NCBI GenBank assembly: GCA_030833315.1
Contig: JAURHM010000011.1
Location: 1-58,958, forward strand
Reading direction: 5' to 3'
Length of the DNA: 58,958 bases
Origin: Burkholderiales bacterium
GTDB taxonomy: Bacteria; Pseudomonadota; Gammaproteobacteria; Burkholderiales; SG8-41
Made by a program: the position numbers and the translations under genes. Every line of letters begins with the position of its first letter. Position 1 is the first letter of the stretch. This document shows, one piece after another, positions 1 to 58,958 of this stretch. Below the pieces are notes generated by a model, which was not told the origin of the DNA, searched no databases, and saw only the letters and a list, made by a program, of their open reading frames with translations.

Positions 1-24
1 ATTTTCTGCACTGACTGTTGTCAT
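1..24 (-). CDS. 5' end of a minus-strand gene (8 codons only)
   Basis: An ATG on the minus strand at position 24 is preceded by a good ribosome binding site (GAGGGAGA, six bases upstream) and opens a frame that runs off the left edge after eight codons, reading MTTVSAEN. Nothing about function can be said. It is listed because the start signal is convincing and because it marks the first native gene outside the tRNA-bounded segment. Confidence 0.45.
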
Positions 25-69
25 GTTGTTCTCCCTCAACGGATGGTTCCTGCAGACACCGCGTCATTT

Positions 70-123
70 ACTGGTGGGTCGTGTTGGACTCGAACCAACG
101 ACCAAGGGATCATGAGCCCCCTG
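70..123 (-). repeat. Left att-like repeat: partial copy of the tRNA 3' half
   Basis: This segment repeats 3662-3715, which covers the 3' half of the intact tRNA: 41 bases match exactly (70-110 against 3662-3702), and the match continues with two mismatches to 123. The remaining 5' part of the tRNA here is degenerate (124-146). A duplicated tRNA 3' end next to an integrase gene is the usual footprint of integration by a tyrosine recombinase, so I read it as the distal attachment site of an integrated element. Confidence 0.8.
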
Positions 124-176
124 TTAGTCCGATGGACTAAACCCAAAATCAAAGACTTAGGAGAATTTTACAGCTT

Positions 177-195
177 CCGTCCAAGTGCCGTCCAA
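177..195 (+). repeat. Paired CCGTCCAA repeats, candidate integrase arm-type sites (left)
   Basis: CCGTCCAA occurs at 177-184 and again at 188-195, an 11-base period. The same pair with the same period and orientation lies just inside the other end of the element (3575-3593). Short repeats placed inside both attachment sites are what arm-type integrase binding sites look like. Binding is inferred, not shown. Confidence 0.5.
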
Positions 196-217
196 CTCAA
201 ACAAGAGGGAATGGACG

Positions 218-560
218 ATGGCATCAATTCGCAAACGAGACGGTAAATGGCAAGCCCGGGTAGTCCGAAAAGGATATCCAGCGCTGGCGAAGACTTTCAT
301 CAACAAAACAGACGCTATTACATGGGCTCGCAGGGTCGAGGTCGATATGGAGCGGGGGCATTTGATGGCCCTACTGAGAAAACACGGCTGTCGGCCTTAA
401 TCCAACGATACCTTCATGAAGTAACACCTAAGAAGAAAAATTGGCGAAAAGAAACGTATACATTGAAGCAATTGCTGGCGAACGTATCACTACGCACCCC
501 GCCGCCGTTGTCAAATCCTCTGATGTAGCGCTGTGGAGAGACCGACTACTTGCCGCCGGT
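218..560 (+). pseudogene. Decayed tyrosine-recombinase integrase (N-terminal part)
   Basis: Pieces of a phage/island integrase can be read in three successive frames. The first starts at ATG 218 (MASIRKRDGKWQARVV, then a KTFINKTDA..AWARRVE-like arm-binding segment). A frameshift near 365 in a G-run leads to a frame with TRLSALIQRYLHEVTPKKK, and another near 483 leads to a frame with VVKSSDVALWRDRLL. The order matches the N-terminal and core-binding domains of tyrosine integrases. The catalytic domain with its Arg/His/Tyr residues is absent, because sequence resembling a protease begins at about 569. The gene is therefore broken by at least two frameshifts and a deletion. Its position next to the tRNA fragment supports the reading as the element's own integrase. 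Confidence 0.75.
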
Positions 561-568
561 CAATACGC

Positions 569-820
569 GAAACTCTTAGCAACACGGTAACGAGAGGGAT
601 AGCAAGTGCAATTAGAACGAATCCAGCCTCAGGAAGGCGTTTTATTCAATCAGATACTGCCATTTCACCTGGCAATAGCGGCGGCCCTCTTTTCGATACT
701 GAAGGTAATATTGTGGGGATTGCTGTCGCACGCTATGCCTCTGGCGGCGCCACTGGGCTTGGATTATTTATTCCCATTGAGGATGCAATCAATGCCTTGA
801 ATCTAAAATTAACTCAATAA
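569..820 (+). pseudogene. C-terminal fragment of an HtrA/DegP-like (S1C) serine protease
   Basis: The frame from about 569 to the stop at 820 encodes LSNTVTRGIASAIR, then GRRFIQSDTAISPGNSGGPL, then a glycine-rich tail ending in FIPIEDAINALNLKL. GNSGGPL carries the nucleophilic serine of trypsin-like HtrA proteases, and the whole stretch fits the second half of the protease barrel. The half with the catalytic His and Asp is missing and no PDZ domain follows. The join to the integrase remnant lies around 560-570, so a deletion probably fused two unrelated genes. It is not expected to make an active protease. Confidence 0.7.
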
Positions 821-968
821 GCTTTATACGTTAAAAGGCTGATGTCATTTGAATTGACCTGCTGACCTGATCTCCATGCACCAGTCGCATCCCATGATCA
901 CCCGGGTGCCAGAGACGCGGCACGACGAAAATCAAGCACTACGCAAGCACTACGGATTCTCCCGGGCC

Positions 969-1742
969 TCACCCCGCGCGGTCCGCAAACTTCTTGACCT
1001 GCCCCATCAGGTTTCCGAGCATATCGATCGGAACAGGAAACACGATGGTCGAAGTCTTGTCGCCGGCGATCGACCCCAGGGTCTGCAGATACCGCAGTTG
1101 CATCGCTTCCGGCTGCTGCGACAGCATCTGTGCCGCCTGCAGCAGCTTCTCCGCGGCCTGCAGCTCGCCTTCTGCGTGAATCACCTTGGCACGCCGGGTC
1201 CGCTCCGCCTCTGCCTGCTGCGCGATCGCGCGTACCATCGACGGATCGATGTCGACATGCTTGATTTCGACCGTCGCCACCTTGATCCCCCAGGCATCAG
1301 TCTGGGCATCCAGGCTTTGCTGGATGTCGGAATTGAGCTTGTCACGCTCAGCCAGCATTTCGTCGAGTTCATGCTTGCCGAGGACAGCCCTCAACGTCGT
1401 CTGCGCGAGCTGGCTGGTTGCCTCAAAGAAGTTTTCGACCTGGATGATCGCCCGTTGCGGATCCAGCACCCGAAAATAAACCACTGCATTGACCTTGACC
1501 GAAACGTTATCGCGCGAAATGACATCCTGGCTGGGCACATCCATGACCACGGTGCGCAGATCGACACGCACCATCTGCTGGATCCCGGGGATCACGACCA
1601 CCAGCCCCGGCCCTTTCACTTTCCAGAATCGCCCGAGCATGAACACGACACCACGCTCGTATTCGCGCAGGATGCGCAGGGCCGACACCACCAGCACCAG
1701 CAGAACCACCACGATGCCTAAATAGCCGATATCCCAGATCAT
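969..1742 (-). CDS. Slipin / stomatin-like SPFH protein
   Basis: This 257-residue protein has one N-terminal membrane segment (about 3-23) followed by an SPFH/band-7 domain (about 25-190, containing [14 protein letters not shown] and [14 protein letters not shown]) and an Ala/Glu-rich coiled coil (about 190-235) typical of slipins that oligomerise on the membrane. The ATG overlaps the NfeD stop codon by four bases (1739-1742), so the two are translationally coupled. In the known slipin/NfeD pairs the NfeD protease cleaves the stomatin partner; a role in membrane quality control is inferred from that. GC content is like the chromosome and unlike the AT-richer pseudogenes to its left. Confidence 0.88.
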
Positions 1743-3160
1743 TTGTCATTGCCTCCTTGGTTAGCGGGCTCCACCACCAGCGTCAAACCCGTTCTTGCTT
1801 TCACGCGCAGCGATTGCCCGCGCTTCAATCCCTCGGGACAGGTTGCATGCCAGCGCTCGCCACCAACCAGCACCCAGCCTTCCGTCGAAAAATCATCCAA
1901 CGCGACACCACCGGCACCGATCAGTTCTTCGCTGCCGCTGACCACCGGGCGACGGCGCGCGCGCAGCGCAAACGCCACCGTCGCGAACACCAGTGCGGAG
2001 CTCACCGCACCGATGGTGACAACAAAGGGCAGCGGCATCGCATAAGTGCCCGAGGCATCGCCATCGAACAGGATCACCGCACCCATGGTCAGCGCGGCAG
2101 CGCCGCCAAGGCCGAGGATGCCGAAACTCGGCACGAATGCCTCGGCGATGACAAACGCCACGCCGAGCAGGATCAGCCCGAGCCCGGCGTAGTTGACCGG
2201 CATCAACTGGAAGGCATAAGCGGCAAGCAGCAGGCAGATCGCGCCGATGATGCCGGGGCCGGCGAGACCCGGACTGTAGAACTCGAAAATCAGGCCATAA
2301 ATGCCGATCATCATCAGGATCAGCGCCATTCCCGGATTGGCGATCACCGCAAGCAGGTTGCTGCGCCAGTCGGGATCCAGCGCAACTGTTTCCGCGCCTG
2401 CCGTGGCCAGCGTGCGCCCGACTCCCTGCACGCTGACCTTGCGTCCATCGATTGCAGCCAGCAGGCTCGGCAAATCCTGCGCCATCACATCGACCACCTT
2501 GCGCGCCACCGCCTCTTCGGCCGACAGGCTGACCGCTTCCCGCACGGCCTGCTCCGCCCATGCGCTGTTGCGTCCGCGCAGTTGGGCCAGCCCGCGGATG
2601 TAGGCGGCGGCGTCGTTCACCATCTTGGCCTTCATCGGATCCGCGGCGGAAGCGGCAGGTTTCTTCTCCTTACCGAGCGACCCTGCCTGGGCGTCACTTT
2701 CATCCTCATCGCCGGCAACCGGCTTTGCCGGCGCCGCACCAGGTATACCGATCGCCACCGGCGTCGCGGCACCCAGGTTGGTGCCGGGCGCCATCGCTGC
2801 GATATGGCTGGCGTAGAGGATATAAGTACCCGCGCTCGCGGCCCGCGCACCGCTTGGTGCGACATAGGTCGCCACCGGCACCGGCGAGGCGAGGATCTCC
2901 TTGATGATACTGCGCATGGCGGTGTCGAGTCCGCCGGGAGTATCCATCCTGAGCACGACCATCGCTGCGCCACGCTCCGCCGCCTGATGGATGCCGCGCA
3001 CCACGTAATCCGCAGTCGCCGGGCTCACCGCGCCATCGAGCGTCAGCACGACCACTTTGCCGCGCTGCTCTGCGGCGACCGACCACGGTGCGGTGATCGC
3101 GATTGCGGCCAGCGCCGCAGCGATCAGGGTGACAAAGAACCAGGAGCGGGTAGAGGGCAT
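1739..3160 (-). CDS. NfeD-family membrane serine protease (long form)
   Basis: This 473-residue protein has a signal peptide (about 1-30), a ClpP-class protease domain (about 33-230), four to five membrane segments (about 270-390) and a C-terminal OB-fold NfeD domain (about 405-470). The likely nucleophile is Ser109 in RAASAGTY, and the likely dyad lysine is Lys180, just before MVNDAAAYI, by analogy with the archaeal homologue. An acidic/lysine-rich insert (about 145-175) interrupts the protease domain. It is the first gene of a two-gene operon with the slipin downstream. Its catalytic domain should face the periplasm. Confidence 0.88.
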
Positions 3161-3283
3161 GCTTTTTTGACCACCGATATTGGATGATGTTCAGCAGGTC
3201 GCCGCTGCCACCGTGGAAGGGACCTTGAGCTCGCCCAGAAGGAATCACTTAATCAATTGTTTTCTATGTCATTTTTTTGGTAA

Positions 3284-3511
3284 TTAGGGCAAAACGCAAC
3301 CAAAATAGATTTTCAAAAACTGCTTAAAACCGTTCTCTTTCCGGTGATTGAAGCGGTATTCAATTTCTTTCAGATACATCGGGAAGTGATACTTTGAGAC
3401 ACTCCGATAGTTGTAGAGAATGTGCTTAGCCGGATGGAACCAGTTTAAAAATCGGGGGATTCCCCGGGGGCGGGGGTCGGACTGGGGGTATTTTTCCAAT
3501 ACCGGCGGCAA
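3284..3511 (-). pseudogene. Remnant of an IS1595-type (ISXO2-like) transposase C-terminus
   Basis: The minus-strand frame ends in SVSKYHFPMYLKEIEYRFNH followed by RKENGFKQFLKIY. This resembles the end of ISXO2-like/IS1595 transposases, where a 'VSK-H-YL-E-FRFN-R' signature precedes a short tail. The upstream residues (proline/arginine-rich) do not resemble a transposase, and no inverted repeats or catalytic DDE core are visible, so only the 3' end survives. The region is AT-richer than its surroundings. Another source for this tail cannot be excluded. Confidence 0.45.
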
Positions 3512-3574
3512 CTGCGCGCTGTCGCTACAAATCCTCTGCAGCGGCTAAAATGCTAATGCGGTGCGTAACGAAAG

Positions 3575-3593
3575 CCGTCCAAATTCCGTCCAA
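3575..3593 (+). repeat. Paired CCGTCCAA repeats, candidate integrase arm-type sites (right)
   Basis: CCGTCCAA at 3575-3582 and 3586-3593 has the same 11-base period and orientation as the pair at 177-195. It sits about 69 bases inside the right attachment repeat. Confidence 0.5.
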
Positions 3594-3661
3594 ATAGATC
3601 GGGAAGTTTTGAGGTTTCGGGAACGTGGCAGTGCAAAATTAATACTGCCTTGCCTCTCAAA

Positions 3662-3740
<79 letters not shown>

Positions 3741-3959
3741 TTGTCCTGAACTGCCGTCCCGGCATTAACAATGCCGGGATCTGGGGGCACTGCTGAACCC
3801 GGTTGCTTAACCCAGGCGAAGGCGCGTTATTTTACCATCGCGTTGGGAAGCATCCGCTCGCAAAAGCTCCCCCGCAAGGCGGGCGGCGGCGGCCCGTGGT
3901 GAAGTGACGACGTGCAGTTCCCGCGAAGGCGCGCAACGCACAGATCCCGCCGGTTCAGG

Positions 3960-5045
3960 TTAGGTTGCATCGTCCCGGGTCTGCGCTGCAGCGTCCTCGA
4001 TATCCTCATTGACCCACGCATCCATCAGTGTGTACGCCACCGCGAGCAGCACCGGCCCGACAAAAATACCTACCAGCCCGAACGACAGCAGCCCGCCGAT
4101 GACCCCGGCAAAAATCAGCAGCAGCGGAAGATCCGCGCCCTGCTTGATCAGCAGCGGGCGCAGCACGTTATCGATGGTGCCGACGAAAACGGTCCATATC
4201 AGCAGAAACGTGCCCCAGCCCGTACTGTCGCTCCAGAACAGCCAGCCCACTGCAGGCGCCAGCACCAGCACCGGGCCAAGCTGTGCAATGCAAAACATGA
4301 ACATCACCGCGGTAAGCACAGCGGCGAAAGAAACACCGGCGATCGCCAGTCCTATTCCGCCGAGCACGGACTGCGCCAGCGCGGTGATCACCACGCCGAG
4401 AGCGACGCCGCGTATGGCCTGCCCGGCGAGGATGACCGTATGTTCGCCGCGCACCGGGGCCAGGCGCCGGCCAAAGCGAAGCGCCCAGCGAGCCCAGTCC
4501 TCGCCGCTGAAGTAGAGGACGGCGGAAAGCGCCAAGGTCAGCAGGAACTGGGCGAAAAGCACCCCAAAATTGCCCACCTCCGACAGAAACCATCGGGTTA
4601 CGGCGCCGATATAAGGTTCCGCCTTGCCGGCGAGGTCGCGGGCGCCTTCGGCTGCAATGGTCTCCCAGCCAGCAGCCACTCTTTCACCCACCAGCGGCAG
4701 AGCGCGCAACCAGTCAGGCGGCGGCGGAAACTGAAAACCGGACAGGCTCTTCGCCCAGCCCACGATGTCGTCCGCATACTCGACAATGGTGCCGATGGCG
4801 AGCGTCAGCGGCACGATGAACACCAGGATCAGCGCGAGCATCATCACCACCACCGCAAGCGCCCGCTTCCCCCACAGCTGTCCCTGAACGCGGCGCATCA
4901 GCGGCCAGGTGGCGACAACGATCATCGTTGCCCAGATCAGCGGGGCAAGAAAAGGCCGGATGATCCAGAAAGAGGCAATGATGAACCCGCCGATGAACAG
5001 CACGGACAAGGTGATGCGTGCAAGGTCATGGCGTGGTTCGTTCAT
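3960..5045 (-). CDS. AI-2E family transporter (UPF0118/PerM-like permease)
   Basis: This 361-residue, strongly hydrophobic protein has about seven to eight membrane segments, a hydrophilic stretch near 95-150, and the late conserved segment of the family (FAGVIGGLLSFGLVGIFVGP, near 310-330), with VLLAVAYTL following. Members are inner-membrane permeases; the name comes from autoinducer-2 export by one homologue, and other members move different substrates, so the substrate here is unknown. A hairpin at 3757-3777 lies downstream but lacks a U-tract. The gene stands alone between the tRNA and the rpoD terminator. Confidence 0.85.
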   Translation of the reverse strand: MNEPRHDLARITLSVLFIGGFIIASFWIIRPFLAPLIWATMIVVATWPLMRRVQGQLWGKRALAVVVMMLALILVFIVPLTLAIGTIVEYADDIVGWAKSLSGFQFPPPPDWLRALPLVGERVAAGWETIAAEGARDLAGKAEPYIGAVTRWFLSEVGNFGVLFAQFLLTLALSAVLYFSGEDWARWALRFGRRLAPVRGEHTVILAGQAIRGVALGVVITALAQSVLGGIGLAIAGVSFAAVLTAVMFMFCIAQLGPVLVLAPAVGWLFWSDSTGWGTFLLIWTVFVGTIDNVLRPLLIKQGADLPLLLIFAGVIGGLLSFGLVGIFVGPVLLAVAYTLMDAWVNEDIEDAAAQTRDDAT

Positions 5046-5163
5046 CAGCTTCTCCGCGGGCGGTGTAGGGCAACTGTGATCAGGCTTGCCGGTATTCCGG
5101 AGTCTACCGTGCGTTTGGCAGATGTGGGATCTCGGCTCGGTAGTTCGAGCGGCATCTGCAAAG

Positions 5164-5199
5164 AAAAAGCGGGGCCGGCAAATAACACCGGCCCCGCTT
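5164..5199 (-). terminator. Rho-independent terminator after rpoD
   Basis: A perfect 12-bp stem (5167-5178 with 5188-5199, GC-rich, loop of nine) is followed on the minus strand by a T-rich tract (complement of the A-run at 5161-5168). It lies 34 bases past the rpoD stop codon. The other strand also has a short U-tract, so it may work in both directions. Confidence 0.88.
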
Positions 5200-5232
5200 G
5201 TTCTTCAGGCCCGGCGCACCGGGCGTCGCCTG

Positions 5233-7611
<2,379 letters not shown>

Positions 7612-7678
7612 GTAGGTAGGCTCCGCGGGGCAAGGTTTGGTGAAAAACCGTAAATTATACCCTAAAACCGCCCCGGAT

Positions 7679-9445
7679 TCACTTGCTGGGAGCGGCGCTA
7701 ACTGCTTGTTGTAAAAGGCGATATTGCGCCTGATCTTCGGTACTCAAACCCTGCCGCCGTGATTTCTCCAGCAAGGCCGCAATTCGCGCCCGGCGGATAC
7801 GGTCGAGCGCCTGTCGCCAGGCCCCCGAGAACTCCGCCTCCAGTTCCGAAGGTTCCAGCGAGCGCTCCTGCCAGCGCAAAGCCCCGGCTTCAGCGCTGCG
7901 CACCGCGGCTTCATGCGGCGTATCGCGGAAGGCCTCACCCAGATTGAGTTTCGCATCGCCGACATTGACGGCATCCACCACCGCCTGCAAAGCCTGCAGA
8001 TCCGCCTGATCCAGACCCGGCGCTTCGCTGCCCAGTTGCAGGTCTTCGTGACCGATCAGCGCGGCAAACCGCGGTTCAGCCACCACCAGCTCCAGAACCG
8101 TACGCAGAATCGACTGTGTCACCGGCGACTGCCGGCGTGCCGGCGCGGGTACGCTGCTGGCCACAGTCCTGATCTCGAATTCGTTATCCAGTTCCTGCTG
8201 CAACACGCCGGTGACCTGCGCCAGTTCCTTGCGGATCATCAGCGAGAACATCGGCGCTGCAATCTGCTTAACCAGCGGTTTCGCCTGCTGCAGCAGCTTG
8301 GCGCGACCTTCGGGTGCGTTGATATCGACGTTGCGCCGCAGTTCATCGATCAGGAAGCGCGACAGTGGATCGGCCTTGACCAATAACTCCTCGAACGCCG
8401 CCTTGCCGTTTTTACGCACATAGGTATCGGGATCTTCACCGTCGGGCAAAAACAGGAATCGCAGCTGTTTGCCGTCGGCGAGCTGAGCCAGGCTGTTTTC
8501 CAGTGCGCGCCACGCCGCACGTCGCCCGGCAGCATCGCCGTCAAAACAGAACACCACTTCATCCGACTGGCGCAGCAGCTTCTGCACATGAATGGGCGTG
8601 GTCGCCGTGCCCAGCGTAGCCACCGCGTATTCAATGCCCGCCTGCGCCAGTGCGACAACATCCATATAGCCTTCGACGACGATCACGCAGCCGGCATCGC
8701 GGATCGCGCGCCGGGCATGGAACAGGCCATAAAGCTCGCGGCCTTTTTCGAACACGGCGGTTTCCGGCGAATTCAGATACTTGGGTTCGCCATCGCCGAG
8801 CACACGACCGCCGAAACCGATGATATTGCCTTTGACGTCCACAATCGGAAACATGATCCGGTCGCGAAACACGTCATAGCGCCGACCCTCGTCGTTCTGC
8901 TTGACCAGCCCGGCCGCGGTGAGCGCCTTGTCGGCATAATCCGGGAACACTTGTTCCAGACCCTGCCAGGCATCCGGCGAGTAACCAATACCGAATTTTT
9001 TGGCGATTTCGCCGGAAAGCCCACGGCGCTTCAGATACTCGATCGCCTGCGGCGCATCCTTGAGCTGGTTACGGTAGAACTGGGCCGCCTTCAGCAATGC
9101 CCCGTAAAGATCAGGGCCGTCCTCGGCGCGGCGTTGCTCGAACTCGGAACGCGGCGCCTCCGGCACCTGCATGCCGACGCCCTGGGCAAGATCCTTCACT
9201 GCATCGACAAAACCCATGCCGCTGTATTCCATCAGGAAGCCAATGGCAGTGCCGTGCGCGCCGCAACCGAAGCAGTGATAGAACTGCTTGGTCGGACTCA
9301 CCGTGAACGAGGGTGATTTTTCGGTATGGAAAGGACAGCAGGCGGAATAGTTGGCGCCGCTACGCTTGAGCTTCACGTAACGGTCGACCACCTCGACGAT
9401 GTCGACCCGGCCCAGCAGATCCTGGATGAACGATTGCGGAATCAT
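7679..9445 (-). CDS. dnaG: DNA primase
   Basis: This 588-residue primase lays RNA primers at the replication fork and works with the DnaB helicase. The zinc-binding domain has ligands Cys37, His40, Cys58 and Cys61 ([17 protein letters not shown]). The core follows, with the TOPRIM glutamate in [13 protein letters not shown] and the metal-binding FCFDGDAAG, then a C-terminal helicase-interaction domain (about 430-588) that is weakly conserved, as usual. The gene lies between yqeY and rpoD, 67 bases before the sigma gene, which is the classical arrangement. Confidence 0.98.
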
Positions 9446-9589
9446 GTGCTGCGGTCGACCCCACTCCTGAAAGGACGGCCTTGTGCCGGCCCGGACTTGA
9501 TCGCTGGATTATAGAGGCGCCACAGCCGTGCGGCGCCGGTCCGCTTCAACACGCCCGGATATCCCGGGAAGTTCATTCAATACAATGAA

Positions 9590-10039
9590 TTACGATTGGG
9601 TAAGCCGCGCCTTTACGGCAGCCGACACCTTGCCCATGTCAGCACGTCCGGCAAGCCTGGGCTTCAGAACAGCCATCACCTTGCCCATGTCGGCAGGGCC
9701 CGCGGCGCCGGATTCACTGACGGCGGCTGAAATCGCTGCGGCCAGCTCGTCCTCGCCCATCGGCTGCGGCATGTAAGTCTGCAGCAGCGTGAGTTCCTGC
9801 TTTTCCTTGTCCGCCAGATCCTGACGCCCGCCCTGTTCGAACTGACTGATTGAATCGCGACGCTGCTTGATCATTTTCTCGATCACGGCCAGCACGTCGC
9901 CATCGGTCAGCGTCTTGCGCTCGTCGACTTCGCGCTGCTTCAGCGCGGCGGTCAGCAGGCGGATGGTGTCGCGGCGCATGGTTTCACCGCTGCGCATCGC
10001 AGCTTTCAGGTCATCATTGATCTGGTCACGCAGGGACAT
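9590..10039 (-). CDS. YqeY / GatB-YqeY domain protein
   Basis: This 149-residue protein starts at MSLRDQINDDLKAAMR; a GGAGA ribosome binding site six bases upstream makes this ATG (10039) better than one 13 codons earlier. The whole length is a helical YqeY domain resembling the tRNA-binding tail of the GatB subunit of Asp/Glu-tRNA amidotransferase. The actual role is not settled. In many proteobacteria the gene sits between rpsU and dnaG, as here. Confidence 0.9.
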   Translation of the reverse strand: MSLRDQINDDLKAAMRSGETMRRDTIRLLTAALKQREVDERKTLTDGDVLAVIEKMIKQRRDSISQFEQGGRQDLADKEKQELTLLQTYMPQPMGEDELAAAISAAVSESGAAGPADMGKVMAVLKPRLAGRADMGKVSAAVKARLTQS

Positions 10040-10067
10040 AGCCAATCTCCGGAATGAAACGGGCCGC

Positions 10068-10108
10068 ACAAAAGACAAAAGGGTGCGAGGCTAGGCCCCT
10101 GCACCCTT
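10068..10108 (-). terminator. Terminator/attenuator between rpsU and yqeY-dnaG-rpoD
   Basis: An 8-bp stem (10079-10086 with 10101-10108) with a 14-base loop, itself able to pair partly, is followed on the minus strand by a U-rich tract (TTTTGTCTTTTG). It lies directly after rpsU. E. coli also has a terminator between rpsU and dnaG that lowers primase and sigma expression relative to S21. Confidence 0.75.
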
Positions 10109-10129
10109 CAGCAACGCGGACCGTACTGA

Positions 10130-10342
10130 TCAGTACAGTTTCGGCGGCAACAGCTGCGAGCGCAGACGCTTGTGCGTGCGCTTCACGGCGGCGGCAAGCT
10201 TGCGCTTGCGCTCTGCGGTGGGTTTTTCGTAAAACTCGCGGGCGCGCAGCTCGGTCAGGAGACCGGTTTTTTCAACAGTGCGCTTGAAACGGCGCAGGGC
10301 CACTTCAAACGGCTCGTTTTCTTTGACACGTACGGTGGTCAT
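10130..10342 (-). CDS. rpsU: 30S ribosomal protein S21
   Basis: This 70-residue, highly basic protein begins [20 protein letters not shown] and ends in a Lys/Arg-rich helix ([15 protein letters not shown]), the full normal length of S21. S21 is needed for base-pairing of the 30S subunit with the mRNA leader. It is the first gene of the macromolecular-synthesis cluster and is divergent from tsaD, 200 bases away, so both promoters must lie in 10343-10542. Confidence 0.97.
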
Positions 10343-10542
10343 GAAACCTCAGGGGCTGGGTTCGGGAAAACGAGTATTATAACCAGCCCGGCCGCTGTTT
10401 TCAAAGGTACACGGGTACCTGTGCCGGGAAGCCCCCGATACAACACGCCAATCGACCAACTGCTGGATTTTGCCATTTTCAGCCCGTTTTGCCGCTTTGA
10501 AACCCATTTTCCCGTCTTTTTGCGCATTTTCTGGCTGATCCC

Positions 10543-11559
10543 ATGCTCGTACTCGGCATCGAAACCTCCTGCGACGAAACCGGCATCGCGCTCTATGATA
10601 CGGACCGCGGCCTGCTGGCCCATGCCCTGCATACCCAGGTCGCCCTACACGCCGATTACGGCGGCGTGGTTCCGGAACTGGCGTCCCGCGACCACATCCG
10701 CCGGGTGCTGCCGCTGACCCGCCAGGTAATGGCGCAAGCGCAGGCAACACTGGCCGAACTCGATGCGGTGGCTTATACCGCGGGCCCCGGGCTGGCCGGT
10801 GCCTTGCTGGTTGGCGCCGGCATCGGCGCCAGTCTTGCCCATGCACTGTGCAAACCGGCGATCGGCGTGCATCACCTTGAAGGCCATCTGCTGTCGCCGC
10901 TGCTCGCCAATCCTGCACCGCCGTTTCCATTTGTCGCGCTGCTGGTCTCCGGCGGACACACCCAACTGATGCGGGTGGGCGGCGTCGGCAACTACACCCT
11001 GCTCGGCGAAACCGTCGATGACGCTGCCGGCGAAGCCTTCGATAAATCCGCCAAGCTGCTGGGACTGGGTTATCCGGGCGGTCCGGCTATAGCTGCATTG
11101 GCCGAAAGCGGACGCGCCGGTCGTTACACGTTGCCGCGTCCGATGCTGCGCAGTGACAATCTCGATTTCAGTTTCAGCGGATTGAAGACTGCGGTGCTGA
11201 CTGCCGTTCGCAATCAGACACCGGATGCCCGGGGCCGTGCCGATCTGGCGGCCGAATTGCAGGCCGCCATTGCGGATGTGCTGGTCACCAAGGCCCTCGC
11301 TGCGCTGGAACAGACCGGACTGGAACGACTGGTGGTTGCCGGTGGCGTCGGCGCCAACCGGCTGCTGCGCGAACAACTCACAGCCTCGGCCAAACGCCGA
11401 GGTTATACGGTGTATTACCCGCCGCTGGAATTCTGTACCGACAACGGCGCGATGATCGCGTTTGCCGGCGCCCTGCGACTGCAGAAAGGTCTGTGCGAAA
11501 CCGCGCCCGGCTTTAGCGTCCGGCCGCGATGGGATCTGGCCAGCCTGTCGACGGTCTAA
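10543..11559 (+). CDS. tsaD: tRNA N6-threonylcarbamoyladenosine synthase subunit TsaD
   Basis: This 338-residue Kae1/Gcp-type protein transfers the threonylcarbamoyl group to A37 of ANN-decoding tRNAs, together with TsaB and TsaE. Visible signatures are the N-terminal [15 protein letters not shown], the metal-binding [12 protein letters not shown] (histidines near 110 and 114), and the nucleotide-binding [10 protein letters not shown] and [11 protein letters not shown]. Length is normal. Its 3' end overlaps the convergent plsY stop by four bases (11556-11559). Confidence 0.97.
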
Positions 11560-12161
11560 GCGTCGGCCTTGGCGCCAAGCTTGCGTTCCTTGCCGGCGAG
11601 CAGATTGCGGATGTTGGAGCGGTGACGCCAGATCAGCAACGCTGAAATCAGCGCCACCGACCAGACAAAGGGATGCGCGGGATTGAACAGGATCAGCGTA
11701 AAGAAAGCCGCGAACAGCGCCGACACCAGTGCGGCCAGCGACGAGTAACGGAAAAACACGGCGATGTTGATCCACGTCGTCAGCGTGCCCAGCGCCAGAA
11801 CAGGATTCAGCCCCAGCAGCACACCCAAGGCGGTCGCCACACCCTTGCCGCCTTTGAACCCGTAGAACAACGGATACATGTGGCCAAGGATCACCGCCAG
11901 AGCCGCAATCGCCATCGCCAGTTCGCGACCGTCGGCGCTCCATTGCTGAGCGAAGAACACCGCAACCCATCCCTTGGCGCAGTCGCCGAGCAGCGTCAGC
12001 ACCGCCGCCGATTTGCGTCCGCTGCGCAGCACGTTGGTGGCGCCGGGATTACCCGACCCGTATTCGCGCGGATCCGGCAGACGGTAGGCGCGACTGACCA
12101 CGACGGCAAATGACACCGAACCCAGCAAGTAGGCCACCAGCACGATGATCAATAAATCCAA
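11556..12161 (-). CDS. plsY: Acyl-phosphate:glycerol-3-phosphate acyltransferase PlsY
   Basis: This 201-residue inner-membrane enzyme performs the first acylation of glycerol-3-phosphate in phospholipid synthesis, using acyl phosphate. It has five to six membrane segments and the conserved motifs [12 protein letters not shown] (about 37-48) and [20 protein letters not shown] (about 103-122). A short polar C-terminal tail is present. It is convergent with tsaD and divergent from folB, with only about 70 bases between the starts. Confidence 0.95.
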
Positions 12162-12233
12162 GGCAATTCCCTCTGGGCTAAAATGGCGCCGGCCATTCTA
12201 GCGCAAGTCAACCGCAGCACCCCGCATACATCC

Positions 12234-12590
12234 ATGGACACCATATTCATCAGCGAGCTGCACATCGATACCCGCATCGGCATTTATGAACGGGAAAAAC
12301 AGGTGCCGCAGACCATACAGCTCGATCTCGAAATCGGGCTGTGCGGCGAACATGCCGCACACAGCGACCGCATCGAAGACACCATCGACTACGCCGAAGT
12401 GGTCGCCGACATCCGCAAGCTGTTTGCGGAACAGCATTTCGCACTGCTCGAACATGCGGCGGAATCCATCGCCCAACTGGTGATGCAGCACTTCAAGGCG
12501 CCGTGGCTGCGCATCACCATCGCCAAGCTGTCGCCGTTCGCCGGCGTCAAGCGACTCGGCGTCTGCATCGAGCGCGGCAAACGCAGTTAA
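12234..12590 (+). CDS. folB: Dihydroneopterin aldolase
   Basis: This 118-residue folate-pathway enzyme converts 7,8-dihydroneopterin to 6-hydroxymethyl-dihydropterin and glycolaldehyde. It begins MDTIFISELHIDTRIGIYER and carries the family's EDTIDYAEVV segment, a conserved Glu (LLEHAAESIA) and Lys (TIAKLSPF). I chose ATG 12234; an upstream in-frame ATG at 12183 would add 17 residues with no family similarity. The related epimerase FolX has the same fold and cannot be wholly excluded. Confidence 0.92.
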   Translation: MDTIFISELHIDTRIGIYEREKQVPQTIQLDLEIGLCGEHAAHSDRIEDTIDYAEVVADIRKLFAEQHFALLEHAAESIAQLVMQHFKAPWLRITIAKLSPFAGVKRLGVCIERGKRS

Positions 12591-12610
12591 AACGCATCAC
12601 GCCTGTGCAC

Positions 12611-13510
12611 TTAGCCCCGCGGGTGATGCTTGGCATGCAACTGCTTCATACGCTCGCGCGCGACGTGGGTGTAAATCTGCGTCGTAGAAATATCCGAATG
12701 CCCGAGCAACAGCTGCACCACACGCAGGTCTGCGCCGTGATTGAGCAGATGCGTGGCGAAGGCATGGCGCAAGGTGTGCGGTGAAATCGGCTTGTGCAGC
12801 CCGGCCTGCAGCGAATAACGCCGGATCAAATGCCAGAACGACTGCCGCGTCATCGCTGCTGCGCGCGCGGTTACGAACAGCGCATCGCTGACGCGCTGCC
12901 CGAGCAGCGTCGGACGCGATTCGCGCAGATAACGTTCCAGCCAGCCCAGCGCCTCTTCGCCCAACGGCACCAAGCGCTCCTTCGAACCTTTGCCCAGTAC
13001 GCGCACCACTCCCATATCTCGACTGATCTGCGGCGTTTTCAGTGTCACCAGTTCCGAGACACGCAGGCCACTGGCATACAAAACCTCCAGCATCGCACGG
13101 TCGCGCAGACCCAGCGGTTCATCGACAGCCGGTGCGGCAAGCAGGCTTTCGACATCGGCTTCGGTCAGGGTTTTCGGCAGCGAGCGTGGCAGCTTCGGCG
13201 CTTCGATGCGCAGCGTCGGATCCACCGTGATCAGATTCTGCCGCACGGCATGGCGGTAAAAACGTTTCAGACTGGACAGCAGGCGCGCCGCGGTTGAAGC
13301 ACGCGCCTTCGCGCGGAACTTGTGTGCCAGATAATCCTGGATCATCGGTTGTGCGGCAGTGAGCAGATCGCAGCGGTTCTTCTCGGCCAGCCATGCCGCG
13401 AACTGTTTGAGATCGCGGCGATAGCTGTCGAGGGTGTTGCGCGACAGGCCGTCCTCCAGCCACAGCGCATCGCAGAACTCTTCAATGCGTTGTATCGAGG
13501 AGGCCTTCAT
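12611..13510 (-). CDS. xerD: Site-specific tyrosine recombinase XerD
   Basis: This 299-residue recombinase resolves chromosome dimers at dif together with XerC. The N-terminal SAM-like DNA-binding domain (about 8-95) is followed by the catalytic domain with Arg in YASGLRVSELVTL, His-x-x-Arg in PHTLRHAFATHLL, the second His in LLGHSDIST and the nucleophile Tyr280 in QIYTHV. Length and the N-terminal FCDALWLEDGLS fit XerD better than XerC. Its start overlaps the end of ogt by 29 bases, which suggests one transcript. Confidence 0.93.
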   Translation of the reverse strand: MKASSIQRIEEFCDALWLEDGLSRNTLDSYRRDLKQFAAWLAEKNRCDLLTAAQPMIQDYLAHKFRAKARASTAARLLSSLKRFYRHAVRQNLITVDPTLRIEAPKLPRSLPKTLTEADVESLLAAPAVDEPLGLRDRAMLEVLYASGLRVSELVTLKTPQISRDMGVVRVLGKGSKERLVPLGEEALGWLERYLRESRPTLLGQRVSDALFVTARAAAMTRQSFWHLIRRYSLQAGLHKPISPHTLRHAFATHLLNHGADLRVVQLLLGHSDISTTQIYTHVARERMKQLHAKHHPRG

Positions 13511-13970
13511 GTCGCAGCAGCCAGCGTTTCACACTCAATGGAAAATCATCCTTGCCGCCCATGAAACCGCCGAGCCCGCCGCTGGCGGCGAGCACCCGAT
13601 GGCAGGGCACGAACAAGGGCACGGGATTGGTGCCGCAGGCGCCGCCGACAGCACGCGCGGCACTACCGATGCGTCGCGCAAGCTCACCATAGGTAATTGT
13701 TTTTATTGGAAATAATTTCTCGATCTCGCGCCACACGCGGTGCTGGAAGGCGCTGCCTTCCAGTCGATAAGGCAATTGGAAGACATACGCCGGATCATCC
13801 AGATAACGTTCGATCTCGCGACAGGCCCGCTCCGCTGCACGGTCATACGGCGCCCTCGCCGCGGTTTGCCGCGGAAGATAACGCACACCGGTGACGACAG
13901 CACCGTCGGTCACAATGCCCAGCACCGCGAACGGTGTGGCATAACGTGTTTCCGGCGGTGCGGCGTTCAC
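13482..13970 (-). CDS. ogt: Methylated-DNA--[protein]-cysteine S-methyltransferase
   Basis: This 162-residue suicide enzyme repairs O6-alkylguanine. Its active site is PCHRVLAASGGLGGF, where the cysteine accepts the alkyl group. A small N-terminal domain (about 1-75) precedes the HTH-containing catalytic domain (ITYGELARRIGSAARAVGGA). I chose the GTG at 13970: it overlaps the TGA of the TRAP permease gene as GTGA, and the codons upstream of it lie inside that gene and show no similarity. The overlap implies translational coupling. Confidence 0.9.
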   Translation of the reverse strand: MNAAPPETRYATPFAVLGIVTDGAVVTGVRYLPRQTAARAPYDRAAERACREIERYLDDPAYVFQLPYRLEGSAFQHRVWREIEKLFPIKTITYGELARRIGSAARAVGGACGTNPVPLFVPCHRVLAASGGLGGFMGGKDDFPLSVKRWLLRHEGLLDTTH

Positions 13971-16069
13971 GCGATTGCCGGTGCCCCGGATCGCAACTTC
14001 TGCAACAGGACAACTACGCTCACCAGCACCAGACCGAGGATGTCGCAGAACGTCGTCGGGTACACCAGCGCAAGGCCGGCAATGATCAGCATCCAGCGTT
14101 CGGGCAGCGTGGTCTTGCGCAACAGCCAACCCTGCAAGCCGCCGGCCAGCGCAACGATGCCGATGATCGCTGTGACTGTAATCATCGCGATGGCACCCCA
14201 ATCCGCCTGCGCCAGATTCTTGAACGAACCGCCGAGCAGCAGACCGACGCCGGAAGGATCGAGCACGAACATGAACGGCACCAGGAAAGCAGGTGCGGTG
14301 TACTTCCAGCACTGCAGCGTGGTGCGGTACGGACCGCCGCCGGTAATCGCCGCAGCGGCGAAGGGCGACAGCGCGGTCGGCGGCGAGACTTCAGACAGCA
14401 CGGCATAATAGAAAATGAACATATGCGCTGCAAAATCCGGTACACCGAGCTTCATCAGCGCCGGCGCGGCAATCACCGCACAGATGATGTACGACGCCGT
14501 CACCGGCACCGCAAGGCCGACAATCCACACAATCATCGAGGTATAGAACGCGGTCAGCAGCAAACGCATGTCATGCAACAGCTTGACCGTGTCCGATACG
14601 CCCAGCGCGGTAAACAGGCTGACCAGGGCCTGCGCACCCGACTCGGCATAGGTCAGCACGATCGAACTGAACTTGAGACCAAGTCCGGTCAGCGTCACCA
14701 CGCCGACGATAACGCCGGCGGAAGCGCAGGTCATCGCGACGTTGAGCACGCCCACCGATCCGCCTTCCAGCGCCTTGATGAAACCGGATTCCCAGAAGCC
14801 CTTCATCCATGGCATGCGGCCGCGGAACCAGTCATAGGAAATCAGCGCGCAATCCCGCTGCAGGAAGGACAGCACTGCCGTGACCACCGTCGCCCAGAAC
14901 ACCGACATCACCGGCGAGTAACCCATCAGCATGAACACCACGATCGCGATCAGCGATACAAAATGGAACCAGTATTTTTTCGCGAGCGCGCCGGCGCGGT
15001 GGTGTTTCTCCAGCGCGACCACCTTCATGTTGAACTTGCGGGCGTCAATTTCGACCATCACGAAAATCGCGAGGTAGAACAGCACCGTCGGGATCGTCGC
15101 CATCAGGATCACGTCGAGGTACGATATCTTCAGGAATTCCGCGATCAGGAAGGCCGCCGCACCGAGCACCGGCGGTGAAATGATCGCGCCCAGACCACCG
15201 GCCGCGAGCAGGCCGCCGGCGGCTTCCTTGCCGTAGCCCGACTTCGCCAGCAGCGGATACGCGACCGCGCCCAGCGTCACCGTCGTCGCCACGCCGGAAC
15301 CCGAAGGTCCACCGAGCAGGAAGGAACCCATCACCACAGCGCGACCCGCGCTCGACGGTTTACCGCCCATCGCCGAAAAAGAAAAATCGATGAAGAACTT
15401 GCCGGCACCGGAATACTGCAGGAAAGCGCCGTAAATCGTGAACAGGATAATCAGCGTCGACGACACATCAACCGCGACACCGAAGATGCCCTCCAGCGTC
15501 ATATACAGCGAGCCGGTCAGGCGCGCGATGTCGTAACCCTTGTGCGTCCAAGGCTGCGGCAGATGCGGCCCGAACAACGCATAAGCGAGGAAGGCCAGCA
15601 CGATCACCGGCAGGATCCAGGTCGAGCTGCGCCGGTTGCCTTCGAGAATCAGCAGAATCAGTCCGACACCGAACACCTGGTCCATCACCGTCGGCGTCAC
15701 CGCACGGTCGCCGAACTCGTCACCGAAATAAAGCATGTAGACGACGACAGCGACGGAGAGGATTGCGAAAATCACATCCCACCACATCAGCCGGTGGCGG
15801 AAACGTTTCGCCGCGGGGAACATCAGGAACACCAGCGCCAGCGCGAATGCGACGTGGACCGGGCGAAGAATGTAAGCGGGAACGATTTCGACCGCAGAGT
15901 AGAGATGGAACAGCGACATCACCACCGCCGCTGCCGTCAGGATCACCGCCAGCACACCGCGATACCGGTTATGCGCACCCTCTTCCTCTTCGATCAGTTC
16001 CGCGACGCGCTTGCGCGCCTCTTCACTGATGCCGTCGAGGCTGACGGTCTGCGAATTGTTGTCAGACAT
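13967..16069 (-). CDS. TRAP transporter permease, fused 4TM/12TM (DctQM) type
   Basis: This 700-residue integral membrane protein has about 16-18 hydrophobic segments. The N-terminal third matches the fused small-subunit part and the rest the large DctM-like channel, with GSFLLGGPSGSGVATTVTLG (about 240-260) and GGLLAAGGLGAIISPPVLGA (about 283-302), the conserved motifs of TAXI-type TRAP permeases. The acidic N-terminus is cytoplasmic. It imports a solute by ion symport, using the binding protein encoded just upstream (16194-17153). A strong terminator lies between the two genes. Confidence 0.95.
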   Translation of the reverse strand: MSDNNSQTVSLDGISEEARKRVAELIEEEEGAHNRYRGVLAVILTAAAVVMSLFHLYSAVEIVPAYILRPVHVAFALALVFLMFPAAKRFRHRLMWWDVIFAILSVAVVVYMLYFGDEFGDRAVTPTVMDQVFGVGLILLILEGNRRSSTWILPVIVLAFLAYALFGPHLPQPWTHKGYDIARLTGSLYMTLEGIFGVAVDVSSTLIILFTIYGAFLQYSGAGKFFIDFSFSAMGGKPSSAGRAVVMGSFLLGGPSGSGVATTVTLGAVAYPLLAKSGYGKEAAGGLLAAGGLGAIISPPVLGAAAFLIAEFLKISYLDVILMATIPTVLFYLAIFVMVEIDARKFNMKVVALEKHHRAGALAKKYWFHFVSLIAIVVFMLMGYSPVMSVFWATVVTAVLSFLQRDCALISYDWFRGRMPWMKGFWESGFIKALEGGSVGVLNVAMTCASAGVIVGVVTLTGLGLKFSSIVLTYAESGAQALVSLFTALGVSDTVKLLHDMRLLLTAFYTSMIVWIVGLAVPVTASYIICAVIAAPALMKLGVPDFAAHMFIFYYAVLSEVSPPTALSPFAAAAITGGGPYRTTLQCWKYTAPAFLVPFMFVLDPSGVGLLLGGSFKNLAQADWGAIAMITVTAIIGIVALAGGLQGWLLRKTTLPERWMLIIAGLALVYPTTFCDILGLVLVSVVVLLQKLRSGAPAIA

Positions 16070-16144
16070 TGATCATTCTCCCCCGCGAATTTTGCCCGGT
16101 GATCATAACATGTGAACTCTTGCGCCCGCGCCTCCGGCCACCCC

Positions 16145-16173
16145 AAAAAAAACCCCGCCACTCGGGCGGGGTT
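16145..16173 (-). terminator. Terminator/attenuator between TAXI binding protein and TRAP permease
   Basis: A perfect 9-bp stem (16151-16159 with 16165-16173, loop of five) is followed on the minus strand by eight or more T residues. It lies 20 bases after the stop of the binding-protein gene and about 80 bases before the permease start. This is a textbook intrinsic terminator, so it should make most transcripts stop after the binding protein. Confidence 0.88.
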
Positions 16174-16193
16174 GCTTTGAATCAGGCCGCGGA

Positions 16194-17153
16194 TTACTGC
16201 AGCTTGACACCCTTCTCCTTGAAATACTTCAGAGCGCCCGGGTGGAATGGAATGGGCGATGCCGAGGCTTTCTGGTTCTCATATTTGAAGTTCTCGGATT
16301 CCTTGTGCACGGCAATCATGTCGTCGCGCTTGTCGAAAATGGTCTTGACGATGTTGTAGGCAGTCTGCTCGCTCATGTTCTCATGAGCCACCAGGATGTT
16401 CATCACCGTCGCCTGCTTGTTGTCAGCCTGCATGCCGCTGTAGGTCGTTTTCGGGATTACGTCCTCAACATAGAGGTTGCCGTATTTCTTGTTCATACCG
16501 GCAACGGTCTCGGCGTGGTCGACCATCTTGATCTTGATGCCGGGCGTTGCCGCCAGATCGGTCACGGCCGCGGTCGGCAGACCGCCCACCCAGAAGAAGG
16601 CGTCGATCTTCTTGTCCTTGAGCGCATTGACCGATTCTGCGACGCCGAGGCGTTCCCGTTTCATGTCCTTGTCCTTGTCGAGGCCGGCGGATTCAATGAC
16701 GCGGAAGGCCATGACTTCGGTGGCGCTTCCCGGCGAACCGGTGGACACGCGCTTGCCCTTGAGGTCTTTCATGTTGTTGATGCCCATGCCCTCAACGCTG
16801 ACCACATGCATGCGGTTCGGGTAAAGAATCATCAGCGTGCGCAGCGGGACTTTCTGGCCCTTGAATTTGTCTTCGCCTTTATAAGCATCGAGCGCCGCGT
16901 CGGTCATCGAAAAAGCGACATAGGGTTTGCCGGTTCCTATCAGTTTCAGGTTGTCCACCGAACCACCGGTGACTTCCGCAGTGGCCGACATGCCGGGAAC
17001 AAACTTCGACAGCACGTTAGCGAGACCGCCACCCATCGGGTAGTAGACGCCGCCGGTGCCGCCAGTGGCGATGGAGATATTCACTTTCTCTTGGGCAATT
17101 GCCGGCATTGCGATCAGCGCGGAAAGCGCCAACATATTGATTAATTTACGCAT
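16194..17153 (-). CDS. TAXI-family TRAP transporter solute-binding protein
   Basis: This 319-residue periplasmic binding protein has a signal peptide (MRKLINMLALSALIAMPAIA) and the TAXI-family opening NISIATGGTGGVYYPMGGGL. Later landmarks are GKRVSTGSPGSATEVMA and DAFFWVGGLPTAAV. The start at 17153 follows a GGAGG site; an ATG 23 codons upstream has no such signal and would hide the signal peptide. The ligand is unknown; characterised TAXI proteins bind glutamate or related acids. Permease and binding protein form one unit on the minus strand. Confidence 0.95.
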   Translation of the reverse strand: MRKLINMLALSALIAMPAIAQEKVNISIATGGTGGVYYPMGGGLANVLSKFVPGMSATAEVTGGSVDNLKLIGTGKPYVAFSMTDAALDAYKGEDKFKGQKVPLRTLMILYPNRMHVVSVEGMGINNMKDLKGKRVSTGSPGSATEVMAFRVIESAGLDKDKDMKRERLGVAESVNALKDKKIDAFFWVGGLPTAAVTDLAATPGIKIKMVDHAETVAGMNKKYGNLYVEDVIPKTTYSGMQADNKQATVMNILVAHENMSEQTAYNIVKTIFDKRDDMIAVHKESENFKYENQKASASPIPFHPGALKYFKEKGVKLQ

Positions 17154-17246
17154 TTTTCCTCCAGTGGTTGATTGATTCAGCCTTGGGCCGATGAGTGTAG
17201 GAATATTCCCCTGGACGGTCAACCGACCGGGGGTGACGGTAACAAA

Positions 17247-17666
17247 CTACTTGGCGAAGAGCTGGGACATGTCCTCGAAGGCCTTGAATTCCAGCGCATT
17301 GCCGCAGGGATCGAGAAAAAACATCGTCGCCTGTTCACCGACCTGGCCTTTGAAGCGCACATGCGGTTCGATAACAAATTTGGTGCCGGCATGCGTCAGC
17401 TTTTGAGCGAGTTTCTGCCACTCCCCCATCGACAACACCACGCCGAAATGGCGCACCGGCACGTTGTCGCCGTCAACGGCGCTGGTCGTTCGATGGCCGA
17501 CTTCATCCGGCGCCAGATGTGCAACGATCTGGTGGCCGTAAAAATCGAAATCCACCCATTCAGGGGATGAACGCCCCTCGGCGCAGCCAAGCAGTTCGCC
17601 GTAAAAGGCGCGCGCCTTGGCGAGGTCATCAACGGGAAATGCTAGGTGAAACGGCGATTGCGGCAT
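17247..17666 (-). CDS. VOC-superfamily (glyoxalase/dioxygenase-fold) protein
   Basis: This 139-residue protein begins [20 protein letters not shown], with FYGELLGC following: one VOC module with a likely metal ligand in the first strand (His7), a second His in VRHFGVVL and a Glu near the end (GNALEFKAF). Proteins of this type, with [11 protein letters not shown] and [12 protein letters not shown], are common uncharacterised relatives of glyoxalase I. The extended frame upstream of 17666 does not look like VOC. It is divergent from the hydrolase at 17881. Confidence 0.85.
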
Positions 17667-17880
17667 GGCTTTTTCCAGTGGATTGAAACAAGGCCCGTAT
17701 TCTAAGCGCAACCGGCGCTGCCGAAATTTCCGGCGCGACCACATCCTGAAGCGGCAGCGGACAATGAATAACGCCCGGTGTAGCATGGCAGCCATTGCCC
17801 GCGCGAAGCCCGGGTTCGCGCATATCGCGAAATGCGGCACAGACTGCACAGCCGGTTCTTCATCTGCCTGGAGGATTTCC

Positions 17881-19911
17881 ATGACTGCAACAATCCGCAG
17901 CATCTTGCCGGCCGCCCTGTGCGCTGCCCTGCTGACGTCCCATGCAGAAGCGCGAATCGTGCGCATCGACATCCAGAAAGCCGGGACGCCGACCTTCGAG
18001 GCCGCCTCTTTCGGCAAAACCGGACAATACGAAAAACTCGACGGACGCGCCTACGGCGAACTGGACCCGCGCGATCCGCTGAACCGCAGCATCGTCTACA
18101 TCGACAAGGCGCCGCGCAACGCCGCCGGTATGGTCGAATACAGTATTGATGTGTCCATCATCAAACCGGTCGACATGAGCCGCGGTAACGGCACGATTTT
18201 CTATGACGTCACCAACCGTGGCGGACGCCGTGCGTTTGATGCCTTTCACGTCGGCGCCAACCCCGGCAACAATCCGGTGTCGTCTAAGGACGCCGGCGAC
18301 GGCTTCCTGATGAAAGCGGGGTATACCCTGGTGACCAGCGGCTGGCAGGGCGACATTATGCCGGGCGGCGGGCGTGTCGCCGGACAGTTTCCGGTACCTG
18401 TTGAAGCAGACGACAAACCGGTTAGCAAACGTATTACAGCGGAGTACATTGTCACCCAGCCGTCCTACACGCTGAGCCTCGGCAACGAGGGCGGACGCGC
18501 CGAAGCCCGACCACATGCTGCAGTGCTGGAACGCAAGGACGAGGCGCGGCTGATGCGGCGCAAAGGACCGCTCACAGCACGTGAACCCATACCCGGCAGC
18601 GAGTGGTCATTTGGCCGCTGCCCCGACGGCAAGAACCCGGTACCCAGCGACAGCCATCTCTGCTATCCGGCAGGCTTTTCCACCGACTACGTGTACGAAC
18701 TCGTTTATGTTGCCCGCGATCCGGTAGTAATGGGCATCGCCTTCGCCGCCGTCCGCGATCTGGTGTCCTTCCTGCGCCATGACCGCACCGCCGCAAACCC
18801 GCTGATGCGCGGAGCAGTTGCCGGTGAAAATCCGGTGCGCCACGCACTCGGCTTCGGTCGCTCGCAGAGCGGCCGCTTCATCAAGGACCTTGTCAATGAG
18901 GGATTCAACATCGATGAAAGCAAACGCCGGATATTCGACGGCATCCTGCCACTGATTTCAGGCTCGCGCGTCACGCTGACCAATATGGAATTCGCCACAC
19001 CGGGACGCGTTCCTTCGACCCTAACCCAACACTATTACCGCGGCGACCAGTTCCCCTTCACCTACGCGACCCTGACCGATCCGGTAACCGGAAAACGCGG
19101 CGGCTGGCTCGAGCGCTGCACGGCACAGGGTGTCTGCCCAAAAGTGTTTCACATGGACTCCGGCACCGAAGCTTGGGGGGCGCGTAACTCGCTGGTGATC
19201 ACCGATGCCGCGGGCAAAAGCGATCTGCCAATACCGGAAAATGTGCGGCTTTATTATTTCGCGAGCACGCAACACGGCCCGGCCGGCAAGGCCGCGCCGT
19301 CGCTGCTCTGCAAAAACCTTTCCAATCCGAATCCCTACCGCGAAGGACTCCGTGCCCTACTGGTGGCAATGCAGGGCTGGGTGGAGGCCGGCACCGTTCC
19401 GCCGCCATCGCGGTTTCCGCGGGTATCCGACGGCACGCTGGTCAAACCGTCAGAACTGGTGTTTCCGGACATACCCGGAGCCCCGGTGTTCGATCGGCTC
19501 GGTGACCATTACGTGAAAAATTTCGATGTACAACCGCCAGAATACATCCTCGACAAGCGTTATACGGTATTGGTACCTAAGGTTGATGCCGACGGCAATG
19601 ACATCGGCGGCATACAGTCGACCGCGCGCCAGGTACCGCTGGGCACCTATACCGGATGGAATCTGCGTAAGGAGGGTTCCATGGAAAATGAATTCTGCGA
19701 CCTTACCGGTTCATTCATCCCGTTTGCAAAATCAGCCGCGGAACGCGGTGGCGACCCGCGACCCTCCCTGGGGGAACGTTACGGAGACAAAAGCAGCTAT
19801 GTATCACTCGTAAAGGCGGCTGCCGATAAACTGGTTGGAGAGCGCTTCTTGCTGCAGGAAGACGCGGCACGACTGGTGATCGAGGCAGAACGAACCGAAC
19901 TTGGATTCTGA
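17881..19911 (+). CDS. Exported alpha/beta-hydrolase domain protein (Abhydrolase_10 type)
   Basis: This 676-residue protein has a signal peptide (about 1-22, ending HAEA) and a large alpha/beta-hydrolase region. Recognisable pieces are [34 protein letters not shown], the nucleophile elbow [19 protein letters not shown] and [17 protein letters not shown]; these match the family of large secreted hydrolases often seen next to aromatic or terpenoid degradation genes. ATG 17881 is preceded by GGAGG, whereas longer readings start inside the neighbouring gene's leader. The substrate is unknown. It is first in a probable operon with an aldo/keto reductase and a Bug protein. Confidence 0.88.
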
Positions 19912-19930
19912 AAACAGGCTCAACATCAAA

Positions 19931-20761
19931 ATGCCCAACATCCCGACCCTCACTACCCACGGCTGCACCATGCCGCAAATCGGTTTCGGCACTTCCCAGC
20001 TCGGCGATTGCGGCGAACTTGTCGCCACCGCACTGAAAGTCGGCTACCGCCATATTGATACCGCCTGGAAATACGGCTCGGAAAAAGGCGTCGGCGCCGG
20101 TATCCGCGCCTCGGGCGTGCCGCGCAGCGAAATTTTCCTGGTCACCAAGGTTTCGCACGAATACCTGCGCGCCGATGCCTTCGCAAAGTCCGTCGATGAA
20201 AGCCTGAAAAACCTGCAGGTGGATTACGTCGACATGCTGCATGTGCACTGGCCGAGCATGGACAAGGTGCCGCTGGCGGAAACCATGGGCGCGCTGGCCA
20301 AGGCCAAACGCGACGGACTCGCCCGCCACATCGGCGTCGCCAATTTCAATATCGCCTTACTCGAAGAGGCGCAAAGCGTCTGCCTGGAGCCGTTGGCCAC
20401 GCTGCAGGCGGAATACCACCCCTATCTGGACCAGTCCAAGGTTCTCGACTATTGCCGCCGCCACGGCATGATTTTCACCGCCTATTGCCCGCTCGCCCGC
20501 GGCCGCCTGTTCAACGACCCGGTACTCATCGCCATCGCCCGGGCCCGCGGCAAAACCATTGCCCAGATCGTGCTGCGCTGGCTGGTACAGCAGGGCGGCA
20601 TCGTGCCGATCCCCCGCTCCTCGAATCCCGAGCGAATCGCCCAGAATCTTGAAGTCTTTGACTTCGAACTGAGCGCCGATGAAATACGCCGCATCCATGC
20701 CCTGGCCAAGCCCGACGGTCGCATCGCCAATCCGGCCGGCCGTGCACCCGCCTGGGATTAA
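19931..20761 (+). CDS. Aldo/keto reductase
   Basis: This 276-residue NADPH-dependent oxidoreductase with a TIM-barrel fold has the catalytic tetrad around Asp (RHIDTAWKYGSE), Tyr in the same loop, Lys (FLVTKVSHEY) and His (DMLHVHWPSMD). The C-terminal cofactor loop is PIPRSSNPERIAQNLEVFDF. It is closest in style to 2,5-diketogluconate reductases, but the substrate is not evident. I start it at MPNIPTLTTHGC (19931); the frame opens earlier and overlaps the hydrolase end. Gaps of 19 and 43 bases to its neighbours point to co-transcription. Confidence 0.9.
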   Translation: MPNIPTLTTHGCTMPQIGFGTSQLGDCGELVATALKVGYRHIDTAWKYGSEKGVGAGIRASGVPRSEIFLVTKVSHEYLRADAFAKSVDESLKNLQVDYVDMLHVHWPSMDKVPLAETMGALAKAKRDGLARHIGVANFNIALLEEAQSVCLEPLATLQAEYHPYLDQSKVLDYCRRHGMIFTAYCPLARGRLFNDPVLIAIARARGKTIAQIVLRWLVQQGGIVPIPRSSNPERIAQNLEVFDFELSADEIRRIHALAKPDGRIANPAGRAPAWD

Positions 20762-20804
20762 AATAGCCGTGGATTCAAAAAAACCTGAAACCGGAGACCA
20801 TCCA

Positions 20805-21797
20805 ATGAATATCCCAACCATCCAGGCAGTTCTCGGCACTGCCGCCATCGCCGCTACGCTCGGCTTCGCCGGCAACGCCGCTGCACAGGGCGCTGCATTT
20901 CCCAGCAAAAACATGGTGATGATTGTGCCTTACACGCCGGCGGGCTCCGCCGATGCGATGAGCCGCGCCATTGCCACCAGGCTCGGCACGGCGCTGGGAC
21001 GCAACATCGTCGTCGACAACCGTCCCGGTGCCAGCGGCATGATCGGCACGGAAATGGTCACCAAAGCAGACCCCGACGGCCACACACTGCTCGGTCACAC
21101 CTCCTCTTACCCTGCCACCGCCGCGGTGCGTGCCAAGCTTCCATTTGACCCCGCTCGTTCGATCATCCCGGTCGGCATGACCGCACGCGCGCCGATGCTG
21201 TTCGCGATCCATCCGTCAATCCCGGCGAAAAGCGTCAAGGAACTGATTGCCATCGTCAAAAAAGAACCGAAGAAATATTTCCTCAACTACGGTTCCTCCG
21301 GCACCGGCGGCAACAACCACTTCTCAGGCGCGCTTTTCGCTTCGGCGGCCGGCATCAAGATGCAGCACGTGCCGTACAAAGGCATCTCCAATGCCGTGAC
21401 CGCCCTTGCCTCGGGTGAAGTCGAAATCGTCATCGCCAGCTCCTCGGCCCTGCTGCCGCAGCGCGATTCCGGCCGCATCCGCATTCTTGGCGTGACCAGT
21501 GCGGAGAAATCCCCGCTGTTCCCGGACTTGCCCACCGTCGCTTCGCAGGGCGCCCCCGGTTACGAATACGAATTGTGGTGGGGCACCTTCGCGCCGGCCG
21601 GGATGTCACAGGAGCGGATCAGCTATCTGTACTCGCTGATCAACAAGATCGTGACCAGCGCCGACATGAAGAAGTTCCTGGACACCCAGGGCGCCGAGCC
21701 CTGGCTGATGCCAATGGCCCAACTGCCGGAGCTGCTGCCCAAGGAAATCGCGCGTTACAAAAAAGCCGCGCAGCTTGCGGGTATCGAACCACAATAA
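20805..21797 (+). CDS. Bug/TctC-family tripartite tricarboxylate receptor protein (no. 1)
   Basis: This 330-residue periplasmic binding protein has a signal peptide ending NAAAQGAAFP, the ligand-loop motif VPYTPAGSADAMSR with its conserved Asp, VVDNRPGASGMIGTE and HVPYKGIS. ATG 20805 follows CCGGAGA. It is the last gene of the hydrolase/reductase operon and is followed at once by a terminator, so its ligand is probably a substrate or product of those enzymes, though that is inference. Confidence 0.95.
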   Translation: MNIPTIQAVLGTAAIAATLGFAGNAAAQGAAFPSKNMVMIVPYTPAGSADAMSRAIATRLGTALGRNIVVDNRPGASGMIGTEMVTKADPDGHTLLGHTSSYPATAAVRAKLPFDPARSIIPVGMTARAPMLFAIHPSIPAKSVKELIAIVKKEPKKYFLNYGSSGTGGNNHFSGALFASAAGIKMQHVPYKGISNAVTALASGEVEIVIASSSALLPQRDSGRIRILGVTSAEKSPLFPDLPTVASQGAPGYEYELWWGTFAPAGMSQERISYLYSLINKIVTSADMKKFLDTQGAEPWLMPMAQLPELLPKEIARYKKAAQLAGIEPQ

Positions 21798-21815
21798 GAA
21801 TTACGCAGCGCACCG

Positions 21816-21852
21816 AAAAATCCCGCAGGCCCCAAGCCGGCGGGATTTTTTT
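21816..21852 (+). terminator. Bidirectional rho-independent terminator
   Basis: AAAAATCCCG (21816-21825) pairs with CGGGATTTTT (21841-21850), with a further inner GGC/GCC pairing, and is followed by T residues on both strands. It closes the plus-strand Bug operon and, in reverse, the pirin gene. Confidence 0.85.
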
Positions 21853-22711
21853 ATGCCGCGGTCAGCCGGCCCGCCTGGTAGTCGCGCACTGCCTGCTCCA
21901 GTTCGGCAGTCGTGTTCATCACGAAGGGGCCGTATTGCGCCACCGGTTCGTTCAGCGGTAGCGCCGCCAGAAGAATGAACCTGGCGCCCTCGCCAGCGGC
22001 AACAATCCGCACGGCATCGCCTGCTGACAGCACACCGGCACTGCGCCAGGGCAAGACGCGCGGGGACTCTGCGCCGACCTGCACATCGCCCTCATAGACA
22101 TAGACAAAGGCATTGTGCGCCGGCGGCAGCGCGTGCTCGAACACGCCGTTGGCCGCCAGTTCAACATCAAAATAGACCGGTGCCGTGCTAAGTCCCTGGA
22201 TCGGCCCCGGGATTGCACCCTCCGGCGTTTGCAGGGTGCCCGCAATCACCTTGACACGCCCGCCGCCAGGCCAGTCCGCCGCGGGAATGGTGGCCGCCGG
22301 AATGTCGCGATAGCCCGCAGGCTTCATTTTTTCCCGGGCCGGCAGATTGATCCAAAGCTGGAACCCGCGCATGCGCCCTTCGGTCTGCTGCGGCATCTCT
22401 GAATGGATGATGCCGCGACCGGCAGTCATCCATTGCACATCGCCGCTTTTAAGGTCGCCGCGGTTGCCGAGATGGTCCTCGTGCAGCATGTGACCATCCA
22501 GCATGTACGTCACTGTTTCGAAACCGCGGTGCGGATGGCTGGGGAATCCGGCGATGTAATCGTCGGGGTTTTCGGTGCCGAACTCGTCGAGCATCAGAAA
22601 AGGGTCCAGTCGCGCCTGCGTTGACTGGCCGATGCTCCGGCGCAGTTTCACGCCGGCGCCGTCCGAAGTCGCCTGCGAGGGAATCACGCGCTGCAGAGTT
22701 CTTTTGGTCAT
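21851..22711 (-). CDS. Pirin family protein
   Basis: This 286-residue bicupin protein has the pirin N-terminal motif FPSHPHRGFETVTYMLDGHM and then HEDHLGNRGDLKSGDVQWMT, supplying the three His and one Glu that bind iron (about residues 56-103), followed by FQLWINLP. The C-terminal cupin (about 180-270) is normal. Pirins act as quercetinases or as redox-responsive cofactors of regulators; which applies here cannot be told. The length is typical. Confidence 0.95.
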   Translation of the reverse strand: MTKRTLQRVIPSQATSDGAGVKLRRSIGQSTQARLDPFLMLDEFGTENPDDYIAGFPSHPHRGFETVTYMLDGHMLHEDHLGNRGDLKSGDVQWMTAGRGIIHSEMPQQTEGRMRGFQLWINLPAREKMKPAGYRDIPAATIPAADWPGGGRVKVIAGTLQTPEGAIPGPIQGLSTAPVYFDVELAANGVFEHALPPAHNAFVYVYEGDVQVGAESPRVLPWRSAGVLSAGDAVRIVAAGEGARFILLAALPLNEPVAQYGPFVMNTTAELEQAVRDYQAGRLTAA

Positions 22712-22785
22712 GGCATCACCGGGAAAAAGCGGAAACCAAGATTACATCAGCGGCGAAGATCGCGCGATTGCGTGCCGGGGCCGCA

Positions 22786-22814
22786 CAAAAATAAATGGAC
22801 GGCAAAGCCGTCCG
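22786..22814 (-). terminator. Terminator after the CigR-like gene
   Basis: GGACGGC (22797-22803) pairs with GCCGTCC (22807-22813) across a three-base loop and is followed on the minus strand by ATTTATTTTTG. It lies about 20 bases past the stop at 22835. Confidence 0.8.
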
Positions 22815-22834
22815 TATCCGGGAGTCTTGCCGGA

Positions 22835-23338
22835 TTACATGCGGCCGAGATCGCTGATCGCATCCACCACCATCGAGGTGCCGACGGCAATCAACAGGAT
22901 GTCGGAAGCGACCCGGACATACTTGTGACCCGATGGCGGCGGCCCCAGCCTTGCCACGAGCTGGGAGGGCAAGTCGTAATAGACCACGTCGCGGGGCAGC
23001 GGATGCCCCTTGCTCCAATTCCTCGCCTGTCCCGGTGGCATGCAGCCATTGTTCTTCTTGGCCAGTCCCGGCGGGCATTTCCCGCCATGAAACTCCTGCG
23101 TGTAATACTCACGCACTACAGTATGCTGCTTATCAACAAAGTAGCTGCTGCGCTGCGACTGCTCGTTCTGCTTGCCGCCTTGCTGCTTGTCGCGGCCGTG
23201 ACCCTTGCCGATATGCTCGCCTTCCGGTCTGCCGCCACCGGCCCAGGAGGGCTTGTCCGCGTAAGCCGGCATCGCCAGCAGACTTCCTGCCGCAATCAGA
23301 ACAGCGGCCCATACTGAGTAGCCCGGATTTTTCCTCAT
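22835..23338 (-). CDS. CigR-like / RcnB-like small exported protein
   Basis: This 167-residue protein has a signal peptide (MRKNPGYSVWAAVLIAAGSL, with LAMPAYA following), a Gly/Lys/Gln-rich low-complexity middle (about 35-75) and a conserved C-terminal block: CPPGLAKKNNGCMPPGQARN, LPRDVVYYDLPSQLVARLGP and HKYVRVASDILLIAVGTSMV. This block is that of the CigR/RcnB-type periplasmic proteins, some described as anti-virulence regulators. The function here is unknown. ATG 23338 is preceded by AAAGGAAA. Confidence 0.8.
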   Translation of the reverse strand: MRKNPGYSVWAAVLIAAGSLLAMPAYADKPSWAGGGRPEGEHIGKGHGRDKQQGGKQNEQSQRSSYFVDKQHTVVREYYTQEFHGGKCPPGLAKKNNGCMPPGQARNWSKGHPLPRDVVYYDLPSQLVARLGPPPSGHKYVRVASDILLIAVGTSMVVDAISDLGRM

Positions 23339-23488
23339 TGTTGTTTCCTTTTTTCTGTTGCGCCTACCATCGCAGCGCACAGAGGAATACTACACACAAC
23401 AAGCCGGTTTGTTTGTGATTTACGGCACATTAAGTCGGTAACAGAACGTAACAGCGGGAACGTAACCGCGCCCCTTTACAGAAAAGGG

Positions 23489-24508
23489 CTATACCGTCGC
23501 CACCGGCGTCACCGGAGAACCCGCCGCCCCAGGCATGCGTAACGGCGGCGCGGTTAGCAGAAAGCGGCTTCGTTTGTGCTTGCGCAGCCAGGCCGCGAGT
23601 TCGGTGAAATACCACAGCTCGCCGAGATGGATGCCCAGCTTGACCAGACAGTGCTCGTGCAAGGGCAGTTGCGGGCCGCGGTGCGGCATGCGCGGATCCA
23701 GGCCCAGCGTGCCGGAACGTTCGACCGCAAGATTGTCCGCTGCGATCGCAGCAACGCCGGTATCGGAAATCCATTCCAGCAACCGCTTGTCATGCCCGTC
23801 GAGCACTGCGCACTGCATCTTGATCGCGTTATCGAGTGTGCCGTTGGCGTCGCGGATCAACTGGCCGAGACCGGTGTGCAGACACAGGATGTCACCCTGC
23901 TCGACCGTGATCGCATCATCCTTCATCACCTTTTCGAGCATTTCATATGTGATGTCGGTGCGCGCATCGCCGAAATGGTGTCGCAGATCAATCAGCACCG
24001 CACGCCCCTGCACACCGGTCTCGGCCATTGCTGCGACCGATAAAGCCCGGGCGCCGGTTTCTCCGTGAAGTCCGCGTCCCTGCTCATCCACCAGATGAAA
24101 GCCGTTGTAGGACACTTTTTCCGCGACGCCGTCGCCGTCGGCATCAAAATGTGTGCCCTTGTGCGCAAAGCCGTCCCAGTGCGTGGAATACTGCGAATAA
24201 AGAAAAATCGCTTCGTCGGATCCGACATCGGTGAAACGCGGATTGGTTTCACCCATATCTAGATTGAAATAAACCTTGCCCTCGCGGATCACCGGGTGAA
24301 ATTCGGGCGGTTTGCGGAAGGGGTTGAGTACGCTGCCGCCGGGCTTGTCGAGCGGGTGCGACAGGCAGAACACCAGCCCCGCCCGCACTTCCTTTAATGC
24401 GGCAAGACGGCGCGCCGGGGTCAGCAGATTCAGCCGGCCGTGCTGGTCATCATCGCCGAACTCGCCCCAGTTCGATCCATCGGGACGCTGCTTCCACCGC
24501 TTTGCCAT
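23489..24508 (-). CDS. Cyclase-family / kynurenine-formamidase-like hydrolase
   Basis: This 339-residue protein of the 'putative cyclase' family carries the diagnostic metal motif HWDGFAHKGTHFDADGDG (HxGTHxD, about residues 110-127) and a later His/Asp set (CLHTGLGQLIRD; AADNLAVERSG). Family members are Mn- or Zn-dependent amide or lactone hydrolases such as kynurenine formamidase and isatin hydrolase. The open N-terminus NWGEFGDDDQHGRLNLLTP is typical of the long subgroup. It is the last gene of the run hydroxyacid dehydrogenase, enoyl-CoA hydratase, Bug protein, cyclase. Confidence 0.9.
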   Translation of the reverse strand: MAKRWKQRPDGSNWGEFGDDDQHGRLNLLTPARRLAALKEVRAGLVFCLSHPLDKPGGSVLNPFRKPPEFHPVIREGKVYFNLDMGETNPRFTDVGSDEAIFLYSQYSTHWDGFAHKGTHFDADGDGVAEKVSYNGFHLVDEQGRGLHGETGARALSVAAMAETGVQGRAVLIDLRHHFGDARTDITYEMLEKVMKDDAITVEQGDILCLHTGLGQLIRDANGTLDNAIKMQCAVLDGHDKRLLEWISDTGVAAIAADNLAVERSGTLGLDPRMPHRGPQLPLHEHCLVKLGIHLGELWYFTELAAWLRKHKRSRFLLTAPPLRMPGAAGSPVTPVATV

Positions 24509-24548
24509 GCCACCTCCGTATTACTTTGAATACGACTGATTGCGCCGC

Positions 24549-25535
24549 TTACTCCAGGGTGATGTTAGCCGCCTTGACCACCTTCGCCCACTTGGCGATT
24601 TCCGCTTTCAGCCAGACCGCAAACTCCTGCGGCGAATTGCCCACTGGCACGCCGCCCTCGCTGTCAAAGCGTTTGCGTACTTCCGGCAGTTTCACGATTG
24701 CCACGATTTCGCGATTGAGCAAACGGATTACAGGCTCGGGAGTACCCCTCGGAACAAATATCCCCTGCCAAGTGCCGGACTGGAACCCCTTCAGTCCGGT
24801 TTCCGAAATTGTCGGCAGATCGGGAAACAACTGGGAACGCTCAAGACTGGTCACTGCAACCCCGCGCAATTTACCGGCACGGGTATGCGGCATCACCGAG
24901 GGCATGGTCGCAAACACCACCTGGATACGTCCGGACAGCAGATCAAGAATCGAACCTGATGCGCCCTTGTAAGGCACATGGGTCATGCGTGTTTTTGCCA
25001 TCAGGTTGAACAGTTCGCCCGCGAGATGCGGTCCGCCGCCATTGCCCGAAGAACCGAAATTCAGCTCGCCCGGTTTGGCCTGCGCAAGTTTGATCAGGTC
25101 CTGCACGGTATTCACCGGCAACGAGGGATTGACCACGAGGATCTGCGAAGCTGTTGAAGCCAGCGTGATCGGCGCCAGATCACGCTCGGAGTCGTAAGGC
25201 AGTTTTTTGTAGAGGCTGGGATTGACGCCGAAGGAACTGCCGACCAGCAGCATGGTGTAACCGTCGGGCGTCGCACGTGCCACGAGTTCCGCCGCCAGCA
25301 CCCCGCCGCCGCCACCACCGCGGTTGTCAACCACGAACTGCTGACCCAGTTGCTTGCTCAGTTCCGCGGTCACCATGCGCGCAACAAAGTCGGCATTGCC
25401 CCCGGCCGATTGAGCCACGATAAAACGCACCGGCCGCGTTGGATACGCTCCGGTGCGACTGTCAGCCGCCATTGCCACGTTTGCGCAAATTACCAGCGCC
25501 GCAAGCGTGACAGCAATTCGCACTGCCATGTTCAA
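24549..25535 (-). CDS. Bug/TctC-family receptor protein (no. 2)
   Basis: This 328-residue protein has a signal peptide (about 1-23), the loop IVAQSAGGNADFVAR, a glycine-rich VVDNRGGGGGGVLAAE and HVPYKGAS. Its ATG overlaps the stop of the enoyl-CoA hydratase gene by four bases, so the receptor is translated together with that enzyme, and the cyclase gene follows 40 bases later. This tight coupling ties the receptor's ligand to the pathway of these genes more firmly than for most Bug proteins in the window. Confidence 0.95.
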   Translation of the reverse strand: MNMAVRIAVTLAALVICANVAMAADSRTGAYPTRPVRFIVAQSAGGNADFVARMVTAELSKQLGQQFVVDNRGGGGGGVLAAELVARATPDGYTMLLVGSSFGVNPSLYKKLPYDSERDLAPITLASTASQILVVNPSLPVNTVQDLIKLAQAKPGELNFGSSGNGGGPHLAGELFNLMAKTRMTHVPYKGASGSILDLLSGRIQVVFATMPSVMPHTRAGKLRGVAVTSLERSQLFPDLPTISETGLKGFQSGTWQGIFVPRGTPEPVIRLLNREIVAIVKLPEVRKRFDSEGGVPVGNSPQEFAVWLKAEIAKWAKVVKAANITLE

Positions 25536-26326
25536 CGCCCCTTGAACACCGGCTTACGCTTCTCCATGAATGCGCGCCGGCCTTCAACGAAATCCTCGCT
25601 CGCACCGCAATCCTTGACCAGCTGATCACACAGTGCGTTGTCACGATCAGCGGAATCCTTCATCAGCTCGTCGACCACGCGCTTGGCGGTCAGAATCGAC
25701 AGCGGCGCGTTTTCCGCCATGGTCTGCGCCCAGGAACGCACGGTGTTTTCCAACTCGGCCACCGCCACCACCTCGTTGACGATGCCCATGCGCAAAGCCT
25801 GACTGGCGTTGTAACGGCGAGCGGTGAACACGAATTCCTTGGCCACCGAAGGCCCTACCAGTTCGACCAGCCGGCGCAGGCCTTCCATACCATAACCGAT
25901 ACCCAGTCGCGCGGCCGGAATGCCGAATTGCGCATCATCCGAACAGATGCGCATGTCACAGCTCAGCGCCAGCGACATGCCGCCGCCGATGCAATAACCG
26001 CGGATCATCGCCACCGTCGGCTTACCGGTACCGCGCAGGATGGCGCGCATGCCGGATGAAGTCTTCGCATAATTTTCCTGTGCGGCTGCATTGGCACGTT
26101 CATCTTCGAACTTGGAAATATCAGCGCCGGCAACAAAGGACTTGTCGCCCGCACCCGCCAGAACGATGACACGCACGCTGTCATCTTTCGAAAATGCGTC
26201 CAGCACCTCGCCGGCGGCCTGCCACATTTCCAGCGACACCGCGTTGCGGCGCTCGGGGTTGTTGAAAATCAGGAAGCCGATCGGACCTTCCTGGCGGGCC
26301 ACAATCTTGTCGGTTGTCGTTTTCAT
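25532..26326 (-). CDS. Enoyl-CoA hydratase/isomerase family protein
   Basis: This 264-residue crotonase-fold enzyme has the oxyanion-hole segments SFVAGADISKFED and RGYCIGGGMSLALSCDMRIC, and FGIPAARLGIGYGMEGLRRL. One of the usual catalytic glutamates is replaced by Gly or Met in this last segment, so the reaction need not be hydration; other crotonase chemistries are possible. It accepts an acyl-CoA thioester. It is second in the minus-strand operon, after the hydroxyacid dehydrogenase (116 bases) and overlapping the Bug gene. Confidence 0.9.
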   Translation of the reverse strand: MKTTTDKIVARQEGPIGFLIFNNPERRNAVSLEMWQAAGEVLDAFSKDDSVRVIVLAGAGDKSFVAGADISKFEDERANAAAQENYAKTSSGMRAILRGTGKPTVAMIRGYCIGGGMSLALSCDMRICSDDAQFGIPAARLGIGYGMEGLRRLVELVGPSVAKEFVFTARRYNASQALRMGIVNEVVAVAELENTVRSWAQTMAENAPLSILTAKRVVDELMKDSADRDNALCDQLVKDCGASEDFVEGRRAFMEKRKPVFKGR

Positions 26327-26442
26327 CTGCCGCTCCTTTGTCGATTAACCGGCCGCGCGTCAAAACGCGCAGTGCATTACCACTTAACCAATACCTCGAC
26401 CGGAGCGCCGCGTCTACGTTCGTTCCGCATCGTGTTCACTGT

Positions 26443-27429
26443 TCAGGCTCTCGCCCGCACTTCGGGATTCAGGAAATTGCGCGGGTCATGCACCCGGCCG
26501 TCCATCCAGGCGAGGATATTGTCAGCCGCGATCGTGCCCATGCGCGTCATCGCATCCGTAGTCGCCGCCGCGATGTGCGGGGTGACAATCACATTCGGCA
26601 TCTTGAACAACGGATTCGCCGCATCCGGCGGCTCGACGGCGTATGTATCCAGCCCCGCCCCGGCAAGACGCCCCGACCGCAGGGCGTCGATCAGCGCCAA
26701 CTCGTCCACCACCGGGCCACGCGAAGTATTGATCAGCAAGGCGCCGGGTTTCATACGCGCAAACTGCGTCGCGCCGATCATGCCCCGGGTTTTATCGGTC
26801 AGCGGACAATGCAGACTGAGAATATCTATTTGATCCAGCAGGCGATCGAGATCAGGCTCCACGCGCATGCCCGGCAGCGGATTGATCGCCGATCGCGTGT
26901 TGATAATCACCGCTGCACCGCAGGCCTGCGCCAGTCTTGCAGTGCGCTCGCCGATCTGGCCGAAGCCGACGATGCCCACGGTGCGGGTGCGGAAATCACG
27001 GATGAACAGGTCCAGATTGCGCCAGCCGCCGACCCGCGTCTCTCGGTCGAAGCGCGGCAATTCCCGCGTTAGCGCCAGCATCATCGCCAGTGAATGTTCT
27101 GCCACCGCATCGGCATTGGCTCCGCCGGTCACCATCACCGCGATGCCCAGGCTCGTGGCGGCGGCGATATCCACCGAATCCACGCCAGCGCCGTGTTTGG
27201 CGATGATCCTCAGTCCCGAAGCGGAAGCCAGCACCCGGGCGCTCAGTGGCGGCGAACCGCGCAGCAGGATCGCCGCCGGCTTGTGCCGTGCCAGCGCCGC
27301 AATCAGGTCATCCTCGCTGATCGAATTGGTCATGAAGGCGGGTTCAAGACCGCCATCGCGCAGCAGCTTCTGGGCCAGATCGGAAACGGTTTCTGCAGTT
27401 ACCAGCACTATCGGTTTGTTCAACGGCAA
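26443..27429 (-). CDS. D-2-hydroxyacid dehydrogenase (NAD-dependent)
   Basis: This 328-residue member of the D-isomer-specific family has an NAD-binding Rossmann motif (TVGIVGFGQIGERTARLAQA), the catalytic Arg in LINTSRGPVVDE, the Glu in AGLDTYAVEPP and the His in VIVTPHIAAAT. Such enzymes interconvert 2-oxo acids and D-2-hydroxy acids (glyoxylate/hydroxypyruvate, phosphoglycerate and others); the exact substrate is not evident. It is the first gene of the minus-strand catabolic operon, divergent from the Bug gene at 27603. Confidence 0.92.
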   Translation of the reverse strand: MPLNKPIVLVTAETVSDLAQKLLRDGGLEPAFMTNSISEDDLIAALARHKPAAILLRGSPPLSARVLASASGLRIIAKHGAGVDSVDIAAATSLGIAVMVTGGANADAVAEHSLAMMLALTRELPRFDRETRVGGWRNLDLFIRDFRTRTVGIVGFGQIGERTARLAQACGAAVIINTRSAINPLPGMRVEPDLDRLLDQIDILSLHCPLTDKTRGMIGATQFARMKPGALLINTSRGPVVDELALIDALRSGRLAGAGLDTYAVEPPDAANPLFKMPNVIVTPHIAAATTDAMTRMGTIAADNILAWMDGRVHDPRNFLNPEVRARA

Positions 27430-27602
27430 CTCCCGGTCGGTTCAGCCCCGGGCGGGGCGGCGTCCGGATTATCCCACCTGCCGCACAAAAACTTGTTGCC
27501 CCATGTCCATTCAATGCCACTAGAATGGATGTGTCGGCGATGAGCACAAAAAAATCCGCGCACGCCACGCCTCATGTAATCCACCGCATTGGAGGAGAAA
27601 TT

Positions 27603-28565
27603 ATGCGTTGCAGCACCCGCATCACGCTTGGCCTGATTGCAATCCTGCTGTCCGGACTTGTCGCAGCCCAGCAATACCCCGCGCGACCGATCCGCGTCAT
27701 CGTTCCCTTCCCGGCGGGCGGCAACGTCGACGTTTTTTCGCGCGTGCTGTTCCGCCAGGTTGAAAGTGAAATCGGCGGCACCTTCGTCATCGACAACCGC
27801 GGCGGCGCCAACGGTATCGTCGGCGCCGACACCGTTAAAAACGCCTCACCCGACGGCTACACGGTGATGAACACGTCCTTCAGTTTCGCCGTGAACCCGT
27901 CCATCCACAAAAAACTGCCCTTCGATATCTTGCGCGACTTCACGCCGATCACCAATGTCGCCACCGGCCTCGGCTATCTGATGGTGGTGCATCCCAGCCT
28001 GCCGGTGAAGTCGACCGCGGAACTGATCGAGGTCGCGAAAAAGCAGCCGCTGCGCTACAGCACCGCCGGCGTCGGCAACGGCCAGCATCTGGCCGGCGCA
28101 CTGCTCGGCAGCATGGCGAAAATCGAAATGCTCCATGTTCCCTACAAGGGCGGCGGTCCGGCGATGACCGCCGTTGCCAGCGGTGAAGTCCAGGTTCATT
28201 TCCCGGCGGCTTCGGTCGGGCAGCCCATGCACAAGACGGGACGGGTGCGCGCCATCGCCTTCACCGGCGCCAAACGCCTGTCGACCATGCCGGAGCTGCC
28301 GACCATCGGCGAAACCGTTGCCGGTTATGTCAGCGACGCTGGCTGGCACGGCATGTTCGGTCCGGCAAAACTGCCGGCACCGATCACACTCAAACTGCAG
28401 AAAGCGGTACACAAGGCGCTGCAGGAGCCGAAAATCCACGCCCATTTCGTCGACAACGGCTATGAGCCCAACGGTGATCCACCCGATGTGTGGGCCAAGC
28501 AGTATCGCGCGGACGTCAAACGCTTCGCCGAAATCGCCAAGGCTGCGGGAATAGAACCCCAATAA
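27603..28565 (+). CDS. Bug/TctC-family receptor protein (no. 3)
   Basis: This 320-residue protein has a signal peptide ending VAAQQYP, the loop VPFPAGGNVDVFSR, VIDNRGGANGIVGAD and HVPYKGGG. The start at 27603 follows GGAGGAGA; the frame itself opens 78 bases earlier without a signal. It stands alone on the plus strand between the divergent dehydrogenase operon and the selenoprotein pair, with an inverted repeat (about 28574-28597) but no U-tract after it. Confidence 0.95.
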   Translation: MRCSTRITLGLIAILLSGLVAAQQYPARPIRVIVPFPAGGNVDVFSRVLFRQVESEIGGTFVIDNRGGANGIVGADTVKNASPDGYTVMNTSFSFAVNPSIHKKLPFDILRDFTPITNVATGLGYLMVVHPSLPVKSTAELIEVAKKQPLRYSTAGVGNGQHLAGALLGSMAKIEMLHVPYKGGGPAMTAVASGEVQVHFPAASVGQPMHKTGRVRAIAFTGAKRLSTMPELPTIGETVAGYVSDAGWHGMFGPAKLPAPITLKLQKAVHKALQEPKIHAHFVDNGYEPNGDPPDVWAKQYRADVKRFAEIAKAAGIEPQ

Positions 28566-28641
28566 CCCCTGTGCCGACGGTCGCAGGGAAGCGACCGCCG
28601 GCAGCACGTCCACTACAATGCGCGAATGCCGGCTGCACCCG

Positions 28642-28669
28642 TTGCGCTGTCATGCAATGTCGCTACAAT
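28642..28669 (+). promoter_or_regulatory. Sigma-70-like promoter of the selenoprotein pair
   Basis: TTGCGC (28642-28647) and TACAAT (28664-28669) are separated by 16 bases, close to the vegetative consensus. Transcription would start around 28676, about 35 bases before the ATG at 28711. Predicted by eye only. Confidence 0.55.
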
Positions 28670-28710
28670 CAAACCGCGTGCAGACTTGCGCGTACGCTAA
28701 CGGAGATTTC

Positions 28711-29235
28711 ATGCGCCTTGATGCAAGACTTACGGCAATCCTCTGCGCCAGCGTGCTGTTTGCCGCTGCGCCGCTCACCGCGCCAGCTGAACCGCTGCAG
28801 CAACTGCCTTCACCGGTTCCCGTCCCCGCATTCAAGCTGCCCGGACTCAACGGCAGCAGTGGCAGCGACGCTGACCTGCGCAACAAGGTCACGGTGATCC
28901 GTTTCTGGGCCTCCTGGTGAAGCACCTGCATCGGTGAAATGCCCTCCGTGCAGAGGGCACATAACGAACTGAAAAAAGACGGTATCCAGGTCATCACCGT
29001 GTCGATCGACGGCATCGGTGAAGCTGCAGTGAAGCCGGTATTTACGAAAAACGGATACACCATGCCGGCACTGATTGACGCCAATATGGCCGTCGCCCGC
29101 GACTTCGGCGTGCGCAGCGTGCCGTCGACCGTGATCGTCGACGCCAAAGGCATGGTCCGGGTCCGCACCACGGGGCATGTCGATTTCGACGGCGCCGATC
29201 TACGGAATTACGCACGCAGCCTCAACCGCAAGTAG
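28711..29235 (+). CDS. Exported thioredoxin-like selenoprotein, UXXC (in-frame TGA read as Sec70)
   Basis: Reading through the TGA at 28918-28920 gives one 174-residue protein: signal peptide (about 1-26), a short linker, and a TlpA/thioredoxin domain. The TGA falls exactly at the first catalytic position: RFWASW-Sec-STC-IGEMPS, where relatives have WCxxC. Sequence after the TGA is in the same frame and fully thioredoxin-like, with the cis-proline loop GVRSVPSTVIVDAKG and a normal stop at 29233-29235. No other Cys is present in the mature chain. ATG 28711 follows CGGAGA. A stem-loop 19 bases after the TGA fits a bacterial SECIS. The likely role is reduction of a periplasmic partner, most simply the peroxiredoxin encoded next. 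Standard gene finders would split or lose it. A nonsense mutation is the alternative. Confidence 0.85.
28940..28959 (+). promoter_or_regulatory. Candidate SECIS stem-loop of the thioredoxin-like selenoprotein
   Basis: TGCCCTC (28940-28946) pairs perfectly with GAGGGCA (28953-28959) around the loop CGTGCA. The apical loop begins 26 nt after the TGA and has G as its second base; published descriptions of bacterial SECIS elements ask for a loop 16-37 nt from the UGA with a G among its first two bases. The stem is also coding sequence, as is normal in bacteria. SelB binding is inferred. Confidence 0.7.
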
Positions 29236-29255
29236 TTTTTCAACAGGAGACCGTG

Positions 29256-29828
29256 ATGACAACAGCTATCAGGCTTTACAGCTGGATGACTGCCGTACTG
29301 CTCGGAGCCGTGTTATCCGCTGCGCCCGCTCAGGCCCAGTCGCTGAAAGTAGGCGACAAGGCGCCGGATTTTTCGGTAATTTCATCAACCGGGAAAACGA
29401 TTGCGCTGGGCGACTACCTCGGCAAAAAGAATGTCGTGCTGTTTTTCTACATCGCGGCATTCACTGATACCTGAACCAGCGAAATCGTGGCCTTCCAGCT
29501 TGACCTTCCCAAGTTCGAGGCCACCAACACCCAGGTCCTGGGTGTCAGCGTCGATTTCAACAACGCCAATGTGATCTTTGCCGAACGGCTGGGACTGCGC
29601 TTCCCACTGCTCAGCGACACGCGCCGCATCATGACCCGAGAATACGGCGTCCTCAACAACGATCCGTCGATGGCCAATGACGCCAAACGCGTAGCCGGTT
29701 ACCTGCGTGCCAAACGCGCCTGGTTCATCATCGACAAGGCGGGCTTGATCCGCTACGCCAAGGTCGAGGATCCACGAGGCATCATGCCGAATGACGAACT
29801 GATCGAAGTGCTGCAGAAAATCCAGTAA
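29256..29828 (+). CDS. Exported peroxiredoxin (AhpC/TSA) selenoprotein (in-frame TGA read as Sec73)
   Basis: Reading through the TGA at 29472-29474 gives a 190-residue protein with a signal peptide (about 1-27, ending AQAQ) and a complete AhpC/TSA fold: VGDKAPDFSVISSTGK, then FFYIAAFTDT-Sec-TSEIVAFQ, where relatives have Thr-x-x-Cys with the peroxidatic Cys. The frame stays open with clear family sequence (LGVSVDF, LRFPLLSDT, AWFIIDKAGLIRYAKVED) to TAA at 29828. There is not one Cys codon in the gene, so it is a one-Sec enzyme without resolving Cys and needs an external reductant. AGGAGA lies before ATG 29256; a GTG one codon earlier is also possible. It lies 20 bases after the UXXC thioredoxin gene and is followed by a terminator. 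Confidence 0.85.
29487..29524 (+). promoter_or_regulatory. Candidate SECIS stem-loop of the peroxiredoxin selenoprotein
   Basis: A 7-bp lower stem (29487-29493 with 29518-29524) carries a 6-bp upper stem (29497-29502 with 29510-29515, one G-U pair) and a seven-base loop, starting 12 nt after the TGA with the apical loop about 28 nt away. The distance fits a bacterial SECIS. The loop as drawn (ACCTTCC) lacks the expected early G unless the closing G29502-C29510 pair is open, so this one is less certain than its neighbour. Confidence 0.5.
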
Positions 29829-29843
29829 GTTGTCATGCCAAAC

Positions 29844-29877
29844 AAAAAGGGCGGTGCAGGAATGCACCGCCCTTTTT
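29844..29877 (+). terminator. Bidirectional terminator after the selenoprotein pair
   Basis: GGGCGGTGCA (29849-29858) pairs with TGCACCGCCC (29863-29872) across a GGAA loop, flanked by A and T runs, so it can stop transcription from both sides: the selenoprotein pair on the plus strand and the Bug gene on the minus strand. Confidence 0.92.
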
Positions 29878-29893
29878 CATTTTGCGAACAGCT

Positions 29894-30859
29894 TCAGTCC
29901 AGCTTCAGATTGAGCTTTTTCAGGATCCGTTCATTGCGCTGCATTTCGTTGCGGATGTAAGTGTCGTAATCGGCCGGCGACATCGTGCCTTCCGAGAAAC
30001 CCTGCTTGGTCAGGATCGCACCCGCTTCCGGCGCCTTCAGCGCCTTGGCGATTTCCGCCGACAGGCGCTCCACGATGGGCCGCGGCGTACCGGACCGGAC
30101 CATCACCCCGAACCAGTTCAGCGACTCGAAGCCCGGCCAGCCGGATTCAGCGATGGTCGGAACCTCCGGCAGATTGACTGCACGCTGCGCCGAGGTCACG
30201 GCAATGCCCCGCAGGCGACCGGTCGGAATGTAATGCGAGCAATCGAGCACATTGCCGACCAGCAGCGTGATATGCCCGCCGAGAATTGCCGTGGTCGCCG
30301 GAGCGCCGCCGCCGAAAGGAACATTGACGATGTCGATCTTGGCGACATCCTTGAACAGTTCACCGGCGATGCGGCCGCCGCCGATGATGCTCGACACGCC
30401 CCAGGTCAGCTGCCCAGGACGGGCTTTCGCCAGCGCCACCAGCTCCTTCATGTTTTTCACGGGCAGCGAAGGATGGGCGCAGTAGATCAGCGGGTTGTAA
30501 ACCATCCGCGTCACGCCGTGAAAATCACGCAGCGTGTCGTACGGCAGCTTGTTGTAGGCGAAGGGATTCACCGTAAAACTCGTCGCCATCACCAGCATGG
30601 TGTAACCGTCGGCCGGCGCGCGTGCCGCGATTTCCGTGGCAATCACCGTATTGGCACCAGGCCGGTTTTCAATCACCAGATTTTGGCCCAGCGCTTTGGA
30701 CACCGGCGGCGCATAAAGCCTGGCCATGGTGTCGGCTGCGCCGCCCGGCGGAAACGGTACGAGGACGCGGATCGACTTGACCGGATACTCCTGGGCCTTA
30801 GCCTGAAACGAAACCAGCGCAGCAACAACAAGCAGTATCCGCGACAGAACAAACGCCAT
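29894..30859 (-). CDS. Bug/TctC-family receptor protein (no. 4)
   Basis: This 321-residue protein has a signal peptide (about 1-22), the loop VPFPPGGAADTMAR and VIENRPGANTVIATE. Unusually the generally conserved HVPYKG segment reads NVPFGGGAPAT, so ligand contacts may differ. ATG 30859 follows GGAGGAAGA. It stands alone on the minus strand, upstream of the shared terminator. Confidence 0.93.
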   Translation of the reverse strand: MAFVLSRILLVVAALVSFQAKAQEYPVKSIRVLVPFPPGGAADTMARLYAPPVSKALGQNLVIENRPGANTVIATEIAARAPADGYTMLVMATSFTVNPFAYNKLPYDTLRDFHGVTRMVYNPLIYCAHPSLPVKNMKELVALAKARPGQLTWGVSSIIGGGRIAGELFKDVAKIDIVNVPFGGGAPATTAILGGHITLLVGNVLDCSHYIPTGRLRGIAVTSAQRAVNLPEVPTIAESGWPGFESLNWFGVMVRSGTPRPIVERLSAEIAKALKAPEAGAILTKQGFSEGTMSPADYDTYIRNEMQRNERILKKLNLKLD

Positions 30860-31043
30860 GGTCTTCCTCCTGGTGAGAGCGGATCGTGGTCCGCATTGTT
30901 ATGGCCAAGATGGTACCTGCCGAACCACCGAAGGCATAGTCGGGTCCGGGTAAAATTTTACAAATAAAACAATAACATAATTAACCTTTATACTCCCCCG
31001 CGTCTGACAAACTGCGTCGTGCGATTTATTGAATGCATTTCCG

Positions 31044-31220
31044 TCAGAAAAAAGTAGCCGTCCGCACCATCGATGATGTGCAAATGGCAGCCATTGAATT
31101 GCGCACGTCGCAGAACGCGACATGCCAGTCGTCCGGCAAAACGCCGAAATTTTCCGCGCGGGTCACCGCCTCGAAATCGGCGATGACCGGCAGCGTGGCG
31201 TAAAAATCTTCCGGGGTCAC
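31044..31220 (-). pseudogene. N-terminal remnant of a DUF3095-like protein
   Basis: A GTG at 31220, directly after an in-frame stop, opens a 58-codon frame reading VTPEDFYATLPVIADFEAVT, then FGVLPDDWHVAFCDVRNSMA, and ends at TGA 31044. The order 'FY-LPV-F-T---LPDDW-V---DV-S--A' is the beginning of DUF3095 proteins, which continue for some 300 residues more. Here the similarity fades after 45 residues and nothing follows, so it is a fragment. The surrounding 30860-31243 holds no other gene. Confidence 0.55.
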
Positions 31221-31244
31221 GGCGTGTCAGCGGCCGCAGTTTGA

Positions 31245-31547
31245 TCAGGCGCCTTCGGCCACCTGAGGATTCCACTGCCCCTTACGCATACGGGTAATGG
31301 TGATGGTCTTGAACACGTTGTTTTGCGTAAAGGGATCACCGTCGGAAAACCTCTTCGCTTCGGCGCGGCTGTTGACGTTGAGCACGAAGGCGCTGCCGAC
31401 AGCCTCGGTCCCGTCGTCGCTTTGCGTCGCGCCGGACAGCACGATGATGCCCTTCTGGCTGTTCAGGTAATCGCGGTGCGGTTGCAGCACTTTGCTGCGG
31501 ATTTCTGCGGTATTCGGGTTGTCGACGCAAGTGATGAGCCAAAGCAT
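31245..31547 (-). CDS. YCII-related domain protein
   Basis: This 100-residue protein, MLWLITCVDNPNTAEIRSKV.., has the YciI-like fold: a dimeric alpha/beta domain with conserved LQPHRDYLNS, SGATQSDDG and a C-terminal DPFTQNNVFKTITITRMR. These small proteins are thought to bind or process small molecules, and an Asp-His pair is proposed as catalytic (here His/Asp in PHRDYL and the Asp of GDPF). The actual reaction is unknown. It is divergent from the esterase at 31690. Confidence 0.88.
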   Translation of the reverse strand: MLWLITCVDNPNTAEIRSKVLQPHRDYLNSQKGIIVLSGATQSDDGTEAVGSAFVLNVNSRAEAKRFSDGDPFTQNNVFKTITITRMRKGQWNPQVAEGA

Positions 31548-31689
31548 GAGATGTTTCCCTAGAGAATTAAGAATATTGAATAGTGGACTTCAGGACTTTC
31601 AAAACTTCAGTGAACAGCCCGTGCGTTGTCGGCACGGGAGGGCTTATGATATGGCCTTTTGGCCACCCGCACCCGTCCGGAGGAGTTCC

Positions 31690-32556
31690 ATGACCGTCCC
31701 TTACAATCCCGACAACCTGTTCGCAGTCAAATGCTGGGAAGTGGAAGTGCGCAAGACCGCCAAGCGCACGCTGATCGCCCGCATCTACCAACCCCAAGGC
31801 ACCGGCCCCTTTCCCGTACTGATCGACCTGCACGGCGGCGCTTGGAGCCGCAAGGACCGCTACGCCAATGAACCGATGGCACGCGCCATCGCCGCCTCCG
31901 GCATGCTGGTGGTATCGCCCGACCTGCGCCTCTCGGATGAAGCGCCTTATCCAGCCTGCGTCCAGGACGCGCATTACGCGATCCGCTGGCTCAAGCACAA
32001 CGCCCGCGAATGGAACGGCGACATCACCCATTTCGGTATTCTCGGCAGTTCCAGCGGTGGTCATGTCGCGCAGCTGATCGGCATGAAACCGCATGATCCG
32101 ATATACGCCGCGATTCCGCTGCCGGAAGCGCAGAACGTCGACGCCACCGCGGCCTACATCGCTACGCGTTCACCGATCAGCAATCCGGTGGCACGCCGCG
32201 CCCAGGCAGAGCGCAAGGGGAACAAGGAAATGATGAAAAAGTCTGACACCTTTTTCAATCCGCCGGAAACCATCCACGAGGGCAATCCGCAGGAAATCCT
32301 CGACCGCAAGGAAAAAGTCGTCATGCTGCCGATGCTGATCATGCAGGGCGGCCTCGACGACAATGTCATTCCGGAAATCCAGGAGAAATTCGCTGCGACC
32401 TACCGCGCCGCCGGCGGCGAATGCCAGCTGGAAATTTTCAAGAACAGCGAACACGAGTGGACCGCGGTACCGAGCGCGGAAGCCGATCTGTCGCACGAGA
32501 CCGTCAAGCAGTTCATCGCCAAACAACTGCGTACGCTGCAGAAAAAAGCCGCATAA
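31690..32556 (+). CDS. Alpha/beta hydrolase (esterase/lipase-like)
   Basis: This 288-residue soluble hydrolase has the oxyanion motif LHGGAWSRKD, the nucleophile elbow ILGSSSGGHVAQL, the acid in MQGGLDDNVIPE and a C-terminal His (NSEHEWT). This is the layout of hormone-sensitive-lipase/BD-FAE-type esterases. A roughly 45-residue insert (MKKSDTFFNPPETIHEGNPQ) likely forms the lid. ATG 31690 follows GGAGG. It is monocistronic and closed by a terminator. Confidence 0.9.
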   Translation: MTVPYNPDNLFAVKCWEVEVRKTAKRTLIARIYQPQGTGPFPVLIDLHGGAWSRKDRYANEPMARAIAASGMLVVSPDLRLSDEAPYPACVQDAHYAIRWLKHNAREWNGDITHFGILGSSSGGHVAQLIGMKPHDPIYAAIPLPEAQNVDATAAYIATRSPISNPVARRAQAERKGNKEMMKKSDTFFNPPETIHEGNPQEILDRKEKVVMLPMLIMQGGLDDNVIPEIQEKFAATYRAAGGECQLEIFKNSEHEWTAVPSAEADLSHETVKQFIAKQLRTLQKKAA

Positions 32557-32573
32557 ACGTCCGGCACTTCAGC

Positions 32574-32603
32574 AAAAAGCCCCGCTTCGGCGGGGCTTTT
32601 TTA
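32574..32603 (+). terminator. Rho-independent terminator after the esterase
   Basis: AGCCCCGC/GCGGGGCT with a TTCG tetraloop, flanked by an A-run and a T-run (TTTTTTATT). It is a strong terminator and also serves the convergent Bug gene. Confidence 0.93.
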
Positions 32604-32622
32604 TTACAGCAATAATTTTCGG

Positions 32623-33591
32623 TCACTCCATAATGATGTTCAGTGGCTTCGCCACCTTGTTCCACCTCACGATGTCGGTATCGATCAGCCTGCCGAATTC
32701 CGCAGGGGAAACTTCCGTCGCCTCGACACCAACACCGAGCATTTTATCGCGGATATCCGGCTGGCGCACCGCCACCAGTACCGCCGCATGCAATTTGTCG
32801 ATCGCCGCTTTCGGCGTACCCCTGGGGGCAACAATGCCGTACCAGCCGCTCACCGCATAACCGGGAAGCCCTGAATCGGCAATCGTCGGCACATTGGGCA
32901 GTGCCGGCGTACGTTTGGCTGTGGTCACGCCCAGCCCGCGGATCTTGCCGGCCTGCAGATGCGGCCTCGCCACCGCTACGGTCGAGAAAAACACCTGCAC
33001 GCGCCCGCCCAGCAGATCAGCCATCGCCGGATTGCCGCCCTTATACGGCACATGCAGCATCTTGATCCCCGCCAGTGAATTAAACAGTTCCGCCGCCAGA
33101 TGGGTCAGATTGCCGGTGCTTGATGATGCGTAGGACACCATGCCCGGTTTTGATTTGGCCAGGGCAATCAATTCGGCACTGGTCGACACCCCGGCAGCGG
33201 GGTGGGCAACAAACACGTAAGCACCGTCACCGAACTGGGCGACGGGCACAAAATCGCGTGCCGTATCGTAAGGCAGCTTCGAGTACAGCGCCGGATTGAT
33301 CGCATGCCCTGCGGCCACCACCAGCAGGGTGTAACCATTGGGCACGGATTTGGCGACGATCTCCGAACCGATCAGCGTATTGCCGCCGCCGCGGTTGTCG
33401 ACAATCACCTGCTGACCCAACTGCTGGGTCAGCGTGGGTGAAACCAGCCGCGCCACGATGTCGTTCGCACCGCCTGCCGGATATGGCACCACCATGCGCA
33501 CCGGACGTGAAGGAAAAGGCTGCGCCACCGCCGGCAGCATCACGGCGACAATCAAGGCGCCGATCCAGACATTGAACATTCGGACAGTCAT
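32623..33591 (-). CDS. Bug/TctC-family receptor protein (no. 5)
   Basis: This 322-residue protein has a signal peptide (MTVRMFNVWIGALIVAVMLP), the loop VPYPAGGANDIVAR, VVDNRGGGNTLIGSE and HVPYKGGN. ATG 33591 has GGAGG eight bases upstream, while an earlier in-frame ATG (33666) has none and would bury the signal peptide. It is divergent from the TPP-enzyme gene 205 bases away. Confidence 0.95.
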   Translation of the reverse strand: MTVRMFNVWIGALIVAVMLPAVAQPFPSRPVRMVVPYPAGGANDIVARLVSPTLTQQLGQQVIVDNRGGGNTLIGSEIVAKSVPNGYTLLVVAAGHAINPALYSKLPYDTARDFVPVAQFGDGAYVFVAHPAAGVSTSAELIALAKSKPGMVSYASSSTGNLTHLAAELFNSLAGIKMLHVPYKGGNPAMADLLGGRVQVFFSTVAVARPHLQAGKIRGLGVTTAKRTPALPNVPTIADSGLPGYAVSGWYGIVAPRGTPKAAIDKLHAAVLVAVRQPDIRDKMLGVGVEATEVSPAEFGRLIDTDIVRWNKVAKPLNIIME

Positions 33592-33719
33592 CACTTTCCT
33601 CCACCCTTGTGACCGGTTTTGCCCCACTTTACAAATCATTGGAGCACCTCCAACTGGAGAACGCAATCAAATCCCCTCTATGACGTCATTGATTCCCTTC
33701 ATCATTTCATTTGGTGGAC

Positions 33720-33738
33720 CACGATCCCCGGGATCGTG
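33720..33738. promoter_or_regulatory. Perfect 19-bp palindrome, candidate operator
   Basis: CACGATCCC and GGGATCGTG (9-bp arms, one central base) lie between the divergent Bug gene and TPP-enzyme gene, 59 bases before the latter's start. The size and symmetry suit binding of a dimeric regulator; as RNA it could also form a hairpin, but the loop would be too small. Confidence 0.45.
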
Positions 33739-33796
33739 CAAATTTTGGATTACCATCCCTGCTTTTCCGGAAACTCCGACTTCAAGGAACCACATC

Positions 33797-35479
33797 ATGG
33801 GCTTCAGCAGCACCGAAAAAAAATCCGGTCCAACGATCAGCGGCGCGCGCGCTCTGGTCGACGGCCTGCTGCGCGAAGGCATTGATCATGTCTTCGGCAT
33901 CCCCGGCACGCAGAATCTCGCCATCCTCGACGAACTGCGCGTCACGCCGCAAATCCGCTTCATCCTGACTCGCCACGAACAGGGCGCCGCCTTCATGGCT
34001 TACGGCTTCTCCCGTGCCGCGAACAAACCCTCGGTGGTGACCGTCACCGAAGGCCCCGGCATCACCAATATCGTCACAGCCACCGCCGCCGCGTTCAAGG
34101 GCAACGTGCCGGTGATCAGCATTACCGGTGTGCAGGAAAGCGTGATGCGTGAGCGCGACGCAACCCAGGACATGGACCAGATTCCGTTCATGAAACCCAT
34201 CACCAAATGGGCCTATAGCATTCCCTATCCCGAAAAAATCCAGGAAGCGGTGCGCAAAGCTTTCCGCGTCGCGCTTACCGAACCGCAGGGTCCGACCCAC
34301 ATCGAAGCCGCCAGTGAAGTACTGCTGCAACAGGTCACGCCCGAGACCACGGCGCCCGCGGCCTACCGCAACACCGTACCCGCCGTTTGCGATCCGGCGC
34401 AGATCGACGCTGCCTGGGCACTGATCAGCAAGGCCGAGCGACCGCTGTTTGTCATCGGGCGCGGCGTGATGAAGGAACAAGCCGTCGCAGCGATGGAGCA
34501 ACTCGCCACCGCCACCGGCATTCCAGTCACCGTACTGCAGTATTCCCCCGATGCCTTCCCGGCCACGCATCCGCTGGCGCTGGGACCGCTGGGCCGCAAC
34601 GCCTTCAGCAGCGCCAACAAAAACGCGCCGAAAGCCGACGTCATCGTCGCCATCGGAGCGCACTTCGACGTGTTTTCAACTATGTACAAATACGGCATCT
34701 TCAGCGAGACCGCGAAGATCATCCACAACACCTCCGCGCCGGGACAGATCGGCATTGTGTTTCCGGTGGAACTCGGTGTCGCCGGTTCGGCCACGAGCTT
34801 CATCAAGGGGCTTGCCGAACGCGCCGCCAAAGGCAAGGCGCGCACACCCTGGGTTGATGTCGCCAAAGCCCGCGCCGAATTCGACGCCGAAATTACCGCG
34901 GTGCTCAAGCCCGACATGGAACCGATCCAGCCGCAGTTCGTCGCCCACATCATCCGCAAGGTGCTGCCCAAGGACGGCATCCTCGTCGTTGATGCCGGCA
35001 ATGGCGGCAAACATGTGCGCACCTATTTCAAGAGCTACCAGCCCAACTCCTTCATGTGCATCGACGACTGGGCTTCGGTCGGCGGTTCGTTCCCGATCGC
35101 GCTGGGTGCCAAGCTGGCGCAGCCGAACCGGCCGGTGCTCTGCGCATCGGGCGACATGGGCGCGATGTGCAATATCGGCGAACTTGAAACCGCGGTGCGC
35201 GAAAACATCGCCGTGGTTTACGTCGTGTTCAACGACCAGGGCCTCGGCAACGAACGCGCCTTCCAGAACGAACACTTCGGCGGGCGTTACTTCGCGGTGG
35301 ACTACAAGAACCCGGATTTCGGTGCGCTGGCCAAGGTCTTCGGTGCCCACGGCGAGCAGGTCACCCGGCCGCAGGATCTCGAAGGCGCCATCCAGCGTGC
35401 CTTTGCCAGCGGCAAGCCGGCGGTCATCGACGTGATGATCGATCAGAACAATCTGGCGCCGGTAGTGCACCGCACTTAA
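33797..35479 (+). CDS. Thiamine-pyrophosphate enzyme, acetolactate-synthase-like
   Basis: This 560-residue protein has the three TPP-enzyme domains in order: an N-terminal PYR domain (GIPGTQNLAILDELR, with the catalytic Glu in RHEQGAAFMAYGFSRA), a central domain (about 195-335) and a C-terminal PP domain with the Mg/TPP motif ASGDMGAMCNIGELETAVRE and the Asn in VFNDQGLGNE. It cleaves or joins bonds next to a 2-oxo group; acetolactate synthase, benzoylformate decarboxylase and oxalyl-CoA decarboxylase are relatives, and the substrate cannot be fixed from sequence. ATG 33797 is chosen because homology begins right after it. Confidence 0.9.
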   Translation: MGFSSTEKKSGPTISGARALVDGLLREGIDHVFGIPGTQNLAILDELRVTPQIRFILTRHEQGAAFMAYGFSRAANKPSVVTVTEGPGITNIVTATAAAFKGNVPVISITGVQESVMRERDATQDMDQIPFMKPITKWAYSIPYPEKIQEAVRKAFRVALTEPQGPTHIEAASEVLLQQVTPETTAPAAYRNTVPAVCDPAQIDAAWALISKAERPLFVIGRGVMKEQAVAAMEQLATATGIPVTVLQYSPDAFPATHPLALGPLGRNAFSSANKNAPKADVIVAIGAHFDVFSTMYKYGIFSETAKIIHNTSAPGQIGIVFPVELGVAGSATSFIKGLAERAAKGKARTPWVDVAKARAEFDAEITAVLKPDMEPIQPQFVAHIIRKVLPKDGILVVDAGNGGKHVRTYFKSYQPNSFMCIDDWASVGGSFPIALGAKLAQPNRPVLCASGDMGAMCNIGELETAVRENIAVVYVVFNDQGLGNERAFQNEHFGGRYFAVDYKNPDFGALAKVFGAHGEQVTRPQDLEGAIQRAFASGKPAVIDVMIDQNNLAPVVHRT

Positions 35480-35481
35480 CT

Positions 35482-35513
35482 GCGGCTGAACGTCTTAGGC
35501 GACGTTCAGCCGC
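35482..35513. terminator. 13-bp perfect hairpin between convergent genes
   Basis: 35482-35494 pairs without mismatch with 35501-35513 around a six-base loop. It starts three bases after the TPP-enzyme stop and contains the stop codon of the convergent binding-protein gene. There is no U-tract on either side, so it may act by blocking read-through or protecting 3' ends rather than as a classical terminator. Confidence 0.6.
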
Positions 35514-36450
35514 CGAAGGCCTTGCGGTGCAGTTCGAGGTCGACGTAACGCAGGGGGTCGGTCAGTGTTTTCTGCGGCACGCCGAAACGTGTACGCAGGG
35601 CCAGCACGGTCCGGATGCCTTCCAGATCCAAAGCGACATCCCGCCAGAAACCTCCCTTGTCATCGAGCAGGATGTCCAGCGACAGCCGCGCCAGCTCCGG
35701 CGTCACTGAGACATCATGACTCATCAGCAGTTCGGCTGCCGCAGCGCGGTTGTTGCGGTCATACAGCCAGTTCATCGCATCGCGATAGCTGCGCATGAAG
35801 CCGATCACCGCGGCCTCGTTGTTCTTGATCCATGCGCGCTGCGCGAAGCCCGTACGTCCCTGATAACGGCCCAGCAGATCCCGCGCCGTACCGAGTTTGG
35901 TGAAGCCCTGATCCGCCGCGATCCTGTCCAGCGGCGTCGCCAGCAGTCCCGCCGAGTAATTGCCCTCGAGCATCGCCTTGAGCCGCATCGGCCCTCCGCC
36001 GGTGCGTTCGTAAGTGACGTCAGCATCGGTCATACCGGCGCGGGCAATCATTTCACGCAGGATGAAGGCGTATCCAGTAGTCAGTGCATCGACTGCGATT
36101 TTTTTACCACGCAGATCCGCAACGGATTTGATGTCAGGACTGGCCATCAGGCTCTGGAAGCTGTCATCCACGCCCATGAAGGCCACGAGGTCGCAGCTGC
36201 CCTCATATTCCGCCTCGCCCTGCCCTTCCTGATAGGCCACCAGATTGTCCATTGCGGTGACCGTGATGTCGAATTCGCCCTCGATCAGGTTCTTCATCAG
36301 GAACACCGAATTCGGCGTATGCGTGATGTTGACCTCGATACCGTGTTTCGCAAAAAACCCCTGGCCCTGCGCCACCCAGGCCGGCAGCGAATAACCGCCG
36401 CCGAAAGTAATCATGTTCACGGTCTGCAGCAGTTTTTTGACGTTGGACAT
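35506..36450 (-). CDS. NMT1/THI5-like substrate-binding protein without signal peptide
   Basis: This 314-residue protein is related to the SsuA/NMT1 family of ABC-transporter binding proteins: GGGYSLPAWVAQGQGFFAKH, GEFDITVTAMDNLVAYQ, DLRGKKIAVDALTTGYAF and ADVTYERTGGGPMRLKAM. The mature-type sequence starts directly (MSNVKKLLQTVNMITFGGGY), with no hydrophobic leader, so it should stay in the cytoplasm. It could be a sensor or enzyme of the THI5 kind rather than a transporter part. No ABC permease or ATPase gene is nearby. It shares a hairpin with the convergent TPP enzyme. Confidence 0.8.
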   Translation of the reverse strand: MSNVKKLLQTVNMITFGGGYSLPAWVAQGQGFFAKHGIEVNITHTPNSVFLMKNLIEGEFDITVTAMDNLVAYQEGQGEAEYEGSCDLVAFMGVDDSFQSLMASPDIKSVADLRGKKIAVDALTTGYAFILREMIARAGMTDADVTYERTGGGPMRLKAMLEGNYSAGLLATPLDRIAADQGFTKLGTARDLLGRYQGRTGFAQRAWIKNNEAAVIGFMRSYRDAMNWLYDRNNRAAAAELLMSHDVSVTPELARLSLDILLDDKGGFWRDVALDLEGIRTVLALRTRFGVPQKTLTDPLRYVDLELHRKAFGG

Positions 36451-36546
36451 TACGGGCTCTCAAAAAGGATTGCCCGCAACAATACACGACGCGCCGCAGC
36501 GTGAGTAGAATGACCGCTCCGACTTCACTGCGAGCAATGCCACATC

Positions 36547-37767
36547 ATGAACGCGCCTGTCACCCGTCGCTGGACCGAACAACGCTGGCTGATCGACAAC
36601 GTGATCCGCTCCGTCGGCATCGACTGGGACCAGCCACGCAGCATCAATTACAACGCGCCCTGCGGAGCCGAAGCCAACGCTGACTTTGCGGCGATTCGCG
36701 AGCGCGTCAAGAAATACGCCGATATCTCCCCGGCCTTTGAAACCGCGGCGAAACGTCGTGAAGCCAAGGCCAAGGCCGCCGAAGACGCCGGCGAGACGGT
36801 CACCGCACGCCAGAATTATTTCATCGCCGCTGTGCAATACGCCGCCTCCCAATGGCCTTACGACGAAAACAACGAAAAGAACCTCGCCCTGAACCAGCGC
36901 AAACGCGAGTGTTACCTGAACTTCGCCAAATACGCCGATCACAAAGTCGAAGCTGCGTGGATTCCCTTCCAGGGCAAAGCCTTACCCGGCTGGCTGCACC
37001 TGCCGCCCGGCCACAGCGGTGGAAAAATTCCGGCAGTGGTGGCGATCCCCGGCATGGACGGCTTCAAGGAAGCCGGCGTGGCAATGTATGGAGACCGCTG
37101 GCTGTCGCGCGGCATCGCCGTGCTGAGCATTGAAGGTCCGGGGCAGTATGAAAGTGCGGTCCATAACATCCATGTCAGCATGGAAAACTGGACCGAGGCC
37201 GCCACGGCGATCATGAACTGGATGATCGCGCGTCCCGAAATCGATGCTCAGCGCATCGGTGTCACCGGTCAGAGTTTCGGATCGTTTTTCGCCACGATCT
37301 CCGCATCCGTCGAGCCGCGCTACCGCGCCTGCGCCGTCACCGCGACCTGCCTCGAACCGGGTTTCCACACCATTTTTGAAGAAGCGTCGCCGACCTTCAA
37401 GCAGCGCTTCATGTACATGTCCGGATTCACCGACGAGCAGGCCTTCGACCGGTTCCGCAAGACGCTGACCTGGGAAGGCCATGCCGGCAAAATCAAAGTG
37501 CCCTATCTGTGCGTGGCCGGTGAATCCGATGAGCTGTCACCGCTGGTACATACCGAACGTCTGCTGAAGACGCTGCAATGTCCGAAACGCCTGGTGGTTT
37601 ATCAGGACAGCCGCCACTCCGTCGGTAACGTACCCGCGGCAAGCCTCGGCCCCACGCCTGCCGTACTGGTTGCTGACTGGATGAACGCGCGGCTCGCCGG
37701 CAAGCCCTTCACCAGCGAGCGCTGGTTTGTCGAGGCCAGCGGGCGGGTGGTTACAACACCGTATTAA
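36547..37767 (+). CDS. Alpha/beta hydrolase of the FrsA / dihydroxypseudooxynicotine-hydrolase type
   Basis: This 406-residue protein has an N-terminal helical part (about 1-140) and a C-terminal hydrolase domain: oxyanion PAVVAIPGMDGFKEAG, nucleophile elbow IGVTGQSFGSFFATISA, acid in VAGESDELSP and His in DSRHSVGN. The helical extension is typical for C-C-bond or ester hydrolases of this group. The substrate is unknown. ATG 36547 lacks a clear ribosome binding site, but homology covers the N-terminus. It is monocistronic, with Bug gene no. 6 convergent downstream. Confidence 0.85.
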   Translation: MNAPVTRRWTEQRWLIDNVIRSVGIDWDQPRSINYNAPCGAEANADFAAIRERVKKYADISPAFETAAKRREAKAKAAEDAGETVTARQNYFIAAVQYAASQWPYDENNEKNLALNQRKRECYLNFAKYADHKVEAAWIPFQGKALPGWLHLPPGHSGGKIPAVVAIPGMDGFKEAGVAMYGDRWLSRGIAVLSIEGPGQYESAVHNIHVSMENWTEAATAIMNWMIARPEIDAQRIGVTGQSFGSFFATISASVEPRYRACAVTATCLEPGFHTIFEEASPTFKQRFMYMSGFTDEQAFDRFRKTLTWEGHAGKIKVPYLCVAGESDELSPLVHTERLLKTLQCPKRLVVYQDSRHSVGNVPAASLGPTPAVLVADWMNARLAGKPFTSERWFVEASGRVVTTPY

Positions 37768-37776
37768 GCGGGAATC

Positions 37777-38760
37777 CTATTCCGGCTTGATGCCGGCCGC
37801 CTTGACCACTTTCGCCCACTTGGTCACTTCAGATCGCACCAGCGCCGAGAATTCCTCCGGCGTATTGCCGACCGGATCGGCGCCGCTGGCGAGGAAACGT
37901 TCACGCACCCCAGCATCCTGAAGCGCGAACACCACGGCTTTGTTCAATTTGGCGACAATGTCCTTGGGCATCCCTGCCGGACCCATCAGGCCGTACCACT
38001 GCACCGCGTCGTAACCGGGCACGCCCTGTTCGGCGATGGTCGGAATATCCGGCGCAATCTTCGAACGTGCGGCGCTGGTGACACCGTAAGCGTGCACACG
38101 GCCGGCCTTGAGCTGCTGCGTGCCGACAATCATGTTGGTAACCATGAACGGTACGTAACCGGCCATCAGGTCGGCAATCGCCGTGTTCGCACTTTTGTAC
38201 GGCACATGCACCATCTTCAACCCGGCCATGCTCAGGAACATTTCCATGCACAGGTGCAGATTGGAACCCGTACCGGCCGAACCGAACTCGAGCTTTCCAG
38301 GACGCGCCTTCGAATAAGCAATCAGTTCCTTGACGTTTTTTGGCTGCATCGAGGGGTGCCCCACCAGCATATTGGGCAACACCACGAACTGGCTGACCGG
38401 CGTGAAATCGCGCACCGGATCAAATGGCAGGTTTTTCTGCATCGACGGCTGGATGGTCATGCTGCTGATCGCCGTGAGCAGCGTGTAACCGTCGGGGGCC
38501 GCACGTGCAACCGCTTCACTGCCGACGATGGAACCGGCGCCAGGCCGGTTTTCGGCAATGACGCGCTGGCCGAGGGATTCATCCATCTTGGGCAGGACCA
38601 TGCGCGTGGTCGAGTCGGTACCGCCGCCCGCGCCCGACGGCACAATGATGCGGATCGTTCTGGTCGGATAGTTCTGCTGCGCCGCAACCGACAGCGCTGC
38701 GCCGAACAGGGCAAGGCCCAGGAGACCGCAAACACGATAGACCGGGTGGCTGACAGCCAT
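37777..38760 (-). CDS. Bug/TctC-family receptor protein (no. 6)
   Basis: This 327-residue protein has a signal peptide (about 1-28, ending SVAAQQNYP), the loop VPSGAGGGTDSTTR (Ser-Gly instead of Phe-Pro), IAENRPGAGSIVGSE and HVPYKSAN. I start at 38760, preceded by GAGGAG; an ATG six codons earlier overlaps that signal. It is convergent with the hydrolase at 36547, with nine bases between the stops. Confidence 0.94.
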   Translation of the reverse strand: MAVSHPVYRVCGLLGLALFGAALSVAAQQNYPTRTIRIIVPSGAGGGTDSTTRMVLPKMDESLGQRVIAENRPGAGSIVGSEAVARAAPDGYTLLTAISSMTIQPSMQKNLPFDPVRDFTPVSQFVVLPNMLVGHPSMQPKNVKELIAYSKARPGKLEFGSAGTGSNLHLCMEMFLSMAGLKMVHVPYKSANTAIADLMAGYVPFMVTNMIVGTQQLKAGRVHAYGVTSAARSKIAPDIPTIAEQGVPGYDAVQWYGLMGPAGMPKDIVAKLNKAVVFALQDAGVRERFLASGADPVGNTPEEFSALVRSEVTKWAKVVKAAGIKPE

Positions 38761-38957
38761 TCGAAACTCCTCTTTCATGTCATCCGGATCACGGGCCGGA
38801 TTGAATATTAGGTAATGTAATGATTCTCGCCGCGCACCCTGTGCTTGTAAAGGCGGAAAGCGTCAGTGGACAAAGACTACACAGCAGTCATTCCCGCCGC
38901 CAACGATATTTTTTCAGGTTGTCATTACGGCAAATCCAGAAGGCATAATAGCCACCA

Positions 38958-38980
38958 GCAGCAGGGAGAGGCCCTGCTGC
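38958..38980 (+). promoter_or_regulatory. Leader hairpin just upstream of the metallo-hydrolase gene
   Basis: GCAGCAGGG (38958-38966) and CCCTGCTGC (38972-38980) form a perfect 9-bp hairpin with loop AGAGG, ten bases before the ribosome binding site of the gene at 39001. It could control initiation or mRNA stability. Confidence 0.45.
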
Positions 38981-39000
38981 CATCATTCCGGAGGTCATCC

Positions 39001-39900
39001 ATGTTGCGCATCCTGCTTGCCAGCATCATTCTGGCGCTTGCCACCATCGCCAGCGCCCAGGACAAACCCGCCGGGGCGCCCGCGGAAAAACCGGCGTTGT
39101 TTGCCACCACCAAGGTCGATGGTACCGACAACGTCTATGTGTTCCGCTACGGCAATCACCAGGCGATGTTCGTCGTTACATCCGCCGGCGTGATCGCCAC
39201 CGATCCCATCGGCTATGGCCGGCCGCAGGCGGTGACCACCTATATTGATGAAATCAAAAAGGTCACCAACCAGCCGATCAAATATCTGATCTACAGCCAC
39301 CACCACTACGACCACATTGCCGGCGGCAAACCTTTCAAGGATGCCGGCGCCGTCATCATCGCGCACAAGCGGGCCAAGGAACGCCTCGAAGTATTAAAGG
39401 ACCCGTTTACGCCATTACCTGACGAAGTAATGACCGACAAACGCGTGATCACCCTCGGTGGTACCACGCTGGAGCTGACCTATCACGGCCTCAACCACTC
39501 CGACAGCTCGATCGCGATGCGCCTGCCCAAGGAGAAAGTGCTGTTCGTCGTGGATACGCTGCCGGTCGGCTCCGTGCCGGGCCGCGGCATGATCGACTTT
39601 CATCCGCTGGAAGTTGAAAAATCCATCGAGTCGATGCTGGCGCTGGACTGGGAAAAACTGATCCCCGGTCACCCGGGTGCACCCAACGGCCGCCTGGGCA
39701 CGAAGGATGACGTCCGCGCACAGCTGCAGTTCCTGCGTGACGCATCGGATGCCGTCAAAATTGCCGCACGTGAAGGCAAATGCTGGGAACCGGCCGAAAA
39801 AGAAGTCCAGCTGCTGCAATACCAGTCCTGGCCCGGCTACGCCGCGGGGATGCCCTTTGTTGTTCGCCGCTATTGCGGCCTGTGGGGACGCGGCACCTGA
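39001..39900 (+). CDS. Exported metallo-beta-lactamase-fold hydrolase
   Basis: This 299-residue protein has a signal peptide (MLRILLASIILALATIASAQ), so it is probably periplasmic. The metal site is HHHYDH (His100, His102, Asp104, His105); further ligands are His in TYHGLNHSDSS, Asp in FVVDTLP and His in LIPGHPG. This is the MBL layout of lactonases, hydroxyacylglutathione hydrolases and quinoprotein-relay-like proteins; the reaction is unknown. GGAGG lies before ATG 39001. It is monocistronic and closed by a terminator. Confidence 0.9.
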   Translation: MLRILLASIILALATIASAQDKPAGAPAEKPALFATTKVDGTDNVYVFRYGNHQAMFVVTSAGVIATDPIGYGRPQAVTTYIDEIKKVTNQPIKYLIYSHHHYDHIAGGKPFKDAGAVIIAHKRAKERLEVLKDPFTPLPDEVMTDKRVITLGGTTLELTYHGLNHSDSSIAMRLPKEKVLFVVDTLPVGSVPGRGMIDFHPLEVEKSIESMLALDWEKLIPGHPGAPNGRLGTKDDVRAQLQFLRDASDAVKIAAREGKCWEPAEKEVQLLQYQSWPGYAAGMPFVVRRYCGLWGRGT

Positions 39901-39917
39901 TTGCGGTAAGGACTCAA

Positions 39918-39946
39918 CAAAAACCCCGCATCCGCGGGGTTTTTTA
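39918..39946 (+). terminator. Rho-independent terminator after the metallo-hydrolase
   Basis: AACCCCGC and GCGGGGTT around an ATCC loop, with an A-run before and TTTTTT after. It can act on both strands and also closes Bug gene no. 7. Confidence 0.92.
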
Positions 39947-39966
39947 TGGCCTGCTGCCGTCATGCA

Positions 39967-40950
39967 TCAATCGACGCGGATGCCCGTACGCTGCACCACC
40001 CTGGCCCAGCGATCCATGTCATTGGCCAGCAACCGGGCCAACTCTTCCGGCGTGCCCGACTGCACATCAACGCCGAGACCGGCCAGACGTTCGCGCACAT
40101 CGTTCTGCTTCAGTGCCTGAACGATTTCCGTGTTTAGCCGGCGTACGATTTCCGCCGGCAAGCGCGACGGTCCGGCAAAGCCGTACCACAAGCTGGCCTC
40201 GTAACCGGGCACCGTCTCCGCCACCGTCGGCAGCTCGGGCAATGCCGGTGAACGCTGCGTGCCAGTCGTCGCCAGGCCGCGCAGCCGCCTCGACTGCAGG
40301 TGCGGGATCACCGACAGGCTGGTGGCAAACGCCATCGTTACCTGTCCGCTGACCAGATCGGTCAGCGCCAGCGACATACCCTTGTACGGCACATGCGTCA
40401 TCTTGGTACTGGTCAGCACTTCGAACAGCGCACCGCCGAGATGCCCGGAAGCGCCGACACCCGCAGACACATAACTGAGTTGGCGCGGACGCTCCTTGGC
40501 CAGCGCCGCCAGTTCCTTGACATTTTTCGCAGGAACCGAAGGATGCACCGCCAGCACCAGCGGACTGGAACCGGCAAGCGAGATCATCGTGAAGTCACGG
40601 ACTGAATCAAACGGCAGCTTGCTGTACAAAGCGGCGTTGACCGCATGACCGCTGGGAATCAGCGCGATGGTGTAACCGTCTGGCGCCGCCCGCGCAGTGA
40701 ACTCGGTACCGATGATGCCGTTGGCCCCGGTGCGGTTTTCAACGATGACCTGTTGCTTGAAACTTTCGGTGAGCTTCGCCGCGACCGTGCGGCAGATGAT
40801 GTCGTTGCCGCCACCGGCGGCAAACGGCGAAATGATGCGGATCGTGCGCGAGGGATAAGCCTGCTGTGCGACGGCAGGCCAGGATGTTGCTGCCGCCAGA
40901 AAGACGGCGAGCAACAGCGGCCGGCGTGACCCTGCACGGCTTTCAGGCAT
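39967..40950 (-). CDS. Bug/TctC-family receptor protein (no. 7)
   Basis: This 327-residue protein has an Arg-containing leader (MPESRAGSRRPLLLAVFLAA), the loop SPFAAGGGNDIICR, IVENRTGANGIIGTE and HVPYKGMS. Its ATG overlaps the stop of the dienelactone-hydrolase gene by one base (TGATG), so it is translationally coupled to it. It is the last gene of the operon amidohydrolase, dienelactone hydrolase, Bug. Confidence 0.94.
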   Translation of the reverse strand: MPESRAGSRRPLLLAVFLAAATSWPAVAQQAYPSRTIRIISPFAAGGGNDIICRTVAAKLTESFKQQVIVENRTGANGIIGTEFTARAAPDGYTIALIPSGHAVNAALYSKLPFDSVRDFTMISLAGSSPLVLAVHPSVPAKNVKELAALAKERPRQLSYVSAGVGASGHLGGALFEVLTSTKMTHVPYKGMSLALTDLVSGQVTMAFATSLSVIPHLQSRRLRGLATTGTQRSPALPELPTVAETVPGYEASLWYGFAGPSRLPAEIVRRLNTEIVQALKQNDVRERLAGLGVDVQSGTPEELARLLANDMDRWARVVQRTGIRVD

Positions 40951-41840
40951 CAGCCACGCAGATGCTGATTGAAAAAGTCCAGCGTGCGCTGCCACGACAG
41001 CCTAGCTGCAGCCTCGTCATAACGCGGCGTGGTGTCGTTATGGAAGCCGTGCTGCGTGTTTGGGTAAATGTGCGCGGTATAACGCACATTGTTCGCCTTC
41101 AGCGCTTCTTCGTAGGCCGGCCAGCCCTTGTTGATGTTCTCGTCTTCGCTGGCGTAATGGATCAGCAAGGGCGCCTTGATCTTCGCCACCTCGGACGCCG
41201 GCACCTGGCGGCCGTAGTACGGCACTGAAGCGCCAAGGTCCGGCATGCGCGTGGCCAGAAGGTTGCAGATGCCGCCGCCGAAACAGAAACCAACAGAGCC
41301 GATTTTGCCGGTGGTCTCCGGCCGCGCCTTCAGCACCTGAGCCGCCTGATACAGATCTTCCTCGCGCTTTTTCGCATCCTGTGCCGCAAACAATGCACGC
41401 GCCTTGTCTTCGTCGCCGGGATAGCCACCGACCGGCGTCAGCGCATCCGGGGCAAAGGCGACGAAGTTGGCCAGCGCAAGCCGCCTAGCGACATCTTCAA
41501 TATAGGGGTTCAGTCCTCGGTTCTCGTGAATGACCAGCACTGCGGGCAGCTTGCCCTTGGCATCGGAGGGCTGCGCAAGGTAGCCGCGCATGCGGCCATG
41601 ACCCTGCGGCGAGTCGTAATCAAGATACTGGGTGCGGATGCGCGGATCGTCCTTCGGCACCTGCTGCGCCCAGGCGAAATTAGGCTTCAGGCTTTCCAGC
41701 ATCGCGCTCGCGGTAAACGCCCCGACCGCAAACTTCGCCGCACGGTCAAGAAACTCGCGCCGGTCGAGACGGCCATGCACATAACCATCAAACAGCTTCA
41801 GCACTTCCGGTGGAAAATCAACCGCTTTTTTGCGTTCCAT
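40950..41840 (-). CDS. Dienelactone hydrolase family protein, exported
   Basis: This 296-residue protein has an N-terminal RREFLDRAAKFAVGAFTASA segment that looks like a Tat-type leader (one Arg pair, then a hydrophobic stretch) and a dienelactone-hydrolase domain: VLVIHENRGLNPYIEDVARR, the cysteine nucleophile in SVGFCFGGGICN, the acid in HYASEDENIN and the His in NTQHGFHND. Carboxymethylenebutenolidases of this family open lactone rings in chlorocatechol breakdown; many relatives have other substrates. I chose ATG 41840 because upstream residues lie in the previous gene's 3' end. Confidence 0.9.
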   Translation of the reverse strand: MERKKAVDFPPEVLKLFDGYVHGRLDRREFLDRAAKFAVGAFTASAMLESLKPNFAWAQQVPKDDPRIRTQYLDYDSPQGHGRMRGYLAQPSDAKGKLPAVLVIHENRGLNPYIEDVARRLALANFVAFAPDALTPVGGYPGDEDKARALFAAQDAKKREEDLYQAAQVLKARPETTGKIGSVGFCFGGGICNLLATRMPDLGASVPYYGRQVPASEVAKIKAPLLIHYASEDENINKGWPAYEEALKANNVRYTAHIYPNTQHGFHNDTTPRYDEAAARLSWQRTLDFFNQHLRG

Positions 41841-41865
41841 CGTCAAGCATCCTTTGGGATTGAAC

Positions 41866-42927
41866 CTAGAGTTTGATGCCCAGCAGCTTCGCTGCAGTTT
41901 CGCTGAGCATTGCGCGTTTCTGGTCGTCATTGAAACCCGTGGCATTGAGAATGTGATTCACCGAATCGGCCTGCCAGGGAATCGGGTGGTCGGTGCCGAT
42001 CACCAGCTTGTCGTAACCGACTTCGTGCGCGAGGTGGCGCAGCGCCTCGTCGGTAAAAACCAGCGTGTCGTAGTACATGTCGCGCAGGTATTCGGTCGGC
42101 TTTTTCTTCAACTTGACGCCGGTGTCCATTTCCGGCGCGACGCGCAGGGCATTGTCTGAACGCGGCGCGTACGAAGGCAGGTAACCGCCACCGTGGGCCG
42201 AGCAGATCTTCAGGCCCGGGAAGCGGTCCAGCGTGCCGTCAAAAATCAAATGGGACAGCGCGATCGTCGTGTCGAGCGGATTGCCGATGGTATTTGCCAG
42301 CCAGCCGTTGCCCTTGAACCGCCCGTTGAGCTCCGGCGTGCTGCGCGGGTGGATGAAGATCAGCACGCCCAGTTCCTCGGCCTTTTTCCAGAACGGATGC
42401 AAATAGGGATCGGAAAACTCCTTGCCCGGGATACTGGTGCCGACCGCAGCACCGCGCAGTCCGAGTTTTTTTACCGCATGCTCCAGCTGCTGCGCAGCGA
42501 GTTCCGGGAACTGCAGCGCCACCGATGCATAGGCGACAAAGCGGTCGGGATGCTGTCCGCACCATTCGGCGAGTTTCTCGTTCTGGATGCGCACCACCTC
42601 CGCAGCGAGATCGCGTTCGCTGTGGTACCACAGCGGATTGATCGACAGTGCCTCCATGTCGATGCCCTGCTCATCCATTTCCGCGATGCGTCGAGAGCCG
42701 ACCTCGCCGAGACCCGGCCCGCGCTGGTCCTCGAGTTTTTCGCCGAGCAGGTCAAGCGCCTCCTTGACCACGCAGTGCGCATGCACATCGATGGTCTTGA
42801 CCCGCTTGCCGCCGACGATCACCTGGCGGCGGCGTCCACCGGCCGGCGTTTCAGCGGTATTGGTCATGCTGCAACCGGTAAAAACCAAACCCTCGTCGCA
42901 GCAGTGCCGCTTATCGCTCATCGTCAT
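41866..42927 (-). CDS. Amidohydrolase (ACMSD-like, Amidohydro_2)
   Basis: This 353-residue metal enzyme with a TIM-barrel fold has the metal site HAH in KTIDVHAHCVV, His in IFIHPRST, His in CSAHGGGYLPSYA and Asp in VIGTDHPIPW. The family includes aminocarboxymuconate-semialdehyde decarboxylase and gamma-resorcylate decarboxylase, so a non-oxidative decarboxylation or hydrolysis of an aromatic-derived acid is likely. The N-terminal 30 residues contain three Cys of unknown meaning. AAGGAGA precedes the ATG. It is first in the operon with dienelactone hydrolase and Bug no. 7. Confidence 0.9.
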   Translation of the reverse strand: MTMSDKRHCCDEGLVFTGCSMTNTAETPAGGRRRQVIVGGKRVKTIDVHAHCVVKEALDLLGEKLEDQRGPGLGEVGSRRIAEMDEQGIDMEALSINPLWYHSERDLAAEVVRIQNEKLAEWCGQHPDRFVAYASVALQFPELAAQQLEHAVKKLGLRGAAVGTSIPGKEFSDPYLHPFWKKAEELGVLIFIHPRSTPELNGRFKGNGWLANTIGNPLDTTIALSHLIFDGTLDRFPGLKICSAHGGGYLPSYAPRSDNALRVAPEMDTGVKLKKKPTEYLRDMYYDTLVFTDEALRHLAHEVGYDKLVIGTDHPIPWQADSVNHILNATGFNDDQKRAMLSETAAKLLGIKL

Positions 42928-42984
42928 GCAACTTCTCCTTGGTGTTGTACCTGTTTTGAATTTATTTTAAAAAATTTGCAGACA

Positions 42985-44094
42985 CTATATTGCGACATCC
43001 CGGAGTTCTTCGGCAATCGCTCTGAATTCATCCGCCAGTTCAACAAACGCAGCCACCACATCCGGATCAAAGTGCGTATTCGCACCCTTGGTGATCAGCT
43101 CCACCGCCACCTCGTGAGCGAACGGCTTTTTGTACGGGCGCGCGCTGATCAGCGCGTCATACACATCCGCCACCGCCATCAGGCGCGCCGAAATCGGGAT
43201 CTGTTCACCTGAGAGACCCTGAGGATAACCCGAGCCGTCCCATTTCTCCTGGTGGCTGTAGGCAATTTCGCGTGCGACTTCCAGGAATGAACTCGGCGTC
43301 TGGATCAATTTCTCAGCGGCAAGAATTGCATCACGCCCGAGCGTGGTGTGTGTTTTCATGACTTCAAACTCTTCCGCCGTCAGCTCTCCCGGCTTGAGAA
43401 GGATGTGATCGGGAATGCCGACCTTGCCGATGTCATGCAGCGGTGCCGATTTATAGAGCTGCTCGATCATGGCATCCGACAAATAGGTTGCGAATTTGCC
43501 GTGGCTTTTCAGTTTCTCGGCGAGAATACGGACATAACGCTGGGTGCGGCGGATATGGTTACCGGTGTCATTGTCGCGCGTCTCCGCCAGCGAGGCCATC
43601 GCCATGATGGTCACATCCTGGATGACCTGCACTTCCTTCGTGCGCCGCGTGACCTCATTTTCCAGAAATGCATTCTGGTCGCGCAGGAAATCGCGGACAT
43701 CTTTCATCAGCAGATGCGTTTTCACCCGCGCCAGCACGATCGGCGGGCTGATCGGCTTGGTGATGTAATCAACGCAGCCGACATCAAAACCCATCTGCTC
43801 GTCTTCGATCTGGGTTTTCGCCGTCAGAAAAATCACTGGGATCTCGGCGGTCAGCGGATCGGCCTTCAACTGGCGGCACACTTCATAACCGTCAATCCCG
43901 GGCATCATGATGTCGAGCAGGATCAGGTCGGGCAAGGGATGGGTTGCCGCGATCTTCAGCGCGCGCTCGCCATTATTGGCAATTTTGGTTTTATAGATGT
44001 CTTTCAGCAGCCCGTTCATCAGTGTCAGGTTTTCGGGCGTGTCGTCGACAATCAGTACCGACTTCTTGTCAGTGAAATCCAGTGCTTCGGCCAT
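42985..44094 (-). CDS. Response regulator with HD-GYP cyclic-di-GMP phosphodiesterase domain
   Basis: This 369-residue protein has a receiver domain (about 12-130, phospho-acceptor Asp in LILLDIMMPGIDGYEVC), a helical linker and an HD-GYP domain (about 160-355) with HDIGKVGIPDHILLKPGEL, MKTHTTLGRDAI, SHQEKWDGSGYPQGL and VADVYDAL. All signature residues are present, so it should hydrolyse c-di-GMP. It starts two bases after the stop of the hybrid kinase gene, which makes that kinase the obvious partner; phosphorylation would tune c-di-GMP and hence motility or biofilm. Confidence 0.95.
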   Translation of the reverse strand: MAEALDFTDKKSVLIVDDTPENLTLMNGLLKDIYKTKIANNGERALKIAATHPLPDLILLDIMMPGIDGYEVCRQLKADPLTAEIPVIFLTAKTQIEDEQMGFDVGCVDYITKPISPPIVLARVKTHLLMKDVRDFLRDQNAFLENEVTRRTKEVQVIQDVTIMAMASLAETRDNDTGNHIRRTQRYVRILAEKLKSHGKFATYLSDAMIEQLYKSAPLHDIGKVGIPDHILLKPGELTAEEFEVMKTHTTLGRDAILAAEKLIQTPSSFLEVAREIAYSHQEKWDGSGYPQGLSGEQIPISARLMAVADVYDALISARPYKKPFAHEVAVELITKGANTHFDPDVVAAFVELADEFRAIAEELRDVAI

Positions 44095-44096
44095 GG

Positions 44097-47000
44097 TCAG
44101 TGTTCCCCGACCGTAAAGTGTTTGTCTGCGGCGGCAGTACGCAGCTTGGCGAGCGCCCCCTCAAAATCAAAATCGTTGACCGCGCGGCCGATACCGTCGG
44201 CTGCATCACCGCCCAGAACACTGCGTAGCAACCCGGCATACTCGGCATAGCAATCGCCGGCATGACCGTCCGAATCGGCCAGCAGCGCTGCGAGTTTCGA
44301 TATTGCCGCCTGCGCTGCAGCAGTATCCACCGGTCCCGCGGCAGCGGCTGGTGATGCCGCAGCGCCGGCAGCCTCGCGCAAGGCGGCAACCGCATCGGCA
44401 ATCGCCGCCGCAAAAGCATCCTGCATCGCCGCCGTTTCCCGTCCTTCACGGATGGCCTGCTCCAGAACAGCGGCTGCCTGTTGCGGCTGATCGGCCCCGA
44501 TAGTGCCCGAAACGCCTTTCGCCGTATGCGCGATGCGCTCCGCCGTCGAGCGGTCGCCGGCAGCCAGCGCGGCACACAGCACTTCCGGCGCACCAGCCTG
44601 ACCTTCGACATACTTTTCCAGCAGCCGGCGATACAGCGTTCGATTGCCCGCCACCCGCTTGAGCCCTTTCACCGTGTCGATACCCGTAATTATCAGCGCA
44701 GGCTCCGCCGCACCGGTATTCGTAACCACGGGCGCAGCTGCAACGTCGGCCCGCTTCGGCAACCAGCGTAACAGGGTAGCGAACATCACATCGGGATCGA
44801 TCGGCTTGGTGATGTAGTCATTCATGCCGGCAGCCATGCAGCGTTCGCGCTCTTCGGCCATCGCATGCGCAGTAATGGCAATCACCGGCACCTGGCCGCG
44901 TTCAGCATCAGCGCGGATCTGCTGCACCACTTCATAACCATCCACTTCCGGCATCTGCAGATCGGTGAGTACTATATCGAATGTGCCTGCCGGCTCCGCA
45001 CGGAATTTCCGCATCGCTTCGCGCCCGTCATTGGCCACGACAACCGTGGCACCCGCACCCTCCAGCAGTTCGACGGCAATCTGCTGGTTGATTTCATTGT
45101 CTTCCGCCAGCAGCAGGCGTGCGCCTGCGAGATTATGGCCGGCGGACTGCAGACCAGCAACCATCGCCTCACGTGCCTCTGGCGCAAACACCAGCATGAT
45201 GGCGTCGAGCAGCGCCGAAACGCCGACCGGTTTCACCAGGAATCCGTCGAGCTGCGCCTGCTCGGCCTCGTGCTGCACATCATCGCGCCCGAAGGCTGTG
45301 ACCATGATGATCGCCGGCGGCGACGGCAGCGCCTTGATCGCACGCCCGGCTTCAATGCCGCTCATGCCCGGCATTTTCCAGTCCATGAAAACAATGCGGT
45401 ACGGCGCCGGGGCATCACGCACCGCGGCCACCGCCTCCGCCCCGGATGCGACCTGATCCACCACAAAGGGCAACGCGGACAACTGATCGGACAACACTTC
45501 ACGCGCACCGGGATTGTCATCCACCACCAGCACGCGGGCGCCGTTCAATTCCTCAGGCACCACTTTGCGCCGCTTGCCTTCAACACCGATACCGAACCAA
45601 GCGGTAAAACAGAAAGTGCTGCCGCGCCCGGGTTCGCTCTCCACCCAGATCGTGCCGCCCATCATTTCGGTCAGGCGCTTGCAGATTGTCAGCCCCAGTC
45701 CCGTACCACCGTATTTTCGTGTCGTCGAACCGACAGCCTGGGTAAACGGCATAAACATTCTTGCAGACTGCTCCGGCGTCATGCCGATCCCGGTATCGCG
45801 CACCGAGAATTTCAGTTTGACGCGGTCAACCTGCTGCTCTATCCGTTCCACATGCAGTTGCACTTCACCCTGCTCGGTGAATTTAACCGAGTTGCTGACC
45901 AGATTGACCAGGATCTGTCCGACCCGCAGCGGATCGCCGACCAGCCGCAGTGGCACATCGGTGCCGGTGTCGAACAGCAATTCCAGCCCCTTGTCGAAGA
46001 CTTTCTTCCCGATCATCGCCGATACGCTGCCCAAAACCTTTTCCAGATCAAAGGAAACGGATTCCATATCGAGCTTTCCGGCCTCGATCTTGGAGAAATC
46101 CAGAATGTCATTGATGATTCGGAGCAGCGCCGTGCCGGAATCGTGGATTTTCTGAACGTAGTCGCGCTGGCGCGGGTTGAGTTCGGTCTTCAGCGCGAGG
46201 TGGGACATGCCGATCACCGCATTCATCGGCGTGCGGATCTCGTGGCTCATGTTGGCGAGGAATATCGACTTCGCGCGCGTTGCCTCTTCAGCGATCTCCT
46301 TCGCTTCGTGCATCGCCTTTTCGGCGGCCTTACGTTCGGAGATATCGTTGATCATCGTCGCCAGCGCGACCAAACGGCCATTTTCGTCGCAGATCGAACT
46401 GGTAATGACGTCGGCCCACAGCAAAGTTCCGTCTTTACGCCGGTAGCAGCGCTCGGTAGAGTAGCTCGACAGCTCACCGCTCCTGAGCTTCAGCTGCATC
46501 TTCTCCATGAGCCCCAAATGCTCCGAGTCCATCAGCTGCTCAAAGGGCACACTCTCAATTTCATCGCGCGTATAGCCCAGCAGTCTTTCATAAGCACTGT
46601 TGACGCCCAACACCTTGCGTTGCAGGTCTCTCGTGATGATGCCCACCGCGGTATGTTCGAATATCGCGCGAAAATAGGCCTCACGCTCAGCAAGGTCGCG
46701 CGTGCGCTGCTCCACCCGCAACTCCAACTCCTGATTGCTGCGCTCCAGGGAGCTCATGGATTCCCGCAACTCCACACGCATGCGCTCCTGTGCGTCGGCC
46801 AGATCACGCAACTCTGTCAGCGATGACCGTGTCTGCACCGGCTCGTCCAGATTCATCGCCGCAAGGCGGCCACTGGCCTGCGCCAGTTCCTCCAGAGGCG
46901 CGCTGAACTTGCGCGCCATCGTCGCCGCTGAAACCGCTCCTATCGCCAGCACACCGGCAAGCAGCGCCCCCAGCAACAGTGCGGTATGCCGCAGCCAATC

Positions 47001-47960
47001 GGGCAGGAAATCCTGGATCGGCGCCGCGGCGACGATCACCAGATCCTGCCTGCCGAGACGGATAGGCATAAAAGTCGCCAGCCAATCCTCGCCTTCGCGA
47101 ACAAACGGCAAGGGCTTGTTAAAAGGCCGGTCCGATGAATTCCACAATTCCCAGGTCTGCGCCAAATGCCAGAGGCCCGCATCAGCAGGCCGCTTGAGCA
47201 CAAACTTGCGGATGTCATCATCGTTCTGCACCAGCGGGTCTTTGGGAACGCCAACAATGCGACCTTCGGGCGTCAGCAGTGACATGCGGCCGCGTTCACC
47301 GATTTTCATCGACGAAGTTATGCGGGACAGATTGATCAGACTATTGTCCAAAGCCAGCACATAACTGGCTACACCGGCAGCGTTACTGAGGCGCACCGAA
47401 GCAGTCATGCCCGGTTCCTTGGTCGACAAAAGGATATAAGGCTCTGTCCAGTGCACCGCTTCATCACTGACCAGAGCCATGGCGCCGGTATGCCAGGACT
47501 GGTTGCGCGGATCATAATCGCTCTCGATCCACGCTTCCGACTGAACCCCTCCGGTACCATGCCACATCAAAACCTTTTGCCGCTTGCCCCAAGCCTGCTT
47601 GTCGGTGATGCGAATCCGCCACAGCCCCTTCTGTTGACGCGACAGCATCATTTCCCGGCCACGGTCATCGGCAAAAAATACCGAATCGATAGTTGCACTT
47701 TTATGAAGGATCGGCATCAACAGCTGCGCGAAAACCTGATAGTCACCGAATCTGATCTGGCCAGTACGAGCCCATTCCCTTTCAATCCAAGCAATTTCTT
47801 CCGTATCGCTGACGACCGATTCAACGCGACTTTCAACTTTATCTACTGTATGGGCCAACTGGTCGGAGGCGGCCTCGCGCGCCACCGGCACGACAACCAG
47901 GAAATACAGCGCCACCGCGAGTAGCAGAAACGCGAATGCAATGAGCCCGACAAAACGCAT
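44097..47960 (-). CDS. Hybrid sensor histidine kinase (BarA/GacS-like; Cache-PAS-HisKA-HATPase-REC-REC-HPt)
   Basis: The frame is open from 48137. Numbered from there, domains are: membrane segment 61-88, periplasmic Cache-like sensor about 90-380, second membrane segment 384-404, HAMP-like region, PAS 482-605, HisKA with the phospho-His near 631 ([15 protein letters not shown]), ATPase with N-box [10 protein letters not shown] and G-boxes VRDTGIGM and [10 protein letters not shown], receiver 1 (Asp near 917, [11 protein letters not shown]), receiver 2 (Asp near 1056, [11 protein letters not shown]) and HPt (His near 1202, [10 protein letters not shown]). I place the start at ATG 47960 (AAGG eight bases upstream), because ATG 48137 has no ribosome binding site and almost touches the divergent gene; the true start is uncertain. 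It works with the HD-GYP protein. Confidence 0.93.
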
Positions 47961-48151
47961 TACCATCGCCTTGCGGATGGTGGTGGCGTTCAAAGACCAG
48001 TGAATATGCTGGCCGATCCTGTTTTTATCGAGTAGGGACAAAGCGGCTTTTTTTGTGACCGGGAATGGACTGAATGTATCCGCAAAAGACGCCGTTGCAA
48101 AGCCGCGCAATCGCAGCACTGCCTTACAATCCGCCATCAGGGAGAGCTTCT

Positions 48152-48829
48152 ATGAACAAAGGCATCTGGGCCATCTGGTACGGCATCGCGGACAACGACA
48201 AAACGGCTTATCTGGACTGGTTCCATAACATCCATATCCCGGAGAAACTCTCGCGCTCCGGCTATCGCTGGGCCGCGCATTACGAACTCGGTCACGGCGG
48301 ACGCGGTGCCGGATATGTCGCGCTGTTCGGCGGCGACAGCAGCCACACCTTCCTCAACCCCAGCCCCGTCCAACTCGCCACGCGGCAAAGTGCCGAAACC
48401 AAGCAATTCATTGGCATGCGGCGCAATACAGCAGCCGCCATTCTCGCTGAAGAAATCCGCATTGACGGCCCCGATGCCGCAAAACGCGGGCCCGGGCTGA
48501 CCGCCGCACCGGTAATTCAGATCGGCCATTTCAATGCGCCGTCACCGCAGGTCGAGGACGACCTCGGCGGCTGGTATGCGCAGGAACGGTTCCCGCTGCT
48601 GCAAAAACTGCCCGGCATGATCGGCGCGCGCAAGCTGCTGGCCAGCGTCGGCGCGCACAAACACGCGATTCTTTATGAGTTCACTTCACTGGAAGCGCGC
48701 GAAAAGCACTACGCACCGCTCGAGGCCGAGTCTCGTGACCCGAGCACCTGGATGGGACGCGTGGTGCCGCAGTTGCTGCACGCCACTTATTCGCCGGCGG
48801 TCGGACAGCGGCTCTGGCCTGCAATCTGA
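48152..48829 (+). CDS. Unknown protein, probable dimeric alpha/beta-barrel (EthD-like) repeat
   Basis: This 225-residue protein looks like two related halves. The first begins IWAIWYGIADNDKTAYLDWF with HNIHIPEKL, and the second has VIQIGHFNAPSPQ, then LGGWYAQERFPLLQKLPGMI and GARKLLAS. The pattern 'D-W---H-PE-L---G' is that of ferredoxin-like ABM/EthD domains in small oxidoreductases. I do not recognise a characterised family. ATG 48152 follows GGGAGAG. It is divergent from the kinase gene. Confidence 0.8.
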   Translation: MNKGIWAIWYGIADNDKTAYLDWFHNIHIPEKLSRSGYRWAAHYELGHGGRGAGYVALFGGDSSHTFLNPSPVQLATRQSAETKQFIGMRRNTAAAILAEEIRIDGPDAAKRGPGLTAAPVIQIGHFNAPSPQVEDDLGGWYAQERFPLLQKLPGMIGARKLLASVGAHKHAILYEFTSLEAREKHYAPLEAESRDPSTWMGRVVPQLLHATYSPAVGQRLWPAI

Positions 48830-48884
48830 AATGCGCTGATCGCACACCCCCGCAGCGCGCAAGCGCAGAGCGCCAATGCGCCAT

Positions 48885-48899
48885 AAGCATATGTTTATA
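48885..48899. promoter_or_regulatory. Repeated near-palindrome TAAGCATATGTTTAT (copy 1)
   Basis: First copy of the motif, about 27 bases upstream of the probable -10 element of the aldo/keto-reductase gene, where an activator could bind. Confidence 0.35.
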
Positions 48900-48925
48900 T
48901 TAATAATTTCTTAAGTGTTTTGTAA

Positions 48926-48931
48926 TACAAT
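48926..48931 (+). promoter_or_regulatory. -10 element suggesting a leaderless aldo/keto-reductase mRNA
   Basis: TACAAT lies only nine bases before the ATG at 48941, within an AT-rich stretch (48886-48932), and no ribosome binding site is visible. If used, transcription would begin at or within three bases of the ATG. The -35 region is weak. Confidence 0.35.
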
Positions 48932-48940
48932 GATCGTGCA

Positions 48941-49906
48941 ATGGAATACACCACGCTAGGCCGCACAGGCCTCAAGGTCAGTGTTGCCGGCCTCGGCTGC
49001 GGCGGCAGCAGCAAGCTCGGACTCGGCAAAGGCCACAGCGAACAACACGCCGTCGGCATCGTGCAGCGTGCGCTCGACCTTGGCGTCAACTTCATCGACA
49101 CCGCGCAGTACTACGGCACCGAAACCGTCGTCGGCACTGCAATCAAAGACCGTGCGCGCGACACCCTGGTCATTTCCACCAAACACAAGATCACGCGTCC
49201 CAACGGCACAGCGTTCAGTGTTCCGGAAATCCTCGCCGGCCTCGACCACTCGCTGCGCGTTCTCGGCACCGACCATGTCGACGTGTTCTGCCTGCACACC
49301 GTCCTGCCGCGCGAATACGACCGCGTGATCCGCGAAATCGTGCCGGTGCTGCTGCGCGAAAAGGAAAAAGGCAAATTCCGTTTTCTCGGCGTCACCGAAT
49401 TCGCCGGCCGCGACCCGCTCCATGAAATGCTTGCGCGGGCCTTGCAGGATGATTGCTGGGATGCCGTGATGGTGGCCTTCCACATGCTCAACCAGAATGC
49501 ACGCCAGCATGTGTTCCCGGCGACGCGGGCAAAGAACGTCGGCACCATGGTCATGTTCGCGGTGCGCGCCATCTTCAGCACGCCGGGACGGCTGCACGAC
49601 GACATCAAGGATCTGGTGCGCGAAGACCGCCTGCCGAAATGGCTCGGCGACAAAAAACAGCCGCTGGATTTCCTGCTCGAAAACGAAGGCGCGGCAAAAG
49701 ACATCATCGAAGCCGCCTATCGTTATGCCCGCCACGAACCCGGTGCGCATGTCACCCTGTTCGGCACCGGTAATCCGGATCACATCGAACCCAATATCCG
49801 CGCCATCCTGCAGCCGCCGCTGCGCGAACCCGACCGCAAAAAAATCGCCGACCTGTTCGGCAACCTGGTCGGCGTGGGTCTGGACGAAGTCAGTCCGCTG
49901 CGCTAA
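48941..49906 (+). CDS. Aldo/keto reductase
   Basis: This 321-residue protein begins MEYTTLGRTGLKVSVAGLGC and has the Asp-Tyr pair in NFIDTAQYYGTE, Lys in VISTKHKI and His in DVFCLHTVLP. The C-terminal cofactor part is less typical (VTLFGTGNPDHIEPNIRAIL). It belongs to the broad NADPH-linked group with L-glyceraldehyde and pyridoxal reductases; the substrate is unknown. The upstream AT-rich region carries a likely promoter right at the start codon. Confidence 0.9.
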   Translation: MEYTTLGRTGLKVSVAGLGCGGSSKLGLGKGHSEQHAVGIVQRALDLGVNFIDTAQYYGTETVVGTAIKDRARDTLVISTKHKITRPNGTAFSVPEILAGLDHSLRVLGTDHVDVFCLHTVLPREYDRVIREIVPVLLREKEKGKFRFLGVTEFAGRDPLHEMLARALQDDCWDAVMVAFHMLNQNARQHVFPATRAKNVGTMVMFAVRAIFSTPGRLHDDIKDLVREDRLPKWLGDKKQPLDFLLENEGAAKDIIEAAYRYARHEPGAHVTLFGTGNPDHIEPNIRAILQPPLREPDRKKIADLFGNLVGVGLDEVSPLR

Positions 49907-49927
49907 GCGCGCAGCCATCCTGCAGAA

Positions 49928-50140
49928 TCAGTGGGCCTTGCCGGTCTCCGTACGAACCGGATCTTCCAGCTGCAGGCTGAACTTCACTGCGCCCGGCCAG
50001 TCGACCCGCTCGATCAGCAGATTGTTGTTACGAGCCCAGAAACGCGCGGTTTCCTCGGTCATCAGCATGCGCACCAAACGCCAGCGCGCCTTGCCGAATT
50101 TGTCCTTCTCCTGCATGCGCCACTTGTAGAGGGTTTCCAT
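49928..50140 (-). CDS. Small conserved-looking hypothetical protein
   Basis: This 70-residue protein begins METLYKWRMQEKDKFGKARW and contains RLVRMLMTEETARFWARN. A 'KWRM..K-R---R-MTEE-A' pattern recurs in small betaproteobacterial proteins of unknown role, some Arg-rich. The start at 50140 follows GGGAGG; the open frame upstream is not supported. It has no signal peptide or membrane segment. Its 3' end faces the aldo/keto-reductase gene, and the Rrf2 gene lies upstream on the same strand. Confidence 0.65.
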   Translation of the reverse strand: METLYKWRMQEKDKFGKARWRLVRMLMTEETARFWARNNNLLIERVDWPGAVKFSLQLEDPVRTETGKAH

Positions 50141-50246
50141 GAAGCCTCCCGGTTGGAGCCGGATGTTTTGCATCCGGGGCTTGCCATATTAGCGCTGTAC
50201 ACGATGTACAGCCAGTTACCGAAAATACGGGGGAATTGCACCCCGC

Positions 50247-50717
50247 TCAGCCCTTGCGCGGCGCATTGCGCGGCAACACATGGACCGGCACCGGGATGCC
50301 GATGCGGTGCACGCCCTCGCCGACCACATCGGCAAGCGTCACACCATCGAGCTCCGCCATGAATTTCTTCAGCGCACGGCTGAGCACGCCCTTCGGCCGG
50401 CAGCCCTGGTCGAGACGGCAGTTATTGTTGTCACCGTAACACTCCACCAGCGGGAGGTCGTTCTCGGTCTTGCACGCCACCTCGCCGATGACGACCTCGC
50501 GGGCGGGTTTGAGCAGTCGCAGACCGCCGCCGCGCCCGCGCGTGGTTTTGAGCAGGCTGAGCGCGACCAGTGTCATCACCACCTTGGTCAGGTGATTACG
50601 CGAAATGTCATGTGACTTTGCGATCTCGGTGATCATCACCGGCGCGTCACTGCCTTCAGCGTGGGCGCAGTACATCAGCACCCGCTGGCTGCAATCCGCC
50701 CACTGCGTCAAACGCAT
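50247..50717 (-). CDS. Rrf2-family transcriptional regulator (NsrR/IscR-like)
   Basis: This 156-residue protein has a winged-helix DNA-binding domain (ITEIAKSHDISRNHLTKVVM as the helix-turn-helix, wing with TTRGRGGGLRL) and three cysteines ECYGDNNNCRLDQGC near 90-105, spaced C-x6-C-x5-C, which should hold a [2Fe-2S] or [4Fe-4S] cluster. NsrR senses nitric oxide and IscR cluster status in this way; the start MRLTQWADCSQRVLMY resembles NsrR (MRLT--TDY-LR-LMY). ATG 50717 is chosen on that basis. Target genes cannot be named. Confidence 0.9.
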   Translation of the reverse strand: MRLTQWADCSQRVLMYCAHAEGSDAPVMITEIAKSHDISRNHLTKVVMTLVALSLLKTTRGRGGGLRLLKPAREVVIGEVACKTENDLPLVECYGDNNNCRLDQGCRPKGVLSRALKKFMAELDGVTLADVVGEGVHRIGIPVPVHVLPRNAPRKG

Positions 50718-51203
50718 GCCTCTACCCTTTACACCAGCACAGTGCTCCGGATGAATTCCGAAACCCCCATCAACAAGGCGCAAACAGCCCCGACCCCTGA
50801 TAGATTGCGCAAAGACTTCAGTTCAGAAAAGTTTTGAATACTCCGCAGTGCATCGCATCAAGAAATGACGTTTAGCTGGACTGAATTCTGACCGAATCTT
50901 CGCAACTGTTCATTGATGTCTCTCAATAAATCCCACGCAACGGGACCGCGGTATTTGCAATAAAAGCACAGGCCGCCAGGCAAATCCTTCGGCCGGAGGG
51001 CGAACAAAGCTTTCACGGAAAATCATCCCCTTGTTAAATACCTGTCTAAACCGGGACTTCCCCCTCGATTCGCCGTTGCTGGCGAACCATCCTTTGCATG
51101 CGATACCGCCGTTGCAACTGTCCAGCCCTGGCAACAGTGGGTAAGATGCAGGCATAGAAAAAAAGTAACAACCGTCCGCAATGTGACGCCGCAGGGGGAT
51201 TTC
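50718..51203. other. Non-coding interval of 486 bases
   Basis: I found no gene I can support here. It must hold promoters for the divergent Rrf2 regulator and the VOC/Bug/GST operon. The stretch 50810-50940 is AT-richer than its surroundings. Short frames on the minus strand (for example 50910-51155) have no start signal or recognisable product. Confidence 0.5.
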
Positions 51204-51770
51204 ATGTCGTTTTCACTCTCATTCAGCCACGTCGGCATTTTTGTCACCGACCTGGAACGGATGATCCGGTTCTATACAAAATTCCTGGGTTTTGCGATCA
51301 GCGACCGCGAGCCGGGCCTGCGCGGCGGCGAGATCTGCTTCCTGACCCGCGACTCACGCGAACACCACCAGTTTGTGCTGGCTTCGGGGCGTCCTGCGGA
51401 TAGCGGATTCAACCTGATCAACCAGCTGTCCTTCCGCGTCGACAGTCTGGCCACTCTGCGCCAGATCCACCGCGACGCTGTTGCGATGAAGCTGAATGAT
51501 CTGCACACCGTGACCCACGGCAACGCGCTGTCGGTTTACTTCCGCGACCCCGAAGGCAACCGCATCGAAGTGCTGATCGATACCCCGTGGTATTGCCTGC
51601 AGCCGCAACGCATGCCGGTCGACTTCTCGCTGCCGGACGACGCGTTATGGGCGAGCATTGAAAACATCGTCAAGGACAAACCCCGTTTCATGAAACGCGA
51701 AATCTGGGTTGAGGAAATCGAGCAGAAGATCGCGCAAGCCACCGCCCAGCGCGGCATCATCGAACCCTGA
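51204..51770 (+). CDS. VOC-family protein (catechol-dioxygenase-like)
   Basis: This 188-residue protein has paired VOC motifs with the probable metal ligands His in LSFSHVGIFVTDLERM, His in SREHHQFVLASG and Glu in DPEGNRIEVLIDTPW, the usual 2-His-1-carboxylate set of extradiol dioxygenases and relatives. A C-terminal helical tail (about 140-188, with KPRFMKREIWVEEIEQKI) extends the fold and is seen in similar proteins of aromatic-catabolism clusters. GGGGGAT precedes ATG 51204. It heads the operon VOC, Bug, GST, Bug. Confidence 0.9.
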   Translation: MSFSLSFSHVGIFVTDLERMIRFYTKFLGFAISDREPGLRGGEICFLTRDSREHHQFVLASGRPADSGFNLINQLSFRVDSLATLRQIHRDAVAMKLNDLHTVTHGNALSVYFRDPEGNRIEVLIDTPWYCLQPQRMPVDFSLPDDALWASIENIVKDKPRFMKREIWVEEIEQKIAQATAQRGIIEP

Positions 51771-51814
51771 ACCACCGGCGCGACGCACGCGCCCCAACGG
51801 AGGAGTAACAACGC

Positions 51815-52789
51815 ATGCGCATTGCCTTCCGGACGCTGTCCGGCCTGACTCTGCTGCTCGCCGCCTTTGCCGCACAAGGCGCTGGCAAAGACCCCGGATT
51901 TCCCATGCGCCCGGTGCGGTTCGTGTCACCGTTCGCCGCCGGCGGAAACACCGACATGGTCGGTCGCGCGATTGCGCCGCGACTGGCAGAGCGCATCGGC
52001 CAGAATGTCATCGTCGAAAACCGGCCCGGCGCGGGCGGCATCATCGGCACCGCATCGGTCGCCAAAGGCACACCGGACGGCCACAGCCTGCTGTTCGCCA
52101 GCGGCGCCTTCACGTCGGTTGCAGCCACCGCAAAAAACCTGCCCTACGACCCGTTGCAGGATTTTTCCTGGATCAACATCGTCATCACCTATCCGTTTGC
52201 GGTCATCGTGAAAAATGATTCCCCGGTGCACTCCACCCGCGACCTGATCGAACTCGCAAAACGCAATCCGGGCAAGCTGAATTACGCTTCTGTCGGCGTA
52301 GGATCGGTTTTCCATCTTGCGACGGAACTCTTCGGCGCAATGAGCGCCACCGAAATGAACCACGTGCCGTACAAAGGCAGCGCCGAACCGCTCAATGAGC
52401 TGATCGGCGGCCGCATCGACGTCATCTTCACCACGCTCACCGGCGCCTACGGCCAGATCAAATCAGGCCGCGTGCGCGCCATTGCCGTTGCATCCAAAGA
52501 ACGCTCGCCGCAACTGCCTGACGTGCCTGCGGTTGCTGAAACACTGCCGGGTTATGAAGTCACTTCCTTCGCCGGCATCGCCGCACCGCGGGCGACACCC
52601 GCATCGGTCGTTGCCCTGCTCAACCGCGAAGTTCAGGAAGTCCTGAAGCAGCCCGACATCAACCGCCGCTTCGGCGAACTTGGCGGCACCGTACAATTCA
52701 CCACCCCGGAACAGGCGAATCGCCATGTTGCCGGCGAGGTTGGCAAATGGAAACAGATCGTTACCCAACGCAAAATCGACGTGCATTAA
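51815..52789 (+). CDS. Bug/TctC-family receptor protein (no. 8)
   Basis: This 324-residue protein has a signal peptide (MRIAFRTLSGLTLLLAAFAA), the loop SPFAAGGNTDMVGR, IVENRPGAGGIIGTA and HVPYKGSA. GGAGGAG precedes ATG 51815. Its distance of 44 bases to the VOC gene and 13 to the GST gene makes it the second gene of a four-gene plus-strand operon. Confidence 0.95.
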   Translation: MRIAFRTLSGLTLLLAAFAAQGAGKDPGFPMRPVRFVSPFAAGGNTDMVGRAIAPRLAERIGQNVIVENRPGAGGIIGTASVAKGTPDGHSLLFASGAFTSVAATAKNLPYDPLQDFSWINIVITYPFAVIVKNDSPVHSTRDLIELAKRNPGKLNYASVGVGSVFHLATELFGAMSATEMNHVPYKGSAEPLNELIGGRIDVIFTTLTGAYGQIKSGRVRAIAVASKERSPQLPDVPAVAETLPGYEVTSFAGIAAPRATPASVVALLNREVQEVLKQPDINRRFGELGGTVQFTTPEQANRHVAGEVGKWKQIVTQRKIDVH

Positions 52790-52802
52790 GGAGCTCCTGA
52801 TC

Positions 52803-53420
52803 ATGAAACTCTACGGCACCCCGCGAAGCCCCTTCGCCCGCAAGATCCGCATCGTGCTCGCGGAAAAGAACCTCCCTTATGAAATGGTTGTCACCCGCGG
52901 CTCGACCCCCGACTCGCCGGTGCCGGCACTCAATCCGCTGGGCAAGGTGCCGACGCTGCAGCGTGACGACGGCCGCGCGCTGTATGACTCACCGGTGATC
53001 GCCGAATACCTCGACGGCATCGGCAGCACCCCGAAGCTGATCCCCGAGGATTTTGAATCGCGCATCGAAGTACGGCGCTGGGAAGCGCTCGGCGACGGCG
53101 TCACCGAGGCCATCGTTGCCGTCAATCACGAACGCCTGGAGCCGATTGAAAAGCAACACAACGCGGAATGGTTCGCCAAGCGCCAGGCCAAGATCACTCT
53201 CGGCCTTGCCTTGATGGAACGCGACCTCGGCAAGAAGGACTGGTGTTTCGGCGACCGCTTCACGCTGGCCGACATCGCCGTGGGTTATGCACTGGGCTAT
53301 CTCGATTTTGCGCTGCCGGAGGTAGAGTGGCGCAGCAAACACCCGGCGCTGGCGAAACTTGCCGCGCGCCTCAATGCGCGACCGTCCTTCAGCAGCACGC
53401 CGCATCCCGAACAACACTGA
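52803..53420 (+). CDS. Glutathione S-transferase
   Basis: This 205-residue protein has the N-terminal thioredoxin-like domain (MKLYGTPRSPFARKIRIVLA, then NPLGKVPTLQRDDGRALYDS with the cis-Pro and the Ser that binds the glutathione gamma-glutamyl group) and an all-helical C-terminal domain with the N-capping box RFTLADIAVG. Likely a bacterial GST involved in cleavage or isomerisation of a catabolic intermediate. AAGGAG precedes ATG 52803. The adjacent VOC and Bug genes suggest one pathway. Confidence 0.93.
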   Translation: MKLYGTPRSPFARKIRIVLAEKNLPYEMVVTRGSTPDSPVPALNPLGKVPTLQRDDGRALYDSPVIAEYLDGIGSTPKLIPEDFESRIEVRRWEALGDGVTEAIVAVNHERLEPIEKQHNAEWFAKRQAKITLGLALMERDLGKKDWCFGDRFTLADIAVGYALGYLDFALPEVEWRSKHPALAKLAARLNARPSFSSTPHPEQH

Positions 53421-53454
53421 TTACCTGAATACCGAAAATCCCCGGAGAATATTG

Positions 53455-54414
53455 ATGCACAAGTCCGTCGCTGCCCTGATTACCGCCGCCCTGCTCAGCA
53501 GCGCCGCCCATGCCGCCTACCCCGAGCGCCCGATCCGCCTGATGCTGCCCTTCCCGCCCGGCGGCCCCAGCGACATCGTCGGCCGCCTGTTCGCGCAGAA
53601 ACTCGGCGAATCCCTCGGACAGCAGGTGGTCATCGACAACCGCGGCGGCGCCGCCGGCAACATCGCCTGTGAAATCACCAAAGGCGCGGTGCCCGACGGC
53701 TACACGCTGATGCAGGCCACCGTCGGCACGATGTCGATCAACCCCAGCCTCTATCTGAAGCTGCCTTATGAACCGCTGCGCGACTTCGCACCGATCTCGC
53801 TGCTCACCGAAACGCCTTATCTGCTGGTGGTGAATCCCAACTTACCGGCAAAAACCGTGAAGGAACTCGTCGCGCTCGCCAAATCGCAGCCCGGCAAAAT
53901 GAACTTCGCTTCCGGCGGCGTCGGCACCGGCAACCATTTCTCCGGCGAACTGTTTCGCATGATGGCCGGCATCAACGTCGTGCACATCCCTTACAAAGGC
54001 AGCGGCGTCGGCATGAACGATGTGCTCGCCGGCCAGGTGCAGATGATGTTTATCAATCTGCTGCCCGCAACGCCCTTTGTCGCCAACGGCCGCCTGCGCG
54101 GCCTCGGCGTCACCAGCGCCAAACGCTCCGCCGCCGCACCCGACATCCCGACCATCGCTGAATCCGGATTCCCCGGCTACCAGTCGACGTCGTGGCACGG
54201 CTTTGTCGCACCGATCAAAGTGCCGGCGCCGATCATCAAGCAGCTGCACGGCGAGCTGGTGAAAATCGTGAATAACCCCGAAACCAAAAAACGCATGGCC
54301 GGCCAGGGCACTGACGTCATCGGCAGCACGCCGGAAGAATTCCGCAAGGTCATTCAGACGGAATCGGCGAAATGGGCCAATGTGATCAAGACGACCGGCA
54401 TCAAGCCTGAATAA
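53455..54414 (+). CDS. Bug/TctC-family receptor protein (no. 9)
   Basis: This 319-residue protein has a signal peptide (MHKSVAALITAALLSSAAHA), the loop LPFPPGGPSDIVGR, VIDNRGGAAGNIACE and HIPYKGSG. CGGAGA lies before ATG 53455. It is last in the VOC/Bug/GST/Bug run, so one operon has two different receptors. No terminator hairpin is visible in 54415-54529. Confidence 0.95.
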   Translation: MHKSVAALITAALLSSAAHAAYPERPIRLMLPFPPGGPSDIVGRLFAQKLGESLGQQVVIDNRGGAAGNIACEITKGAVPDGYTLMQATVGTMSINPSLYLKLPYEPLRDFAPISLLTETPYLLVVNPNLPAKTVKELVALAKSQPGKMNFASGGVGTGNHFSGELFRMMAGINVVHIPYKGSGVGMNDVLAGQVQMMFINLLPATPFVANGRLRGLGVTSAKRSAAAPDIPTIAESGFPGYQSTSWHGFVAPIKVPAPIIKQLHGELVKIVNNPETKKRMAGQGTDVIGSTPEEFRKVIQTESAKWANVIKTTGIKPE

Positions 54415-54529
54415 AAAAGCGTTGTCGAAGGGTACATCACCAAAAACAGAACAATAAAAAAAACAGGTCGCGGTCATCACATCAACCAGGCCGTGATCAA
54501 AAGGCCATCCGGTTTCCAGCGGCGCAGGC

Positions 54530-55486
54530 TTACTTTCCGCCTAGCCCCGCGTCCCTCGCCGCCTTCGACCACAGCACCGTTTCCGCAGCCATGCGCTTGG
54601 TCATCTCTTCCGGTGTGCCGCCCACCGTCTCCAGCGCAGCATCAAACAGGCGCTGCACAGTCTTCGGATCGGCAAGCGCCTTGTTGTAGGCGCTGGACAG
54701 CCGCGTCACCACATCAGCCGGAATGCCCGCAGGCCCCATCGCGCCGAACCACTGCGAAATATCCATGAACTTGAAGCCGAGTTCGGCGAGTGTCGGCACT
54801 TCCGGGAAGGCCTTGGAGCGTGTCCCCGACGTGACCGCGAGCAGCTTTACGCGCCCCGACTTCACCTGCGGCACCAGCGGTGCCGTGCCCAGCACCGCCA
54901 CCGGCACATGGCCGCTGACCAGATCGACCACCGCCTGACCGCCACCTTTGTACGGGATACCAATCATCTTCACGCCGGCACCCTTAAAGAAAATACCTGC
55001 GGCAACGGCCTGCGTGCCGGTCGCCGATGACAGCGCATAGGCGATCTGCCCCGGCTGCGCCTTCGCCGCCTTCAGCAGATCAGCCACCGATTTCCAGCCC
55101 GGGGCCGGATGCACGGCGATCACGATCGGCTGATTGGTGAGAATGGTGATCGCCTGAAGATCCTTTTCCGCGCGATAGGCCAGCGAGGGTGTCAGCAGCG
55201 GCTGGTAAAACGACGAATCAGAGTTGACGACGATGGTATAGCCGTCCTTCGGACCGCGAATCATCGCCTCGATCGCGACACTGCCCGATCCGCCGGGCCG
55301 GTTCTCGACGATCACCTGCTGGCCGAGTTCCTTGCCGACAAGGTCCGCAGTCATTCGCGCCGACACATCCGCCGTGCCGCCGGGCGCGAATCCCACCAGC
55401 ACACGCACCGGCCGCTGCGGCCACTGCTGCCCCCAGGCTGCCGAACACGCCACCAGCACCAGAATCCCGCCAATGATTCTTCGCAT
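54530..55486 (-). CDS. Bug/TctC-family receptor protein (no. 10)
   Basis: This 318-residue protein has a signal peptide ending AAWGQQWP, the loop VGFAPGGTADVSAR, IVENRPGGSGSVAIE and GIPYKGGG; the Val-Gly opening and the missing His before the PYKG segment set it apart from the others. It follows the sulfatase gene on the same strand after 57 bases, so a sulfate ester or its product is a possible ligand (inference). Confidence 0.94.
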   Translation of the reverse strand: MRRIIGGILVLVACSAAWGQQWPQRPVRVLVGFAPGGTADVSARMTADLVGKELGQQVIVENRPGGSGSVAIEAMIRGPKDGYTIVVNSDSSFYQPLLTPSLAYRAEKDLQAITILTNQPIVIAVHPAPGWKSVADLLKAAKAQPGQIAYALSSATGTQAVAAGIFFKGAGVKMIGIPYKGGGQAVVDLVSGHVPVAVLGTAPLVPQVKSGRVKLLAVTSGTRSKAFPEVPTLAELGFKFMDISQWFGAMGPAGIPADVVTRLSSAYNKALADPKTVQRLFDAALETVGGTPEEMTKRMAAETVLWSKAARDAGLGGK

Positions 55487-55543
55487 CGCATGCCTCCCCG
55501 GATAAACCCTGCGTTGAAGTGTTGCTGCAAGCCTGACTGAAAA

Positions 55544-57085
55544 CTACGCCATGCCGATCGGCTCCGCCAGTTTCTCCTGCACCTTGCCCGGCCGTGCGCG
55601 CATCAGGTCTTCCATATCCTTGCGCACTTTTGCGTAACCAGGATCATCAAACAGATTGTTCATTTCCGTCGGATCATTTTCGAGGTCGTACATTTCCCCG
55701 GCACCCGACGCCAGCTCGAAGGTGCACTTCCAGCGTTTGGTGCGCACCGTACGCAACTGCAAGCCAACACCGCAGCGCGAGGGATGCACATGCCATTCCA
55801 TCCACGCCGCATCGCGCGGCGCATCCTTGCCTTCGAGTAGCGGCTTCAGACTGCGGCCCTGCAATTCATGCGGAGCGGAAACACCGGCTGCATCGTAAAA
55901 CGTCGCTGCCAGATCCAGAGTGGACACCGGCTCCTTCACCACGCGGTTCGCAGCCACACCGGGGCCGCGCGCGACCATCGTCACCCGCATCAGGTCTTCG
56001 TAAGGCGTCGGGCCTTTCAGATACAGACCGTGGTTGCCGAGCATGTCGCCATGGTCGGTGGTGTAGACGATCAGCGTGTTGTCATCCATGCCGAGGTCAT
56101 GAATCCTGTCGAGGATGCGGCCGACGTTGTGGTCGATCAGTGAAATCATGCCGTAGTAGTTGGCCGTCATCTCGGCGAGCTGGGCATCGGTCTGCACCGG
56201 CGTGCGCGAACCCTCGGCGCGGAACTTGCGCATCTCCGGATCAGCCAGCTGCGGCGTGCCTTCGAGCTGCGCCTTGTGCCACCACGGCCGGCGCTCGAAA
56301 TCCATCGAGCGGTGCGCCGGCAGCCTGACGCTTTTCGGATCGTAAAGGCGGCTCCACGGCTCCGGGCAATCAAAGGGGTGATGCGGATCGGGGAAAGACA
56401 CCCACATCGCCAGCGGCTTGTCCTGATCATGATGTGACAACAAATCCATCGCACGATCCGCCGTCCATGTGCTGCTATGCCAGGCCACCGGCAGCGCCGA
56501 ACTCCAGGTCTGCGCCGCACCGGTTTCCGGGCGCGTCGATTTCGCCCACAGCTTGTAACCCTCTTCATCCTTGCCGCGACCGATAAACCAGCGCTCGTAA
56601 TGGCCCATCGGCGGCCGGTCCATCGGCCGCGTACGATGGGTATGACCCAGCACTGTCAGTTCAACATACTGGAAGCCCATATATGGACCGTACCAGTCCG
56701 GTCCGAACTTGGCCTGGCTCTTGTTGCACTCCGGCGTACCGGTCGGCGCAAACGTGGCCTTGGTCGCGAAATGCGCCTTGCCGATAAAAGCCGTCTTGTA
56801 ACCGTTGCGCGCCAGCGTGCCGGCGAAACCATCGCCGCCGACTTTCGGATCGAGATCAACACCGTTATCCCACACGCCATGCGTCAGTGGCAGCAGGCCG
56901 GTCAATATGGAAGCGCGTGACGGCTGGCACACCAGATTCGGCGTCATGCAGGCGTTGAAGCGCGTGCCGTCACGCGCCAGCCGGTCGAGATGCGGCGTCT
57001 GCAGATCGGGATTCTCGAAGCCGTTGCAATCGGCGCGCTGCTGATCCGACGTGATCAGGATGATGTTCGGTTTGCGGGTGCTCAT
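55544..57085 (-). CDS. Sulfatase (choline-/aryl-sulfatase type)
   Basis: This 513-residue enzyme of the alkaline-phosphatase superfamily has CQPSRASILTG with Cys53, the residue converted to formylglycine by a maturase not found in this window. Metal-site residues are in ITSDQQRAD near the N-terminus and in YTTDHGDMLGNHGLYLKG. There is no signal peptide, so it is cytoplasmic. Length and the C-terminal ENDPTEMNNLFDDP fit choline-sulfatase or arylsulfatase relatives; some members are phosphonate or phosphodiester hydrolases. GGAG precedes ATG 57085. Confidence 0.93.
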   Translation of the reverse strand: MSTRKPNIILITSDQQRADCNGFENPDLQTPHLDRLARDGTRFNACMTPNLVCQPSRASILTGLLPLTHGVWDNGVDLDPKVGGDGFAGTLARNGYKTAFIGKAHFATKATFAPTGTPECNKSQAKFGPDWYGPYMGFQYVELTVLGHTHRTRPMDRPPMGHYERWFIGRGKDEEGYKLWAKSTRPETGAAQTWSSALPVAWHSSTWTADRAMDLLSHHDQDKPLAMWVSFPDPHHPFDCPEPWSRLYDPKSVRLPAHRSMDFERRPWWHKAQLEGTPQLADPEMRKFRAEGSRTPVQTDAQLAEMTANYYGMISLIDHNVGRILDRIHDLGMDDNTLIVYTTDHGDMLGNHGLYLKGPTPYEDLMRVTMVARGPGVAANRVVKEPVSTLDLAATFYDAAGVSAPHELQGRSLKPLLEGKDAPRDAAWMEWHVHPSRCGVGLQLRTVRTKRWKCTFELASGAGEMYDLENDPTEMNNLFDDPGYAKVRKDMEDLMRARPGKVQEKLAEPIGMA

Positions 57086-57482
57086 GAAACTCCTTGATAA
57101 AAAAGGAAACCGGCGGTGCGGGAGAGAATGCCAGTGCTGTCGCCGGACAAAAAACCGGCAATCATGCGCACCTGCCCTCTGAGGCAGGCCTCCTCCCGAC
57201 GCTTATTGTTGTATCTACGCAGTCTAGCGGCCCGCCTGCAGGCCTAGCAAGGCACCGCGTCCACATGCAGTGCGTCCCGGAAATTATTGCTAAGCATATG
57301 TTTATGCTGATGTTTAAAGCGCGCATCGGCAACGCGTCCGGGCACCAGCCGCGCCGGGGAAACAGTTCGGACATAGTCCCAGCCAAGCCCCATACTGGAC
57401 TGCTCTGCCCTCCACCGCCGGCGTGCACCTGCACGGGCAAGCTTCTACTACCCCGGCGTGCGTTTCCTTACTGGAGCACACC
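57086..57482. other. Non-coding interval of 397 bases with an AT-rich palindromic motif
   Basis: No gene is supported here. The divergent promoters of the sulfatase operon and the small-gene run must lie in it. At 57292-57306 it contains TAAGCATATGTTTAT, the same 15 bases as at 48885-48899; here the motif is part of a hairpin (AGCATA/TATGCT, 57294-57309). Confidence 0.5.
57292..57306. promoter_or_regulatory. Repeated near-palindrome TAAGCATATGTTTAT (copy 2)
   Basis: This is identical to 48885-48899. The core TAAGCATATGTTTA is symmetric except for one base pair on each side. Both copies lie in promoter regions (before the aldo/keto reductase and before the small-gene run), so a shared regulator is possible. 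Confidence 0.35.
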
Positions 57483-57755
57483 TTGAACATCATGATCTGG
57501 TTGATCGCCGGCGGCCTTGTGGGCTGGGCGGGCCTGCACTTCTTTGCCATGAACCGTGATCGCGGCATCATTCCTGCCGTGTTGATCTGCGCAGCCGCGG
57601 GATTCATGGGCGGCAATTCCGTTGCACCGATGCTCACCGCCAGCTCGACCGAACCCGTGATCGGGTTCAGTCCGTTTGCGTTGGTTGTCGCTATCGCCGT
57701 GGCAATCGCCGCGATGTACGTCAGCAGCGAACTGTCGCGCCGTTTCGATATCTGA
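57483..57755 (+). CDS. Small membrane protein (transglycosylase-associated-like)
   Basis: This 90-residue protein has three hydrophobic segments: MIWLIAGGLVGWAGLHFF, GIIPAVLICAAAGFMGGN and ALVVAIAVAIAAMYVSS. It resembles the glycine-rich GlsB/YeaQ/YmgE stress-protein family in size and in the 'GG--GW' and 'G--GG' helices, though not closely. I start it at TTG 57483, since GGAG is six bases away; ATG 57492 is the alternative. The gene downstream begins six bases after its stop. Confidence 0.7.
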   Translation: MNIMIWLIAGGLVGWAGLHFFAMNRDRGIIPAVLICAAAGFMGGNSVAPMLTASSTEPVIGFSPFALVVAIAVAIAAMYVSSELSRRFDI

Positions 57756-57761
57756 GCCGTC

Positions 57762-58136
57762 ATGACCAACACCATGACCTTTGATGAACACGGCAGCTCC
57801 GTCGAACGGCTCTCCTTCGCCATGTTTCAGGAACAGCTGCGCCACGTCGCGCGTTTTGTGACAGCTGCCGCACCCGCCAATCCGCTGGATGCCGTACTCA
57901 AAGCCATCCACAACAACCCGGCGATGTCGCAGGCGCGTCTGCTCACGCGAATCCTAGCCGCCTATATCGGCCGACAGGTGTCCTTCCGCAGTGCTGAAGT
58001 ATCGGCCTTTGACAAGGAACACCTCGCGCTGGTGGTGGCGCTGATGGACAGCCACGACGCCGGCACCCTGCCCGCCACTGAATGGCAACGCGCTGCCGAC
58101 GAAGCCGAGGCCGCACAGCACGACATAGGGGGTTAA
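57762..58136 (+). CDS. Hypothetical protein
   Basis: This 124-residue soluble protein has no recognisable domain. It is alpha-helical in character, with RLSFAMFQEQLRHVARFV and ARLLTRILAAYIGRQVSFRS as amphipathic helices and an acidic end. Its start is six bases after the stop of the small membrane protein, so the two are probably co-translated. Confidence 0.7.
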   Translation: MTNTMTFDEHGSSVERLSFAMFQEQLRHVARFVTAAAPANPLDAVLKAIHNNPAMSQARLLTRILAAYIGRQVSFRSAEVSAFDKEHLALVVALMDSHDAGTLPATEWQRAADEAEAAQHDIGG

Positions 58137-58193
58137 GGTTTTTACTGCACGCCTTGTTTCGATAACGCTGACTCCAACACCTTAAGGAATCCC

Positions 58194-58538
58194 ATGAGAA
58201 AAGGCGCCATCACCTTCACCGGCAAATCCGGCTCGCAATATCCCTTCCACATCTGGTCTCTGGATACGCAGTTCAAACCCATGGGCGGCGTCTATTTCAT
58301 TACCCAGCGCAAAGCCGACAAGGCCAAGCAACTGCGCGCCAGCCACAACGCTATTTTCATCGGCAAGACTGAAGACCTCGCCCAGGCCTTCAACGCCCAG
58401 CCGCTGCCCGAACGCTTCATGAAATTTGGCGCCAACTGCCTGTGCGTGCATCTCAACGATGACCCGGAGCGCCGCGCCGACATCGAAAAAGACCTGCTCA
58501 GCGTCTACAGCACCGACTGCAACGACAACCGCGGCTGA
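58194..58538 (+). CDS. Hypothetical protein with GIY-YIG-like pattern
   Basis: This 114-residue protein contains GGVYFITQRKAD and HNAIFIGKTEDLAQAF, then FGANCLCVHLNDDPERRADI with EKDLLSVY and DCN. The order 'GVYFI...IFIGK...IE-DLL--Y---CN' mirrors the strands and the metal-binding Glu of GIY-YIG nuclease domains, but the usual catalytic Arg after YIG is absent. It may be a degenerate, non-nuclease member. AAGGAA precedes ATG 58194. Confidence 0.65.
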   Translation: MRKGAITFTGKSGSQYPFHIWSLDTQFKPMGGVYFITQRKADKAKQLRASHNAIFIGKTEDLAQAFNAQPLPERFMKFGANCLCVHLNDDPERRADIEKDLLSVYSTDCNDNRG

Positions 58539-58958
58539 ACCCGGCGGCACGCTGGTCAACACCTCCAGCGGACAGATCGAAGTCGCTCCGTCGGCACTCG
58601 CCGAAATCCTCGGCAGCATGCGCCGCATCCATGAAAAACTGCAGTTCGACGCCGAATGGCTGGTCACCGCCTCCACCGTTGCGATGCTGGTGCTCGCACT
58701 GCTCGGCGTCGTGATGGGACTGCCGGGATTCAGCAACACCCTGTCGGGCTGGCACAAGGGCATCGCTTGGGTTGGCATGCCGCTGATCGTGCTCTCGCCG
58801 CTAACCGGCCTCTTTCTTGCCACCAGCGTCAGCTTTGCCAAGGCTCCCCCGCAGCCGCCGATGGGGACAAACCCGCCAATCCGATCGAAGCCGTGCACAT
58901 TGTCGGTGAACGCCACGACCTTTCCTCACTGGTCTGGCTGTGCCCGCGCGGCGAACGG
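58459..58958 (+). pseudogene. PepSY-associated TM-helix protein, frameshifted and cut by the window edge
   Basis: A frame open from ATG 58459 (inside the previous gene; recognisable sequence starts near 58540) reads TLVNTSSGQIEVAPSALAEI, then WLVTASTVAMLVLALLGVVM and GWHKGIAWVGMPLIVLSPLT, with GLFLA following. Two membrane helices with 'HK---W--MPL---S-LTG-FLA' are typical of PepSY-associated membrane proteins. After a run of five C (58846-58850) the sensible frame changes: ANPIEAVHIVGERHDLSSLV continues in another frame. One missing C would restore it, so this is a real frameshift or a sequencing error. The usual N-terminal PepSY part is missing. Confidence 0.55.

Follow-up and report, generated by a model that had tools for sequence, protein, structure and literature searches.

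Introduction

An envelope peroxide relay made up of ScsB, TlpA and PprX was reportedly described in Caulobacter crescentus by Cho et al. in 2012. The relay is cysteine-based and leads from ScsB to TlpA and on to PprX (PMC5403849). PprX is presented as the first periplasmic peroxidase identified, with both H2O2 and cumene hydroperoxide as substrates (PMC9144841).

Selenocysteine (Sec) forms of both kinds of exchange partner have been recorded, and thioredoxin-like as well as peroxiredoxin families stand in the lists of prokaryotic selenoproteins (PMC13188914, PMC9312934). For the peroxiredoxin selenoproteins a PxxxTxxU motif with a proline at position -7 has been named (PMC13188914). Neighbouring genes for a peroxiredoxin and another redox selenoprotein were found in single marine reads; in the sections of that paper available to us the functional link was left open, and Prx-like 2 was placed near PF04592 (PMC2398784).

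Here, we describe a betaproteobacterial locus predicted to combine these features. It resembles the marine reads in that a Sec-peroxiredoxin gene adjoins another redox selenoprotein gene (PMC2398784). Its likeness to ScsB-TlpA-PprX consists in an exported TlpA-like protein and an exported peroxiredoxin, both predicted, with a membrane thiol transporter that would feed them. In contrast to the Caulobacter proteins, with PprX compared by its published description, both redox proteins carry Sec, their genes lie side by side, and a DsbD takes the place of ScsB as the transporter found (PMC5403849, PMC9144841).

Results

Two adjacent genes with in-frame TGA codons

The stretch of DNA that was analysed (58,958 nucleotides; the window) belongs to contig 64 of a draft genome with a size of 3.1 Mb and a completeness of 98.1%. 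The locus comprises the following features.

28711..29235, plus strand: gene of a TlpA/ResA-like thioredoxin, predicted to be exported (P0001, Trx); 174 codons; active site WASW-U-STC (UxxC)
28918..28920, plus strand: TGA read as selenocysteine 70 of Trx; read in the sequence, and TGA in 41/41 type-1 Trx matches of the family
28940..28959, plus strand: SECIS-like hairpin of the Trx gene, TGCCCTC-CGTGCA-GAGGGCA; starts 19 bases 3' of the TGA
29245..29249, plus strand: AGGAG, ribosome-binding-like site ahead of the Prx start; read directly
29256..29828, plus strand: gene of an AhpC/TSA peroxiredoxin, predicted to be exported (P0002, Prx); 190 codons; FTDT-U-TS (TxxU); no Cys
29472..29474, plus strand: TGA read as selenocysteine 73 of Prx; read in the sequence, and TGA in 43/43 type-1 Prx matches of the family
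29487..29524, plus strand: SECIS-like two-part hairpin of the Prx gene; starts 12 bases 3' of the TGA
29844..29877, plus strand: terminator-like perfect inverted repeat; arms 29844-29858 and 29863-29877 (15 bp), 4-nt loop, A/T-rich ends

As the original prediction had claimed, the in-frame TGAs at 28918 and 29472 occupy catalytic positions, and the Pfam AhpC-TSA matches span both. The frames are open on either side of each TGA and run intact to a TAG (Trx, 29233-29235) and a TAA (Prx, 29826-29828). Cys73 of Trx is encoded by TGC at 28927. The start of the Trx gene is preceded by GGAG, and the two genes are spaced by 20 bp. Signal-peptide-like starts, likewise expected for both proteins, were found with a simple home-made scan that chooses the best-scoring start and is not a dedicated predictor. 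The proposed shared terminator corresponds to the perfect 15-bp inverted repeat, which is not among the calls of a consensus terminator scan. A promoter had also been proposed; the scan of 28500-29950 returned no sigma-70-like site. At the edge of the window (75-144, minus strand), Rfam gave a borderline tRNA match of 29.4 bits against a cut-off of 29, which was not called by ARAGORN.

Selenocysteine machinery and use of UGA

A search of the genome for the Sec machinery, suggested as a check of the original prediction, returned all components. The searches detected selA (571 bits), selB (423 bits) and selD (414 bits), and one tRNA-Sec exceeded the cut-off, called by ARAGORN as tRNA-SeC with the anticodon tca. 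On contig 3, a region of about 5 kb contains selA, selB and the tRNA-Sec gene. TGA still serves as a stop codon as well: among 37 long open reading frames of the window, chosen mechanically so that some may be non-genes, 13 end in TGA, as do several orthologues of the Trx and Prx genes themselves. A genome-wide change of the genetic code was therefore rejected.

Two further genes of this genome carry a TGA. The selD gene (L135/L011, G000:C51:34571-35500) has one internal TGA, and SelD is probably itself a selenoprotein. Another gene (L133, G000:C103:52161-52619) encodes a second TxxU peroxiredoxin (PFAFTGGU) and starts without an evident signal peptide; genes resembling it, with TGA, occur in many genomes of the family.

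Conservation of the TGA codons and of the gene pair

Each read-through protein was used as a query against 74 genomes from 9 genera of the family. With type 1 defined as the Prx matches down to 2.8e-54 (the next match was at 1.8e-32) together with all Trx matches with TGA, the search yielded 43 Prx genes in 42 genomes and 41 Trx genes. Exactly one stop was found in each of them, in every case a TGA (43/43 and 41/41). This answers a question raised with the original prediction, namely whether the homologues carry Cys or TGA at these positions. Forty contiguous pairs lie on one strand with Trx first, so that the predicted neighbourhood of two exported selenoproteins corresponds to a conserved two-gene unit with predicted export signals. 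One pair (G011) is split over the ends of two contigs, and the Prx genes of G013 and G029 are located at contig ends. Where the contig continues, no type-1 Prx without Trx was seen in the 74 genomes. The unit is absent from 32 of the 74 genomes, including two of the window's own genus (G012 and G016), both with selB. At a limit of 1e-60, selB was detected in 39 of the 42 unit-bearing genomes; it was missed in G019 (84% complete), G022 (74%) and G060, the last of which has a 92-residue start of selB near a contig start.

A search of 399 genomes of the order (1e-30) gave 15 Prx matches, all with one TGA, 11 from the window's family (f1) and 4 from a second family (f6). In f6, TGA is present in 4/4 Prx genes; a Sec-Trx gene lies just upstream in three, one Prx begins at the contig start, and the readable Trx partners all have TGA (3/3). 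selB was over the cut-off in 4/4 of these genomes. In a sample of the class (369 genomes, 1e-20), seven matches were obtained, the window's own gene and six without a stop; in a sample of the phylum (398 genomes, 1e-20) there were three, the window's own gene, one without a stop and one with TAG. Neither the 74 family genomes (limit 1e-10) nor the 399 order genomes (limit 1e-30) yielded a member of this Prx clade with Cys. A scan of named genomes yielded 10 loci. Three close ones (L052-L054) are metagenome bins, probably from lake water to judge by the record titles; they appear to be the same contigs as G027, G026 and G029 and were not counted separately. L052 is titled Bordetella parapertussis and the other two betaproteobacterial. 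The pair of L052 groups with a betaproteobacterial genus; the species label of this bin looks wrong.

Comparison with six relatives gave dN/dS values after the TGA of 0.15-0.23 for Trx, where the sequences of L093 and L098 were trimmed to equal length and left unaligned, and of 0.09-0.23 for Prx, indicating purifying selection. The length after Sec is 115-117 residues in Prx and 104-113 in the Trx set. Because a single TGA recurs in 43/43 Prx and 41/41 Trx genes, chance or sequencing error is excluded as its origin. The probability that the TGAs are true stops or errors in decayed genes is vanishingly small: TGA does work as a stop in this genome (13/37 long frames), but its presence in all type-1 orthologues, the purifying selection after it, the SECIS-like hairpins described below and the full Sec machinery speak against this explanation, and pseudogene formation or sequencing error was rejected on the first two grounds. 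Both Trx and Prx are almost certainly selenoproteins.

A mobile origin of the pair was also considered and rejected. The viral-contig scan gave 6 pattern matches and no relative, and all 330 matching plasmid records had less than 60% identity; among the 20 plasmid matches listed, the annotated ones are peroxiredoxin or redoxin.

SECIS-like hairpins downstream of both TGA codons

By sequence comparison, there is a SECIS-like hairpin with compensatory changes 3' of each TGA. The Trx hairpin has a 7-bp stem and the loop CGUGCA. Over 44 rows comprising 41 distinct sequences, 97.9% of the cells are paired, as opposed to 31-67% in slid versions, and offsets 23/34 form C-G in 24, U-A in 15 and U-G in 2 sequences. 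The paired fraction and the 17 double-change cells were reached in 0 of 2000 permutations in which codons were swapped among sequences with the same amino acid; codon use is kept and relatedness ignored in this procedure, so that these figures and those for Prx are indicative.

The Prx hairpin was counted over 44 rows with 36 distinct sequences, after removal of other Prx kinds (L055-L057, L126-L133 and L145) and of the type-1 rows L141, L143 and L144. Here, 85.3% of the cells are paired compared to 83.0% in the permuted sets, none of which was as high (0 of 2000). Double-change cells amount to 17 as against at most 14 in the permuted sets (0 of 2000), and the slid controls span -3 to +1. Some outer pairs fail in many rows, with offsets 12/49 pairing in 12/36, which suggests that one structure fits the genera unequally.

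Folding energies were compared with those of synonymous shuffles. The Prx hairpin of the window reached a z of -2.4 (1 of 200 shuffles as low), and z averaged -1.55 when all kinds of Prx with TGA were taken together (55 sequences). Another stretch of the Prx gene, with its start at -60, was equally strong (z -2.4, 3 of 300 as low). The Trx hairpin of the window (z -1.3, 26 of 200 as low) is not exceptional and is not singled out by the mean z of -0.5 over 41 sequences, so that folding energy lends it weak support. For the Cys homologues, the mean z was 0.1 in a set of eight, one of which reached -1.4, and 0.2 in a set of four.

The thioredoxin-like protein

Trx matches Pfam AhpC-TSA at residues 37-151 (5.6e-23), and its best solved relatives by sequence are thioredoxin-family proteins (6.3e-25). 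Its best NCBIfam matches, ResA and DsbE models among them, scored 76.5, 73.5 and 55.2 bits and all remained under the cut-off; the ResA-like WAxxUGC model gave 76.5 of 300 bits. No curated cut-off of a ResA, TlpA or DsbE model was exceeded by Trx, and none of the listed NCBIfam cut-offs was reached by Trx or Prx. The window's Trx contains two cysteines, Cys73 and one in the signal-peptide region. Both the UxxC motif and an xxPxT (cis-Pro-like) site are kept in 44/44 Trx of f1 and f6, and 1/44 has a Cys besides that of UxxC between 41 residues before Sec and the C-terminus. Based on these motifs, Trx is a putative TlpA/ResA-like exported thioredoxin in its Sec form.

With the described UxxC selenoproteins, termed Trx-like or 'Prx-like thiol:disulfide oxidoreductase', it shares a PF00578/thioredoxin-like protein with UxxC (PMC13188914, PMC2398784). 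It differs from them, as they appear in the available sections of these papers, by scoring below every listed NCBIfam cut-off and by always adjoining a Sec-Prx gene where the contig continues.

The peroxiredoxin

The Pfam AhpC-TSA match of Prx covers residues 32-167 and profile positions 1-123 of 124 (1.5e-30), and the best solved relatives by sequence are peroxiredoxins (8.8e-25). AlphaFold2, given an alignment of 4 rows, produced a poor model (mean pLDDT 60.1, pTM 0.59), and no conclusion was based on it. The claim that the Prx gene has no Cys codon at all held true. Over the region that begins 41 residues ahead of Sec and ends at the C-terminus (a shorter stretch in the truncated L144), Cys is absent in 46/47 Prx of f1 and f6 and present in 1/47. 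Since the mature protein is devoid of cysteine, Prx is expected to be reduced from outside and not by internal resolution.

The threonine at -3 (TxxU) was found in 47/47 Prx. The arginine identified by alignment with 2ywn, which we take to be catalytic, is present in the window's Prx and in 44/47. The three proteins without it (L157, L158 and L159) belong to f6 and have [NI][AP]TVM in place of KR[AS]WF in this region, with Thr and Sec kept. At -7, the proline of PxxxTxxU is absent in 47/47 and the position is taken by Ile (40), Val (5) or Thr (2). The missing proline, together with the Arg missing in 3/47, might indicate that the Prx-like protein is no general peroxidase and instead reduces a different oxidant or serves as a sensor, in either case being reduced by the UxxC protein. 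We regard this as very unlikely given the invariant Thr, the Arg kept in 44/47 and the strong AhpC-TSA match. Prx is rather predicted to be a divergent, not textbook, Sec-type AhpC/TSA peroxiredoxin with peroxidase activity. Like the described TxxU family (PMC13188914, PMC9312934), it is an AhpC/TSA protein whose peroxidatic residue, preceded by the Thr, is Sec; departures from that family, as far as the sections available describe it, are the predicted export, the lack of Cys, the exchange of the -7 proline in 47/47 and the tie to a UxxC partner.

Linkage of the two genes

The genes flanking the pair differ between genera while Trx and Prx stay together; a larger operon was therefore set aside and the two-gene unit kept. 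The flanking gene of the window, presumably TctC-like, belongs to the neighbour cluster that occurs most often (c0). In the Trx tree, all 41 type-1 sequences group in a single clade (100/99). In the Prx tree, 63 Sec rows and 13 Cys rows are split by a 99/95 branch. Both trees were rooted at the midpoint and have several long branches, and the Trx bootstrap was not settled; the Prx alignment and tree do not include L059-L061, which the motif search had missed, and f6 sequences are absent from the trees.

A second Sec-Prx clade of the same family (L126-L132; FTPTU in six members, FAPTU in a seventh, divergent one) is also linked to a TlpA-like gene. In 7/7 genomes, Prx is followed by a Cys-type TlpA-like gene, the reverse of the order in the window. 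These neighbours fall outside the type-1 clade among other TlpA-like paralogues (own grouping 90/56). An acidobacterial bin (L055:6001-6900) contains two consecutive Sec-Prx frames (FTGGU and FTSGU), a possible tandem duplication.

As two layouts with different TlpA-like partners exist, a functional link is likelier than coincidence, and relatives keeping the two genes together also argue for functional pairing. Alternatively, the proteins might have separate jobs, the UxxC protein in cytochrome c maturation or disulfide repair and Prx being reduced by another thiol. The ResA and DsbE models among the best Trx matches, all under their cut-offs, fit this idea, and conserved linkage alone is no proof of contact. 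However, the pair is kept while its neighbours change, and in the second Sec-Prx clade the linked gene is another TlpA-like one, which makes separate jobs rather unlikely. Trx and Prx very likely work together.

A proposed periplasmic relay

Decoding of UGA as selenocysteine in both proteins would make the unit an exported selenium-based thiol-peroxidase. The selenol of Sec73 in periplasmic Prx would reduce a hydroperoxide and be converted to Se-OH. The UxxC protein would then reduce oxidised Prx, with Sec70 attacking and Cys73 resolving, and DsbD would re-reduce Trx. A further, DsbD-like electron source had been postulated in the original prediction, and the genome encodes one full-length candidate. 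The only DsbD_TM (PF02683) match is a 590-residue protein with an N-terminal DsbD domain (PF11412), a membrane domain and a C-terminal thioredoxin domain, which we read as DsbD.

We hold the relay drawn here, from Prx Sec73 via Trx Sec70/Cys73 to DsbD, to be fairly probable, with hydroperoxide as the presumed substrate, the presumed flow from Trx to Prx and DsbD as the putative donor. The absence of the -7 proline in 47/47 and of the Arg in 3/47, the location of the DsbD gene on a different contig from the pair, the unremarkable folding energy of the Trx hairpin, the equally strong second stretch in the Prx gene, the promoter scan with no site and the 32/74 family genomes without the unit weigh against it. 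An obligate selenium relay from protein to protein in the periplasm, in which oxidised Sec73 of the Cys-free Prx would form an intermolecular diselenide with Sec70 of its dedicated partner and be resolved in this way, is a more tentative version that we put forward with some doubt.

Electrons could also flow in the reverse direction. Peroxide-driven oxidative folding is known for the pair PRDX4 and PDI, and peroxide might similarly oxidise Prx, which would oxidise the UxxC protein, so that disulfides are made in exported proteins. The gene pair, the Cys-free Prx and the predicted signals for export of both proteins fit such a route, but by similarity the partner comes nearest to proteins of the TlpA/ResA/DsbE type, which are reducing, and the genome has DsbD, and we judge reversed flow to be distinctly improbable. 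The reductive relay remains our preferred reading. By analogy, the pair would most likely be the selenium counterpart of ScsB-TlpA-PprX, the peroxide relay already known from the cell envelope.

Discussion

The component families of the unit are known; what is new, within the literature searched, is the exported pairing of two selenoproteins. No description of an exported Sec-Trx/Sec-Prx two-gene unit was found in the available sections of the open-licence papers searched. The suggestion that the module is possibly undescribed has to be narrowed, since both families are listed in reviews, adjacent genes for Prx and redox selenoproteins had been seen (PMC2398784) and a Cys-based TlpA-PprX system is known (PMC5403849).

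The two proteins probably act together outside the inner membrane as a defence against peroxide that is based on selenium, with peroxidase activity predicted from the protein family. Both genes will be truncated or overlooked by any annotation in which TGA counts solely as a stop. A study of 2006 reported formate dehydrogenase as the only selenoprotein of Sec-decoding Betaproteobacteria (PMC1794560). Compared to that picture, a group of uncultured betaproteobacterial relatives retains an envelope unit dedicated to two selenoproteins, and beyond the pair the genome of the window encodes a further Sec-Prx as well as a SelD whose gene has a TGA inside it. The mature pair comprises three redox residues, U in Prx and U plus C in its partner. 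If the diselenide relay were true, peroxide reduction and the recycling step would both run on selenium. The pair is a natural minimal system for asking why selenium is kept over sulfur.
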